Shown: one piece after another, positions 1 through 46,261 of the stretch
Position numbering within the stretch: the stretch's first letter is position 1
Layout: every line of letters begins with the position of its first letter
Virus record (IMG/VR): IMGVR_UViG_3300009413_000013
Coordinates: 1-46,261 of that record
DNA: 46,261 nt
Origin: a virus
Direction: 5' to 3' (one strand)
Position numbers and translations under genes: made by a program
Notes under the pieces: generated by a model
Databases searched by the model: none
Seen by the model: only the letters and a program-made list of their open reading frames with translations
Told to the model about the DNA's origin: nothing

Positions 1-407
1 ATAAAATCAACCTGATAAGCAAGGGTAGCACTCGGCGTAGGAGCTAACGTGATTGTGATCCCGCTAGTGTCCGCGTCCTTCGTAGCATACATTATCGGTG
101 TCCCAGTGGTTGCTGCGGTAGGCCAGTAGTCTCTGATATAAGAATCTAGTTTATGATCCAGGTAAGATACCGCCCCGGAACTTGTCACTGACGTTTGGCG
201 AATCATCCTGGCACTAGCGACATCATAATCAGCGGTCCCAACCACGAGTGTCCCTGTAGTTATTTTTCGATAGCATGGCAGATTAGGTAATTTCTGGAAG
301 ATCATGTCCTCGGCCTGAGCGATGATCTGGTCAATAGAATCACTCAATTCGGAGGAATCATCTTCCGTGAATGCCTGAATATTGCTCACTAGAGTTGTAT
401 ATGTCAT
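1..407 (-). CDS. Head-tail adaptor protein, gp11-like (3' end cut by window edge)
   Basis: An open frame starts at ATG 407 and runs off the left edge without a stop; 135 residues are visible. The start overlaps the stop of the upstream gene as ATGA (404-407), typical of translational coupling. The protein begins MTYTTLVSNIQAFTEDDSSE and continues with an acidic helical stretch and KLPNLPCYRKITTGTL. This is the style of the short adaptor proteins that sit between portal and tail in many marine podoviruses. In that family it forms a ring under the portal; length is usually near 200 residues, so about one third is missing here. Its position just after the gp4-like connector region and (if the molecule is circular) before the stabilisation protein fits. 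Assignment rests on recalled family style and gene order, not on a search. Confidence 0.65.
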   Translation of the reverse strand, partial: MTYTTLVSNIQAFTEDDSSELSDSIDQIIAQAEDMIFQKLPNLPCYRKITTGTLVVGTADYDVASARMIRQTSVTSSGAVSYLDHKLDSYIRDYWPTAATTGTPIMYATKDADTSGITITLAPTPSATLAYQVDF

Positions 408-910
408 AAACCCTCGCCCCAAGGACCAGTCCCCCAGGTGGATTCTCCCCAACCGGAAGGATGTGTAATTGATACTGTTCCTATCGCGCCCGTCCCTGCT
501 ACCCCAGTTTCATCTATACTACCGGTCGGGACTTCTGTTCCAATTGCGCCCGTCCCTGCTACCCCGCTAACACTAACATCTTGATCGAATTGCGGGGAAG
601 CAAACCCGATTACACCGAAGCCTGGGACGCCAACCGGGGGGCGATCTTGAATTTTTACAAATGGGTCATAAGTATACCCAATACAAATATCAACATTCTC
701 TGGGTCGTTGTCCGGTCGCGGCTGGAACAGTGCCGTTGCATCAATAACATTACGCGCCGGGGTAAGTTGAGGCTGCTTTGGCTCCCACTCTTCAGGCTCA
801 ACACGCAGACCATCCCATGTGGTCTTTAGAGATTTATACGGAACATTGAATCCTGAGCGATCACTTATCGCCCTTGATTTCTTCCCTTTTGCTTTTCTTG
901 CAGCCGCCAT
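404..910 (-). CDS. Putative virion protein with GVAGTGAIGT repeats
   Basis: 168 residues. The N-terminus is very basic (AAARKAKGKKSR). The C-terminal third carries two copies of GVAGTGAIGT (around residues 116-125 and 136-145), and the protein ends in a Gly/Trp-rich tail (GWGESTWGTGPWGEGL). Small proteins with this kind of repeated Gly/Ala/Thr core and a WG-rich end occur among structural genes of marine phages, so a virion role is inferred from place and style. It lies between the gp4-like connector and the adaptor and overlaps the adaptor start by 4 nt. The repeats are also visible in the DNA as a duplicated segment near 475-575. No enzymatic motif was seen. Confidence 0.6.
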   Translation of the reverse strand: MAAARKAKGKKSRAISDRSGFNVPYKSLKTTWDGLRVEPEEWEPKQPQLTPARNVIDATALFQPRPDNDPENVDICIGYTYDPFVKIQDRPPVGVPGFGVIGFASPQFDQDVSVSGVAGTGAIGTEVPTGSIDETGVAGTGAIGTVSITHPSGWGESTWGTGPWGEGL

Positions 911-916
911 AGACCC

Positions 917-1597
917 TTAGTTCAAGTCCAATCCGGTTGGCCGCACTCTCATTGAAACACCATCACTATCCGTTGCTGAAGCAAAATCAAAAGACCGCTC
1001 ATAATCCTGGGTTAACAGCGCAAATTTATCAGGCATATATTTTAGGGCCAATTTGCTGGCTAACCCGGCACATATACAATCTGACCAACGATAAGGGATA
1101 TCGGCATCCTGGTTACTCGCCGATATGTCTTCAAGCTGGTTAACAGACCAATATACAAAACTATAACCAGACTTGTCTGGGACCTGCCATACATAAACTG
1201 AGGGGGTATACTGCTTATCCAGCATATACTGGCTAGGCTTACCACCAGATGTCTTATTAGGAAGCTGGTTATACTCTTCTATACTGACACGTTGGACAAT
1301 GGTATCAGATGTCGTACCGCCGACAGTTTCCCTAACGACGACATCCATCAGGTCAATTGTCCCCGCTGGAAGCGTATATGTTATATCATCTTCTGTGAGG
1401 GTGAGCGTGTTATTTTGAACCGTCCAGTAATTGATTCCACGGTTTGCAAACTCACTGAACAACAGATTAAGACTTCTTCGGGCGGCAACAGCGTGATACC
1501 CGGTGAGAATTTGTGAATCCATCCCGCAACGCTCAAAAGCCTCAGTAATGATCTCTTGAACCTGTGGACGAAATGTTACTGTACCGGAAGTTGCCAT
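917..1597 (-). CDS. P22 gp4-like packaged-DNA stabilisation / head-tail connector protein
   Basis: 226 residues. Its layout matches the gp4-type tail accessory factors that dock on the portal and seal packaged DNA: an N-terminal helical region with FRPQVQEIITEAFERCG and RRSLNLLFSEFANRGINYW, then a beta section (LTEDDITYTLPAGTIDLMDV), then C-terminal helices (ASKLALKYMPDKFALLTQDY). P22 gp4 is 166 residues; the longer version here resembles aquatic-phage homologues. The start is supported by GGAG 8 nt upstream. The leader immediately upstream contains a strong branched hairpin structure (1617-1697), so translation or message stability may be regulated there. Function is inferred from family style and location. 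Confidence 0.7.
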   Translation of the reverse strand: MATSGTVTFRPQVQEIITEAFERCGMDSQILTGYHAVAARRSLNLLFSEFANRGINYWTVQNNTLTLTEDDITYTLPAGTIDLMDVVVRETVGGTTSDTIVQRVSIEEYNQLPNKTSGGKPSQYMLDKQYTPSVYVWQVPDKSGYSFVYWSVNQLEDISASNQDADIPYRWSDCICAGLASKLALKYMPDKFALLTQDYERSFDFASATDSDGVSMRVRPTGLDLN

Positions 1598-1616
1598 AGC
1601 GCGGCTCCGTCACAAA

Positions 1617-1697
1617 GAATGGCCAACCAGCGGTGGATCATTGGAGGCAGCGTCTCCAAGTTGAATCAGGAGGTTCAAACCAACTGATTGGCCATTC
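1617..1697 (-). promoter_or_regulatory. Structured intergenic RNA element A (three-way junction)
   Basis: The 115-nt gap between two late genes can fold into a closed branched structure. The outer stem is GAATGGCCAA (1617-1626) with TTGGCCATTC (1688-1697), extended by CAG/CTG (1628-1630/1684-1686) after one mismatch. It encloses a 6-bp hairpin with 7-nt loop (1641-1646/1654-1659) and a 5-bp hairpin (1661-1665/1674-1678). The element lies in the leader of the gp4-like gene, whose RBS begins shortly after the outer stem. The architecture matches the element at 2643-2730. Pairing was found by eye. Confidence 0.6.
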
Positions 1698-1712
1698 GAT
1701 GTTAGCTAGGAA

Positions 1713-2126
1713 TTAATACTCCTTAGAGACACGCATCACAACTTGATAAGCATCTCCGGCGGCACCGGCCCCGGTAGTAGTAAATTTAACGTCCCCGGTT
1801 GGGGATGAACCATATCCACTAGTAGCTGGCAACCCACCGAAGACTGAGAAATCTTGATACCCAGACTGTCCTTCAGTCAAATGAAGCACAATTACATCAG
1901 TTGATGCGTCGGCCAGGATCTCTACCGTCATTGCCGATATCGTCCACCAACATTCAGTGATTCTTACCCCAGTACACGTAGAGCCATTTGAACTCTTCAC
2001 TAGTGACGATACGTCAATCTTAGTGACAGCGCTCTCATTACCTCCATCCACGTACTGGTACTGAAAGGCAAATACAGCCTCACGCGGGTTATCCGCTATA
2101 GTCGTAGAGGTTGTTATGTCAGCCAT
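1713..2126 (-). CDS. Putative virion (decoration-like) protein
   Basis: 137 residues, soluble, rich in Thr, Ser and Val and probably all-beta. It contains GNESAVTKIDVSSLVKSSNG, a pattern I associate with a widespread small structural protein encoded near the capsid gene of many aquatic phages. No signal peptide or catalytic motif is present. The start has a strong SD (GGAGGGTTATT ATG). It follows the 151-residue Ser/Thr-rich gene and precedes structured RNA element A. A head decoration or minor capsid role is inferred from place only. Confidence 0.55.
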   Translation of the reverse strand: MADITTSTTIADNPREAVFAFQYQYVDGGNESAVTKIDVSSLVKSSNGSTCTGVRITECWWTISAMTVEILADASTDVIVLHLTEGQSGYQDFSVFGGLPATSGYGSSPTGDVKFTTTGAGAAGDAYQVVMRVSKEY

Positions 2127-2140
2127 AATAACCCTCCAGA

Positions 2141-2596
2141 TTAAGCAAGATTGTTATTCTGGATGTAAGTAACCGTAAGGGTCGCAACACCAGCGTCAGA
2201 GGTCGTGGCACTAGAGTCTGTGTAAATCGCTACATCTGTTGATCCGATATCTTCCCAAGTATCAGCATCCGCAATCGTAGCCTGGGAAGCTAGTTTGATC
2301 GTGTTGATGGTACTAACCGCAACAGCGGTCGCCAACTCAGTGGATGTAGAGCTTGTGCCAATTGAAAGAGTCGCAGAGTTATCATAAGCGGTCGTAACAA
2401 AGACCGTACACTCAAGAATCTGCGAATTTGCAGGGATAACAATCCCAGAAGCAGCCGCTGTTGTACTCTGGGAGATGGCAGCGGATTGCGCCATAACAAC
2501 AAAGCCCACATTGGCCTTGTCGGTTCCAAGGGTTGTACCAGTGTCCTGCTTGATGGTTCCAGCCTTGATAGGGCCAGAGAAAGTAGTAACAGCCAT
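2141..2596 (-). CDS. Putative virion (decoration-like) protein, Ser/Thr/Ala-rich
   Basis: 151 residues of low-complexity Ser/Thr/Ala/Val sequence, probably beta-rich, starting MAVTTFSGPIKAGTIKQDTG. Beginnings of the type MAVTTFSGP are common in small structural proteins encoded next to phage capsid genes. AGGAG lies 6-7 nt before the ATG. It is the first gene after the major capsid gene but is separated from it by a 136-nt gap holding structured RNA element B, so its expression may be set apart from that of the capsid protein. Exact role unknown. Confidence 0.55.
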   Translation of the reverse strand: MAVTTFSGPIKAGTIKQDTGTTLGTDKANVGFVVMAQSAAISQSTTAAASGIVIPANSQILECTVFVTTAYDNSATLSIGTSSTSTELATAVAVSTINTIKLASQATIADADTWEDIGSTDVAIYTDSSATTSDAGVATLTVTYIQNNNLA

Positions 2597-2642
2597 GTTT
2601 ATCTCCTGTCTTGGCTAATGTCTGCCGTAGCAGTCAGGTGAC

Positions 2643-2730
2643 AAAGTTTGAAATGGGGGAGGAGACACCACTTTACCCTCCCCCACCTCGTCAAGCGCAT
2701 TGAAGGCGTACGCTTGACCGCACAAACTTT
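2643..2730 (-). promoter_or_regulatory. Structured intergenic RNA element B (three-way junction) downstream of the capsid gene
   Basis: The gap after the major capsid gene folds into an outer stem AAAGTTTG (2643-2650) with CAAACTTT (2723-2730). This encloses two strong hairpins: TGGGGGAGG/CCTCCCCCA (2654-2662/2677-2685, 9 bp) and GTCAAGCG/CGCTTGAC (2690-2697/2711-2718, 8 bp). On the minus strand the G/C-rich hairpin is followed by an A/T-rich stretch without a long U-run, so it could act as a partial terminator, an RNase barrier protecting the capsid message, or a processing site. The same plan recurs at 1617-1697. Confidence 0.65.
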
Positions 2731-2732
2731 AA

Positions 2733-3635
2733 TTACGCGCCCTCACTACCGAAGACGCCTCGCCAGTCTGTCCAACCGAAGGAATACCTCTCACGGGTCT
2801 TATACCTAATATTTCCCGTTTCAAAGTCGCCCTCCATGCCTTTTTTCAATGGAGTCCGCTGGAAATGCTTTAGGCCGTCTGGAACGCTAGTCTTTACAAA
2901 CCAGGCATCCGAGTCAGTTAGCCTTCGCATAACGTGATATCCCTTGGGCAGATAACCACCGGAGCGAATCGCATTGATGTCATTATCAGCGGTTCCGGTC
3001 CTCAACTGAGATTCCAATAGCCTCTCCGCAACGAAGGTGTAGGCTGTTGGGATGACAAGCATCAAACCTTGAGCGGCAATACGTAGCCCGCGATCGTCCT
3101 TCAAATCAGCGATATTGATAAGGACTTGCTCAAGGGAAGTCTCAGATAGGTCAGCGGCAGTAGCCAGCGTATTAGACTGGTTACCCGCACGGGTCGGGTG
3201 AGCAGTACTACACAGAACCACTCCATCACCACCAGTAATGGTAGCGAAGGCATTATTCAAAACATTCGCGCCTTTGATCTCCTTCGTAGAAGACATCGAA
3301 CGCGCTAGAGCCTTCGTATACCTTGAAGCAATTGATCCATAAAGACCATCTTCCTCGGCCTCTTCCGTAATGCTGAAGGCTAGGGCAACTGTTTCATGCT
3401 GATAACGAGCGGTCCATTGCTGGCTCGCCGAATCATAAGAAATAGAAGCTCCCTCAGTCTTCACTGGGGCATTACCGAAACCCTCAAGAAGAACATCTTC
3501 CTCAAATGCTTTTTGACTAGAGTTTGTCTCAAAAACAGCAGACCATTCCGCCGGTGCCTGATCGTATTCCAACCCAAAAAGGGCGTTCAACCCAGGCTCC
3601 AGCATCTTGGCAAACTGTGCTCTATTAATTGCCAT
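2733..3635 (-). CDS. Major capsid protein (HK97 fold, Mu gpT-like)
   Basis: 300 residues, a normal size for an HK97-fold shell protein without a long delta domain. The N-terminus resembles Mu gpT-type major head proteins (AKMLEPGLNALFGLEYDQAP). Other family-like segments are the E-loop-like charged region, ALARSMSSTKEIKGANVLNN, STAHPTRAG, and the C-terminal RYKTRERYSFGWTDWRGVFG. A strong SD (AAGGAGG) precedes the ATG. It lies directly after a decoration-like gene and downstream of the scaffold, the standard order. The gap behind it carries structured RNA element B. Confidence 0.88.
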   Translation of the reverse strand: MAINRAQFAKMLEPGLNALFGLEYDQAPAEWSAVFETNSSQKAFEEDVLLEGFGNAPVKTEGASISYDSASQQWTARYQHETVALAFSITEEAEEDGLYGSIASRYTKALARSMSSTKEIKGANVLNNAFATITGGDGVVLCSTAHPTRAGNQSNTLATAADLSETSLEQVLINIADLKDDRGLRIAAQGLMLVIPTAYTFVAERLLESQLRTGTADNDINAIRSGGYLPKGYHVMRRLTDSDAWFVKTSVPDGLKHFQRTPLKKGMEGDFETGNIRYKTRERYSFGWTDWRGVFGSEGA

Positions 3636-3648
3636 TTACATAACCTCC

Positions 3649-4200
3649 TTAGATGCCAGCGGTCTGTTTTAGGAGATGCTCATTGATGATCACCTCCATG
3701 ACGGCATTAGCTCCAAAAGCATTCTCGGGGGAATCCCAAAGAGCAAGTATTTTTGCGGTAGCTGTGCCCGCCGCCATTGTTCCACTAATCTCAAAACCAG
3801 ACTGTCCAGTCGTCGTCGAACCGGCTCCAGCAACCATATCAGCACAGTTTCCTATGTTGGTTTGGGCAGGGCTACCGGCGCTCTGGACCTTATAAACAAT
3901 CATCGGGTCGTCGTAGATATAGGCTACGATATTAGTAGCTGCGGTCCCGGTCGGCCAATATTGGCCATATACATAACTGCCATCAGAGGCAGTGTATGAC
4001 ACTCCAGCAAATACACCAATATTATTTACTTCTGTCGCCGTATGAGGTGTTAGAACCCCATCAGCCGTGATGATACAAAGATCACCAGTGAAGATGTTCT
4101 CGGACGTTCCTGTAGTAATGGTGTACTTGTTAGCTCGGATCGAAGATCCACTCATGGACCTAACTGGGATCATCCCAAATGCCGCGTCTGCGTTCGCCAT
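3649..4200 (-). CDS. Putative head decoration protein
   Basis: 183 residues, starting MANADAAFGMIPVRSMSGSS. It is beta-rich with many Gly, Thr and Ala residues and contains VFAGVSYTASDG and YIYDDPMIVYKVQ, features common in the small capsid-stabilising proteins encoded just before the major capsid gene in aquatic phages. A strong SD (AAAAGGAGAGAAGG) precedes the ATG. The spacing to the capsid gene is 13 nt, so the two are likely co-translated. Role inferred from position and family style. Confidence 0.6.
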   Translation of the reverse strand: MANADAAFGMIPVRSMSGSSIRANKYTITTGTSENIFTGDLCIITADGVLTPHTATEVNNIGVFAGVSYTASDGSYVYGQYWPTGTAATNIVAYIYDDPMIVYKVQSAGSPAQTNIGNCADMVAGAGSTTTGQSGFEISGTMAAGTATAKILALWDSPENAFGANAVMEVIINEHLLKQTAGI

Positions 4201-4224
4201 CCTTCTCTCCTTTTAACAAGCCAT

Positions 4225-4710
4225 TTAATCGTCAGCCATGACGGAAAGGTCCCGGCCACGGCTTCCTGTTGATTTCCGTTCCTGTTGGATCGGAATGCCA
4301 CCCGTCCTACTCACCGCATCAAGCTCTCCAGGAATGGACTCATTCTGTTCAAGGTTGCGATTATGGTAGTAATCCTTCATCGACTTGAACTTATCTTCAT
4401 CCATTTCGCAGAGGATCATGCCCTCTACGCCTATAGAACCTGCCCACTGACCATGATTGATAGTCGGATACCTCTTATCTTTCACAGTCTCAGCGGCCCG
4501 TGGGTTCCAGCCAGCCCGCATACGTTTGTATACGTTGTCTGGAGTATCCTTCCCCTGAATCGAGGTGGCTATCCACCGCTGGACCATCCCAGGACGGGGA
4601 TCAGGTGCGTCCAGTAGTGAAGGTGGTTTCCATGCGGTCAGAGGACGAGCCTCTTCCGCACGCGGGTCGGAACGGGATTCTTGTGCGCGAACATTACGAT
4701 CATCAGCCAT
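4225..4710 (-). CDS. Conserved phage head-module protein of unknown function
   Basis: 161 residues, hydrophilic and charged, ending in a disordered basic-acidic tail. A Pro-rich stretch (WKPPSLLDAPDPRPGMVQRW) leads into a compact domain with KRMRAGWNPRA and HGQWAGSIGVEGMILCEM. I have seen this pattern in short proteins lying between scaffold and capsid genes of marine phages, but no function is known to me. An AAAGGAG SD precedes the ATG, and the gene sits 2 nt from the scaffold gene stop. A role in capsid assembly is inferred from synteny only. Confidence 0.5.
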   Translation of the reverse strand: MADDRNVRAQESRSDPRAEEARPLTAWKPPSLLDAPDPRPGMVQRWIATSIQGKDTPDNVYKRMRAGWNPRAAETVKDKRYPTINHGQWAGSIGVEGMILCEMDEDKFKSMKDYYHNRNLEQNESIPGELDAVSRTGGIPIQQERKSTGSRGRDLSVMADD

Positions 4711-4712
4711 GA

Positions 4713-5615
4713 TTAGCTCCTTTGCTTCCGAATCTCGTCAGCGTATCGCTTCAAAGATTTTTCATCTCGGATACCAAGCTCTCTAGCCATCCTTAACTGA
4801 TCTTGCGTCATCCGAATCCTGTTCCCTGAGTAAGCAGGAGATCCGCCAGCAGTTGGGGCGACAGGCGATCTGCTTTTTGTCCTCTGCTTGGTCGAAGAGT
4901 TTAGCTCAGGAAATACATTAAGTAAACGCTTATTCAACACATGATAATAATCGTCTGACTCTTTGTCATATCCTTCAAGCTCTAATTGAACATCAATTGC
5001 CCTTGCAGCGGCGGTTTCCCTCTCAAATCCAGAAGAATTAAACCACCGATTATTATCCCACCATTCCATAGCTTTTTTAGGAGCGGCCTCTTGAGCCACC
5101 TGTTTAGCACGGGCAGCATTATTAGATACTGCTTGCCTCGCTCCCTGTGATTTTTGCATCTCAGCCACTCTAACAGCGGCCCGCATGTCAGCGATTTGCT
5201 CACTGAAATTTACTTGTGCTTCTGTATCCCCTTCTTCTACCGCCTTTTTAAGGGCTAACTTTGTATTCTCATAATGTTTATGAAAATCATTTTCCGCCCG
5301 ATGATTGTTGCCCTGCTCTAAGCGCCCGAGGCGCATTTGAAGTTGGGAAACCTGCTCTTGATACTGGCGACTTTGAGTCTCAGCATCACGCCTCTGGTCT
5401 ACGAGTTTCTTAATCCTTCTCTGGACCTTCTCTCCGTAGTCAGAATCATTTGCCTCTACTTCTGGTGGCAACTCCTCGACAGGCTCTTGTACATTAGGCA
5501 CAACCTCTATTTCAAGGTCCTCATCTTGCCCCGCCCGTCGCTGCGCCTCTTTAACCTCTTCTTGAATTTCTTCAACAACCTGATTTTCGTCTTCATTCAT
5601 GGTGGCGTTCTCCAT
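4713..5615 (-). CDS. Head scaffolding protein
   Basis: 300 residues, extremely charged and helical. The N-terminal third is acidic (EEIQEEVKEAQRRAGQDE), followed by a predicted coiled coil (VQRRIKKLVDQRRDAETQ, then a Gln-rich heptad-like stretch), and the C-terminus is basic (MARELGIRDEKSLKRYADEI). This composition, size and position between portal and capsid genes are typical of phage scaffolding proteins. They direct shell assembly and leave before DNA packaging, and the basic C-terminal helix usually contacts the coat protein. Met6 (5600), with GGAG 9 nt upstream, is an alternative start. No protease is encoded nearby, so the scaffold is probably released intact. Confidence 0.78.
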   Translation of the reverse strand: MENATMNEDENQVVEEIQEEVKEAQRRAGQDEDLEIEVVPNVQEPVEELPPEVEANDSDYGEKVQRRIKKLVDQRRDAETQSRQYQEQVSQLQMRLGRLEQGNNHRAENDFHKHYENTKLALKKAVEEGDTEAQVNFSEQIADMRAAVRVAEMQKSQGARQAVSNNAARAKQVAQEAAPKKAMEWWDNNRWFNSSGFERETAAARAIDVQLELEGYDKESDDYYHVLNKRLLNVFPELNSSTKQRTKSRSPVAPTAGGSPAYSGNRIRMTQDQLRMARELGIRDEKSLKRYADEIRKQRS

Positions 5616-5625
5616 GTCAATTCGC

Positions 5626-6027
5626 CTATGAAATGTACGACGCTACGTCTACGCCTTCTGCGAGAATCGACGTGATTTCATCATCGTTCAAAAGAAGTAG
5701 CTTAACGCCGTTGATGACCAGTTTCTGTCCGGCATATTTGCCGTAAGTTACACGGTCGCCGCAACGTGGCCATTCACCTTTCCAGGATTCTCCGTTATCT
5801 CGATCCCTATAAGCCAAATCACCCATAGCCAGAATGCGTCCGTGAGCCGTCAAATATTCCTCGTTCTCAACACTCTGGGCCGGGAGGTAAATTCCTCCCT
5901 TTGTCTGTTGCTTCGCCTGATTAGGCTGAACCAACACCTTCCAGCCAGTTGGCTTGGGAAATTGGTGTGACCCAAGCGTTGAATTTGTTTCCTCGTCCGT
6001 TATCAATTCCGCATGTTGATGAGACAT
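5626..6027 (-). CDS. groES-like: GroES-like co-chaperonin
   Basis: 133 residues from the preferred ATG at 6027, which has GAGG 9 nt upstream; an ATG three codons earlier (6036) has no room for an SD. The body matches the Cpn10 beta-barrel: GWKVLVQPNQA, a mobile-loop-like QQTKGGIYLP (the loop that docks GroEL), HGRILAMGD, CGDRVTYGKYAG and LLLLNDDEITSIL, in the same order as bacterial GroES. Phage co-chaperonins such as T4 gp31 replace host GroES so that the GroEL chamber can fold the major capsid protein. Its place next to scaffold and capsid genes fits that role. The first 20 or so residues are an extension not found in host GroES. Confidence 0.82.
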   Translation of the reverse strand: MSHQHAELITDEETNSTLGSHQFPKPTGWKVLVQPNQAKQQTKGGIYLPAQSVENEEYLTAHGRILAMGDLAYRDRDNGESWKGEWPRCGDRVTYGKYAGQKLVINGVKLLLLNDDEITSILAEGVDVASYIS

Positions 6028-6028
6028 G

Positions 6029-6223
6029 TTATTCATCCTCGTCTAATTTTTTCAGAACCTCGTCGATAATCATGTAAGCTCTTTCCAAGCCCTCCGCGAT
6101 ACCGACGCTTTTTTTATATGCCTCGAAGTCTTGCATTCGACCTAGCAGCATACCCTCAGCAATCGCTGACTGTTCCTCTTTCAGCGTCCGTTTTATCCTG
6201 TCCAGCAGGTCCGTTATTGTCAT
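6029..6223 (-). CDS. Small helical protein of unknown function
   Basis: 64 residues, charged and probably all-helical (DLLDRIKRTLKEEQSAIAEG, then GLERAYMIIDEVLKKLDEDE). The pattern fits a short coiled-coil or helical hairpin. Its stop (6029-6031) abuts the preferred start of the co-chaperonin gene at 6027, so translation is probably coupled. Small proteins of this type occur in the head modules of marine phages but I know no function for them. It may be overlapped at its 5' end by the short reading frame at 6156-6296. Confidence 0.55.
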   Translation of the reverse strand: MTITDLLDRIKRTLKEEQSAIAEGMLLGRMQDFEAYKKSVGIAEGLERAYMIIDEVLKKLDEDE

Positions 6224-6296
6224 CTTTTTTCAAATCCGTTTCTCCGACCACAGATACCCCGGTGACAAAAATCTTGGCGTCTTTCCGTTCGATCAT
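6156..6296 (-). CDS. Possible very small gene (46 aa)
   Basis: An ATG one base after the stop of the Lys-rich mini-gene (TAATATG, 6294-6300) opens 46 codons beginning MIERKDAKIFVTGVSVVGET and ending at TGA 6156. A purine-rich stretch (GGGGAAGAAG) upstream could serve as an SD. The first half looks like a real small beta-domain start. The second half overlaps the 64-residue gene by 68 nt in another frame and looks less protein-like. It is needed to fill an otherwise empty stretch between two genes, but remains uncertain. Confidence 0.4.
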   Translation of the reverse strand: MIERKDAKIFVTGVSVVGETDLKKDDNNGPAGQDKTDAERGTVSDC

Positions 6297-6297
6297 A

Positions 6298-6411
6298 TTA
6301 GTACTTCTTCCCCTTCCCTTTGCTCTTCTTGACCTTCTTCTTCTTATTATAGCCTTTCACCTTCTTGACACCTCCTTTCGATATTAATGCTGAGAATGAT
6401 GATCTATTCAT
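6298..6411 (-). CDS. Tiny Lys/Gly-rich basic protein (37 aa)
   Basis: The start codon overlaps the stop of the upstream 344-residue gene as ATGA (6408-6411), and the frame ends at TAA 6298. The product begins MNRSSFSALISKGGVKKVKG and ends in a run rich in Lys, Gly and Tyr, giving a net charge well above +10. Internally, GAAAGGAGGTG precedes a GTG codon, so a shorter form is possible. Very small polycationic proteins like this are common in phage head modules and may bind DNA or RNA, but no function is established. It is too short for routine gene calling. Confidence 0.6.
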   Translation of the reverse strand: MNRSSFSALISKGGVKKVKGYNKKKKVKKSKGKGKKY

Positions 6412-7442
6412 TTTGAAAAAAATTGAACTATTTTCTCTAAATTGAATGGCATGGATACTCCAACACGGCCACCTTTCTGGCCCGCTCTATCCCGATGAAA
6501 ATCCGCAGATAAATTATAATCATTAATATTTATATTCCCAGAAATATTTTGACCATGTGGCGATACTCCACCGCCAATGCCAGCGATAAAGCGTTTATCT
6601 TTATCAGGCAAATTCAAATGAGCCTTAAATTCAGGCCCCTGTGGTGTCATGACGGCCACAAGATTTCCTAATGAACCTTTCAAAGATGCCTCTGTACGAT
6701 CATGAGGAGGATAATGTAACGCGCCCAAACGACCAATAGGAGTTTCAACGTAGCCACCTACTTCTGTTACTCCACCCTTTGAACGTGTTTTCCAGGGGGT
6801 TTTCCCATGCTTAACACTAATAAGACGACCATCAGGGGTAATAGTAACCTCTCTTTTAGGCCATCTATATCTATTTCTTAAATAAGATCCCACTAAGGAA
6901 AGTCCCCAATATCCTGGGCTTCCAACATTAAATTTTCCTTCAAATCCAGATGGGGTTGTTAACTGCCCTTTATTAGTTGGAAACTTTCTTGAATAAGTGA
7001 CTGGTTTATACCCTGAAAGTCTCGTCTTATCACCATTAGTAACATTAATTATTTCTTGTCCTTGGCCTGGAATATTTTCAATAGTTCTTCGCCTTCCAGC
7101 AAAGGCCCCTGCATTCCCTGAAACATTAAGATGTTCTTGGAAAGGATAAAGTTCCTTGATGCGCATCTGAATAAGACGCGCACGCTGCCTCCGTGCTTCT
7201 TGAGGATGGTTGAGATCCGATAGAACATCCTTAGATGCCTCAAATCTTCGTTGGTCTGGACTCACAAGTCGTTGTCCGAGATTTTCAGGAATATATAAAT
7301 CATCTACAGAACCCGTGGATAAATCAACACTAGGAACCTCTTTTGGTTCCTCCAATGACAATGGGTAAAGGAACTCATCTTCCCATCCAGGGTCTATGCT
7401 ATACTTTTCCCCTTGTTTGGATAGAAATTCAAATACATCCAT
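6408..7442 (-). CDS. Putative virion protein of unknown function
   Basis: 344 residues. The N-terminal third is acidic and helical (KQGEKYSIDPGWEDEFLYPL, then a basic segment RRQRARLIQMRIKEL). The C-terminal two thirds are Gly/Asn-rich with alternating polar and hydrophobic residues (SGNININDYNLSADFHRDRA, HYPPHDRTEASLKGSLGNLV), suggesting an extended beta-sheet or beta-barrel fold. No signal peptide or known catalytic motif was found. Its start forms TGATG with the stop of the 63-residue gene upstream, and its end overlaps the start of the Lys-rich mini-gene. Virion function is inferred from location in the head module. The beta-rich domain resembles outer-membrane or fibre-like proteins only in general pattern. 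Confidence 0.5.
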   Translation of the reverse strand: MDVFEFLSKQGEKYSIDPGWEDEFLYPLSLEEPKEVPSVDLSTGSVDDLYIPENLGQRLVSPDQRRFEASKDVLSDLNHPQEARRQRARLIQMRIKELYPFQEHLNVSGNAGAFAGRRRTIENIPGQGQEIINVTNGDKTRLSGYKPVTYSRKFPTNKGQLTTPSGFEGKFNVGSPGYWGLSLVGSYLRNRYRWPKREVTITPDGRLISVKHGKTPWKTRSKGGVTEVGGYVETPIGRLGALHYPPHDRTEASLKGSLGNLVAVMTPQGPEFKAHLNLPDKDKRFIAGIGGGVSPHGQNISGNININDYNLSADFHRDRAGQKGGRVGVSMPFNLEKIVQFFSK

Positions 7443-7633
7443 CAGACTTGACCAGCGGATAAAGTCATCGCAAGAATTTGCAATGTCTCACGGAAACTCT
7501 TATCGAGTTCCTTAGCAGCCATCGCAAACTTCTTTGGGCTAATTTCTTTTGGTCCAATGCCATACCGCTCAAGAAACTTCTTAGCAGCACGAATCTCAGC
7601 GGCAGCGACCTTTTTAATTTTAGCCTTAGCCAT
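7442..7633 (-). CDS. Small basic helical protein of unknown function
   Basis: 63 residues, Lys/Ala-rich at the start (AKAKIKKVAAAEIRAAKKFL), followed by ISPKKFAMAAKELDKSFRET. It is probably two helices. The stop overlaps the next gene start by one base (TGATG at 7440-7444). No SD is obvious upstream, so it may be translated by coupling to the small membrane-protein gene that ends 7 nt upstream of it. Function unknown. Confidence 0.5.
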   Translation of the reverse strand: MAKAKIKKVAAAEIRAAKKFLERYGIGPKEISPKKFAMAAKELDKSFRETLQILAMTLSAGQV

Positions 7634-7639
7634 TTTATA

Positions 7640-7801
7640 TTAGATTGTGCCTTTTTCCTTGAGGAAGAAGCCAACGACACCACCGACGATCCCAACGACA
7701 ATAATCCAAGGTTGACCTAGCAATACGCCAACGCCAACGATCATCGCGCCAGCGGAGGCATAACTAGAAGGTTCTTTGAAGCGTGATGTAATCCAACTCA
7801 T
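7640..7801 (-). CDS. Small membrane protein, holin-like candidate (53 aa)
   Basis: The start overlaps the preceding stop as ATGA (7798-7801). The product is MSWITSRFKEPSSYASAGAM followed by a hydrophobic segment with many Gly, Val and Ile residues up to residue 46, interrupted by LLGQPW, then the basic tail FFLKEKGTI. Two closely spaced transmembrane helices with a short turn fit best. Small proteins of this kind are widespread in marine phages and are sometimes annotated as holins. The evidence for lysis is only the size and topology, and no endolysin is next to it. Confidence 0.6.
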   Translation of the reverse strand: MSWITSRFKEPSSYASAGAMIVGVGVLLGQPWIIVVGIVGGVVGFFLKEKGTI

Positions 7802-7923
7802 TTCTTCTCCTTATAGCCAGAAGCATAGACGGCTTTACCTTGACGCTCGGCAGCGGCCTTGGTCTTATAGACCTTACCGGACTTGCCCCATCGGTAGCCG
7901 CCCTTAACCTTATAGACTGGCAT
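7798..7923 (-). CDS. Small basic protein (41 aa), unknown function
   Basis: ATG at 7923 opens 41 codons reading MPVYKVKGGYRWGKSGKVYK and on to AAAERQGKAVYASGYKEKK. The pattern of Tyr, Lys and Gly with an AA-E-Q helix is a recurrent phage mini-protein. The stop overlaps the start of the small membrane-protein gene (ATGA), and an SD for that gene (AAGGAGAAG) lies inside the end of this frame. It could bind nucleic acid given its charge. Function unknown. Confidence 0.6.
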   Translation of the reverse strand: MPVYKVKGGYRWGKSGKVYKTKAAAERQGKAVYASGYKEKK

Positions 7924-7924
7924 T

Positions 7925-8239
7925 CTAGTATTGGTCTACCTTAGGTCCGCCGTGGCCAAGCAATTCATCCATCAAGCCGCCCATGTCCTTGCCACTAACA
8001 CGCATGACCTTGACCTTTACCTTGTCTTTACCAGGGCCACGCTTCTCTTCCTCTTCCTCATAAACCTCTTCTTCAACCTCTTCGTCTCCGATTCCATATT
8101 TGGTCTGGTAGCAAAGCATCAAGAAGTTAACAAGCTGGTCATCAGACAACTCAAGACCAACGGAGTCGCGGCCAAACCCTAGTTTCTCTTTGAATAGCTC
8201 CTCAGACTTCTCAATATTCTCAACATTAACTTTTGCCAC
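7925..8239 (-). CDS. Acidic protein of unknown function
   Basis: 104 residues starting at GTG 8239, chosen because AAGGAG sits 8 nt upstream and no ATG fits. A helical N-terminal domain (SEELFKEKLGFGRDSVGLEL, SDDQLVNFLMLCYQTKYG) is followed by a run of about 15 mostly Glu residues, a Lys/Val stretch (KDKVKVKVMRVSGKD) and a C-terminal helix (GGLMDELLGHGG). The acidic-then-basic linker suggests a flexible assembly partner. Function unknown. Confidence 0.5.
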   Translation of the reverse strand: MAKVNVENIEKSEELFKEKLGFGRDSVGLELSDDQLVNFLMLCYQTKYGIGDEEVEEEVYEEEEEKRGPGKDKVKVKVMRVSGKDMGGLMDELLGHGGPKVDQY

Positions 8240-8276
8240 GACGTTCTCCTTCTATATTTTTAATAAAAACAATTAG

Positions 8277-8310
8277 CGACGCATCGCGTCCCGGTGGGCA
8301 AGGAATTCTT
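8277..8310. repeat. Stray copy of the downstream gene's repeat, lying after its stop codon
   Basis: Positions 8277-8310 match 8418-8451, inside the neighbouring coding region, with one mismatch over 34 nt. The flanking ATTAG is also shared after a 2-nt indel. This copy begins at the stop codon of the repeat-bearing gene and is untranslated. It looks like a recombination scar or a remnant of an older C-terminus. Confidence 0.75.
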
Positions 8311-9073
8311 AAATAGTTATTACACCAGATCCACGGGGCATAATTCCAAGCGCTCCATATTTCCCTAAATCAATATTAGGGTCAGACCTTGAAGCACCAA
8401 ATCTCGTGGGATTAGCTCGACGCATCGCGTCCCGGTAGGCAAGGAATTCTTCGGCGCTTGTCGCGCCAGAACCGGGTTGCCTTGGCATCGCGCCACGACT
8501 TGGCATCGCGTCCCTGGAGGCAAGGAATTCTTCGGCGCTTGTCGCGCCAGAACCGGGTTGCCTTGGCATCGCGTCCCGGTAGGCAAGGAATTCTTCGGCG
8601 CTTGTCGCGCCAGAACCAGATTGTTTTCTCAACCATGGCATCGAGTCCCGGTATTCAAGTAATTCTTCATCTGATAATGAGCCAGAACCAGATTGGGAAT
8701 TCTTAATTACTTCTCTCATCAAATCAATGGCAAATTCCTTGTCCTCTTCAGTCTCTGCCAATTGATAAAGATCAATTGCCTTTATCCAATCTTCATATGC
8801 TCGTTTTTTAACATCACCAAGTAATCTATTCATCCGGTCTAAAACCTGTTCCCTCCTACTCTCCTCACTCATACGAAAATCATCCTCAATATCTTTGATG
8901 GTTCCTTGGTAATACTTATCTTGCTCTGGCGTTAACCATAATCTTGGATTTTCCCAAGAAAAACCGGAAGGAGGAACACCATAGCTAGGGTCAACTGGGT
9001 AATAATCATATCCAATTAATTCTTCATCACTTGTCGAACCAGATATATCACGATTAATCTTATCTTCAGCCAT
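8309..9073 (-). CDS. Protein with ~24-residue tandem repeats, unknown function
   Basis: 254 residues. The first 125 are an acidic helical domain (PEQDKYYQGTIKDIEDDFRM, RMNRLLGDVKKRAYEDWIKA). From about residue 130 four imperfect repeats follow with core GSGATSAEEFLAYRDAMP; the first is the most divergent (GSGSLSDEELLEYRDSMP) and one copy has an extra SRGAMPRQP. The tail ends in GSGVITI. An AAGGAGATTCGGC SD precedes the ATG. The gene lies just after the portal gene, where other phages have a variety of small accessory virion genes. Repeats probably expand and shrink by recombination, and a detached copy lies beyond the stop. No catalytic motif. Confidence 0.55.
   Translation of the reverse strand: MAEDKINRDISGSTSDEELIGYDYYPVDPSYGVPPSGFSWENPRLWLTPEQDKYYQGTIKDIEDDFRMSEESRREQVLDRMNRLLGDVKKRAYEDWIKAIDLYQLAETEEDKEFAIDLMREVIKNSQSGSGSLSDEELLEYRDSMPWLRKQSGSGATSAEEFLAYRDAMPRQPGSGATSAEEFLASRDAMPSRGAMPRQPGSGATSAEEFLAYRDAMRRANPTRFGASRSDPNIDLGKYGALGIMPRGSGVITI
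8421..8697. repeat. Coding tandem repeat, four units of about 60-80 bp
   Basis: Four units share a core around AGGAATTCTTCGGCGCTTGT and TCGCGCCAGAACCGG. The two inner units are near-identical, one unit carries an insertion of about 18 bp, and the unit nearest 8697 is the most diverged. This gradient (identical inside, diverged at the edge) is what recent unequal exchange would give. Confidence 0.8.
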
Positions 9074-9118
9074 GCCGAATCTCCTTATGCTATATATATT
9101 ATGATAAAACGCTCACAA

Positions 9119-11563
9119 TTAATTTCTGTCTCTAGTTTCCATCTGCGCTTTAATAATATTCTTCTCTCGTTCCATCTGTAATTCTGCTTCTAGCTTAGTG
9201 ACCTTTGCCTGGAGTTCAGCTTGAACTTTCGCTTGTTTAAGTAAAAGATCCTGCTGCGCCTTCGCCTGGTCAATCTCTATATCAGATTTCGCCTTAGCCT
9301 GGTCAGATTGAATTTCTGCTTGAGTTCTGGCTTTAAGAGACTCAGCCTCAAGTTCGGCAAGTTGCCTAGCATATTGCATAGGATCTTGCGGCCCCCCTTG
9401 CTGGAGTTCTTGTAGAGCTTTAATCGGGGCCATCTGCGGTGATTGTTGGATAACCTGGGCGGCTTGCTGACTAATAATCATATCCAATTCTGGGTTAATA
9501 TCTCCGAACATAAATTGCTTGTCACGGAGATTTGGGACATCTGGAAGTTGAGTGCTAATACTCGCTTGCATCCTCTGCCGATAAAGCAACGCTACGTGTT
9601 CCGCCACATGAGCTATCAATATAGGCTGTAAATTTCCTGCCGCTGGATTTCCTGCCAATGACGGATCTTGAAGGAATTGTAAATGAACAGCGATATGAGC
9701 GTCGTGATCCTGCTCCGGGAAAGCGTTTATTGGCTTCCCATACATGACTGAAAAGTTTTCGTCAACAGGATCAAGTTTCGGCGCTTCCGCAGGTTTAATC
9801 AGGATCTCATCAATATTAGGAACTCGTATCGCCTCGTACATTCGCTTATAGGCTTCATACAGATCGTGAAGTTCCGGTGCTGCGATAGCCATTTGTAGAA
9901 TGGCCTGTGCCTGGGCAATCCTTTGCGCCGTACTAAAGATATTCGGATCGCTTACAGGGACAATATCTACACGATCATTAAAATCAGAGGCATGAATGGT
10001 TTGAGAAGACCCCGCAACCGCGAAATTGAAAGTGTCCGGTAGATAAATGGCATTAATCCTGGACAACATCTTAAATTCTTGGCCCTGGGAGTAATGTAAG
10101 CGTTTATGAATGGCTGAAAACTGCTTGGACCCCTGTTCAATTAGAGCAACCGTGGAACCGACCGGGGCATTCGGGTTAACATCACCTACATTAAGGTCCG
10201 CCGTACTCGCAAACCTCTGCCCCGCCTGGACAATGAACCCCAACAACTGAAACAAGGTTCCAGAAGGCTCCTTAAACGGAAGCGGCATAATGGCTTTATT
10301 GACATCATCAACCGTGGAGTCCAGATCAACGAACTCACCAGGGTTAATATCAATCTCGCCGCCACTCACCCGGCCCCTGAGCTTGAACCCACCTTGCATG
10401 TTGGCGAACGCCGCCGAATCAAGCAGCGCACGTAACGCCCCCGTCGCAACTTTCCCCAAGCCCCCAATCATGTGATAAAGGCCAAAACCGTAGAACCCAA
10501 CTCCGGGTAGGAACTTATAGCTTATGAACCAGTCAACCCTTTTCTTCCTCTCGTTCCCTTCGTCCCAGTTCCTGCGGACTGAAACAATTTTCTCAGAATC
10601 ATAATCAATAGTAACAACATAAGGTGGTGCGACAATATTTTCATCGTCCTCGCCGTCTATGCCGTCGAAGGTCTCATAGACGTGCATTTCAAGGAGGGTC
10701 ATCACCTCGTCTTGCTGATCGTCGGAATATATATCGACGCCTTCGATCTCTTTCGTCACGTCATCCGAAGGATCAATACTATCCCCTTGATAAACAGACG
10801 GCAGATACCACCCTGCTTTTACGTACTTGTTGTAATCGTTTTTCGGGAGTCTAATAACCTGTGTATAACGTGGAGATGTAAACAGGTCTTTACTCTCTGG
10901 AGCGACAACGAAATCCTCGGCTTTAACGAATTGTGAACATTGTCTGTTGAGAGAAGCATCCCAATAAATTTTCTTAAATGTCTGGCCCACTAATGGAAGC
11001 TGGAAAAGCATCTGATCCAGATCCGGGAAATACTCGGGCATCTCCTCGGTGATCTGGTAATTCATGTAATCCCTGACCCGGCGAGCCTGTGCTTCCGTTT
11101 CCTCGTCCGGCTCACCAACGATCACCGTTTTTACAGGCCCCCCAGAGGGGTATAGCTCGACGATTGCGCGGGAATTAAACTGTGTCGCCGCTTCCGCGAT
11201 CAGCGGATGGACCACGGTACTAAGCCCACGACTCGCCCTCTCATCCTCCCCTTCCTCCAGACCCCCCTGCGGATCAAGGGTCTTTAGCCCATCCTTATAG
11301 CGCTCCTCCCATTGGGATCGAGCGTTTTTATCTGACTCGTAATATTGAATTAGATTTGCTGCTTTTTTACCTAATTCATCCTCGTCAATGACCTCAGCTA
11401 AATTCTGGTCAAAAGCAGTTTCAGGTTCTGTATATAAATCTAGGGCGGGATTTCCAATTAATACTTCGTCCTCTCCAAGTGCCTCCACTTCAAAATCATC
11501 TGGTGGCAACCCATTGGAGAAAGGCGCATTCGGCGGCAAAACTTCCATCGGTGATCTAGCCAT
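9119..11563 (-). CDS. Portal protein
   Basis: 814 residues, the size of the large podovirus portals (P22 gp1 class). Typical segments are HPLIAEAATQFNSRAIVELY near residue 130, the stem and wing region with DYMNYQITEEMPEYFPDLDQ and LPLVGQTFKKIYWD, and FRLP-type repeats such as YTQVIRLPKNDYNKYV. The last 100 residues are a long Gln/Ala/Lys coiled coil, corresponding to the barrel helix that projects into the capsid in P22-like portals. The start lies inside the last codons of the terminase gene (8-nt overlap, ATGGCTAG). It forms the dodecameric DNA channel and binds the terminase. Confidence 0.9.
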   Translation of the reverse strand: MARSPMEVLPPNAPFSNGLPPDDFEVEALGEDEVLIGNPALDLYTEPETAFDQNLAEVIDEDELGKKAANLIQYYESDKNARSQWEERYKDGLKTLDPQGGLEEGEDERASRGLSTVVHPLIAEAATQFNSRAIVELYPSGGPVKTVIVGEPDEETEAQARRVRDYMNYQITEEMPEYFPDLDQMLFQLPLVGQTFKKIYWDASLNRQCSQFVKAEDFVVAPESKDLFTSPRYTQVIRLPKNDYNKYVKAGWYLPSVYQGDSIDPSDDVTKEIEGVDIYSDDQQDEVMTLLEMHVYETFDGIDGEDDENIVAPPYVVTIDYDSEKIVSVRRNWDEGNERKKRVDWFISYKFLPGVGFYGFGLYHMIGGLGKVATGALRALLDSAAFANMQGGFKLRGRVSGGEIDINPGEFVDLDSTVDDVNKAIMPLPFKEPSGTLFQLLGFIVQAGQRFASTADLNVGDVNPNAPVGSTVALIEQGSKQFSAIHKRLHYSQGQEFKMLSRINAIYLPDTFNFAVAGSSQTIHASDFNDRVDIVPVSDPNIFSTAQRIAQAQAILQMAIAAPELHDLYEAYKRMYEAIRVPNIDEILIKPAEAPKLDPVDENFSVMYGKPINAFPEQDHDAHIAVHLQFLQDPSLAGNPAAGNLQPILIAHVAEHVALLYRQRMQASISTQLPDVPNLRDKQFMFGDINPELDMIISQQAAQVIQQSPQMAPIKALQELQQGGPQDPMQYARQLAELEAESLKARTQAEIQSDQAKAKSDIEIDQAKAQQDLLLKQAKVQAELQAKVTKLEAELQMEREKNIIKAQMETRDRN

Positions 11564-13070
11564 ACATTGTCACCCTTTTTCTGGGCTGTTCCTCTATATC
11601 TTCAAAATCTTTGGAGTGAGTGACGAACCATCCTTTCCTTAACCGTAACCAAGCCTGAGTACAAGTATCGACAATATCGTCATTCTCCCCGGCGGGGAAT
11701 GCTGCGCAAATATCAATAAGATTCTTAGCCCATCTCCTATCATATGGATACCAGATTCGTCCATCCTCAAGGAGCGCGGAGGCAGCATGCGCTCGTGCTT
11801 CTTTATCACGATCTGGCAAATATTCAAGTACCGGCACCCCTGCCACTCTCAAATCCTGTAGCAAACTTTGCCCCGAAGCCTTTTTCTCAATCAACACCAC
11901 ATCAGGGTCATACATCTCATAAGCCTCTTGCGCAATTCTTCTCAAATCTGGGTATGCCACCCGGTCATACCACATATCAACCGCAATGGCATTTGTCTGC
12001 CCCGCTTTTTTGAATACCCCCCATGTGGTCCTCGCACTATACGATGTCCTTTCCTTCGTACTAAACGCCGTATCCCAGGACTGAATCACGAAATCTATTT
12101 CAGGCAATTTTGAATTTTCCCAGGGCACCCACCATTCCGCCCTCAAAATCCCTCCGCCCTTCGGCATCGGTCTTTGCTGTAACTGCCCTGCCGCCCCATA
12201 ACTCCCCAAGGATTTTTCCAAACTCCCCAGGGTCTTTTCGTCGATCCTCTGAGGCCAAAGCAGATCCCCTTCCTTCGTCCTTGGGTCCGTAAACCCTAGC
12301 GAGGATTTTGTTGGCGTCGGATGCCCAATCTCATATCTCGCTGGCAAACAGAGGTGATCCCATTCCCCTTCCAAATCATTTCCCAAAATATGCCCTGTCA
12401 AATCCTTATCGTGAACCCTCTGCGTTATAATTATAAACGCCCCCGTTTTTGGGTCATTGAGCCTCGATTGCATTGCCTGATCCCACCACTCCAACACCCC
12501 CTCCCTCACCGTTTGTGATTCCGCCTCCCTGACGTTATGCGGATCGTCAATCACAATCACATCACCCCCCTCACCTGTCAGCGCCCCATCAACCGATGTC
12601 GCAATCCTCTGCCCCGTTTTATCATTATCAAATCTCTGTTTCTGATTCTGGTCAGAAGTCAGCTTAAACATTTCCCCAAAGTGATCCTGATACCAGGGGC
12701 TGTCAATTAACCTCCGGCATTTTACCGAATCACGTATGGAAAGAGACGAAGCGTAAGAGGCAAACAGGAATCTTTTCTGGGGCTGTACTGTCCATGTCCA
12801 GGCTGGCAACGCCACCGAAACCGAAATAGATTTCATATGTCGCGGCGGGATATTAATAACCAATCTTTTAATATCCCCATTTATCACCGCCTGTAAATGT
12901 TCACTGATGGCATCTATATGCCAATTATCATAGAACTCCCGTCCAGGCTCAATCGTCGGCCAGCAATTCTTGATAAACGCCTTCAGTGACCTCCTCATCT
13001 TCTCCGCTTCCACTTGTGTCAATGACAGCGTGCTTAAGAGCGAGTTCAATTGTGTTGAGGTCATCATCAT
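11556..13070 (-). CDS. terL: Terminase large subunit
   Basis: 504 residues. The ATPase domain shows a Walker-A-like PPRHMKS (about 75-81), Walker B VIVIDDPHN (about 161-169) and coupling motif TQRVHDKDLTG (206-216). The RNase-H-like nuclease domain starts at SWDTAF (321-326), has VLIEKKASG in its middle and ends with ENDDIVDT near 480. It cuts and pumps DNA through the portal. The first Met triplet (13070) overlaps the upstream gene by 122 nt; Met25 (12998) would reduce this to 50 nt but has a weaker SD. Codons here are G-rich (many GGG and AGG) compared with neighbouring genes. Confidence 0.95.
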   Translation of the reverse strand: MMMTSTQLNSLLSTLSLTQVEAEKMRRSLKAFIKNCWPTIEPGREFYDNWHIDAISEHLQAVINGDIKRLVINIPPRHMKSISVSVALPAWTWTVQPQKRFLFASYASSLSIRDSVKCRRLIDSPWYQDHFGEMFKLTSDQNQKQRFDNDKTGQRIATSVDGALTGEGGDVIVIDDPHNVREAESQTVREGVLEWWDQAMQSRLNDPKTGAFIIITQRVHDKDLTGHILGNDLEGEWDHLCLPARYEIGHPTPTKSSLGFTDPRTKEGDLLWPQRIDEKTLGSLEKSLGSYGAAGQLQQRPMPKGGGILRAEWWVPWENSKLPEIDFVIQSWDTAFSTKERTSYSARTTWGVFKKAGQTNAIAVDMWYDRVAYPDLRRIAQEAYEMYDPDVVLIEKKASGQSLLQDLRVAGVPVLEYLPDRDKEARAHAASALLEDGRIWYPYDRRWAKNLIDICAAFPAGENDDIVDTCTQAWLRLRKGWFVTHSKDFEDIEEQPRKRVTMYG

Positions 13071-13518
13071 TCAGCCTACCTATATCAAGAACCTTAGTCT
13101 GTTCAACCTGAGCGTGTACTTCCACGGCCTTTAGATCCGGCACACATTTCCCTAACAACGTCTTTGCTGCCATTACCCTAAGCTCAGGGTCCGCAGATAT
13201 CTTCCCTGCTGGAGTTGCCGTTCCATCTGGACTCTTAATATAAACTGGAAATATTTCCTTCCCGCTCATTACATCCGTCAAAAACCCTAATGGATCTGCC
13301 TGTCCCATAATCCAATTGATTGTGGTGTTGTGATTCCATTTATAATTATTATTTTTCGGTTTTCTTTGCCATTTCATTGGCTCAACGGACTTAAATCGAC
13401 CGTCCCAAGTATCTGGATTTACTTTATTTCCGTTGTTCACGGGGCGTTGCACTATTACTTCTGGATTTTTGGCCTTCGGTGGCCGTCCACGTTTACGTTT
13501 ATATAAATCATCGCTCAT
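12949..13518 (-). CDS. Putative terminase small subunit with AT-hook
   Basis: 189 residues. An AT-hook-like motif lies at the very N-terminus (YKRKRGRPPKAKNP, core RGRP at about residues 9-12). A central domain follows (WNHNTTINWIMGQADPLGFL, MSGKEIFPVYIKSPDGTATP), then helices with DPELRVMAAKTLLGKCVPDL as found in several small terminase-like proteins. The C-terminus is acidic. It precedes and overlaps terL by up to 122 nt, the usual place of the DNA-recognition subunit. No classic HTH was identified, so the call rests on place, size and the DNA-binding hook. Confidence 0.65.
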   Translation of the reverse strand: MSDDLYKRKRGRPPKAKNPEVIVQRPVNNGNKVNPDTWDGRFKSVEPMKWQRKPKNNNYKWNHNTTINWIMGQADPLGFLTDVMSGKEIFPVYIKSPDGTATPAGKISADPELRVMAAKTLLGKCVPDLKAVEVHAQVEQTKVLDIGRLNDDDLNTIELALKHAVIDTSGSGEDEEVTEGVYQELLADD

Positions 13519-14307
13519 GTGGGGGTCCCCCCTCTTTCCAATTTTTCAAAGTTATCAACAGAAAATCAACATAAAAAACATAGTTATCAACAGATGGATC
13601 AAGTCTAAGTCATTGAAATCATTGAAGTTTTGACGAAATGACATTTCTCGTTAAAAAAATGCCGATTTTTTAGGCAAAAAACGATAAATACGCAGAAGGG
13701 GAGCGACAAACATGGGGATAACTTTGTGCGAGAATTTATTGATTGTCAACCGCCTGTTGATAACTTTTAATCGAAAAAATGACCTTCGACACGTCGAAAA
13801 TAAAGGAAAGTCGAAGGAAAGGCGAGGAAATTCGATGGTGTGAAGACTTTAGGCACCCAACGGAAGGGTAACGGACAATTATCAAGGGCCTGCCGGGTCA
13901 TGACGCGCAAGGAAAGGCTAGGAGACAAGGAGGAAGGCTACCGACAACTATTTAACAGTGGATTTTTGATCGTAGCCCCTCGAAGAGAGGAAAACGCTGG
14001 CCATAGCGTTACCGAACCCAGTGTGTAACCACCTAGTATTGAGACCAGACCGCGAGAAAGCATAACAAGGCTCTAACCTTGGCGGGGATTAGATCAACAA
14101 CCCAGTATTTTAGGGCAAATGAAAAAAAAAAAAAACTTCTAAAATCCGCTCTATATAGTAGAAAACACTGGATTTTCACACTTTTCGAGCGTAAACCCGG
14201 CAAGCATATAATATCAAAGGGACAAAATAATACTTGACATTCATTTAGATATGAATTAGTTAACACGGTCATCAGTCAATAAAGGAACACAACAGGAGGG
14301 TAATGAC
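13519..14307. other. Divergent control region between late and early genes
   Basis: This 789-nt stretch separates leftward late genes from rightward early genes. It holds two TTATCAACA sites (13552-13560, 13584-13592), one TGTTGATAA (13755-13763) and one TGGGGATAA (13713-13721), all one base from a DnaA box or its complement. It also has a perfect 6-bp inverted repeat TTCGAC/GTCGAA (13785-13790/13793-13798), small hairpins at 13993-14010 and 14066-14081, a long A-run near 14120-14134, and a TTGACA element at 14234. The 62-codon frame at 13840-14028 has no clear SD and looks non-coding. A leftward promoter must exist here but I could not place it. Confidence 0.6.
14234..14262 (+). promoter_or_regulatory. 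Candidate early promoter with internal inverted repeat
   Basis: A perfect -35 box TTGACA (14234-14239) lies 17 nt before a weak -10 (TAGTTA, 14257-14262). The spacer contains the inverted repeat ATTCAT/ATGAAT (14239-14244/14251-14256), a plausible operator because a protein bound there would block polymerase. It is about 45 nt upstream of the first early gene. The -10 match is poor, so activator dependence is possible. Confidence 0.45.
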
Positions 14308-14310
14308 ATG
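14281..14310 (+). repeat. Duplicated leader, copy 1 (30 bp, includes SD and ATG)
   Basis: An exact 30-bp copy of 14507-14536. It contains the SD AGGAGGG and ends in the ATG (14308-14310) of the first early gene. Both copies occupy the same position relative to their start codons. Confidence 0.9.
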
Positions 14311-14529
14311 GCACGACAGACGAAGGCGGACATGAGAAAGGAATGGGAGTCAGAAGTACGCAACGAGATTCAAGGATACTTGGACACCATCCAGGAAACG
14401 GAGGAGCTGGCGGATTGTTACCGGCGCGAACGCGATAGGCTCACGGTAGCACGCGACATTTATCGCGAGCGTCTGAACTCGCTCGAGGACAGACTTATAA
14501 GCCAACAAAGGAACACAACAGGAGGGTAA
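14308..14529 (+). CDS. Small charged coiled-coil protein of unknown function
   Basis: 73 residues, highly charged and helical (KADMRKEWESEVRNEIQGYL, YRRERDRLTVARDIYRERLN), with a heptad-like pattern suggesting a short coiled coil. It is the first gene after the divergent control region and therefore probably an immediate-early gene. A strong SD (AGGAGGG) precedes the ATG. Its last codons (QQRNTTGG) are encoded by the second copy of the 30-bp duplicated leader, so the C-terminus was created by, or has adapted to, that duplication. Function unknown. Confidence 0.55.
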   Translation: MARQTKADMRKEWESEVRNEIQGYLDTIQETEELADCYRRERDRLTVARDIYRERLNSLEDRLISQQRNTTGG

Positions 14530-14536
14530 TGACATG
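14507..14536 (+). repeat. Duplicated leader, copy 2 (30 bp, includes SD and ATG)
   Basis: Identical to 14281-14310. This copy ends in the ATG (14534-14536) of the second early gene and at the same time encodes the last codons and stop of the first. Confidence 0.9.
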
Positions 14537-14947
14537 AGGCAAATAACAAAAAAATCAGCGCTCGCATTATTAGGCTATAACCCCACATTCACTGAGGGTA
14601 ACACCACTGTGGCCAACGTAGGGAAAAAGTTAGGAGGATCTGGACGCGGGATGTTCCTCCACGGGAATCTTATAGCCTACCGGTCTTATAGTGAGATAAA
14701 CGATGAGTTTCAGGTTAGCGTCCCTCCACCAGGGAAAGGCACGACCTCACTGACCCTTGCGGGGTGGAATACCAGGACCACACGGGACCGGCTCAATGGT
14801 ATCCTGGAGCTAATGGACAAGCCATGGCGTTTTACTCAACGGGAGTATGACGCGTACTTACTCGACACTAACAACGGGACCGGTTTCAAAATCAGCCCAT
14901 GGGCGCAAATAGATGCGAGAACGGGCCAAATTATCAGCGATCAATAA
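14534..14947 (+). CDS. Early protein of unknown function
   Basis: 137 residues. The N-terminus is basic (MRQITKKSALALLGYNPTFT), followed by a Gly-rich stretch (KKLGGSGRGMFLHGNLIAYR), FQVSVPPPGKGTTSLTLAGW, and WNTRTTRDRLNGILELMDKP, where a conserved-looking Trp-Asn-Thr-x-Thr-x-x-Arg motif suggests a small fold seen in other phage proteins of unknown role. It starts with the same duplicated leader as the preceding gene, so both should be translated at similar efficiency. The FQVSVPP segment is shared with the 16331-16870 gene at both DNA and protein level. Confidence 0.5.
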   Translation: MRQITKKSALALLGYNPTFTEGNTTVANVGKKLGGSGRGMFLHGNLIAYRSYSEINDEFQVSVPPPGKGTTSLTLAGWNTRTTRDRLNGILELMDKPWRFTQREYDAYLLDTNNGTGFKISPWAQIDARTGQIISDQ

Positions 14948-14974
14948 CCTGGGTCTTATAAAGGAGCAAACACC

Positions 14975-15169
14975 ATGACAATAGAAATAGACGCTAAAGT
15001 ATGCCCATGGGGTGGACACTGGTTCTACCCCGCAAATAAACTGGCCAAGGACATGATTTCAATAATCGGGAGCCCAGGAAGAAAAACCTATCTCCGGGAT
15101 GAGCTAGCAACACTCCGGGATACGCTAGGATACAACGTGGTTCTACATCTGCCGGAGGTGAAAATATGA
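14975..15169 (+). CDS. Small early protein of unknown function
   Basis: 64 residues: MTIEIDAKVCPWGGHWFYPA, then KDMISIIGSPGRKTYLRDEL and a C-terminal beta-like end. AAAGGAG lies upstream of the ATG with good spacing. The stop overlaps the next start as ATGA (15166-15169). One Cys only, so no zinc site. Function unknown. Confidence 0.5.
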   Translation: MTIEIDAKVCPWGGHWFYPANKLAKDMISIIGSPGRKTYLRDELATLRDTLGYNVVLHLPEVKI

Positions 15170-15534
15170 AGTTGAATACTGACGCCATGGACACGCTAGG
15201 GACAATGGCAGACCGCATGGAGTCTGTTCTTGCCGGGCTAAAAGAAAGGAGGCTATCAATGAATCAGGGACTAAAGCACACCGACAAGGTCGTCACGGTG
15301 CTCCACCATCATCGCTTACCTAACAGCCGTCTAGGGAATCCCAAGTATGAGGTCATTCTAAGGGTGAATGAAACAGGAAAGACGCTGTGGTGTCGGACTA
15401 GGGCAGACAACGGATGGGCTCATGTGTTGTCGGATAATCTTGAAGGGTGCGACGCCGTCGCTTCCTGGACGTTCAAGGAACGCGGCGCAGCCACACTTGA
15501 TAACCTGGAATTGATCGATAAGGAGACGACATGA
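15166..15534 (+). CDS. Early protein of unknown function
   Basis: 122 residues. A helical start (DAMDTLGTMADRMESVLAGL) is followed by a beta-rich domain (KVVTVLHHHRLPNSRLGNPK, LWCRTRADNGWAHVLSDNLE). An internal ATG (MNQGLKH) preceded by AAGGAGG (around 15245-15261) could give a shorter product containing only the beta domain. It is coupled to its neighbours on both sides by 4-nt overlaps, the downstream one being the clamp-like gene, which suggests a shared role in replication. Family not recognised. Confidence 0.5.
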   Translation: MKLNTDAMDTLGTMADRMESVLAGLKERRLSMNQGLKHTDKVVTVLHHHRLPNSRLGNPKYEVILRVNETGKTLWCRTRADNGWAHVLSDNLEGCDAVASWTFKERGAATLDNLELIDKETT

Positions 15535-16145
15535 TAAATGGGAAACCCACAATAGAAATACCTACTGACCTGTTGAAGGCTGCGACCCTGTTCGCGGCTA
15601 AATCAACAGACGTCAGGCTAAATTTCAACGCTGTATGGATTGAATGGAGACGTAGGAACGTGGGCATCATATCAACCGACGGACACCGCTTGTTCGCGGG
15701 CCACTTTGAGTTGCCAGTACCAGACGACGAGTGCGAGCCGGGGAGCGCCACCATTGAATTGTCGCAAGTCAAGATAGCACTAACCGGATATAAGGGAGAC
15801 ACCATCTCCTTCTCGTTTGACCCCGGGACACTAAAAGGGACACTAGGTAAATTGGAAGTGGTCGGGATGGACTGTGATGTTCCAGCCTGGCGCAATGTAG
15901 TGCCGAAAACGGTGAGCGGAGAGGTGGCGCACTATAACCCAAGTTATGTTGGGGATCTGGCGAAAGCGTCTAAGGTTTTATTGCCGAAAGGTGGCGCGGA
16001 GTCAACGGTAACGCACCAAAACGGACAGAAGCCAGCGCTCGTTACTTTTGGTTCTCGCGGTGATGTGGTCGCGGTGTTGATGCCGTGCCGACATAAATTT
16101 GACTACGATAGAACGAACAGCATTGCTCAAAGCATTGCGGCTTAA
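15531..16145 (+). CDS. dnaN-like: DNA polymerase III beta-subunit-like sliding clamp (shortened)
   Basis: 204 residues. Several stretches match bacterial DnaN in order: IEIPTDLLKAATLFAAKS (domain II start), ISTDGHRLFA (DnaN ATDGHRLA), VPAWRNVVP (DnaN FPDYRRVLP, the domain II/III linker), YNPSYVGDLAKA (DnaN FNVSYVLDVLNA) and the C-terminal VLMPCR (DnaN VVMPMR, which lines the partner-binding pocket). E. coli beta is 366 residues with three domains. Domain I and about half of domain III appear to be absent here. It should encircle DNA and tether the phage DnaE. The start overlaps the previous stop (ATGA). Assigned by motif recall, with no search run. Confidence 0.72.
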   Translation: MINGKPTIEIPTDLLKAATLFAAKSTDVRLNFNAVWIEWRRRNVGIISTDGHRLFAGHFELPVPDDECEPGSATIELSQVKIALTGYKGDTISFSFDPGTLKGTLGKLEVVGMDCDVPAWRNVVPKTVSGEVAHYNPSYVGDLAKASKVLLPKGGAESTVTHQNGQKPALVTFGSRGDVVAVLMPCRHKFDYDRTNSIAQSIAA

Positions 16146-16163
16146 CAGGGGGCCAAGTAGATA

Positions 16164-16206
16164 GCGCATTGATCACCACGGTATAATGCCGTGGTGGTCT
16201 TTGTGG
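16164..16206 (+). promoter_or_regulatory. Intercistronic hairpin element, copy 1
   Basis: Located just after the clamp gene stop. GCGCATTG (16164-16171) runs into a strong hairpin, CACCACGG/CCGTGGTG (16174-16181/16189-16196) extended by flanking pairs, followed by CTTTGTGG (16199-16206). The same three blocks occur in the same order at 19572-19606. The weak U-run makes it a poor intrinsic terminator; processing or attenuation is possible. Confidence 0.55.
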
Positions 16207-16238
16207 TGGCCACAACAGCCCACCAGAAAGGATGACAT

Positions 16239-16319
16239 ATGGAACCCGACGAATTGGAGACAGCAATCACGGTTAGGCCAAAGCATCTGCCGTATTATTA
16301 TGTGGCGGAAAATGACTAG
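16239..16319 (+). CDS. Tiny protein (26 aa), unknown function
   Basis: ATG 16239 with a good SD (AGAAAGGATGACAT) opens 26 codons, MEPDELETAITVRPKHLPYY and then YVAEND, ending at TAG 16319. The next SD (AGGAGG) follows immediately. The acidic start and aromatic end do not match any family I know. It fills the gap between the clamp gene and the next gene, and its SD matches the early-gene style, so translation is plausible. Confidence 0.5.
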   Translation: MEPDELETAITVRPKHLPYYYVAEND

Positions 16320-16330
16320 GAGGAGATTCT

Positions 16331-16870
16331 ATGACACTGGAAGAATTTAAGGAGGGAGCAATCGGTGAGATTGCCAGGCGAGGGCACGTCCTGGGGTCTG
16401 TGAGCCGTGCGTTCGTTCGGTTCACCAGCAAGGAACAGGAGCGTTACACCTGGCATTCATTCCAAGGAATCAGGGCAAAAAGGCGACCAGCCTGGCACAA
16501 TTGGAAGCAGGGGGAATCCTTCGCCTTTGAGCTGGCGGCGGCAAGGTTGGGCCAAGAGATAGTCAAGGTACATTTCCGAGGCGTTGTCCCGGTTACTGAT
16601 GAGTCTTTCCCACGGGACACATTGACCACTCTGTTATGCTCCCCAGGGAGCCCACTAGCGCCCGTTAATGGATCAGATAAGTGGAGGGTACTATACCACC
16701 AGGCGTTTCAGGTTAGCGGCCCTCCTGGGGCATTCTTCTCGGGCTTGTTCAATGTACTGAGTCCGGTGATTTCGTCCGTGGACGATGTGTTCAGGAATCA
16801 TGCCCTAGAACTGGGGGCCATCATATCGAACGAACGCCGTTTGTTCGACTCTGAAATGCTGGCTGCCTAG
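16331..16870 (+). CDS. Early protein of unknown function
   Basis: 179 residues, mixed alpha/beta, with a basic region (FQGIRAKRRPAWHNWKQGES) and a hydrophobic C-terminal half (PPGAFFSGLFNVLSPVISSV). No transmembrane segment is certain. AGGAGG precedes the ATG. The segment FQVSGPPGAF is shared with the 14534-14947 gene, in the same frame as there, suggesting either a common ancestor or a shared DNA repeat. A clear intrinsic terminator follows the stop, so this gene ends the first early transcription block. Function unknown. Confidence 0.5.
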   Translation: MTLEEFKEGAIGEIARRGHVLGSVSRAFVRFTSKEQERYTWHSFQGIRAKRRPAWHNWKQGESFAFELAAARLGQEIVKVHFRGVVPVTDESFPRDTLTTLLCSPGSPLAPVNGSDKWRVLYHQAFQVSGPPGAFFSGLFNVLSPVISSVDDVFRNHALELGAIISNERRLFDSEMLAA

Positions 16871-16882
16871 CAGCAATGGTCC

Positions 16883-16923
16883 GCACCCTGGGGGCTTTAT
16901 GGTGTCCCTGGGGTGCTTTTTTT
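16883..16923 (+). terminator. Intrinsic terminator ending the first early block
   Basis: Stem GCACCC (16883-16888) pairs with GGGTGC (16911-16916), with further G/C pairing possible inside the loop, followed by seven T (16917-16923). It lies 12 nt after a stop codon and just before the iteron array. Confidence 0.7.
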
Positions 16924-16947
16924 GGTGGATAATTCATGATTTTTGGG

Positions 16948-17000
16948 TGTTGATAACCTGTTGATAACCTGTTGATAACCTGTTGATAACCTGTTGATAA
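16948..17000 (+). repeat. Five 11-bp iterons containing DnaA-box-like TGTTGATAA
   Basis: TGTTGATAA occurs at 16948-16956, 16959-16967, 16970-16978, 16981-16989 and 16992-17000, an exact 11-bp period, in phase with about one helical turn. The complement TTATCAACA is one base from the consensus DnaA box TTATCCACA. A perfect box in the opposite orientation follows at 17030-17038. Confidence 0.85.
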
Positions 17001-17062
17001 CTTTTTCCGAATTTTCTCGAATTCGCCGGTTATCCACACCTATCGTGATCGCCTATAATTGG

Positions 17063-17112
17063 TTTGCACGGTTTGCACGGGATGGATTTGCACGGTTTGC
17101 ACGGCTTGCACC
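17063..17112 (+). repeat. Second iteron family, TTTGCACGG
   Basis: TTTGCACGG occurs exactly at 17063-17071, 17072-17080, 17087-17095 and 17096-17104, with a degenerate fifth copy CTTGCACC at 17105-17112. It starts 4 nt after a TATAAT box and ends just before the SD of the next gene. Copies would lie over or just after a transcription start, as operators do. Confidence 0.8.
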
Positions 17113-17127
17113 TAAAGGAGAAAACAA

Positions 17128-17406
17128 ATGAAATTTATGAAAACTAGAGATGGGAAAACTTTTACTGAGTGGACTGCTTACTGGCGGGATTTCGACCAAG
17201 ACGGAGGCTCAAGTTCAGCGGGGCCACCGACACAGACCCAAATCAAAAATCGTGCCACATGGATGTTGTGTAACGCGATGGAAAAACTTTGCCATGAATT
17301 TGCTGATGACCATTGGCTTAACCATGAAATTGATGCCGTACTTGCGTCGGAGCTTCGTCGACAGTTAAAAAGGGTTAAAGAAGGATTCTTTGCTTATCAC
17401 GATTAA
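17128..17406 (+). CDS. Small protein of unknown function
   Basis: 92 residues, mostly helical: KTFTEWTAYWRDFDQDGGSS, then NRATWMLCNAMEKLCHEFAD and ELRRQLKRVKEGFFAYHD. AAAGGAG lies upstream. Its leader is the TTTGCACGG iteron block, so its expression may be controlled by whatever binds there, a typical arrangement for a replication initiator or copy-control gene. No HTH or initiator motif could be recognised, so this remains a guess from position. Confidence 0.5.
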   Translation: MKFMKTRDGKTFTEWTAYWRDFDQDGGSSSAGPPTQTQIKNRATWMLCNAMEKLCHEFADDHWLNHEIDAVLASELRRQLKRVKEGFFAYHD

Positions 17407-17459
17407 GTTATTGATATTATTCAATTTTTAATTTTTTTTTATATTTTGTAAAAAAGTTC

Positions 17460-17488
17460 TTGACACGTATTCATATTCTTGATACTAT
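17460..17488 (+). promoter_or_regulatory. Sigma70-type promoter
   Basis: TTGACA (17460-17465), 17-nt spacer, TACTAT (17483-17488), preceded by a long A/T-rich tract (17407-17458) that could act as an UP element. It would drive the Sel1-repeat gene and following genes after the terminator at 16883-16923. This is the best promoter match seen in the window. Confidence 0.7.
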
Positions 17489-17551
17489 GTTTTTGAGAGT
17501 TGAGAAAGGAACCGGAGGCCAACGGGCCAATTTAGAAAGGAGAGACAGGAC

Positions 17552-17959
17552 ATGGATCAGACTAAGCAAGATATTGGACAGGATGAGAACGGAGTCTATC
17601 GTTCCAGGTTAGCGGCCCTCCACCAGGAAAACGTTCTTGGTCGAAAGGGATTGAAAGCATACGACGCTGGCGATTACGAAACTGCGCTGAAGCAATGGAA
17701 GGTGCTTGCTGAGCAGGGGTCTGCTAGAGCACAGTTTAATCTTGGCGTGATGTACGACGAAGGAGAGGGTGTCGAACAGGATTATGAGGAAGCAGCGAAT
17801 TGGTATCGTAAAGCCGCTGAGCATGGGCATCCTGAAGCGCAGTACAATCTTGCTGCGATGTACTATGAAGGAGATGGTGTCGAACAGGATTATGAGGAAG
17901 CACTGAAATGGTCCCTGAAATCTGCTAAGCAGGGGCATAGACGATTAAGGATTCGGTAA
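17552..17959 (+). CDS. Sel1-like repeat (TPR-related) protein
   Basis: 135 residues. After a 35-residue lead, one TPR-like unit (KAYDAGDYETALKQWKVLAE) is followed by two Sel1 repeats of 36 residues: ARAQFNLGVMYDEGEGVEQD and PEAQYNLAAMYYEGDGVEQD. A third begins (KSAKQGH) but breaks off in RRLRIR and a stop, so the array looks cut short. Sel1 proteins are adaptor scaffolds for protein-protein contacts and are common in bacteria but unusual in phages. There is no signal peptide, so it would act in the cytoplasm. SD AGAAAGGAG is present. A 17-bp direct repeat flanks the gene core, consistent with acquisition by recombination. Confidence 0.75.
   Translation: MDQTKQDIGQDENGVYRSRLAALHQENVLGRKGLKAYDAGDYETALKQWKVLAEQGSARAQFNLGVMYDEGEGVEQDYEEAANWYRKAAEHGHPEAQYNLAAMYYEGDGVEQDYEEALKWSLKSAKQGHRRLRIR
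17573..17589 (+). repeat. 17-bp direct repeat, left copy
   Basis: ATTGGACAGGATGAGAA, identical to 17963-17979. The left copy lies in the Sel1 gene near its start, the right copy lies 390 nt away just after its stop. Confidence 0.85.
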
Positions 17960-17962
17960 GCC

Positions 17963-17979
17963 ATTGGACAGGATGAGAA
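17963..17979 (+). repeat. 17-bp direct repeat, right copy
   Basis: Identical to 17573-17589. It sits in the leader of the next gene, where it supplies the purine-rich stretch before the SD. Confidence 0.85.
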
Positions 17980-17990
17980 AGGATTAGGGC

Positions 17991-18521
17991 ATGAGCTACG
18001 ATTTGGATGAGCAAGCAGAGTATAATTTACGTCAGCAAAAGTATATGGCGTTGTTGAACGATGGAACGTCCGCAACAGGGAGCACAGCCCAAGAAGCGGT
18101 TGACAAGCTTGTGGGTTTTCACCTCGACAAGTTCACAGGGGAAATAGCTTTGAAACCATGCGTTGGCAGTTACAAGTCCAAAGGGACAAGAGATGTAGCG
18201 ATCTTTGAAAGTCCGCAGTGGCGGTTTAGAAATACCTGGAAAAGTATATGGGGTGACCACAGAGGCCAAGACAACCTCAAGGCTATATCAGAATTGCTGT
18301 TCAACAAACCCGTGTTATTGGAAGAATCACCGGAACCACCCCCGATCAAGTATATCACCCTGAAGATCCTGAAGAGAAAACGTAAAGCCAGGGACAAGCA
18401 TCACCGGATTTGTGTGGCAGTTTTTGGTAAGGGTGAACCCGATAAGTCTAGCGTGTTATATGAAGTTGGCGAACAGTGGTATCAGGGAGGAGGACTCATC
18501 TATCTGTCCAGCGCAAATTAA
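17991..18521 (+). CDS. Protein of unknown function
   Basis: 176 residues. An acidic helical start (DLDEQAEYNLRQQKYMALLN) leads into a middle region (KLVGFHLDKFTGEIALKPCV) and a strongly basic stretch (KILKRKRKARDKHHRICVAV) about residues 125-145 that could bind nucleic acid. The C-terminus looks beta-rich (VLYEVGEQWYQGGGLIYLSS). A GAAAGGATTAGGGC leader precedes the ATG. No family recognised. A long hairpin (18536-18593) follows. Confidence 0.5.
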   Translation: MSYDLDEQAEYNLRQQKYMALLNDGTSATGSTAQEAVDKLVGFHLDKFTGEIALKPCVGSYKSKGTRDVAIFESPQWRFRNTWKSIWGDHRGQDNLKAISELLFNKPVLLEESPEPPPIKYITLKILKRKRKARDKHHRICVAVFGKGEPDKSSVLYEVGEQWYQGGGLIYLSSAN

Positions 18522-18535
18522 ATAGTTATTAACCC

Positions 18536-18593
18536 GTGGTGAGGGGAGACATAGATTAAGGGGATGCGGAGCCTAACTCCCCTCGCCCACCAC
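18536..18593 (+). promoter_or_regulatory. Long intercistronic hairpin
   Basis: GTGGT (18536-18540) and GAGGGGAG (18541-18548) pair with CTCCCCTC (18577-18584) and ACCAC (18589-18593), a 13-bp stem with a 4-nt bulge and a 28-nt loop. No U-run follows, so it is not an intrinsic terminator. It ends about 5 nt before the SD of the next gene and may act as a message-stability or processing element. Confidence 0.55.
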
Positions 18594-18610
18594 CTTAGAA
18601 AGGAGTCGTT

Positions 18611-18982
18611 ATGCTTTTACTCACAAAGGCGATTAGGAAAAAAATGGAAGAGAACCATCGGAGGGTATGGGGAGGCGAGTCGTTCATATTGACCGACGTA
18701 GCGGACGAGTTGAGTGGAAACATTGAGCCTGTCGTCAAACTTTTCTATCCGGCAGGATCTGCTACTTATCTCCTGTCAGAAATAAGCGGGGATATTGCGT
18801 TTGGGTTGTGCGACCTTGGGCATGGATCTCCTGAACTTGGTAATGTTTCCATGGATGAGTTAGAGAGATTCCACGGGAAATTCGGCTTGGGGTTCGAGCG
18901 TGATCGTTGGTTTAGGCCAACGGGTAAAACCATGAATGAGTATGCCCAGGAATCAAGGGCCGTTGGTCACATCGTAGCGTGA
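18611..18982 (+). CDS. DUF2958-like protein
   Basis: 123 residues. The sequence resembles the DUF2958 family found on plasmids and phages: LLLTKAIRKKMEENHRR at the start, VVKLFYPAGSATYLLSEI in the middle (family pattern of K-F-F/Y-x-P with a Thr/Tyr strand), FGLCDLGHGSPELGNVSMDE and ELERFHGKFGLGFERDRWFR at the end. Its biochemical role is unknown; members often travel with mobile elements. SD AGAAAGGAG is present. It lies between two strong hairpin elements. Confidence 0.65.
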   Translation: MLLLTKAIRKKMEENHRRVWGGESFILTDVADELSGNIEPVVKLFYPAGSATYLLSEISGDIAFGLCDLGHGSPELGNVSMDELERFHGKFGLGFERDRWFRPTGKTMNEYAQESRAVGHIVA

Positions 18983-18998
18983 CAAGAGAGTGGATCAT

Positions 18999-19075
18999 GG
19001 GCAGCTTAGTGTTGCCCAAATAATGAGAAAGGACCAGGGTTGTCCAGTGGTTGATACGGTCACTGCCTGGGGCAA
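18999..19075 (+). promoter_or_regulatory. Leader with competing RNA pairings
   Basis: TTGCCC (19012-19017) can pair upstream with GGGCA (18999-19003) or downstream with GGGCAA (19070-19075). The downstream pairing would enclose a hairpin made of CCAGG/CCTGG and CAGTG/CACTG (19034-19038/19066-19070 and 19045-19049/19061-19065). The two states exclude each other. The SD of the next mini-gene follows shortly after. Confidence 0.4.
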
Positions 19076-19093
19076 GCCAAAAAGGAATTTTAT

Positions 19094-19228
19094 ATGGACA
19101 AGTATAATAGCTTCAGTGAAATGCTTATTAGAGAATACATTGATATTACCAACTTAACCCAAGGGACAAATGCCAATATTAACAAGGTTAACACTGATAA
19201 TGAATCAGATGATAAGGAAGTTGGCTAA
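19094..19228 (+). CDS. Small acidic protein (44 aa), unknown function
   Basis: ATG 19094 with SD AAAAAGGA opens 44 codons: MDKYNSFSEMLIREYIDITN and then an Asn/Asp/Glu-rich tail ending DDKEVG. The stop is followed within 4 nt by the SD of the next gene. The first half could form an amphipathic helix. Function unknown; it may be a regulatory or anti-host mini-protein as is usual for this part of an early region. Confidence 0.55.
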   Translation: MDKYNSFSEMLIREYIDITNLTQGTNANINKVNTDNESDDKEVG

Positions 19229-19244
19229 CAAAAAGGAGAACGTA

Positions 19245-19568
19245 ATGAAAAAGGAAAAGAGCACCGTAAAGGTTAAAGGCGTGACCCCTGATTTTTACCT
19301 TCTGACTGAAGCTAATCAGGAAGAGGTGAATTGGTTAATCTCAAGATTGAAAACCATCGAGGGTAATGGTGAGAATAGTTGGCGTAATTTAATCAATATT
19401 AAAGCCGTATTCACTAAGACTATGATGGCTTTAGTCAATCGTTTGGCGTCCAATGAATTGGAGACGGCGTTTGCTGAATATGATGAGAACCAAGGGAACC
19501 ATATGAAAGTGAAAAAATTATTTGAGCTAGGACAAGAATCATTATATCGAGAATGTATGGACTGGTAG
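19245..19568 (+). CDS. Protein of unknown function
   Basis: 107 residues from ATG 19245, chosen because AAAAAGGAG lies 7 nt upstream; a longer frame starting at 19170 would overlap the preceding mini-gene and lacks an SD. The sequence is helical: LLTEANQEEVNWLISRLKTI, NLINIKAVFTKTMMALVNRL, LETAFAEYDENQGNHMKVKK. No motif recognised. Confidence 0.55.
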   Translation: MKKEKSTVKVKGVTPDFYLLTEANQEEVNWLISRLKTIEGNGENSWRNLINIKAVFTKTMMALVNRLASNELETAFAEYDENQGNHMKVKKLFELGQESLYRECMDW

Positions 19569-19571
19569 TTT

Positions 19572-19606
19572 GCGCATTGCCTACTCACCACGGGTAGGCT
19601 TTGTGG
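19572..19606 (+). promoter_or_regulatory. Intercistronic hairpin element, copy 2
   Basis: GCGCATTG (19572-19579), a hairpin GCCTAC/GTAGGC (19579-19584/19594-19599) with CACCACGG in its loop region (19586-19593), then CTTTGTGG (19599-19606). The same blocks in the same order occur at 16164-16206. Both copies begin within about 20 nt of a stop codon. Confidence 0.55.
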
Positions 19607-19610
19607 AGGT

Positions 19611-19667
19611 CATTACCAGCCTAGAAAGGAAGTAATTATTTGTAGAGGGCATTACCAGCCTAGAAAG
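19611..19667 (+). repeat. Duplicated SD leader (18-bp direct repeat)
   Basis: CATTACCAGCCTAGAAAG occurs at 19611-19628 and 19650-19667, each followed by GA-rich SD sequence. Only the second copy is followed by a proper gene; after the first, the SD faces a TTG codon directly followed by TAG. Confidence 0.8.
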
Positions 19668-19680
19668 AAAGGAAGGCTCT

Positions 19681-19776
19681 ATGGCGCGTTTATTTGTTGC
19701 CGTGGTTAATTACATGCTTAAAAATCGTTTTAGGCACATCATAAGCAAGGTTCATAAACTGGAAATTGGAAGATGA
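19681..19776 (+). CDS. Small basic protein (31 aa)
   Basis: ATG 19681 with SD GAAAGGAAGG opens 31 codons: MARLFVAVVNYMLKNRFRHI and then ISKVHKLEIGR. The hydrophobic first dozen residues followed by a basic helix suggest a membrane-associated peptide. Its stop overlaps the glycosyltransferase-like start as ATGA (19773-19776), so it may serve mainly as a coupled leader for that gene. Confidence 0.55.
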   Translation: MARLFVAVVNYMLKNRFRHIISKVHKLEIGR

Positions 19777-20573
19777 CTTTTCCAGAACCAGTGGTGGCTA
19801 TACCATCATACAATGATCCTAAATCTCTTAGGAGGTGCGTACGCAGTATAAGGAAGTACTCACCATGTATTTCTATCTATGTCGTTGAGCAGGTGTCCCA
19901 TACTAAGGACATTATTGATGACGTTACATTCTATAAGCATCATCCGTCACAATTGGGCGTAGGCATGGCTAGGAAAGTTGTTACTGATTATGTCCTAAGA
20001 GATCATCCAGGCTCTGTCATTATTCATATGGACGATGACACCGTTGTTCATGGATCAGGGGTAATGGAAAAAGCTAATCAAATAATACGTCAATATCCAG
20101 AATTTGCCTGGGTTGGTGCGCTAGGTGCTTTCAAGCACTGGTATATATCTGGTGGAATGTCGCAAGATGATATCATTAACAAAATCCATTTTTGCACCAA
20201 TATTGGTGCCGGTTTTGCAGCCATCAATCCAGAATTCATAAAAAAGCATGGACATTTCGACCATAGTTTTATTACGAAAGAAGATGTTGAATTATGCTCA
20301 AGGGCCTGGGCGAACGGTTGGTTTGTCGGGATGGTGGACATACAGATAAGGTCGCCAAGAAAAAAACGAGATATAAGCCACCCGTTCCATCCTAAGAGTG
20401 AACAATACTTGTCTGCCAATGAGAAGATAGCTTCCCTTTACCATGGGCATTTTAAGTTGGTTGGCAACCGTAAACTAAGAAAGCGATTTGATTTCCCGGA
20501 GGAATCTTTTACACTAAGAGAGGATATCCGTGATCTATCTATCACATGGATAAAAAAGGAATGTAAGTCTTAA
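19773..20573 (+). CDS. Glycosyltransferase-like protein (GT-A fold)
   Basis: 266 residues. The start VVAIPSYNDPKSLRRCVRSI is the classic GT2/GT-A opening. A DXD-type metal motif follows in VIIHMDDDTVV (DDD at 87-89), and the acceptor side has GAGFAAINPEFI and FITKEDVELCSRAWANGW, where the Glu-Asp pair is a candidate catalytic base. It should transfer a sugar from a nucleotide donor to an acceptor that the sequence does not reveal. In phages such enzymes modify DNA bases or host surface sugars. There is no membrane segment, so a cytoplasmic acceptor such as DNA is plausible. Confidence 0.7.
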   Translation: MTFPEPVVAIPSYNDPKSLRRCVRSIRKYSPCISIYVVEQVSHTKDIIDDVTFYKHHPSQLGVGMARKVVTDYVLRDHPGSVIIHMDDDTVVHGSGVMEKANQIIRQYPEFAWVGALGAFKHWYISGGMSQDDIINKIHFCTNIGAGFAAINPEFIKKHGHFDHSFITKEDVELCSRAWANGWFVGMVDIQIRSPRKKRDISHPFHPKSEQYLSANEKIASLYHGHFKLVGNRKLRKRFDFPEESFTLREDIRDLSITWIKKECKS

Positions 20574-20643
20574 GAAAGGAGTTGATTACATTATATTTGG
20601 AAGTTTCAATGATCCAATTGACCGATAGAAAGGAGCATTAGTG

Positions 20644-21039
20644 ATGAGTTCCGTTTACATAGTACAACGCCCAGTTCAAAATAAATTTGGTTGGGTTCCC
20701 GATCTAAGTGACGCGACAAGGTATGGCACGTTAAACGTGGTGTTCGAGCCGCAGGATAAGCCTCAATATTTGCCAGGCCCATCGCTGCACAAGGCTAGAA
20801 GTAAGATGAAAAATTTTTGTGATTCGGACTACCTTCTTTGGGGCGGAGGCGGAGATCCAATCGCAGTTATGATTTGTACCTTAGTGGCATCCGAAAACGC
20901 CTCCGTGGTCAATGTGCTTCGATGGGAACGAGCCAAGGAGGGAGGGGAACGGGATAGAAGGAAAGGTTGGTATCTGCCTGTTACAATTGAATTACGGAAA
21001 GTAAATTATGAAGAATCAATCAATCAATCCATTGGATGA
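20644..21039 (+). CDS. Conserved phage protein of unknown function
   Basis: 131 residues from ATG 20644 (AAAGGAG 8 nt upstream); a GTG directly before it is an alternative start. The pattern is VYIVQRPVQNKFGWVPDLSD, then LHKARSKMKNFCDSDYLLWG, GDPIAVMICTLVASEN, VVNVLRWERAKE and GWYLPVTIELR. I associate this with a widespread small protein encoded before replication genes in podoviruses. Function unknown to me. It overlaps the next gene by 32 nt and begins the core replication block. Confidence 0.6.
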   Translation: MSSVYIVQRPVQNKFGWVPDLSDATRYGTLNVVFEPQDKPQYLPGPSLHKARSKMKNFCDSDYLLWGGGGDPIAVMICTLVASENASVVNVLRWERAKEGGERDRRKGWYLPVTIELRKVNYEESINQSIG

Positions 21040-21607
21040 CATTAGCCCAGGAAGTGTTGACCTTGGTTCCATCTCAACATTGATCCAAGATTACGACGAA
21101 AACATGGAGAGAAAGCTAATCATTGAGCAGGAGTTGGCCGAAATTAACGAGAGAAATCGAATCATTACCGAAGATAAAATTCCAAGTATGATGGAGGGAT
21201 TTAATTTACTCTCTTTATCTCTAGGAGACGGAACACGAATTTCCGTGAAGTCTTATGTGTCGGCTTCTATTCCATCACAAGGGAGTATTGATAAGGAAAA
21301 AGACCCAGGTAAACGAAGTGTTATGAAGGAAATGAGAAATAGACAATTCTCATGGCTACGAGATAATAACGGTGAGGACATCATAAAAAATAGGGTAGAG
21401 ATGGAGTTCGGAAGAAATGAGGACGGGAAATGTAATGAAGTAATCGAGGATTTACATGACAAGGGAATACTATATAAGCGGACAACCGGAGTCCATTATA
21501 AAGTCCTCAATGGCTTTATAGGAGATTTGATGGAAGAGGGTAAAAGCGTAGATATGCAGCTTTTTAATGTTTCAATTGGTAAACGTGCGATAATAAAGAG
21601 GGGTTAA
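21008..21607 (+). CDS. Replication-region protein of unknown function
   Basis: 199 residues. A coiled-coil start (LIQDYDENMERKLIIEQELA, EINERNRIITEDKIPSMMEG) is followed by a small beta section (LSLSLGDGTRISVKSYVSAS), a basic helical region (GKRSVMKEMRNRQFSWLRDN) and a C-terminal domain. Proteins with this layout are encoded directly before the ssDNA-binding-like protein in many marine phages, suggesting a partnership. It is separated from that gene by one nt. No enzymatic motif seen. Confidence 0.55.
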   Translation: MKNQSINPLDDISPGSVDLGSISTLIQDYDENMERKLIIEQELAEINERNRIITEDKIPSMMEGFNLLSLSLGDGTRISVKSYVSASIPSQGSIDKEKDPGKRSVMKEMRNRQFSWLRDNNGEDIIKNRVEMEFGRNEDGKCNEVIEDLHDKGILYKRTTGVHYKVLNGFIGDLMEEGKSVDMQLFNVSIGKRAIIKRG

Positions 21608-21608
21608 C

Positions 21609-22367
21609 ATGAGCAAAGAAATTGCGAAGTTGAACAATGATATAATTCTTTCTGATGCCGGGGCTGGCAGCGAGGCAATGGGACAAGATGATATAATGAT
21701 TCCTCGCCTCATAATCTTGCAGTCCATGTCACCTCAATGTAATTCAAGGGATGGATCATATGTAGAAAACGCAAAACCAGGTGACATATACGATAATGTA
21801 TCTTCATCATTTTTCAGCGGTGAGGACGGAATAACCGTGGTTCCCTGTAAATACAATATACTTTATTATGAATGGAAGAAGGACAGAGGTGGACTTGTTA
21901 CTGTTCACCAGGATTCAAGTATTTTAGACACCACTAGCCGTGGTGACAAAGGTGAATATTTTACGGACGAAGGGAATCGAATTGTTCCAACCGCTGAGTA
22001 TCTTGTGCTTGTGACTGAAGATGACGGATCATTCTCCCCTGCTCTTATCAGTATGTCGAACAGTCAAATGAAACGTGCGAAACAATGGAATGCGATAATC
22101 CGTAGATTGATTATAACCGTAGGAGATAAGCGGATTAATCCTGCAATGTTTTGGAATGCCTATAAATTAACAACGGTTCCAGAGGAAAACGATAAAGGGT
22201 CATGGTTTGGATGGAGCATCCGTGCATTATTCTCTTCCGACAGTGGAGGAATACTGGAGAATCTCCCTATGGGACAGGATATTTACATTGCAGCAAGGAG
22301 CTTCGTTAACAATGACAACGGTAAAAAAATAAAGGTTTCCGCTGATATTGACGACGACACTATGTAA
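21609..22367 (+). CDS. Putative single-stranded DNA-binding protein
   Basis: 252 residues. The pattern DDIMIPRLIILQSMSPQCN, then GDIYDNVSSSFFSGEDGITV, PCKYNILYYEWKKDRGG and TTVPEENDKGSWFGWSIRAL occurs in a protein encoded beside primase and helicase genes in many marine phages. It is often regarded as the phage ssDNA-binding or recombination-associated protein. The last residues are acidic (SADIDDDTM), as in T7 gp2.5 and bacterial SSB, whose acidic tails contact replication partners. The gene ends at a strong intrinsic terminator, which would lower expression of primase and helicase relative to this abundant protein. Confidence 0.5.
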   Translation: MSKEIAKLNNDIILSDAGAGSEAMGQDDIMIPRLIILQSMSPQCNSRDGSYVENAKPGDIYDNVSSSFFSGEDGITVVPCKYNILYYEWKKDRGGLVTVHQDSSILDTTSRGDKGEYFTDEGNRIVPTAEYLVLVTEDDGSFSPALISMSNSQMKRAKQWNAIIRRLIITVGDKRINPAMFWNAYKLTTVPEENDKGSWFGWSIRALFSSDSGGILENLPMGQDIYIAARSFVNNDNGKKIKVSADIDDDTM

Positions 22368-22382
22368 CTGACTATTTGATTA

Positions 22383-22420
22383 GGGGAAGTTGGCTAATTA
22401 GCTTTCTTCCCCTTTTTTTT
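22383..22420 (+). terminator. Intrinsic terminator between SSB-like and primase genes
   Basis: GGGGAAG (22383-22389) pairs with CTTCCCC (22406-22412), with an inner palindrome GCTAATTAGC in the loop, followed by eight T (22413-22420). It lies 16 nt after the stop. Read-through is probably partial because the primase gene begins 16 nt later without a visible promoter. Confidence 0.85.
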
Positions 22421-22435
22421 AGAACGGGATTTTGA

Positions 22436-23962
22436 ATGAATGCAGAAAGGTTTATGAATTTATTCTCTGGCTATGAGAAGGCTCACGGCCAATATCGAGT
22501 TCAACAAAAAGAAGCAGACGGAAAAATGTCTGGTAGAGCGGTCACAATTGCGGAGACTGCCACTAAGGATATATTTGAATCCCACCTAAATGGAGAGTCA
22601 TTTATTTTGGGAATCATAATGCTGCGAGAAGATAACTCTTGCAGCTTTGGTTGTATAGACATCGACATAAGAGGTGAAACAAAACTGGAGGAGAGCTTAG
22701 AAGAGTTGGAAATAAAAATAAGAAATACACCCCTGGTTCTTTGCAGAAGTAAATCTGGAGGGGCGCATCTATACTTATTCACAGATCCACCGATAGCCGC
22801 AGTTGACATGGTGGCGAAGCTAAATGAATTTGCAGCCATTTTAGGCTACGGAGGCTCCGAAATATTTCCAAAACAAATTTCCCGTGCGAATGCGCATGAT
22901 AGAGGAAATTGGATAAATTTACCATATTGGGGTGGGAATAATACTGAGCGTTACGCAATTCACAATGGGAAGAGACTAGCCCTTGAAGGTTTCTTGGACC
23001 TAGCAGAAGATAAGAGAACAACGTATGAGGATCTTGATAAATATGCCCCGGATCTAACTGATAAATTTTCTGATGGACCGCCATGCTTACAGCACATTAT
23101 GACGATGGGGTTCCCGGAAGGTGGACGAAACAATTCACTATTCAACGTGGGCGTATATTTTAGGAAGAAGGAGCCTGACGACTGGCAAGAGTCGCTGATG
23201 AAGTTCAACTACGAGGCTTTATCCACCCCGCTGCCGTCCGGAGAGGTCAATGGACTTATCAAGTCGGTATCTAAAAAAAACTATGCCTATACCTGTAAAC
23301 AGGCACCAATTTGTAACTTTTGCGAGAAGTCTAAGTGCCTGACCCGTAAGTACGGGGTTGGACGTACAGGCGGCGGGCAGGAGATCCAGATTGATGCCAT
23401 TACCAAGTACGAGACAGAGAACCGCTCTAGTGTACGATGGTACTTGGATGTTGGAGGTGAGCGAATAGAGGTGACAACCCAACAGCTACTCGACCAGCGT
23501 CAACTCCAGAAGATTTGCGTTGAACGTTTGAATAAATGTCCTAGTACGATGGCTGTCCAGAGATGGGAAAGTCGAATCAATGAACTTTTAACTTCTGTGG
23601 AAGTGATACAAGATCCTGATGACGCCTCGCCGCAAGGTCAATTCGAGAAGGTACTTGACGGTTTTCTTACAGGGAAGGTACAGGCTCGTCATAAGGATGA
23701 GATAATGAACGCAAAGCCTTGGCATGATTCTGATGAATCAAAGGTGTATTTTAGAAGTGAGGATCTGTTCATCTACCTCGATGCCAGGCGTTTCAAGTAC
23801 CAGTCTCAACACCAAATCTGGTCATGGCTACGATCCTCTGGAGGAGACCGAAAAACCTTTCGTATTAAATCAAAGCCAGTTAAGGTTTGGTCTGTTCCTG
23901 CCCCTGAATTTTATGATGATGATGAGTTGGCAGTACCAGATACTTTGGCCGAGCAATTCTAA
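22436..23962 (+). CDS. Archaeo-eukaryotic-type primase (AEP / PrimPol-like)
   Basis: 508 residues. AEP motifs appear in order: GCIDIDIRG (metal-binding D75 and D77), the S-x-S-G-x-H-type SKSGGAHLYLF (105-115) and EIFPKQ (about 142-147) followed by GNWINLPYWG. A later Cys cluster CKQAPICNFCEKSKC (around 285-300) could bind zinc or an Fe-S centre. The C-terminal 150 residues form a separate domain of unknown role. It would make primers, and possibly extend them, for the phage DnaE polymerase. The stop overlaps the helicase start (TAATG). It is much longer than the AEP core, so the C-terminal part may contact the helicase. Confidence 0.82.
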   Translation: MNAERFMNLFSGYEKAHGQYRVQQKEADGKMSGRAVTIAETATKDIFESHLNGESFILGIIMLREDNSCSFGCIDIDIRGETKLEESLEELEIKIRNTPLVLCRSKSGGAHLYLFTDPPIAAVDMVAKLNEFAAILGYGGSEIFPKQISRANAHDRGNWINLPYWGGNNTERYAIHNGKRLALEGFLDLAEDKRTTYEDLDKYAPDLTDKFSDGPPCLQHIMTMGFPEGGRNNSLFNVGVYFRKKEPDDWQESLMKFNYEALSTPLPSGEVNGLIKSVSKKNYAYTCKQAPICNFCEKSKCLTRKYGVGRTGGGQEIQIDAITKYETENRSSVRWYLDVGGERIEVTTQQLLDQRQLQKICVERLNKCPSTMAVQRWESRINELLTSVEVIQDPDDASPQGQFEKVLDGFLTGKVQARHKDEIMNAKPWHDSDESKVYFRSEDLFIYLDARRFKYQSQHQIWSWLRSSGGDRKTFRIKSKPVKVWSVPAPEFYDDDELAVPDTLAEQF

Positions 23963-25431
23963 TGTCGGATCGACAAGTACAAATCATCCTTGGTCCTCCA
24001 GGGACCGGGAAGACCACGAGCCTATTGAAAATCGTGGAAGGGGCATTGAGTCGAGGAATTCCCCCCGAACGAATTGCATACTTGGCCTTCACCCGTAAAG
24101 CTGCTTATGAAGCCCAGGAGCGGGCGATGCAGCAATTTAATTTAGAAGAAGAGAGATTCCCTTACTTTAGGACGCTCCACAGCCTTGCATTTAGAATGCT
24201 AGAATTAAAACGGGACGATATAATGACTAACTCTCATTACCGAAGACTCGGTAAAGCGTTGGGAGTTAAGTTTAAGGGAATCTACGATGAGAATTTAGGG
24301 ATTCATTTAGGTGACGGCCTCGGAGATAAGTGCTCTCGCATTGAATCTTTGGCAAGGATAAGTATGAGATCCTTGGAAGATCAATACAATTTTACCCAAA
24401 TTCCTGATCTAACTTTACACGCAGTTCGTCAATACGATAACAGCCTAAGAGCATATAAGCATGAGAATGATCTTTTAGATTTTACCGACATGCTCGAACA
24501 GTATGATGCCCCTCTACCAGTTGACATTTGTATATTTGATGAGGCGCAGGACATGAGCCTACTCCAGTACAAAGTCGCCATAAATATAGCGAGTAAAGCT
24601 AAAGAGGTTCACATCGCAGGAGATGACGATCAGGCAATTTTCACTTTTGCAGGGGCAGCTATAAACCGTTTTTTAACTTTGAAAGGTGACCGGGTAATTC
24701 TTCCTCAAAGCTATCGTATCCCTAAAGCCGTACACAAACTGGCTTTAAACGTAGTGGACAGGATCAAACACAGATACCAGAAGCCTTGGTCCCCTCGTAT
24801 GGCCCCTGGCATGGTGGAGTACGTTGCGGACGAACAGCAAATTGATTTTTCACGAGAAGGCTCCTGGCTTTGTTTAAGCCGTAGCAGGTTCTTGTTAAAC
24901 AGACTAAAAGCAGCCGTAAGGCAGCAAGGTCATGCCTACTTGTATAATGGTAAAAACTCGTTGGAAACTGATGAAACAAGGGCAATAAAGAGTTGGGAAA
25001 TGCTTCGTAAAGGAGAGATGATAACTATTTACGACGCTAAGAACCTTGTCCAATTCTTTGGGTCAAAAGTAGAATTAGCTACTATAAAAGAGAAATATTC
25101 AATTACTGATTTTGGATTTCCAGTTAGTGCCAGAGACATTGATTGGATGAGTATGCTCAAGGGGATTGCCCCGGATGAGAGAGAGTATCTGCGCTCGTGT
25201 CTACGCAATGGAGAGAATTTTTCAGGTAAGCCCAAGATAACGATCAGCACGATCCACCAGTCCAAGGGAGGCGAAGCAGATTCCGTTGTGCTGTTGACTG
25301 ATATGGGTAGGCTCAGTTGGGAGAATGCCCACAAGGATGAAGAGAACCGAGTTTGGTATGTAGCTTTGACAAGGGCGAAGGAAAATCTGTTCTTAGTTCG
25401 TGCGAGAGGACTCCGGTATTATGAGATATAA
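23962..25431 (+). CDS. UvrD/Rep-like superfamily 1 DNA helicase
   Basis: 489 residues with all main SF1A motifs: Walker A GPPGTGKT (11-18), motif Ia YLAFTRKAAYEAQER, Walker B ICIFDEAQD near 195, motif III GDDDQAIFTFAGA, motif IV LPQSYRIP, motif V ISTIHQSKGGEADSVVLL, and motif VI VWYVALTRAKENLFLV. Bacterial UvrD/Rep are 650-720 residues, so the 1B and 2B accessory domains are reduced, as in phage Dda-type enzymes. It translocates 3' to 5' by family rule. Position after the primase suggests a role in fork progress or recombination. The following gene starts inside its last codons. Confidence 0.9.
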   Translation: MSDRQVQIILGPPGTGKTTSLLKIVEGALSRGIPPERIAYLAFTRKAAYEAQERAMQQFNLEEERFPYFRTLHSLAFRMLELKRDDIMTNSHYRRLGKALGVKFKGIYDENLGIHLGDGLGDKCSRIESLARISMRSLEDQYNFTQIPDLTLHAVRQYDNSLRAYKHENDLLDFTDMLEQYDAPLPVDICIFDEAQDMSLLQYKVAINIASKAKEVHIAGDDDQAIFTFAGAAINRFLTLKGDRVILPQSYRIPKAVHKLALNVVDRIKHRYQKPWSPRMAPGMVEYVADEQQIDFSREGSWLCLSRSRFLLNRLKAAVRQQGHAYLYNGKNSLETDETRAIKSWEMLRKGEMITIYDAKNLVQFFGSKVELATIKEKYSITDFGFPVSARDIDWMSMLKGIAPDEREYLRSCLRNGENFSGKPKITISTIHQSKGGEADSVVLLTDMGRLSWENAHKDEENRVWYVALTRAKENLFLVRARGLRYYEI

Positions 25432-25816
25432 CCTCATATTAGCAATATTCTTATTTCTATTCTCGTTTACAGTTTTCGCCCAGGAACCAGGGAAGGTACT
25501 CACGTTCACCGTCACGAAGCCATGCGCCCCAATCAAGGATATCATGGACAATTTAAACGATAAATGGAAAGAGAAGCCATTCCTGTTCATGCTAGAACCA
25601 GTCCTTATCGAGGCGCATAACCAAAGCGTGGTCCAAGAGGTAAGGACCGTGATGTGGTTAAACACAAAAAAGAAAACATACACAATTGTCCAAATCCCGC
25701 CTCACTTACCCGCGAATACTTACCTATGTGTAGTTGGCTCGGGGAAGATTAGCCATGTGGAACAGGAAGTGTTGTTTGATCTAATAGAAAATGGACATAC
25801 AAAAACAGGGTGGTGA
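25421..25816 (+). CDS. Secreted/periplasmic protein of unknown function
   Basis: 131 residues from ATG 25421, chosen because it gives a clean signal peptide: MRYNLILAIFLFLFSFTVFA followed by Q-E-P, with cleavage after VFA. A longer frame adds seven polar residues and lacks an SD. The mature part contains VLTFTVTKPCAPIKDIMDNL and IVQIPPHLPANTYLCVVGSG, with two Cys that could form a disulfide. Similar small exported proteins lie beside helicase or polymerase genes in marine podoviruses, function unknown. It could act on the host envelope. Confidence 0.65.
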   Translation: MRYNLILAIFLFLFSFTVFAQEPGKVLTFTVTKPCAPIKDIMDNLNDKWKEKPFLFMLEPVLIEAHNQSVVQEVRTVMWLNTKKKTYTIVQIPPHLPANTYLCVVGSGKISHVEQEVLFDLIENGHTKTGW

Positions 25817-25869
25817 ATTTTGAAAATAATTTATTAAATTAGATTTTATTTTAAGAAGAAAGGAAAAAT

Positions 25870-26811
25870 ATGATTATTTATGGGGCAGGTTTAACAGGGC
25901 TTTTAGCCGGAAATATATTCAGATCGTTCAATCCTGATATATGTGAGGATAAAAACGATTTACCGAATAGTCATGGGGCATTACTTAGATTTAGGACTGA
26001 TAAAGTCGGAACCGCATGTGCGATTCCATTTAAAAAGGTCAGGGTAAATAAAGTAATTAAGTATGATGGCAGGATATTTAGTGAGCCAAACATATTCTTT
26101 AGTAATATGTATTCTCAAAAAGTAACTGGCTCTATTATGAACAGATCAATAAACGATCTTTCTCCTTCGGATAGATATATTGCGCCATTTAATCTTGTGA
26201 AATCAATGGCCGAAAATTGTAGAATAAAATACTCTAATTCCTTGACCATTGATAAGATCAAAAATTCTTCTGAACCGATTATTTCCACCATACCAATGCC
26301 TGATTTAATGAAGATGGTTGGATGGAAAGAGATACCTGAGTTTTATAAGCAAAAAATTTATACTCAAAGGGCAAGAATAGCCGGGATAAAATGCGATATT
26401 TACCAGACAATATATTACCCTGATCCTAATGTCCCGCACTACAGGGTATCTGTGATTGGCGATTTGGTTATCTCGGAATCAATTTCAAAGCCTGTGACTA
26501 ACGCTGGACAAAATATCATTGGTGTTTTGATTAATGATTTTGGGTTTAACCCTAAGAAATTAGTTGACATAGAGGAGTTGTCTCAGGAATACGGTAAGAT
26601 TTTACCAGTTGATAACAGGTTACGAAAAGAATTTATTTTCCAAATGACCACTAAATATAACATTTATTCCGTTGGAAGATTCGCAACCTGGCGTCAAATT
26701 TTAATGGACGACATTGTTAATGATCTACAGGTCATTGAAGAATTTATTAGAGGAGGGACTGATTATACTAGATGGATGTATTCTCAAAAAGGAGAAAAAA
26801 ATGAAAGTTGA
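25870..26811 (+). CDS. FAD/NAD(P)-binding oxidoreductase-like protein
   Basis: 313 residues. It opens directly with a Rossmann dinucleotide-binding motif, IIYGAGLTGLLAGNIF (GAGLTG at about 5-10), and ends with YSVGRFATWRQILMDDIVND, which resembles the C-terminal FAD-contact segment of amine-oxidase or GlcPD/UDP-galactopyranose-mutase-like flavoproteins. The middle is less conserved. Substrate unknown. It overlaps the thyX start by 11 nt, which suggests a shared pathway, for example flavin or folate supply or thymine modification. The gene is strikingly AT-rich compared with the helicase gene. SD AGAAAGGA is present. Confidence 0.65.
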   Translation: MIIYGAGLTGLLAGNIFRSFNPDICEDKNDLPNSHGALLRFRTDKVGTACAIPFKKVRVNKVIKYDGRIFSEPNIFFSNMYSQKVTGSIMNRSINDLSPSDRYIAPFNLVKSMAENCRIKYSNSLTIDKIKNSSEPIISTIPMPDLMKMVGWKEIPEFYKQKIYTQRARIAGIKCDIYQTIYYPDPNVPHYRVSVIGDLVISESISKPVTNAGQNIIGVLINDFGFNPKKLVDIEELSQEYGKILPVDNRLRKEFIFQMTTKYNIYSVGRFATWRQILMDDIVNDLQVIEEFIRGGTDYTRWMYSQKGEKNES

Positions 26812-27460
26812 GCTAATCAATTGCACATATGATGCCGTCAACCTACTCCTGCTAACAAAAAACACTCGTCTAATTGATGACGACTATGCTTATGAAAAAA
26901 TTAGAGGTTGGCCATGGGATGAAAAGCAAAAAGAACTTGAGCATATGCTCAATACGATTCGTTCATCCTGGGAATTCATTGACTACATATTCAGTCTTAG
27001 AGGAGTAAGCAGGGCATTTACGCATCAATTAGTTCGCACCAGGAACGCATCATATGCTCAACAGTCTCAAAGAGTCGTGGATATGTCCGGGTTTAATTAT
27101 TATACCCCACTGAAAATTGAGGAAAATCCAAAGGCAAAAGAAATTTATGATGAATGTATGGAACATATAAATAAATCATATCAATTAATTCGGAATCATG
27201 TTCCACCGGAAGATGCCAGAGGATTATTGCCAACAAATATCAATACGAATATTATTGCCAAATTTAATTTGAGAACACTTAGTGAAATGGCGAAATCAAG
27301 GCTCAGTCCACGAGCACAGGGCGAATATCAAAAGATATTCAAACTAATGATTGAAGAAGTCATTAAAGTTCATCCTTGGGCAGAACCATTTTTAACACCA
27401 AAAGAATGGGCGGCTCCATCAATGGCGACACCTTTAAATAGAGAGGAAACAAATGTCTGA
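26801..27460 (+). CDS. thyX: FAD-dependent thymidylate synthase ThyX
   Basis: 219 residues from ATG 26801 (SD AAAAAGGAG); a longer frame from 26714 overlaps the flavoprotein gene needlessly. The ThyX signature region reads FTHQLVRTRNASYAQQSQRV (about 73-92), a variant of RHRxxSxNxxSxR in which the second residue is Thr rather than His. It is followed by the C-terminal block EDARGLLPTNINTN and FNLRTLSEMAKSRLSPRAQG. It converts dUMP to dTMP with methylenetetrahydrofolate and reduced flavin, feeding phage DNA synthesis. The variant signature is worth noting but such changes occur in phage ThyX. Confidence 0.9.
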   Translation: MKVELINCTYDAVNLLLLTKNTRLIDDDYAYEKIRGWPWDEKQKELEHMLNTIRSSWEFIDYIFSLRGVSRAFTHQLVRTRNASYAQQSQRVVDMSGFNYYTPLKIEENPKAKEIYDECMEHINKSYQLIRNHVPPEDARGLLPTNINTNIIAKFNLRTLSEMAKSRLSPRAQGEYQKIFKLMIEEVIKVHPWAEPFLTPKEWAAPSMATPLNREETNV

Positions 27461-27665
27461 TAATAAAAAAACGTATCACAAATGGACTGATGGTGAAGTG
27501 CTGGCTGTAAGAGCATTAAAAAATAATCGAAAGATGACAACAAAGCAAATTGCCGAATACACCGGGAAAAGCCCAATTCAAATTAACCATGCGTTACACC
27601 GGTACAAATTACAGCCGCATAAACCTGGTTTTTTCGCCAGGGTAAAGCGTTTCATCTTCGGTTAG
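27453..27665 (+). CDS. Small helix-turn-helix (Myb/SANT-like) DNA-binding protein
   Basis: 70 residues. The core YHKWTDGEVLAVRALKNNRK followed by TTKQIAEYTGKSPIQINHAL looks like a Myb/SANT or homeodomain-like three-helix unit, with the second stretch as recognition HTH. The C-terminus is basic and hydrophobic (FFARVKRFIFG). It overlaps thyX by 8 nt. Such small DNA-binding proteins often regulate the local operon, and the target is unknown. Confidence 0.65.
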   Translation: MSDNKKTYHKWTDGEVLAVRALKNNRKMTTKQIAEYTGKSPIQINHALHRYKLQPHKPGFFARVKRFIFG

Positions 27666-27677
27666 AAAGGAGAACAT

Positions 27678-28169
27678 ATGCCTGTAAATAGCTTAGGTAG
27701 AGGAGGGACTATGCCAGAACAATCTTCCTCACTAGGACCGAGAACAGTCATCGTGGATTTCGAGGCAATGGTTCAGGACTATTATTCGGGGGTAAAGCAA
27801 TTAGATGAAGATTTTGCACCAGCCGGTATTCAGTCCCGATCACCAAGGAAGCCAGCGGAGAACGTATGTGGACTGATTAGAAAACTACACAGTGAGTACG
27901 TAATCGTTATTAGTGATCGTGACGAGCAGTATCGGAAAGAATGCCAAACCTGGTTGCAGCTTAACGATATTCACTTCGATGGCCTATTGATGCGTCCTCG
28001 CGGTGATTGCTCAGGCAACTCTAATGTTAAGATGAGGCTGTATGACGAGAAATTGAAGAACAAGCCGCCATTTGTATGGTTTGTGATCGAATCTGACTTT
28101 AGATGCGTGTCTATGTGGCAATCCGAGGGATTAACTTGTTTATACGCAGGGAGATTATTAAATGATTGA
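27678..28169 (+). CDS. HAD-superfamily phosphatase-like protein (degenerate)
   Basis: 163 residues from ATG 27678; a second ATG at 27711 also has a strong SD (AGGAGGG) and would remove 11 residues. HAD motifs can be followed but are altered: motif I TVIVDFEAM (nucleophile Asp kept, second Asp replaced by Glu), motif II VIVISDRDEQYR, motif III Lys in SNVKMRLYDEKL, and motif IV FVIESDFRCVSMW, where Glu-Ser-Asp replaces the usual Asp-Asp. Related phage proteins resemble the 3'-phosphatase domain of polynucleotide kinase. The kinase domain is absent. Activity cannot be assumed. Confidence 0.6.
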   Translation: MPVNSLGRGGTMPEQSSSLGPRTVIVDFEAMVQDYYSGVKQLDEDFAPAGIQSRSPRKPAENVCGLIRKLHSEYVIVISDRDEQYRKECQTWLQLNDIHFDGLLMRPRGDCSGNSNVKMRLYDEKLKNKPPFVWFVIESDFRCVSMWQSEGLTCLYAGRLLND

Positions 28170-28407
28170 GTTAGTCGGAAATGACATCGAGGTGAATGGG
28201 GAGAAGGTAGCTAGGGTATTCGATATCAGGGCTAGTCTAAAAGATGAACTGTATATGGCTATTGAAAGATCCAATGTTAGTGAGGAAGATATCCAAAATA
28301 AAATAAAAACTGCCTTTGATAATGGATACAATAAAGGAAGGGAGAATGGCTTTGACGAAGGACACCAGGACGGTTACGCACAAAGGGGTAGAGAGGAAGA
28401 AGATTAA
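28162..28407 (+). CDS. Small protein of unknown function
   Basis: 81 residues. A small beta start (MIELVGNDIEVNGEKVARVF) is followed by helices and a charged repetitive C-terminus (AFDNGYNKGRENGFDEGHQD). The start overlaps the previous stop by 8 nt. It overlaps the next gene at its end. Function unknown. Confidence 0.5.
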   Translation: MIELVGNDIEVNGEKVARVFDIRASLKDELYMAIERSNVSEEDIQNKIKTAFDNGYNKGRENGFDEGHQDGYAQRGREEED

Positions 28408-28687
28408 TGCCGCTGAAATTTTACAAAATATGGCAAATACCTTCAAAGAACGGAATTTAATATACGGTGATAATTATAAAACTGTCGGGAATGTAATGAT
28501 TGCTCTATTCCCTGACGGTGTTAATTTAAAAACAAAAGATGATTTCAATTTATGGCATTTACTTGAACTGATGATTGTTAAATTGACAAGGTTCGCTAAT
28601 AGCGAACTAAAACACAAGGATAGTATTCATGATGCCGCAGTTTATGCGGCGATGGTTGAATCTCTAATGAAAGATGAAAATGAGTAA
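28346..28687 (+). CDS. DUF6378-like phage protein
   Basis: 113 residues from ATG 28346, favoured because GGAAGGGAGA precedes it; an upstream ATG at 28316 would lengthen the overlap with the preceding gene to 92 nt. The body reads AAEILQNMANTFKERNLIYG, NVMIALFPDGVNLKTKDDFN, LLELMIVKLTRFANSELKHK. This pattern recurs widely in phage proteins of the DUF6378 type, which look like all-alpha MazG-related folds. Nucleotide-pool housekeeping is therefore possible, but no MazG metal motif could be confirmed. It overlaps the SDR gene start. Confidence 0.6.
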   Translation: MALTKDTRTVTHKGVERKKINAAEILQNMANTFKERNLIYGDNYKTVGNVMIALFPDGVNLKTKDDFNLWHLLELMIVKLTRFANSELKHKDSIHDAAVYAAMVESLMKDENE

Positions 28688-29348
28688 TATTTTAATAACT
28701 GGGTCAGGAAAAGGGCTTGGATTAGAATTAGTTAAAAAATTATCTTATGGTCATAACGTTTATCAATATGACCATGAAACAGGAAAGGATGTTAGAAAGC
28801 CTGATCTGTCTGGAATTAGCGATTTAGATATATTGATAAATAACGCTGGCGTAAATCTAATTAACTGGCTGGAAGACTTTGAAGAGAGCCAATGGGATCA
28901 GGTTCTTGATACTAATGCCAAGGGAATTTACCTGATGTCAAAGGCATGTTTGCCTATGCTGATAAAAAGTAAAGGAACCATAATTAATATAGTTAGCAAT
29001 GCTGCTCATGTGCCAATGACCTGCTCCCTTGCTTATAACGCATCAAAAGGTGCCGCTCATATCATGACCTTACAGTTAGCTAGGGAGCTAACAAAAAAGC
29101 ATGGGATAACAGTTTTTGGGATCGCTCCTAACAAAATGAAAGGCACGGGAATGAGCGATTCTATAGATGACCAGGTGACTATGACTAGGGGATGGACAAA
29201 AGAGGAGGCACAAAAATATCAGTTAAATGGATTATTAGCAGGTGAAGAAACACCTCCAGAGATGGTTGCTTTGTTTATATCTTATTTAATCCAGGACAAA
29301 GATCATCACAAATATCTTAGTGGGTGTATTTTACCTTACGGCGCATAA
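28674..29348 (+). CDS. Short-chain dehydrogenase/reductase (SDR)
   Basis: 224 residues with the classical SDR set: TGSGKGLG cofactor motif (10-17), NNAG (56-59), catalytic Ser108 in IVSNAAHVPM, and Tyr121-x-x-x-Lys125 (YNASK). The C-terminal LSGCILPYGA corresponds to the substrate-side end of the family. ATG 28680 (MSN) is an equally good start. It uses NAD(P)H to reduce or oxidise a small alcohol or ketone, but the substrate is not indicated. Its neighbours (VOC-fold, flavoprotein, glycosyltransferase-like) hint at synthesis of a special sugar or nucleotide. Confidence 0.88.
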   Translation: MKMSNILITGSGKGLGLELVKKLSYGHNVYQYDHETGKDVRKPDLSGISDLDILINNAGVNLINWLEDFEESQWDQVLDTNAKGIYLMSKACLPMLIKSKGTIINIVSNAAHVPMTCSLAYNASKGAAHIMTLQLARELTKKHGITVFGIAPNKMKGTGMSDSIDDQVTMTRGWTKEEAQKYQLNGLLAGEETPPEMVALFISYLIQDKDHHKYLSGCILPYGA

Positions 29349-29349
29349 T

Positions 29350-29817
29350 ATGAAGTTCAAAATTGAGCAAATAGCAATAAATCCAAAGAACCCGTTACTC
29401 GCCAAGAATTTATTAAATGAAATGGGGGCTGGCGATTGGATAGAAGATCATGTTGTTGCCACTGGAGAGATTTTCGGTCTTCCAGGGACAAACGAGGCGA
29501 ATCTGTCTTTTAATTATAATTTATTAGCCGGGAACGAATTTGAGATTTTGAGTTACACAAAAGGCAATAATTGGATGGATTCTAAGGAACGTGGTCGTAA
29601 TTCTGTTAGCCACATTGGAACTCATTGTTCTTTAGAGGAGCTAATAGAATGGAAGGATTTTTTTAGTAAAAAAGGGATCTCTATCGCCCAGGAAGTTCTT
29701 ACTAATTCACATACAAATCAAGCGATAGCAGGGAAAAGATCATATAACTACGTGATATTCGACACTAAACATATACTAGGGGTGGATTTGAAATTTATAG
29801 TTAGGATTAATAAATGA
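29350..29817 (+). CDS. VOC (glyoxalase/dioxygenase-fold) family protein
   Basis: 155 residues from ATG 29350, which directly follows the SDR stop (TAATATG); a longer frame overlapping the SDR gene lacks an SD. The segment VSHIGTHCSLEELIEWKDFF is the typical VOC strand-helix with metal-ligand His, followed by YNYVIFDTKHILGVDLKFIV as the last beta-alpha-beta unit. VOC proteins are metal-dependent isomerases, lyases or resistance proteins. Activity not predictable. It overlaps the exonuclease start by 4 nt. Confidence 0.7.
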   Translation: MKFKIEQIAINPKNPLLAKNLLNEMGAGDWIEDHVVATGEIFGLPGTNEANLSFNYNLLAGNEFEILSYTKGNNWMDSKERGRNSVSHIGTHCSLEELIEWKDFFSKKGISIAQEVLTNSHTNQAIAGKRSYNYVIFDTKHILGVDLKFIVRINK

Positions 29818-30347
29818 TTGTTTTTGATCTTGAGACTACAGGGCTACCAAAAGCGGAGGGATCATCTTTGGATGAACAGCCTAGAATCATTGAATTTGGA
29901 GGATTGAAATTAGACTCCAGTCTAAAAGAAATATCAAGGTTAGAATTCTTCTGTAATCCAGGGCATGAGCTAAATTCGCACGTTATTAAAATGACTGGAA
30001 TCTCAGATTATATGCTAGAAGACTCAAAGCCATTTATCGCCTATTACAAGGAATTGTGTGATTGGTTTTTGGGGGAACGTGAAATGGCTGCACACAATTT
30101 AACATTTGACAGAAAGATTTTAAGGTTTGAGCTTGAGAGAATAGATAAATTAACAAAATTTCCATGGCCACAAGAGCATATTTGCACTTTAGAAATAGGC
30201 CAAAAAGTATGGGGGAAAATGCGCAAGTTAGGCGACATATATAAGGAATTATTTGGGGTTGAAATCGAAGGCGCTCACAGAGCCATGAGTGACGTGGAAG
30301 CAACTGTAAAAATCATTGAATGGTATACAAAGGAAGAACATATTTAA
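29814..30347 (+). CDS. dnaQ-like: DnaQ-like DEDDh 3'-5' exonuclease (epsilon-like)
   Basis: 177 residues. All five DEDDh residues can be placed: Asp5 and Glu7 in IVFDLETTG, Asp99 in HNLTFD, His155 and Asp160 in AHRAMSDVEAT. The size equals the catalytic domain of E. coli epsilon (about 180 residues) without its alpha-binding tail. With the phage DnaE lacking a functional PHP-type nuclease site, this is the likely proofreader. It is two short genes and a MraZ-like gene away from dnaE, on the same transcript. Start overlaps the VOC gene stop. Confidence 0.9.
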   Translation: MIVFDLETTGLPKAEGSSLDEQPRIIEFGGLKLDSSLKEISRLEFFCNPGHELNSHVIKMTGISDYMLEDSKPFIAYYKELCDWFLGEREMAAHNLTFDRKILRFELERIDKLTKFPWPQEHICTLEIGQKVWGKMRKLGDIYKELFGVEIEGAHRAMSDVEATVKIIEWYTKEEHI

Positions 30348-30356
30348 GGAGAAAAT

Positions 30357-30494
30357 ATGGACACCATGACATTTGTCGCCGTTATCGGAACCGTTTTATC
30401 ATTTACCCTCGGAAGGTACTTAAAACTAACGAATCTCGGGGCAGCGGTATTAGCGACGCTCTTCCTTGCCTTGTGGTCGTTGTTAATAATTTAA
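30357..30494 (+). CDS. Small membrane protein (45 aa)
   Basis: ATG 30357 with SD AAGGAG opens 45 codons. Residues 4-20 (MTFVAVIGTVLSFTLGR) and 29-45 (AAVLATLFLALWSLLII) form two hydrophobic helices with a short basic turn (RYLKLTN). Topology resembles small holins or membrane spacers. The stop is followed one base later by the MraZ-like start. Confidence 0.65.
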   Translation: MDTMTFVAVIGTVLSFTLGRYLKLTNLGAAVLATLFLALWSLLII

Positions 30495-30495
30495 A

Positions 30496-30885
30496 ATGTT
30501 TTTAGGCAAATACAAAAACACAGTCGATAATAAGGGGCGTTTAAATCTCCCTAAAGAATTTAGTCAAAAACTAGGGAAACGCCTTATCATCGTGAACTCG
30601 ATCTTCGGGACTAACAGGTGTTTAGACGCATTCCCGATGGGAGAATGGGCGAGCATAGAAAAGGCCATGAGCCAGAAGCCTAGATTGAATAACCGCTCGA
30701 AGTTCCAGATTTACTACCTTAGCGGGGCTTTTGAGTGTGCCATTGATGACGGCAGGGTAACCATCCCTAAGACTTTGCGCGAATACGCCGGGATTGAAAA
30801 GAACGTCGTTCTAGGTGCCGCAGGAAGTAAGTTCAGGATCTGGGATCAGAGTGCTTGGATCAAGGTATTTAAGGAGAAGCCATGA
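30496..30885 (+). CDS. mraZ-like: MraZ-like transcriptional regulator
   Basis: 129 residues aligning by eye over nearly the whole MraZ length: MFLGKYKNTVDNKGRLNLPK (first SpoVT/AbrB-like half; E. coli MFRG..VNLDSKGRLSVP), CLDAFPMGEWASIEKAMSQK (E. coli LYPLPEWEIIEQKL), then the second half CAIDDGRVTIPKTLREYAGI (E. coli GRLLIAPVLRQHAGL) and KFRIWDQSAWIKVFKEKP (E. coli KFELWDETTW). Bacterial MraZ is about 150 residues and controls the dcw division and wall cluster by binding repeats at its own promoter. A phage copy could regulate phage genes or interfere with host division. The C-terminal tail is shorter. Confidence 0.85.
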   Translation: MFLGKYKNTVDNKGRLNLPKEFSQKLGKRLIIVNSIFGTNRCLDAFPMGEWASIEKAMSQKPRLNNRSKFQIYYLSGAFECAIDDGRVTIPKTLREYAGIEKNVVLGAAGSKFRIWDQSAWIKVFKEKP

Positions 30886-31082
30886 ACAAAACGATCAACA
30901 TAGAAGGTGGACACAATGTCCAGATCGAGCAAACAATCGTCGATCCTAAGCCACAGGGACCAACCATCGGTGGCGTTAACCTTGCGACAGGGTATGGGAT
31001 AGGGGTCGATGTTTTTATAATTTTATTAGTTTTAGGTTTAGGATATGCAAGCAAAAAAGTCATTGATCGGATATTTCGGTAA
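30882..31082 (+). CDS. Small membrane protein of unknown function
   Basis: 66 residues. A polar N-terminal half (INIEGGHNVQIEQTIVDPKP) is followed by one transmembrane helix (VDVFIILLVLGLGYASKKVI) and a basic end (DRIFR), so the N-terminus is probably outside. The start overlaps the MraZ-like stop as ATGA, and its stop TAATG overlaps the dnaE start. Holin-like or membrane-anchor function is possible. Confidence 0.6.
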   Translation: MNKTINIEGGHNVQIEQTIVDPKPQGPTIGGVNLATGYGIGVDVFIILLVLGLGYASKKVIDRIFR

Positions 31083-33895
31083 TGCTGAGTTTAAAAACCA
31101 GGACAGAATACTCATTCCGTAAAGCATATGGGCCAATAAATAAAGTTATTGAGACGTGTAATGGAGATTCAATAGGAATCGCCGACTCAGGAACTTGGGG
31201 GCATGTGGCCTTTAGCTATAAATGTAGGGAACGGAGTAAAAAACCTATTTTTGGGACTGAAATCGCCGTAGTAGAGGATTCCTCAGAAAGAACCAAGCAA
31301 GCTACGAATGAGATGTCGTTTTTCGCAAAAAATAATTCCGGGTTGAAAGAGATTTATGAATTAGTAACAAAATCAACTGATTCTAACCATTTTTATTATT
31401 ATCCACGGATAAGCTACGAAGAACTTTTTGATATTAGTGATGACGTGATAATGTTCTCCGGGGCCAATCCAATTTGGTCACTGCTTCCGATGACTAAGAA
31501 AGAAAATATTTATATTGAACTGAGTCCAACTAGTTCAAAAAAAGCATTAGAATTCGCTAAATTAAAAGGCATCAAGACAATTGCGACCAGTAATAATTTA
31601 TATCCGACTGTTAAAGATAAGAAGCCGTATGAGGTTCTAATAGGCATGAATAGAGTGGATCGGACCACCCCCATGCACATACTCAATGAATGGGAATGGA
31701 AAGACTCCGTTCCATGGGGTCCAAACGAGGCTATTTCAAATACTTATGAAATGGCAGAATTGTGTAATGCCGCATTGCCAACTGGCAAAATGATTTCATT
31801 TAATAGCAATAAAACTCTTCGTCAAATATGCGAAGAAAACGCATTTTCCAGGAATGTTGATATTAGCGACAAAATCTATTCAGATCGTCTTGACCGTGAA
31901 TTGAAATTAATCGCTGATAAAAAATTTGAAGATTACTTTTTTGTCATCGCTGATATGGTCGAATATGCCAAAAAGCATATGTTCGTAGGTCCGGCTAGAG
32001 GATCATCCGCAGGGTCATTGGTTTGTTATCTGACTGGCATAACTGACATTGATCCGATTCAACATGACTTATTGTTTGAGAGATTTATTGATGTCACTCG
32101 TGAAGATTTTCCTGACATTGACATTGATTTCCAAGACGACCGCAGAGAGATGGTATTTGAATACTTACGGAATAAGTACGGAGCCGAAAAAGTTGCTCAC
32201 CTTGGAACAGTGTCCCGTTATAAAGCCAAAAGCACAATTAGCGAAGTGGCAAAAGAACTCGGGATTCCGCCCTGGGAAGTTAACGATTTTAAAAACGCCA
32301 TAATAGATCGCAAGAGAGGTGATTCTAGGGCCAATTTTTGCATCCTTGACACATTAAACGAATTAGAAATAGGGCAAAAGATACTAGTTAAATATCCTCA
32401 AATGAAAGTCGCAGCCGACATGGAGAACCATGCGCGTCACTGCGGGGTACATGCCGCTGGCATCATAGTAACTGAAAAGCCAGTCAGTGAATATTGTTCT
32501 GTTTCCTCACAAAATGGCGCTACTCAAATCGACAAAAAAGACGCAGAAGATTTGAATTTATTAAAAATTGACGCGCTTGGCCTACGCACATTATCAATTC
32601 TTCAAGATGTAATTGACCAGGTTGGATGGACTCATCAGCAAATGATTGATTACAGGCTGGATGATGAAAATGCTTTTAACATATTAAATGATGAGAAAAA
32701 CACAGGAATATTCCAATTTGAAGGATATGCATTACAGTCGGTTACAAAGCAAATAAAAGTTCATAAATTTGAAGACATCGTTGTAATTACCGCCCTAGCT
32801 CGCCCTGGCCCGTTAAACTCCGGGGGAGCAGATGAGTACATTAAACGTCATACTGGAAATGCCCCTGTTGAATATATCCATCCATCGCTTGAGGAGATCA
32901 CTAAAGTAACTAAAGGAGTCGTTATCTATCAGGAGCAGGTCATGAACATTGGCCGCAATGTAGGCAAACTATCTTGGGAGGATGTGTCGTCGTTACGCAA
33001 AGCGATGAGTAAGTCACTCGGGAAAGAATTCTTTGACAATTACTTTGATAAATTTAAATTAGGGGCAGCGGAGAATGGAATTGACGAAAACAAGGCTAAA
33101 TACATATGGGACCAAATTAACACTATGGGATCTTGGGCTTTCAATCGTTCTCACGCCATTGCTTATGGCCTTCTTTCTTATTGGTGTTGTGTTCTCAAGT
33201 CTAAGTTCCCACTTGAGTTCGCCGCTGCGTGTTTGCGCAACGCGAAAGATGACGAACAAGCGATAAAGCTACTAAGAGAAGTTGTCAGGGAGGGGTTGAT
33301 ATATAAGCCATTCGATAAAGAAAAATCCGTGGCTAATTGGAGCGTACAGGATGGTAAATTAATTGGAGGATTACTAGGGATTAAAGGGATCGGCCCAAAA
33401 ATGGCCGAGGACATCATGAAACGTAGAGACTTGTCTCAGCCTCTTACCCCGAGGCAAGAAAAGCTCTTGACTGAGGCTAAAACGTCATATGACGATATTT
33501 TCGAGTGTGAACATAAATTTGGACATATAAAGGCAAATCCAAAGGCTCATAACATCATTTCCCCGATTACCGACATTGTTGATTTGGATGTTGATAAGCC
33601 AGGGACATTTGTTTTCTTTGGAAAGCTGAAGGAAAAAAATCTAAGAGATATTAATGAAACAGGAAATATTAGAGGTCACGGAAGGAAACTCAAGAGCAAT
33701 AACTTGTGGTTCCATTGTACTTTTGAAGACGACACGGGAATTGTTTGGTGTACTATCGACAGATTCAAATACAATAAAATCGGGAAGCCAATAGTAGAAG
33801 AAGGTCGTATTGGAGATTGGTATCTAGTTAAGGGAGCATTAAGGACTGGCAGTTTCAGGAAAATTTATATTGATAAGCTACGTAAACTTTCATAA
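31082..33895 (+). CDS. dnaE: DNA polymerase III alpha subunit (DnaE-type, family C)
   Basis: 937 residues against about 1160 in E. coli. GPARGSSAGS (303-312) and PDIDIDF (344-350, catalytic Asp347 and Asp349) match the family C palm; the third Asp is in KIDALGL (Asp497). RHCGVHAAGIIV (452-463) and the HhH stretch LLGIKGIGPKMAEDI follow, with an OB-like domain at the end (GTFVFFGKLKEK, GDWYLVKGAL). The PHP domain is reduced: the first metal motif HxH is replaced by RTEYSF, so PHP nuclease activity is probably lost and proofreading must come from the separate exonuclease. Such a full DnaE is uncommon in phages of this size. Confidence 0.95.
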   Translation: MLSLKTRTEYSFRKAYGPINKVIETCNGDSIGIADSGTWGHVAFSYKCRERSKKPIFGTEIAVVEDSSERTKQATNEMSFFAKNNSGLKEIYELVTKSTDSNHFYYYPRISYEELFDISDDVIMFSGANPIWSLLPMTKKENIYIELSPTSSKKALEFAKLKGIKTIATSNNLYPTVKDKKPYEVLIGMNRVDRTTPMHILNEWEWKDSVPWGPNEAISNTYEMAELCNAALPTGKMISFNSNKTLRQICEENAFSRNVDISDKIYSDRLDRELKLIADKKFEDYFFVIADMVEYAKKHMFVGPARGSSAGSLVCYLTGITDIDPIQHDLLFERFIDVTREDFPDIDIDFQDDRREMVFEYLRNKYGAEKVAHLGTVSRYKAKSTISEVAKELGIPPWEVNDFKNAIIDRKRGDSRANFCILDTLNELEIGQKILVKYPQMKVAADMENHARHCGVHAAGIIVTEKPVSEYCSVSSQNGATQIDKKDAEDLNLLKIDALGLRTLSILQDVIDQVGWTHQQMIDYRLDDENAFNILNDEKNTGIFQFEGYALQSVTKQIKVHKFEDIVVITALARPGPLNSGGADEYIKRHTGNAPVEYIHPSLEEITKVTKGVVIYQEQVMNIGRNVGKLSWEDVSSLRKAMSKSLGKEFFDNYFDKFKLGAAENGIDENKAKYIWDQINTMGSWAFNRSHAIAYGLLSYWCCVLKSKFPLEFAAACLRNAKDDEQAIKLLREVVREGLIYKPFDKEKSVANWSVQDGKLIGGLLGIKGIGPKMAEDIMKRRDLSQPLTPRQEKLLTEAKTSYDDIFECEHKFGHIKANPKAHNIISPITDIVDLDVDKPGTFVFFGKLKEKNLRDINETGNIRGHGRKLKSNNLWFHCTFEDDTGIVWCTIDRFKYNKIGKPIVEEGRIGDWYLVKGALRTGSFRKIYIDKLRKLS

Positions 33896-33930
33896 TAAAT
33901 CTAATTAAGAAAGGAAAAAAGGAGGAACAA

Positions 33931-34242
33931 ATGGGAAGCGTATCTATAGACCATGTTTCGGTTGAGATCCAGACAGAGATATTTGAGCGTCCGTACATTA
34001 TCGGGGTTGTCTCATTTAAACGGGTAAAGGGAGATCGTGAGAGTACCCCTTGGAAAGCCACGAGCGATGCTGACTACTACGGCTTCACAGAGGCAGAATA
34101 TGTCTTGATGAATCCAGATGGGACAGAAGCCATCGAGCTAGAAGCTGAAATCGCTGAGTCTCATCATGAAAGTCTCATTCGAGATGACATCGAGAATCAG
34201 ATCGCTGATTATTTTGGTGGTTGGGAGGGACAACTACATTAA
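33931..34242 (+). CDS. Small acidic protein of unknown function
   Basis: 103 residues, beta-rich at the start (VSIDHVSVEIQTEIFERPYI, IGVVSFKRVKGDRESTPWKA), helical and acidic at the end (AIELEAEIAESHHESLIRDD). AGGAGG lies before the ATG. The stop overlaps the SNF2-like gene start (TAATG). Coupling to the helicase suggests a helper role, but no family is recognised. Confidence 0.5.
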   Translation: MGSVSIDHVSVEIQTEIFERPYIIGVVSFKRVKGDRESTPWKATSDADYYGFTEAEYVLMNPDGTEAIELEAEIAESHHESLIRDDIENQIADYFGGWEGQLH

Positions 34243-35933
34243 TGATTATTAGCGCTATACAAGGCGGCAAGTATTGTTTGGCCAAGGCAACTCTGGATTC
34301 TTCTACAGTCCAGAAGTTGTCCTCCCTCCCTGGATTCAAGAAATGGGTTGGCAGAGATATGCTCTTTGCTCCGACCGGGGCCAATATAGATAGAATCCGT
34401 AAATACTGGCCGGGAGCAAATTGGGATGAGTCAACATCAGAGATTATTGACTCGTATATTGAAAAGCTCAAAGAAGCTGAATTAACTAGGGCGACTAAAA
34501 ATAATCCTACCCCGGAGAAGGACGATTTTATGTTTGAAACCCGTCCTTTTGAGCATCAGCGTAAGGCTTTTTATATTAGCCGGGAAAAGAAATCATTTGC
34601 ACTACTAATGGAACAAGGCACCGGGAAATCTAAGATAATTATAGACAATGCGGCATATCTTTATAGCAATAATAAGATAAGCGCTTTGATTATAATCGCC
34701 CCGAACGGCGTCCACAGGAATTGGGTGGATAAAGAAATTCCATATCATATGCCAAATTGGTGCCACTATGAATCCACGTACTATTATTCTGGGATGAATA
34801 AAAAGGATTCTGACAAATTCCAAGATGTCATGAATATTCAAGACAAGCTCCGTATCTTTACCTTCAATGTAGAGGCTTTCGTCAGCAAAACAGCGATCAA
34901 GTTCATGTCTTCAATCCTAATCAGCAACACCTCTATGCTGGTGGTAGACGAGTCATCAAGAATAAAAAGACCTGGTGCCAATCGAACGAGGGTTATAACA
35001 AAATTTGGAAAGCAAGCTAAATATCGCAGGATACTGACTGGAACCCCGGTAACGAAAGGTCCAGAGGATGTCTACAGTCAATTCAAATTCCTTGACCCTT
35101 ACATCCTTGGCTATGACAGCTATTATTCGTTCCGTGCCCGTTATTGCATCATGGGAGGATACGAAAACAAGCAGGTGGTTTCTTACCAGTACGTCGATGA
35201 ACTGACCAAAAGAATAGAAGGCCATTCGTTCCGTGTTCTTAAACGAGACTGCTTGGATCTCCCTGATAAAATTTATCAAAGGCACCCCATAGAGCTATCT
35301 AAAAAACAAAGGAAGCTCTATGACCAGATGCGTAAAGAATTTGCAGCCGAATTAGAAGGCCAATTCATTGATGCCCCACAAGCCATCACAAGGCTCCTTC
35401 GTCTTCAACAAATTACCTGTGGCTGGTTCCCTGGCGATGATGGGGTCAAGGCAATTGACGAGAAGAACCCACGCCTACAAGCGCTATTGGACATTCTTAG
35501 CGACATCGACTCTAAGGTAATTATCTGGGCGAGGTTTAAGGCCGATCTGAAGGCCATAGAACAGGCTCTAGGGGCGCTTTCAGTTAGCTACCATGGGGAA
35601 GTATCAAATAATGACCGATCATTGGCTGTGGAGCGATTTCAAAAAGATCCAAGGATAAAATATTTCATTGGCCAGCCGCAATCAGGGGGAATTGGTCTAA
35701 CTCTCACTGCCGCTGATTTCGCTATCTATTACTCTAACAGCTTTGACCTGGAAGCCAGGCTTCAATCCGAGGACCGCTGCCATCGCATCGGGACAAAGAA
35801 TAATGTCACCTACATTGATTTGGAGGCATCTAAAACAGTTGACACAAAGATCATTAAAGCTCTTAGAGATAAAAAAAATTTGGCTGATGTGATTACGAAA
35901 GATCCAATATCACTATTTTTAACAGATGATTAG
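34242..35933 (+). CDS. SNF2-like superfamily 2 helicase/translocase
   Basis: 563 residues from ATG 34242; a TTG-start extension of seven residues is possible. The N-terminal 95 residues form a small domain (like the HARP-type region of annealing helicases, not proven). Then come Walker A EQGTGKSK (124-131), motif II VVDESS (234-239), motif III LTGTP (265-269), and C-terminal motifs IIWARFKADLKAIEQAL, GGIGLTLTAADFAIYY and QSEDRCHRIGTKN (motif VI). These belong to SWI2/SNF2 enzymes, which move along duplex DNA or anneal strands. Followed 3 nt later by a VRR-NUC-like nuclease, a pairing seen in fork-remodelling systems. Confidence 0.88.
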   Translation: MIISAIQGGKYCLAKATLDSSTVQKLSSLPGFKKWVGRDMLFAPTGANIDRIRKYWPGANWDESTSEIIDSYIEKLKEAELTRATKNNPTPEKDDFMFETRPFEHQRKAFYISREKKSFALLMEQGTGKSKIIIDNAAYLYSNNKISALIIIAPNGVHRNWVDKEIPYHMPNWCHYESTYYYSGMNKKDSDKFQDVMNIQDKLRIFTFNVEAFVSKTAIKFMSSILISNTSMLVVDESSRIKRPGANRTRVITKFGKQAKYRRILTGTPVTKGPEDVYSQFKFLDPYILGYDSYYSFRARYCIMGGYENKQVVSYQYVDELTKRIEGHSFRVLKRDCLDLPDKIYQRHPIELSKKQRKLYDQMRKEFAAELEGQFIDAPQAITRLLRLQQITCGWFPGDDGVKAIDEKNPRLQALLDILSDIDSKVIIWARFKADLKAIEQALGALSVSYHGEVSNNDRSLAVERFQKDPRIKYFIGQPQSGGIGLTLTAADFAIYYSNSFDLEARLQSEDRCHRIGTKNNVTYIDLEASKTVDTKIIKALRDKKNLADVITKDPISLFLTDD

Positions 35934-35935
35934 GA

Positions 35936-36358
35936 ATGAATATGAGTGAACAAAATTTTTGGACGCTGTTGAGATCATCACTTGATCTAAAAATGTATAG
36001 AATCGAAAATAAGGTCATAAAAGGAATGCCGGATGTACATTTTATTAAGGAAGGAAATAGCGGGTGGATAGAACTTAAATTCATGAGATCATGGCCAAAG
36101 AAGCGTATGCCAACCGGATTAAAATTAAATCAAGTCATGTGGCTTGATGAATACGCTAAGAATGGTGGCCGCTGTTGGATATTAATCCGCATTGGCCGTG
36201 ACTTCATAGGTCTAGTGAATGGAGAGCATGCGAAAAGGCTCTATGAAAAGCCTTCCAAGGATGAATTCATGGGCCTCCTTTCTTATATGAAAAGAGGCAA
36301 CATGAAAAAAGAAGATTGGGAAGAGTTGACCCATGTAATTACTTATCTCAATATTTAG
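35936..36358 (+). CDS. VRR-NUC-like endonuclease (PD-(D/E)XK fold)
   Basis: 140 residues. The nuclease core is KGMPDVHFIKEG followed by GWIELKFM: Pro32-Asp33, then Glu46-x-Lys48, the PD-(D/E)XK arrangement of the VRR-NUC family. An upstream Glu is found in RIENKVIKG. The middle segment LNQVMWLDEYAKNGGRCWIL is also typical of VRR-NUC and archaeal Hjc-like enzymes. Family members cut branched DNA. Position beside the SNF2-like helicase suggests resolution of replication or recombination branches before packaging. It is the last rightward gene and ends 10 nt from the convergent late gene. Confidence 0.8.
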   Translation: MNMSEQNFWTLLRSSLDLKMYRIENKVIKGMPDVHFIKEGNSGWIELKFMRSWPKKRMPTGLKLNQVMWLDEYAKNGGRCWILIRIGRDFIGLVNGEHAKRLYEKPSKDEFMGLLSYMKRGNMKKEDWEELTHVITYLNI

Positions 36359-36368
36359 ATATTTACCT

Positions 36369-39173
36369 TTACGGCTTGACGAAAATCTCGTGGCCATCTA
36401 TTATTACTTTTTTCAATTTTCCTACTGTTTTGCCAGGCAAATTATTTGATATATCGTCTAAACTTTTACTTCCTGTTTTGCTTTCTAAAAAAGCCTTTTT
36501 ACTACGTTTTTTATCCTTACCAGATGTTGATTGACCATAATCATAACGTTTATCATCAGGAAGATCGGAAGGTTCATCAGAATAATGGCTTATTAATGAT
36601 CTAAAAGTAGCGGCAAGTGGCGCTTTGACAATAAATGGAGAATTTAAGTTCATGGAACTTATATTAAGCATTTTATTTGCCCGGTAACGATTAACCGGGC
36701 TAATTAGTAAAGACTCCGCGAACTCCCCGACGAATGGCAACTTACCTAATGATTTACCGGCATCAGTAATATATCCACCAAGACCTTCATTTTTTAGATA
36801 CGAAAGTGCGTTTCCCAAACTATATTTATAAGCATGTTGATTGCCAAGTTTCTTTTGTGTTTGTAAAAATGGTTCAGCATGCTCTCTAACCGCATTTATA
36901 ATTTTAATTTCTTCAGGGGTAAACCATTCTTCAATAATATCTCTGTTTACTACAAAAACTTCAGAAAAATTATCAGGGATTGTTTCATGGGTTATATCTT
37001 TAAATCTCTTGGCCTTACCAACAAACGCCCTCTCTAAAAAAGCGTCCTTGACCAGGGCTGTTAATCTAATATAATCCTTTTGATCCAATCCTTTGAGACT
37101 TGCCTTTAATTTCCTTGAAACAATACCCATTGCCCCTGGAATGACCTTTTCTGTGCCAATAATTGACTCAACCATGTTTCTTGGGCTTTGGTTAGGATCT
37201 GATATTATTTTCAATATAGCATTAGCTTCTTCTTCTAACGTTCCGTAGTCTTCTAATCGTTTCCCAGAGAGCCTTAGATAGGCTTTATATCGTTCATCCC
37301 CTTGTTTTAGGTAATTTATAATGTCTAAATTTCCTTCCATCATTCCTTTTTTTATAGGGTTGGTAAATGAATCATCAATTGCTTCACTTACTTCTCGTAT
37401 ATACTGCCATTCAAGATTAGCACTTAAACTATTTTTACGGTATTTAAATGTATCCTGCTCCAACTTCCTCCATCTCTTTGACAGTTCATGAAGTTTATCA
37501 AGATAAATATTAATATCCTCTGCATTTTCTACTGGTTTTGGCCTTGTACGAAGCCCTTTTTCATAATCATCTAAATCTTTTAGATAACTATCACGTCTTC
37601 TTATTTTTGCCTTTAGTTCCTTAGACCATAATCGTAATTTCGCTAATTCTTCATCAAGAACTGGATAGTCTTCAGTAAGTTTCTTATAAGTAATTGGTGA
37701 TAGACCCTCTCTTTTTGGTTTAGAAAGTACCCTATGATGGATATCGCTAATAGTTGATAATAATCCTTCTGGGCGCATGAATGGGCGACCAGGATGAGTT
37801 GCTTCGGTTGCGGTTTTATAGAACGCATCCGCATCTCTTCTAAGTTGACGAATCATTCCAGGATTAAGAGTTTTAATGTCAGTCCCGATTCCTCGCTTAC
37901 CAAACAAATACTCATCGCCAATAAAAGAATCATAATCGGACCCTGAAACTGTGAAATATCCTTGAATTCTTGGTAATAGATCCTCTTTTCTAACCATTTC
38001 TTGAAGGCGTCTATTAGCTAAAAGCCATGCTTCAACTTGCTGTATTTTGCGTGCTTGAAGCGCTTCGGAAGGATAGCCCTTCTTTGTTTTTGCGAAATCA
38101 TTCTCAATTTGTAATTTTCTTTCCCTTAAATTTATAAATTTTTCCCTTTGTGCTTGATTTAAATTTTCAGGAACAGCCATCCTTTCAGCACTAGTCAATG
38201 ATTCATCAATAGCGGCTACAGCATTTGTGAAATCCTTGTTTTTCCATAAATTAGGGTCATGCCTAGTGGCCATAGAGCCACCGTATCGCATATTTAACTT
38301 ACGGTTTGTAGGTGACATATATTTAAATTTCGCCCTTAAAATAGCATTGACACGTGACACTGAAGAAATAACTTTTGGGCCATACTGAGACGCCAAATCA
38401 AGTAATGCCATTAGCCTAGTTTCAGTGGCTTTATCCCCGGCAATTCCAAGGGCTTCTACCTGACTTTTATCAATTTTCTTGGCAGTTTCAGGGGTAAATC
38501 GTTCCTGTAACATCAGCCTTAATGATTCCATCACTGGGGTGCCAGCAACATGAGTCATGAACGCTGTTTTGCCCATTCCTCTCCTTGCCATCATTGCCGC
38601 AATCATTTCTTTTGGCAAATAGTATGCCATTTCAGCAATAATGGTATTGAAATCAGTCCTTGAAAATCCAGGCTTATTAAGATAATACGGCTTATTATCC
38701 CAAATCAAAATTGGATTTCTATATTTGTCATATTCAAAACCTTGATATCGTTCATCATTCCCAAGAAATCTATCCATTAATTCCATTTGGCCACCCATAG
38801 TTCCAGCCAAATAAAAAGGCGTATATGTAGGATCTAACCTTTGGGAAACAATTTCCGCTGAAAGATCACCAAAATCTTTTTGCGCAGTAAACAACCCCCC
38901 TGCCACCAATTCTGATACTTCCGGGTAATCATATTCAGTTTCTTTATACTCGCCAGTATAAGATTGACGAAGACCTTCGGCGAAGTCTTTGGTGCCTTTG
39001 GCGAAGTCTTTAATTCCACCCCAGATTCCATCTACATAAGAACTAAAAAGGTTTTTATCTTCTTCAGTATTTCTTTCCCTTTGATCTTTTGAAACGTTAG
39101 ACTTCTCCACTACAGGGATCTCTACGCCATTTATTATTTTTGAATTTAGTGCTCCATATCTGGTATTAGACAT
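36369..39173 (-). CDS. Large virion protein, putative internal/ejection protein
   Basis: 934 residues, one of the largest in the genome. It is mostly helical and charged, with long amphipathic stretches (EKFINLRERKLQIENDFAKT, KLHELSKRWRKLEQDTFKYR) and a segment DNKPYYLNKPGFSRTDFNTI near residue 165 that resembles large internal virion proteins of aquatic podoviruses. Hydrophobic helices occur around residues 180-215. There is no signal peptide. Its position at the end of the late operon, after two other unknown large genes, matches the ejection proteins of T7- and P22-like phages, which enter the host envelope ahead of the DNA. This is inferred from size, composition and order. Confidence 0.5.
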   Translation of the reverse strand: MSNTRYGALNSKIINGVEIPVVEKSNVSKDQRERNTEEDKNLFSSYVDGIWGGIKDFAKGTKDFAEGLRQSYTGEYKETEYDYPEVSELVAGGLFTAQKDFGDLSAEIVSQRLDPTYTPFYLAGTMGGQMELMDRFLGNDERYQGFEYDKYRNPILIWDNKPYYLNKPGFSRTDFNTIIAEMAYYLPKEMIAAMMARRGMGKTAFMTHVAGTPVMESLRLMLQERFTPETAKKIDKSQVEALGIAGDKATETRLMALLDLASQYGPKVISSVSRVNAILRAKFKYMSPTNRKLNMRYGGSMATRHDPNLWKNKDFTNAVAAIDESLTSAERMAVPENLNQAQREKFINLRERKLQIENDFAKTKKGYPSEALQARKIQQVEAWLLANRRLQEMVRKEDLLPRIQGYFTVSGSDYDSFIGDEYLFGKRGIGTDIKTLNPGMIRQLRRDADAFYKTATEATHPGRPFMRPEGLLSTISDIHHRVLSKPKREGLSPITYKKLTEDYPVLDEELAKLRLWSKELKAKIRRRDSYLKDLDDYEKGLRTRPKPVENAEDINIYLDKLHELSKRWRKLEQDTFKYRKNSLSANLEWQYIREVSEAIDDSFTNPIKKGMMEGNLDIINYLKQGDERYKAYLRLSGKRLEDYGTLEEEANAILKIISDPNQSPRNMVESIIGTEKVIPGAMGIVSRKLKASLKGLDQKDYIRLTALVKDAFLERAFVGKAKRFKDITHETIPDNFSEVFVVNRDIIEEWFTPEEIKIINAVREHAEPFLQTQKKLGNQHAYKYSLGNALSYLKNEGLGGYITDAGKSLGKLPFVGEFAESLLISPVNRYRANKMLNISSMNLNSPFIVKAPLAATFRSLISHYSDEPSDLPDDKRYDYGQSTSGKDKKRSKKAFLESKTGSKSLDDISNNLPGKTVGKLKKVIIDGHEIFVKP

Positions 39174-39218
39174 AATATTCTCTCAAGCGATAATAGAAGA
39201 TATATAAAATAGTTAATC

Positions 39219-40994
39219 TTAAAAAATATCGACACCTTTTATTAAATAATTTTTTCCACCATCTAACATTTTAAACTGTTTTCCTTCACTAATAAATTTA
39301 TTAAGAATTACCTCACCGTCAGGAATTGTTCCTAACCATTTCACCCGTTCGGCTGTAGTCTTGGCTGCTTCTGTAGAGGTTGGTTTATATTTATAAAAAA
39401 TTCCTGGATCTGATTGATTAAGTTTATGATGTATTGCCTGCGGAGACATATGAAGACCGCGCTTGCCCCAAAGAATTTCCTGGTATTCTAAATTCCGTTT
39501 TAAACCGTTATCCCACATCTTTTTTAAAGCATATAGGGTAATATAGTTCCCTCTTGGGGTTTTATGCATTGCTAGGGCGGCTGCCATATATGCTTTAAAT
39601 TCCATATCAGAGGTTGATCCTGCTCCCGAAATTCTCATAAATGACGCCAAATAATTAGAAAGCGACTTGATATCATCTTGAATATTTAGCGTATCGGAAT
39701 ATTTTATATTGAAAGAATCCTTCATCAGCTTTCTTAATTCAAGCAATTGCCCTTGAAGTGGCCCAGTCAAATGCTTTTCCTTTTTCCATATTTGGTCCCA
39801 CCAACTTCCCTCCTCTTTATCTGCTAAGGACCGCTCCTTAATATGGTCAAAAAATGCCGTAAGCATTCCATCAATTCTTTGCCCTGGCCCATGAACTTTT
39901 GCTGACGTTTCAATCTGTTCTTTAAAAAGTAATTCTGACCTTTGTTTTAGACGAGCTATTTCATGCGCTGGCTGACCTTCTGCTGTTACAAAATTAATGC
40001 CTGTAACATTTCCATCTGCATCAACAATTCTCTCAAAATTAAGATAATTGTTCCCTGAGATAATATTACGACCAATCAATGCCGTATCAATTATGTTAGA
40101 TTTTTCATTATTTTCGTCAACTAAATCAGGCGCAACTATTTTTCTAACATAGCTTTCAATTAATTTTCGACCAGGTTCCGTATTCCGTAAATTTTCCGGG
40201 AGATTAAAACCAGTCGGGGAATGTACAAATTTTTTAGCGGCGTCTAGGCTCATGTATTTAAGGACATCACCTTTATTCTTTAATGGTTTTACAGGTTTCT
40301 CCGGTCTCTCCGGTCTCCAGCCCTTCCCTAGTCTTTTCCAGTACTCTTTTTCGTTAAATACTTTTACAGACGAACCATTACGGTAAACTGTTCTTGGTTT
40401 AAATTCCTGAAGTTTAAAATCGGAAAGAGCTACTTTAACCGCTAAGTCTCTAACTTCCTTTGGGCGAGTATCCTTTTGCTCGCGTTGCTTCATTAAATAA
40501 GCAAGAGGAGTCTTGGCCGCCTCTCCAGCGGCCCCGATCATTGTGGCCCCAGGCTTTGAGGACTCAGCGGCCAAATTAGTGAAATAAATAAACGATAGTA
40601 ATGGCCAATCAACATCGGCTGATTTACTATGGGGAATCAAACCACTAGCAAAAGCCTTTGCCATATCAAACCTGTGTTTTAAATTGTTATCATCATTAAC
40701 TTTTTCATCCTCATTAACTTTTTCATCCTCATTAACTTTTTCAGGAATTGATGCTGATGCTTGTAAAAATTCCTCAATAATTTCTTTATCACGATCCTCT
40801 CCGCCATATTCTTCAGGGTAATGATAATAAGGAAAAACATCATCTTTATCATAATCAGAACGATATACAGGTTTAAATGGATCGTGATAAAGTCTATTTT
40901 CAACTACATCAAATCTCGGATATCCTCTATTGTGAATAGGGTGATCGCCATATGAAAAAACAGTGGGTATAGGACGAATTTTTTTAATTGCCAT
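39219..40994 (-). CDS. Large virion protein of unknown function
   Basis: 591 residues. The N-terminal 80 residues are rich in Tyr, Asp and Pro (DVVENRLYHDPFKPVYRSDY). A short repeat of EKVNED follows (around residues 88-103). The middle contains helices such as FASGLIPHSKSADVDWPLLS, and the C-terminal third has GNYITLYALKKMWDNGLKRN and GLHMSPQAIHHKLNQSDPGI. No lysozyme, peptidase or fibre motif recognised. Between two putative ejection proteins, so an internal virion role is likely but unproven. AT-rich compared with the portal-terminase arm. Confidence 0.45.
   Translation of the reverse strand: MAIKKIRPIPTVFSYGDHPIHNRGYPRFDVVENRLYHDPFKPVYRSDYDKDDVFPYYHYPEEYGGEDRDKEIIEEFLQASASIPEKVNEDEKVNEDEKVNDDNNLKHRFDMAKAFASGLIPHSKSADVDWPLLSFIYFTNLAAESSKPGATMIGAAGEAAKTPLAYLMKQREQKDTRPKEVRDLAVKVALSDFKLQEFKPRTVYRNGSSVKVFNEKEYWKRLGKGWRPERPEKPVKPLKNKGDVLKYMSLDAAKKFVHSPTGFNLPENLRNTEPGRKLIESYVRKIVAPDLVDENNEKSNIIDTALIGRNIISGNNYLNFERIVDADGNVTGINFVTAEGQPAHEIARLKQRSELLFKEQIETSAKVHGPGQRIDGMLTAFFDHIKERSLADKEEGSWWDQIWKKEKHLTGPLQGQLLELRKLMKDSFNIKYSDTLNIQDDIKSLSNYLASFMRISGAGSTSDMEFKAYMAAALAMHKTPRGNYITLYALKKMWDNGLKRNLEYQEILWGKRGLHMSPQAIHHKLNQSDPGIFYKYKPTSTEAAKTTAERVKWLGTIPDGEVILNKFISEGKQFKMLDGGKNYLIKGVDIF
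40694..40743. repeat. 18-bp coding microrepeat, 2.8 copies
   Basis: Unit CATTAACTTTTTCATCCT at 40694-40711, 40712-40729 and partly 40730-40743, encoding repeated EKVNED in the 591-residue gene. The identity of the copies points to recent slippage. Confidence 0.85.
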
Positions 40995-41012
40995 ATTATA
41001 AACCTATACAAA

Positions 41013-42239
41013 TTATTTAGGTCGTGACATCCAATATGCGCTTGCTAATGAACCAAGACCACCAAGGGTTTGACCATAAATACTTGGAGTTTCAATATAC
41101 TTTTGACCTTGCGATAAACCTATGTTTCTTGTCTCATATGGAACTTGTCGAAGTGCGCCAAGGGCAAAATTTAACATTTCCATTGGATATTGACGCTGCT
41201 CAGTCCAGTCAGCTTTAGCCAAATCAAGGGACATTTGATCTAATTTTCTACGCGCTGCTCCCGCTGTCATCATCCCTGATGCGGCTTGCTCCTGTAAACC
41301 TTGAACCAGTGGGGCATACCCTGCCAGTTCTTGTGCGCGGCGTAATTTAGCCGCTTCCTGGGTTGTAAATCCTTCCCTTGCCGCCGCCTCCGCGCCAAAC
41401 CTTTCCTCCAGTGCTTTTGTATGCCTTCCACTAAGAACATCTTCGGCCCTGAATCTAGCCGCACGATCTGCCTCCCGGCGGCCTTCCATGACATCCTCGG
41501 CACGGAACCTGGCGGCACGATCCTGTTCGGCTTGGGCCATTCGAGCCTGACGGTCTACGTCAAATCGTCCTGCGGCGAATCCTAGACCTTCTTGGGCGGC
41601 ACGGGCACGCAGATCCCCTGCGGCACGAGCGCCTTCAGCCCCGAGCATAGCGCTTTGAACAGCCTGACGTGATCCACCAAAAGCACCGGCACCTGCGGCT
41701 TGAGCCGATAATTGAGATTGCTGTGCTGCGGCTTGACGCCTAATGGCTTCAATAGCAGGGTCCGCTGCCTGTTGGTAAATGTCCATATACGGCTCGGCAT
41801 CAGCCAAAGAGAATTTACCAATGTCAGCGCTTTCTCCAATAAGATCCCCTCGACTTTGAGAATCCCTTGGACCTCCAACTAATGACCCTCTAGCTGCCCC
41901 TTGATATCCAGGACCAAGAAGCTCTCCCCTTGTCATCTGGTCATAGCCCTGGCCAAGTTGCTTTGCAGCCCCGTAAGATGTGCCAATATAAGGCTGATAG
42001 CTAGAGGCTTGATCCATTAGTATTCCGTGGGCCTTTTGTTCTTCAGGGGTTAATTTACTATCGCCATATGAGGCAATACTAGGCCCTTGATACGTTGGAA
42101 AAGGGCTTTGAGCTAAATCAGAAGCCTCTTGGAAAATTCCTCTCCCCGCCTGTTGTACCCATAAAGGAAGCCTAGTATATTTTACATCATACTTAGGATC
42201 AGCAAGACGCTCATGACCAGTTGAACACATCCCACCCAT
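41013..42239 (-). CDS. Internal virion / DNA-ejection-type protein, Ala-rich
   Basis: 408 residues from ATG 42239 (GGAG 8 nt upstream); a TTG five codons earlier is an alternative. After a Gly/Pro-rich start, the centre reads YMDIYQQAADPAIEAIRRQA, AGAGAFGGSRQAVQSAMLGA, then long Ala/Arg/Glu-rich repeats (DRAARFRAEDVMEGRREADR, AARFRAEDVLSG), forming a long coiled-coil-like helix. The GAFGGSRQA motif with this layout is common in marine phage virion proteins believed to be ejected with DNA. The C-terminus (LGGLGSLASAYWMSRPK) could touch membrane. Two 12-residue copies of DRAARFRAEDV are also visible as a DNA repeat. Confidence 0.6.
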   Translation of the reverse strand: MGGMCSTGHERLADPKYDVKYTRLPLWVQQAGRGIFQEASDLAQSPFPTYQGPSIASYGDSKLTPEEQKAHGILMDQASSYQPYIGTSYGAAKQLGQGYDQMTRGELLGPGYQGAARGSLVGGPRDSQSRGDLIGESADIGKFSLADAEPYMDIYQQAADPAIEAIRRQAAAQQSQLSAQAAGAGAFGGSRQAVQSAMLGAEGARAAGDLRARAAQEGLGFAAGRFDVDRQARMAQAEQDRAARFRAEDVMEGRREADRAARFRAEDVLSGRHTKALEERFGAEAAAREGFTTQEAAKLRRAQELAGYAPLVQGLQEQAASGMMTAGAARRKLDQMSLDLAKADWTEQRQYPMEMLNFALGALRQVPYETRNIGLSQGQKYIETPSIYGQTLGGLGSLASAYWMSRPK

Positions 42240-42240
42240 T

Positions 42241-42681
42241 TTATTTCTCCACAAATACTGTTCCGGCTTTTATAAAGCCTAGATGTTCGTAAAATTTATC
42301 TTTTCTATCCAAATCGCCAGAAAATATATGTCCCAATCTCACAGGGACATTGGCTTCTTTTCCTGTTTCAATAAATTTTTTCACGAGCCTTATAGCAATA
42401 CTACTTTTCCTGTGTTCCGGGGCAACATAGAACCAATTGTCAGCTAAAAAAGGCTGTGTTGACCACCAATCGAACCCTGTGCCTCCACCTATGGAACCAG
42501 CAAGGTTATTATCATCTGTTACTGCGACAAATGCGACTCCACGATGAATAACATTACTTATCTCTGAAACAACCTTTTCACTATCAATCGGGGCGACTTT
42601 AATCTCAGTCTCTTTGTGCATATTCAATAAGAAAAAGATCAACGGAGAAATATCCAATGCCCCGGCCTTCCTGATTTCCAT
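42241..42681 (-). CDS. GNAT-family acetyltransferase
   Basis: 146 residues from ATG 42681; a TTG at 42687 overlapping the previous stop is also possible. The GNAT acetyl-CoA motif A is seen in NWFYVAPEHRKSSIAIRLVK, preceded by a beta strand with VAFVAVTDDNNLAGSIGGGT, and the C-terminal KFYEHLGFIKAGTVFVEK is motif B. Several aquatic phages carry a GNAT gene in the tail region. The target (virion protein, host protein or small molecule) is unknown. One nt separates it from the next gene. Confidence 0.85.
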   Translation of the reverse strand: MEIRKAGALDISPLIFFLLNMHKETEIKVAPIDSEKVVSEISNVIHRGVAFVAVTDDNNLAGSIGGGTGFDWWSTQPFLADNWFYVAPEHRKSSIAIRLVKKFIETGKEANVPVRLGHIFSGDLDRKDKFYEHLGFIKAGTVFVEK

Positions 42682-42683
42682 AA

Positions 42684-43115
42684 TCAAATATTACCGAATG
42701 CCCCTGGATTCACTGGCGGCGCTTGTCCACCTTGAGCACCAGCACTAGCTTCAACAGCGCTTACCAAAGCATCAAGCTCAGGGAGCAATTTCATCAAGAC
42801 ACGGGCAACTTCCGGGGTAATAACCGTATCTAGCAATTGTAATTCCTCTGGAGTCATATTAGCCAATCTAGCAAGCAATACAGCCTGGATGTTTTCATCC
42901 GGTTGCATCAACGCTTCCCGAGCCTCCGGCGGCATCGCCGCTAATGGATTATCAGTTGCCCCGGCCATCAAAGCAGGATCATCCATTGGCATAGGAGGCA
43001 TTTGCCCCATTTCCATTGGCATAGGAGGCATAGGAGGCATTGTGGCATCATCCATCAAAGCAGGATCATCCGGCATAGGCATAGGCGGTCTAGGTGCTCT
43101 CATATCACGAGACAT
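42684..43115 (-). CDS. Pro/Met-rich protein of unknown function
   Basis: 143 residues from ATG 43115, chosen because AAAGGAG lies 8 nt upstream; the longer frame to 43151 would overlap the upstream gene. The N-terminal half is a disordered Pro-Met repeat (PPMPMPDDPALMDDATMPPM and a second DDPALM unit). The C-terminal half is helical (ENIQAVLLARLANMTPEELQ, RVLMKLLPELDALVSAVEAS). Two 18-bp copies of the DDPALM-coding DNA are visible (42967-42984, 43055-43072). Virion role inferred from location. Confidence 0.5.
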   Translation of the reverse strand: MSRDMRAPRPPMPMPDDPALMDDATMPPMPPMPMEMGQMPPMPMDDPALMAGATDNPLAAMPPEAREALMQPDENIQAVLLARLANMTPEELQLLDTVITPEVARVLMKLLPELDALVSAVEASAGAQGGQAPPVNPGAFGNI

Positions 43116-43117
43116 AA

Positions 43118-45118
43118 TTAAATCTCCTTTGGCTGGTAGAGGACAGACCAATCTGTCTCTTTACAGAAATTGCCTAGAACCCAACAAATTGGTTCCCCAA
43201 TATGACGGTAAATCTTCCCGAGATAATCAGGCTTGTCGCGTTCACCGTAAATATACTCTATTTCTCTTGCCCTGTGGATAGCCATATGACGCCAAAGGGG
43301 AATTTGCTTCCCTTCTCGTAGCTTCCGTACAACGTGCGTGGCCCAAACATGATAGCCTTTGACGTGCTTAGGAGTGAGGTGTTCTCTCGTAAACTTATAG
43401 TCCAAGATCACCTGACGACGCTCTAGGAATCCTTGACGGTGAAGTTCGTTACAGATGACCCTCCCACCGACCATTCCACCAAGGGCGCTTCCTAAGAATC
43501 CTCCAATTCCTGCCCCTATTGGTCCTCCAATCGACCCTCCTAACGTTTTTCCTACCATGCTGAGAACCACACCCGCCCCCGTCGCTTTCACTGCCTCCAC
43601 TGGTTTTTGGCCTGACATCAATCGAAAACCAAAATTAACAGCGGCTCCAGCTCCAGCCTCCTTCCAAGCACTAGGGCTAGTTAATGGGGTCGTTGATGTT
43701 TCCGTTGTTGAACCTGTGATCGCATCGGCATGAATATTAGAGGGAACAGGATCTAAAGCTCCAATATTACTTGGCCAGTCAAGATCATCTCCAGCTATAG
43801 ATTCCATATTTGTTAATGGCTGTCTACTCCCGGCTAACTCAGAGTAAAGTTCATCTTGAAGAATTTTATCTTCTGAGCCGGTTAACTCAGAGTAAAGTTC
43901 ATCTTCTGGATCTGGAGCCTCAACACCTGGAACCTCAACAAATTTTCTTGATTCTGATAGATCATCTCCAATTCTCCAGGGGGACTCATCGGTCTTACCT
44001 AATACGTCGTTTATGTCTTCCTTCTTATATACCCATGATTTAACGACTCTATCTTCACCAGAACCGCTATAGTTTAAAGGAATTGCAGCGCCCCTATTAT
44101 GAAGTTCAGTAAACGCTTCTAAATTCCCTGTGGCCACCGCCGTTGCTCTATCAGCCAATTCAGGTTGGAAAACTTGATTCTCTGATAAATATTTAATACC
44201 GGGGATATTTTTAACCCCTAATTTTTTAAATATTTCTTTTGCCATTTTAGGGGCCGGGATAGGACTTTCAATTGCACGAAGTCCAGCTTGCTTGGCTCCT
44301 TCCACCATTTGCTGTGGCGTTCCACCTGTAAATGTTGTTTTTATTCCTTCCCAAACCTTTCCTGGGATATCTTGTTTCAAATATGGATCTGTTAAAGCAC
44401 TGAAAACTTGAGTTCCAACCTTTTCAGAAGCGAGAGCCAAGACAGGCAACATTTCTGATTCTAAAAATCCTGGTGGGGTGCCAGATTTGTCTGTGAGCAT
44501 CTTATACTTTTCATACAGGTCTTCATCTTCAGGATTATTTGGGTCAAAAGTCCGTGTACCAATTTGAACTTTTCTTGCCCATTCAAAAACCGGGTAATCA
44601 GCCGTACCATAAGATTTTTGAATAAAATCCCTAGATTCGTTAGGTATAAAAGATTCCATTCCCCAAATAGGGGATGTAACAATGCCGGAGGGATTTTCGG
44701 GAACCTGAGGAGAACCTACTGGATATTCCAGTGGATCTCCCATATCCATTTCAGGTTGCCAAGATGGCATGGGCGGCTCGCCCAACTGATATCTATCCAG
44801 TAGACTTCTTGGGTCTTGCCCGTAGAATTTACTACGCGGGTCCATAACCGACTGGCCAAGTCTTTCCAGAGTTGGAGGTTGAACCGGGGTTGGTATTCCT
44901 GGCTGAGATGGTGACACCATGGGAGAACCGGGGGTTGTCCTTAAGGCCGATAATTGTTCGGCCCCCGGCATATTGGGAAACAGTGCTGCCGAAATTGATG
45001 TGCCAGTACGTGGTTGTAAAAGATCACCCTCAATTGTCCTCAGGTTTCCGAATTTGTCAATATATGTGGTGGGGATTCCTTCACGAGATATATCTGGACG
45101 AGCTGTGTAGGTTGCCAT
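43118..45118 (-). CDS. Large virion protein with C-terminal Gly-zipper and conserved domain
   Basis: 666 residues. The first 450 are Pro/Gly/Asp-rich and probably partly disordered, with a duplicated DELYSEL segment around residues 405-430. Residues about 505-560 are a Gly/Ala-zipper (GGSIGGPIGAGIGGFLGSAL) able to insert into membranes. The last 110 residues (VICNELHRQGFLERRQVILD, GYHVWATHVVRKLREGKQIP) form a compact domain I have seen at the end of many marine phage virion proteins. A membrane-active, channel-forming ejection protein fits this layout but is inferred. The start overlaps the previous stop as TAATG. Confidence 0.55.
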   Translation of the reverse strand: MATYTARPDISREGIPTTYIDKFGNLRTIEGDLLQPRTGTSISAALFPNMPGAEQLSALRTTPGSPMVSPSQPGIPTPVQPPTLERLGQSVMDPRSKFYGQDPRSLLDRYQLGEPPMPSWQPEMDMGDPLEYPVGSPQVPENPSGIVTSPIWGMESFIPNESRDFIQKSYGTADYPVFEWARKVQIGTRTFDPNNPEDEDLYEKYKMLTDKSGTPPGFLESEMLPVLALASEKVGTQVFSALTDPYLKQDIPGKVWEGIKTTFTGGTPQQMVEGAKQAGLRAIESPIPAPKMAKEIFKKLGVKNIPGIKYLSENQVFQPELADRATAVATGNLEAFTELHNRGAAIPLNYSGSGEDRVVKSWVYKKEDINDVLGKTDESPWRIGDDLSESRKFVEVPGVEAPDPEDELYSELTGSEDKILQDELYSELAGSRQPLTNMESIAGDDLDWPSNIGALDPVPSNIHADAITGSTTETSTTPLTSPSAWKEAGAGAAVNFGFRLMSGQKPVEAVKATGAGVVLSMVGKTLGGSIGGPIGAGIGGFLGSALGGMVGGRVICNELHRQGFLERRQVILDYKFTREHLTPKHVKGYHVWATHVVRKLREGKQIPLWRHMAIHRAREIEYIYGERDKPDYLGKIYRHIGEPICWVLGNFCKETDWSVLYQPKEI
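43832..43905. repeat. 26-bp direct repeat in coding sequence
   Basis: Positions 43832-43857 and 43880-43905 match with one mismatch; both encode DELYSEL in the 666-residue gene, 16 codons apart. Confidence 0.8.
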
Positions 45119-45363
45119 TAGCCTATTACTCCCTTGTTCTTTAGGTCCGTAATCAAAGTACCAAGAACATCTGCCACTTCCGCTAAGGTTGTGGAGTCGG
45201 CATTAAGAACTCGATCAGTAGTCACATTGCTCATCTGGTAAGGGTCCACAGACGCAGCAGAAACGATCTCAGACAATTGTAGTTCGAGCGTGGACACGAG
45301 GCGCTCTCCCCATGCCTTTTCCCAATCAGAAGACGGCTGCGGTAGCCTTACATTAACCCTCAT
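45118..45363 (-). CDS. Small conserved virion-region protein
   Basis: 81 residues: MRVNVRLPQPSSDWEKAWGE, a helical stretch (RLVSTLELQLSEIVSAASVD), and a C-terminal block TLAEVADVLGTLITDLKNKG preceded by DRVLNADSTT. This last pattern (naDsTTL-x-E-x-x-x-V-L-G-T-L-I-x-D-L) is familiar from small genes next to stabilisation proteins in marine phages, possibly a trimeric plug or assembly factor. The start overlaps the stop of the gp10-like gene (ATGA). Function not established. Confidence 0.55.
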   Translation of the reverse strand: MRVNVRLPQPSSDWEKAWGERLVSTLELQLSEIVSAASVDPYQMSNVTTDRVLNADSTTLAEVADVLGTLITDLKNKGVIG

Positions 45364-46261
45364 CGCATACCATCCTGTCTCAGATTCGCCCTAAACTGTC
45401 CTAATGACCAATTGTCGCCTATAGCGTCACTGGCGAACCTCACCGCCATCTGACGGCCTTTGGCCCTTACACTTACTTTACCTGAAGTTGAAGAGATGGA
45501 AAATGGCCCCTTCGAGGTCGTAGTAGATGCGTTAGGATACTTCTTCGTCTTCAGGGTTAAGTCCAATGTCCCTGTGATGGTAGCATCAGGGACGATTTTA
45601 TCCACAAGCATCAAGAACTCGCCACTTTGAGTCATCTCAATAGGGGCGCTCTCTATATAAGCATCGAGCGCAGAGCCATCGTCATCAACCCCTGATTCAT
45701 GGTTATACAGCAACCCCGCTGGCGAGAAGGCAAAAGGCACTCGCCTGAACCCAAAGGCATCGAACCAAGTGGTCCTGGGGATAACCCCTGTGGACCAAGT
45801 GTTCTCGTCATAATTGAAAGTAACGTAGGAATCAGGCTCGGGATTGCCTCCTGATAAATCATCATTATCATCACTGACGTAGAACCAGGAAACCTCAGCA
45901 AATGCCTTATTGTTAGCGATAAAGATATTGTCGGTGTAGTCCTTCTCCATCCGGTCAAACACATACAGCTTTACCGGGCAAGCAATCTCATTTACGGAGC
46001 CATTATAGACGAAGAAGGAAGATCGCCCCATCCAAAACACACTAGAATCTACATTGGTAGCTGCGTTCTTGGATATGACGCCACAATTAGTCGCTACTAG
46101 GCGGAATGAGAACGTGAATGGTGGTCCAACGAAGCTCATTCCGTACACAGCCTCGTCAGTGGAGATGAATGTCTCTCCTCTGGTCGGGACCATAGTGACG
46201 ATTTTCGTGCCTACTTCAAGACGCTGATCTCCAGCCGTGTTCGTTGCTGTCGGGGTCCAAT
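45360..46261 (-). CDS. Phage stabilisation protein, gp10-like (5' end cut by window edge)
   Basis: The frame is open from the right edge (WTPTATNTAGDQRLEVGTKI) to the stop at 45360; about 300 residues are visible. Typical segments are TRGETFISTDEAVYGMSFVG, NCGVISKNAATNVDSSVFWM, MEKDYTDNIFIANNKAFAEV and the end GDNWSLGQFRANLRQDGMR. This is the pattern of the beta-propeller stabilisation proteins (P22 gp10 counterparts) that close the tail machine below the adaptor. Full-length aquatic versions exceed 500 residues, so a substantial N-terminal part is outside the window. The ATG at 46193 is internal and not the true start. Confidence 0.7.
   Translation of the reverse strand, partial: WTPTATNTAGDQRLEVGTKIVTMVPTRGETFISTDEAVYGMSFVGPPFTFSFRLVATNCGVISKNAATNVDSSVFWMGRSSFFVYNGSVNEIACPVKLYVFDRMEKDYTDNIFIANNKAFAEVSWFYVSDDNDDLSGGNPEPDSYVTFNYDENTWSTGVIPRTTWFDAFGFRRVPFAFSPAGLLYNHESGVDDDGSALDAYIESAPIEMTQSGEFLMLVDKIVPDATITGTLDLTLKTKKYPNASTTTSKGPFSISSTSGKVSVRAKGRQMAVRFASDAIGDNWSLGQFRANLRQDGMR

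Follow-up and report, generated by a model that had tools for sequence, protein, structure and literature searches.

A phased array of DnaA-type boxes in the lineage-specific early region of an uncultivated marine phage

Does a row of phased repeats resembling DnaA boxes mark the start of replication in a phage genome, and which protein would read it? We addressed this question for the whole IMG/VR virus record of an uncultivated marine phage (46,261 bases, hereafter the window), in which the initial annotation had described five sites at a strict 11-bp spacing beside a perfect box in the opposite orientation. This architecture is borne out by our analysis. The sequence TGTTGATAA occurs exactly at 16948, 16959, 16970, 16981 and 16992, always on the plus strand and with each step measuring 11 bp, TRF reports 4.9 copies of period 11 with a match of 100%, and the facing box is an exact TTATCCACA, from which the five array boxes differ by one base (Table 1). 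The five sites had also been placed on one face of the helix, which holds roughly but not exactly, as 11 bp is close to one turn and the register drifts by ~0.5 bp per unit. An Rfam scan of the array returned no family.

Table 1. Features of the array locus and of the regions discussed with it (positions in the window)
Feature	Position	Strand	Basis or remark
Five head-to-tail DnaA-type boxes, unit TGTTGATAACC (minus strand, TTATCAACA)	16948-17001	+	11-bp period; TRF; bacterial parallels
DnaA box of consensus (high-affinity) type, TTATCCACA, oriented towards the array	17030-17038	+	Exact match; facing boxes in bacterial arrays
Spacer between array and facing box, 28 bp	17002-17029		A+T about 55%; stability not unusually low
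Intrinsic terminator, 13-bp stem, 7 T	16883-16923	+	Terminator scan; separates array from upstream operon
TATAAT, candidate -10 hexamer without recognisable -35	17054-17059	+	Exact hexamer
Second repeat family GGTTTGCAC with five units resembling (GG)TTTGCAC, period mostly 9 bp	17061-17111	+	Presumed 5' leader of next gene
92-aa ORF, family unassigned, AAGGAG ribosome site, downstream of array	17128-17406	+	ORF list
Lineage-specific block containing the array	14308-20573	+	Without homologues in the compared relatives and in Roseobacter phages CRP-901/902
Left arm of second cluster, with two CTGTTGATAAC boxes and a degenerate one in 11-bp register	13545-13593	-	Motif search, skew
Right arm of second cluster, with TGGGGATAACTTTG and CTGTTGATAACTTTT in the opposite orientation to the left arm	13713-13770	+	Motif search
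Largest noncoding gap of the genome, 789 bp, between divergent late and early operons	13519-14307		Preferred origin candidate
Sliding-clamp-like protein	15531-16145	+	Weak DnaN-domain match

At up to one mismatch, TGTTGATAA is found 37 times in the window, compared to 15.7 +/- 4.0 times in shuffled sequences. Outside the array there are four exact sites, where 0.9 are expected under an order-3 model of the genome, and three of these four lie within 212 bp. The number of array units differs among contigs that are 99.8% identical, with four in L005 and five in L004 and L007, while all else is kept; a further near-identical contig, L006, terminates inside the array. This difference of four versus five units comes from assembled contigs, in which repeat arrays can be mis-assembled.

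The array is located inside a noncoding gap of 257 bp (16871-17127), and the terminator, a strong one, and the second repeat family that had been reported to flank it are both present, as is a strong -10 hexamer. No match in Pfam or PHROG was obtained for the 92-aa ORF that follows. In a stability scan no window from the bottom 2% adjoins the array, and the 60-bp stretch that ranks second in the genome for low stability is located at 17402, 400 bp downstream. Elsewhere in the window, coding tandem repeats with units of 63-81 bp (8422-8617) give rise to a repeated GSGATSAEEFLAYRDAM in a late protein, and an Rfam Mu-gpT-DE RNA is found on the minus strand at 2594-2639, immediately downstream of the gene for the major capsid protein.

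For comparison with bacterial origins we searched ~85,000 genomes of bacteria and archaea for TGTTGATAANNTGTTGATAANNTGTTGATAA, which represents three array units at the 11-bp period. Such threefold TGTTGATAA arrays occur in only 31 genomes (31 loci). When the contig coordinates of the arrays are compared with those of the DnaA C-terminal domain, 15 of the 31 lie within 300 bp of this 3' part of dnaA, one more is 1.2 kb and another 3.4 kb away; loci from Poribacteria close to dnaA account for 13 of the 31. Boxes in the facing orientation follow downstream within ~210 bp in 22 of the 31 arrays, the same arrangement as in the phage. The oriC regions of Candidatus Poribacteria, Orenia and others share with the phage the 9-mer, the 11-bp period, CT/CC linkers and facing boxes downstream, but in these bacteria the array adjoins dnaA and is surrounded by more boxes, whereas the phage has no dnaA and its five units are strictly identical. 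At five bacterial loci (L105, L114, L115, L118 and L120), a pair of TGTTGATAA arrays with 11-bp period stands in opposed orientation at a distance from dnaA; these loci are likely to be oriC regions that do not adjoin this gene.

The oriC of E. coli, with its arrays flanked by R1 and R4, resembles the phage locus in combining tandem weaker boxes with a consensus box, the presumed nucleation site (PMC4285127). It differs in having two opposed degenerate arrays and a defined unwinding element, compared to a single array of identical sites with no clear unwinding element beside it in the phage. The TTATCAACA box is also among the oriC boxes used in a study of DnaA binding in Cyanothece (PMC4674748). 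A phased cluster of DnaA boxes, which is a trait of oriC-type regions, is present in the phage in the form of the five 11-bp boxes and the consensus box. Because the same architecture marks bacterial oriC beside dnaA, the assignment of the array as DnaA-type is well supported by its architecture.

Which DnaA would bind these sites? Homologues of DnaA and DnaB are absent from the phage genome, and therefore the host DnaA is the likely binder. The initial annotation had left the choice between host DnaA and a phage initiator that mimics it; a DnaA mimic encoded by the phage finds no support, as the genome has no homologue of DnaA. A Rep-type Pfam match was likewise not obtained among the early ORFs scanned, several of which have no family at all. 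Iteron origins such as P1 oriR and lambda ori also consist of tandem initiator sites with involvement of host DnaA. In contrast to these, the phage has no Rep or O-type initiator that we could find, and its sites match DnaA rather than an initiator of a phage. The replication genes that it does carry code for an AEP-type primase, a UvrD-type helicase, a Pol III alpha subunit, an RNase T-type exonuclease and an SNF2 helicase. The nearby “clamp gene” of the initial annotation turns out to be a weak case: the product of 15531-16145 matches the DnaN central domain with E=0.005 in Pfam and PDB clamps with 0.001, and is 26-30% identical to short phage proteins called Pol III beta or “RusA-like”. An alignment-free prediction of its fold gave no reliable model (mean pLDDT 37).

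The array is not shared with the relatives compared. These are 65-83% identical to the phage in terminase and portal and about 66-79% identical in primase, helicase and Pol III alpha. They contain no DnaA-box array and no gene from 14308 to 20573, and repeat scans of their divergent gaps revealed only scattered repeats of other sequence. The Roseobacter phages CRP-901/902 have only the structural half in common with the phage. The array itself was found solely in the near-identical contigs that cover the site, and is not conserved together with the replication genes in the relatives compared. We considered conservation among relatives as a test of function, but the absence of the whole block makes a phylogenetic footprint impossible. 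Because relatives with the terminase, primase and Pol III alpha of the phage do not have this block of ~6 kb, the array, judged by its distribution, is not the core origin of the phage family. The block, which includes clamp-like, Sel1-repeat, DUF2958 and glycosyltransferase genes, may be an acquired or replaced early region. The array belongs to this block. Either the lineage has gained a dependence on DnaA, or the array modulates replication rather than founding it.

A second cluster of boxes, which the initial annotation did not mention, lies ~3.4 kb from the 17-kb array. In its left arm, CTGTTGATAAC boxes are found on the minus strand at 13551 and 13583 with the degenerate box in between, and in its right arm the plus strand carries TGGGGATAAC at 13713 and CTGTTGATAAC at 13754. 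Three exact sites within 220 bp did not occur in any of 200 simulated genomes, and the motif TGTTGATAAC is common to all eight sites of both clusters. When the 60-bp windows of the genome are ranked by stability, the DNA of the cluster near 13540 falls in the lowest 1.3%. A 40-bp direct repeat (92.5%; 14271-14310 and 14497-14536) overlaps the starts of the first and the second early gene.

The initial annotation had named a switch in GC skew at the array as a check on its origin role. No such switch is seen: the cumulative skew has its minimum at 13591, inside the second cluster, and its maximum at 36328, the two being separated by roughly half of the genome, and the skew at 4-fold sites keeps its sign across the array (+0.15 to its left and +0.10 in the 3.5 kb to its right). 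Both extremes fall at switches of gene direction, and in relatives with informative contigs the minimum is also located at the operon divergence (24411 in G065, 29287 in G003 and 9484 in G058). Because the skew coincides with gene direction, it proves neither site, and we rejected it as proof of an origin. The array had been ranked as the best origin candidate, for which the presence of DnaA boxes speaks, while the skew minimum elsewhere and the absence of the array from relatives speak against it. We consider it more likely that the phage starts replication at the second cluster in the 13.5-14.3 kb gap than at the array, because that gap is the longest noncoding one and combines the skew minimum with inverted boxes and DNA of low stability.

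DnaA boxes are already known in phages, and their presence alone makes no origin. To our knowledge, T7-like and T5-like phages replicate without DnaA. Named phages with DnaA-box clusters include T7-like phages of the genus Berlinvirus, T5-like phages, Arthrobacter phages, Lactococcus AM phages, a C. difficile phage-plasmid and microviruses. Shigella phage A7 (Berlinvirus) carries four consensus boxes in noncoding DNA with equal spacing at both ends (L329:22-135 and L330:1604-1717), the cluster of the T5-like IME260 lies in an annotated repeat, and in the Arthrobacter phages Seahorse, Tiff81 and BillyTP the clusters lie no more than ~100 bp from the right end. An origin role of these end clusters is doubtful. 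The T5-like and T7-like (Berlinvirus) clusters resemble our locus in that phages of lytic type carry several DnaA boxes in DNA that does not code for protein; they are situated in terminal repeats or an injection-stop region, whereas the array studied here is internal, lies between a terminator and a candidate promoter and is built of TGTTGATAA boxes. Closer in form are the C. difficile phage-plasmid LIBA6276 and the microvirus bajarodmic 233, which have three to four intergenic TGTTGATAA boxes in 11-bp register, although the former array belongs to a partition region, the latter is near a Rep gene, and both genomes are unrelated to the phage.

In the IMG/VR collection, fourfold TGTKGATAA arrays with an 11-bp period were found in 39 contigs, four of which represent the studied phage (~35 others). 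In the phage collection, a control with the reversed motif returned 0 records, compared to 39 and 117 for the real motifs. Among the other arrays with enough flanking sequence, 25 of 26 do not fall in any ORF of at least 100 aa; primase, RecE, Bet/RecT, Erf, Sak4-type proteins and the terminase small subunit are encoded next to them, as are many proteins without family. In a scan of paired boxes in viral contigs, gaps of 2 (22) and 3 (20) are the commonest among the matches listed, and thus two periods are preferred within that set, of which 11 bp is one. The phage matches ranked by BLAST often show steps of 11-12 bp or 22-23 bp in place of a perfect array. We found no paper in the open-licence literature that describes such phage arrays as a class.

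Our data show what these sites look like, where they lie and in which lineages and other genomes they recur; from this we infer how they might be bound, loaded and used. Host DnaA would first settle on the consensus box TTATCCACA. From there ATP-DnaA would spread along the five weaker TTATCAACA boxes, adding a subunit with each turn in the way known from the low-affinity arrays in E. coli oriC. The resulting filament could assist the opening or licensing of phage replication, set the transcription of adjacent early genes, or do both. Strand opening would probably take place in the 13.5-14.3 kb gap, and the array at 17 kb would be linked to it as a site of loading or control. The phage would supply primase, Pol III alpha, exonuclease and possibly a clamp; having no DnaA or DnaB, it would require the initiator and the helicase of the host, unless its own primase starts synthesis. 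We put the chances of this reading, in which DnaA assists the start of replication, at slightly below even. Core replication in the family does without the array, which is absent in relatives, and similar clusters in the terminal repeats of phages that, as far as we know, do not use DnaA for replication argue by analogy against an origin role. The one base by which the array boxes depart from TTATCCACA and the lack of a low-stability window directly beside the array also count against this reading.

Could the boxes serve transcription instead? DnaA at the facing box and the array might activate or repress a promoter with its -10 element at 17054, with the 92-aa ORF and the following early genes as targets and without any origin. 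Array and box are placed between a terminator and an exact TATAAT whose -35 position would be covered by the facing box and lacks a good hexamer, a layout expected of an activator-dependent or repressible promoter, and in lambda the DnaA boxes near pO have been footprinted by DnaA (PMC3985674). Five tandem boxes, however, exceed the needs of a simple operator, the single TATAAT is weak evidence and was not returned by a promoter scan for two hexamers, and the 13.6 kb cluster in the divergent gap would need to have the same role. We regard such an operator, and the control of these genes by it, as unlikely.

A further reading, which we hold to be rather unlikely, is that the clusters titrate host DnaA and thereby hold back replication of the host, or have a role at DNA ends or during injection. 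The clusters in the terminal repeats of A7, identical at both ends, and in the annotated repeat of IME260 and those near the right end of the Arthrobacter phages are in line with it, as are the variable number of boxes and the T5 injection-stop region, described with DnaA boxes (PMC13250531), for which a similar role has been proposed. As a sponge, six to ten boxes per genome would nevertheless be few compared to those of the host chromosome until the phage has replicated; the phage record is classed as linear and has no end repeats. Least of all do we expect that DnaA is not involved and that CTGTTGATAAC is read by a phage-encoded or another host protein, e.g. an early repressor. The occurrence of TGTTGATAAC in all eight sites speaks for such a reader, and the phage encodes an HTH protein (27453-27665) and an MraZ-like protein (30496-30885) as small DNA-binding candidates, but motif and 11-bp phasing equal those of the bacterial oriC arrays beside dnaA, and CTGTGGATAAC is also the context of the box in an E. 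coli oligonucleotide (PMC4674748). The MraZ homologue (Pfam E=1e-22), a regulator of cell division, is missing in the relatives compared.

If host DnaA does bind the array, this would be a case of replication that begins via the initiator of the host although the phage brings a Pol III alpha of its own, and the box type could help to predict the hosts of uncultivated phages. More broadly, though we think it somewhat unlikely, phased noncoding DnaA-box arrays may be a convergent and portable element of host takeover, which phages would acquire with early-region cassettes, tune to the box type of the host oriC and use to capture DnaA for replication or to starve host initiation. Their recurrence in unrelated phages, some of which are thought to be independent of DnaA, makes it testable whether phages hijack DnaA, titrate it or merely carry its boxes.
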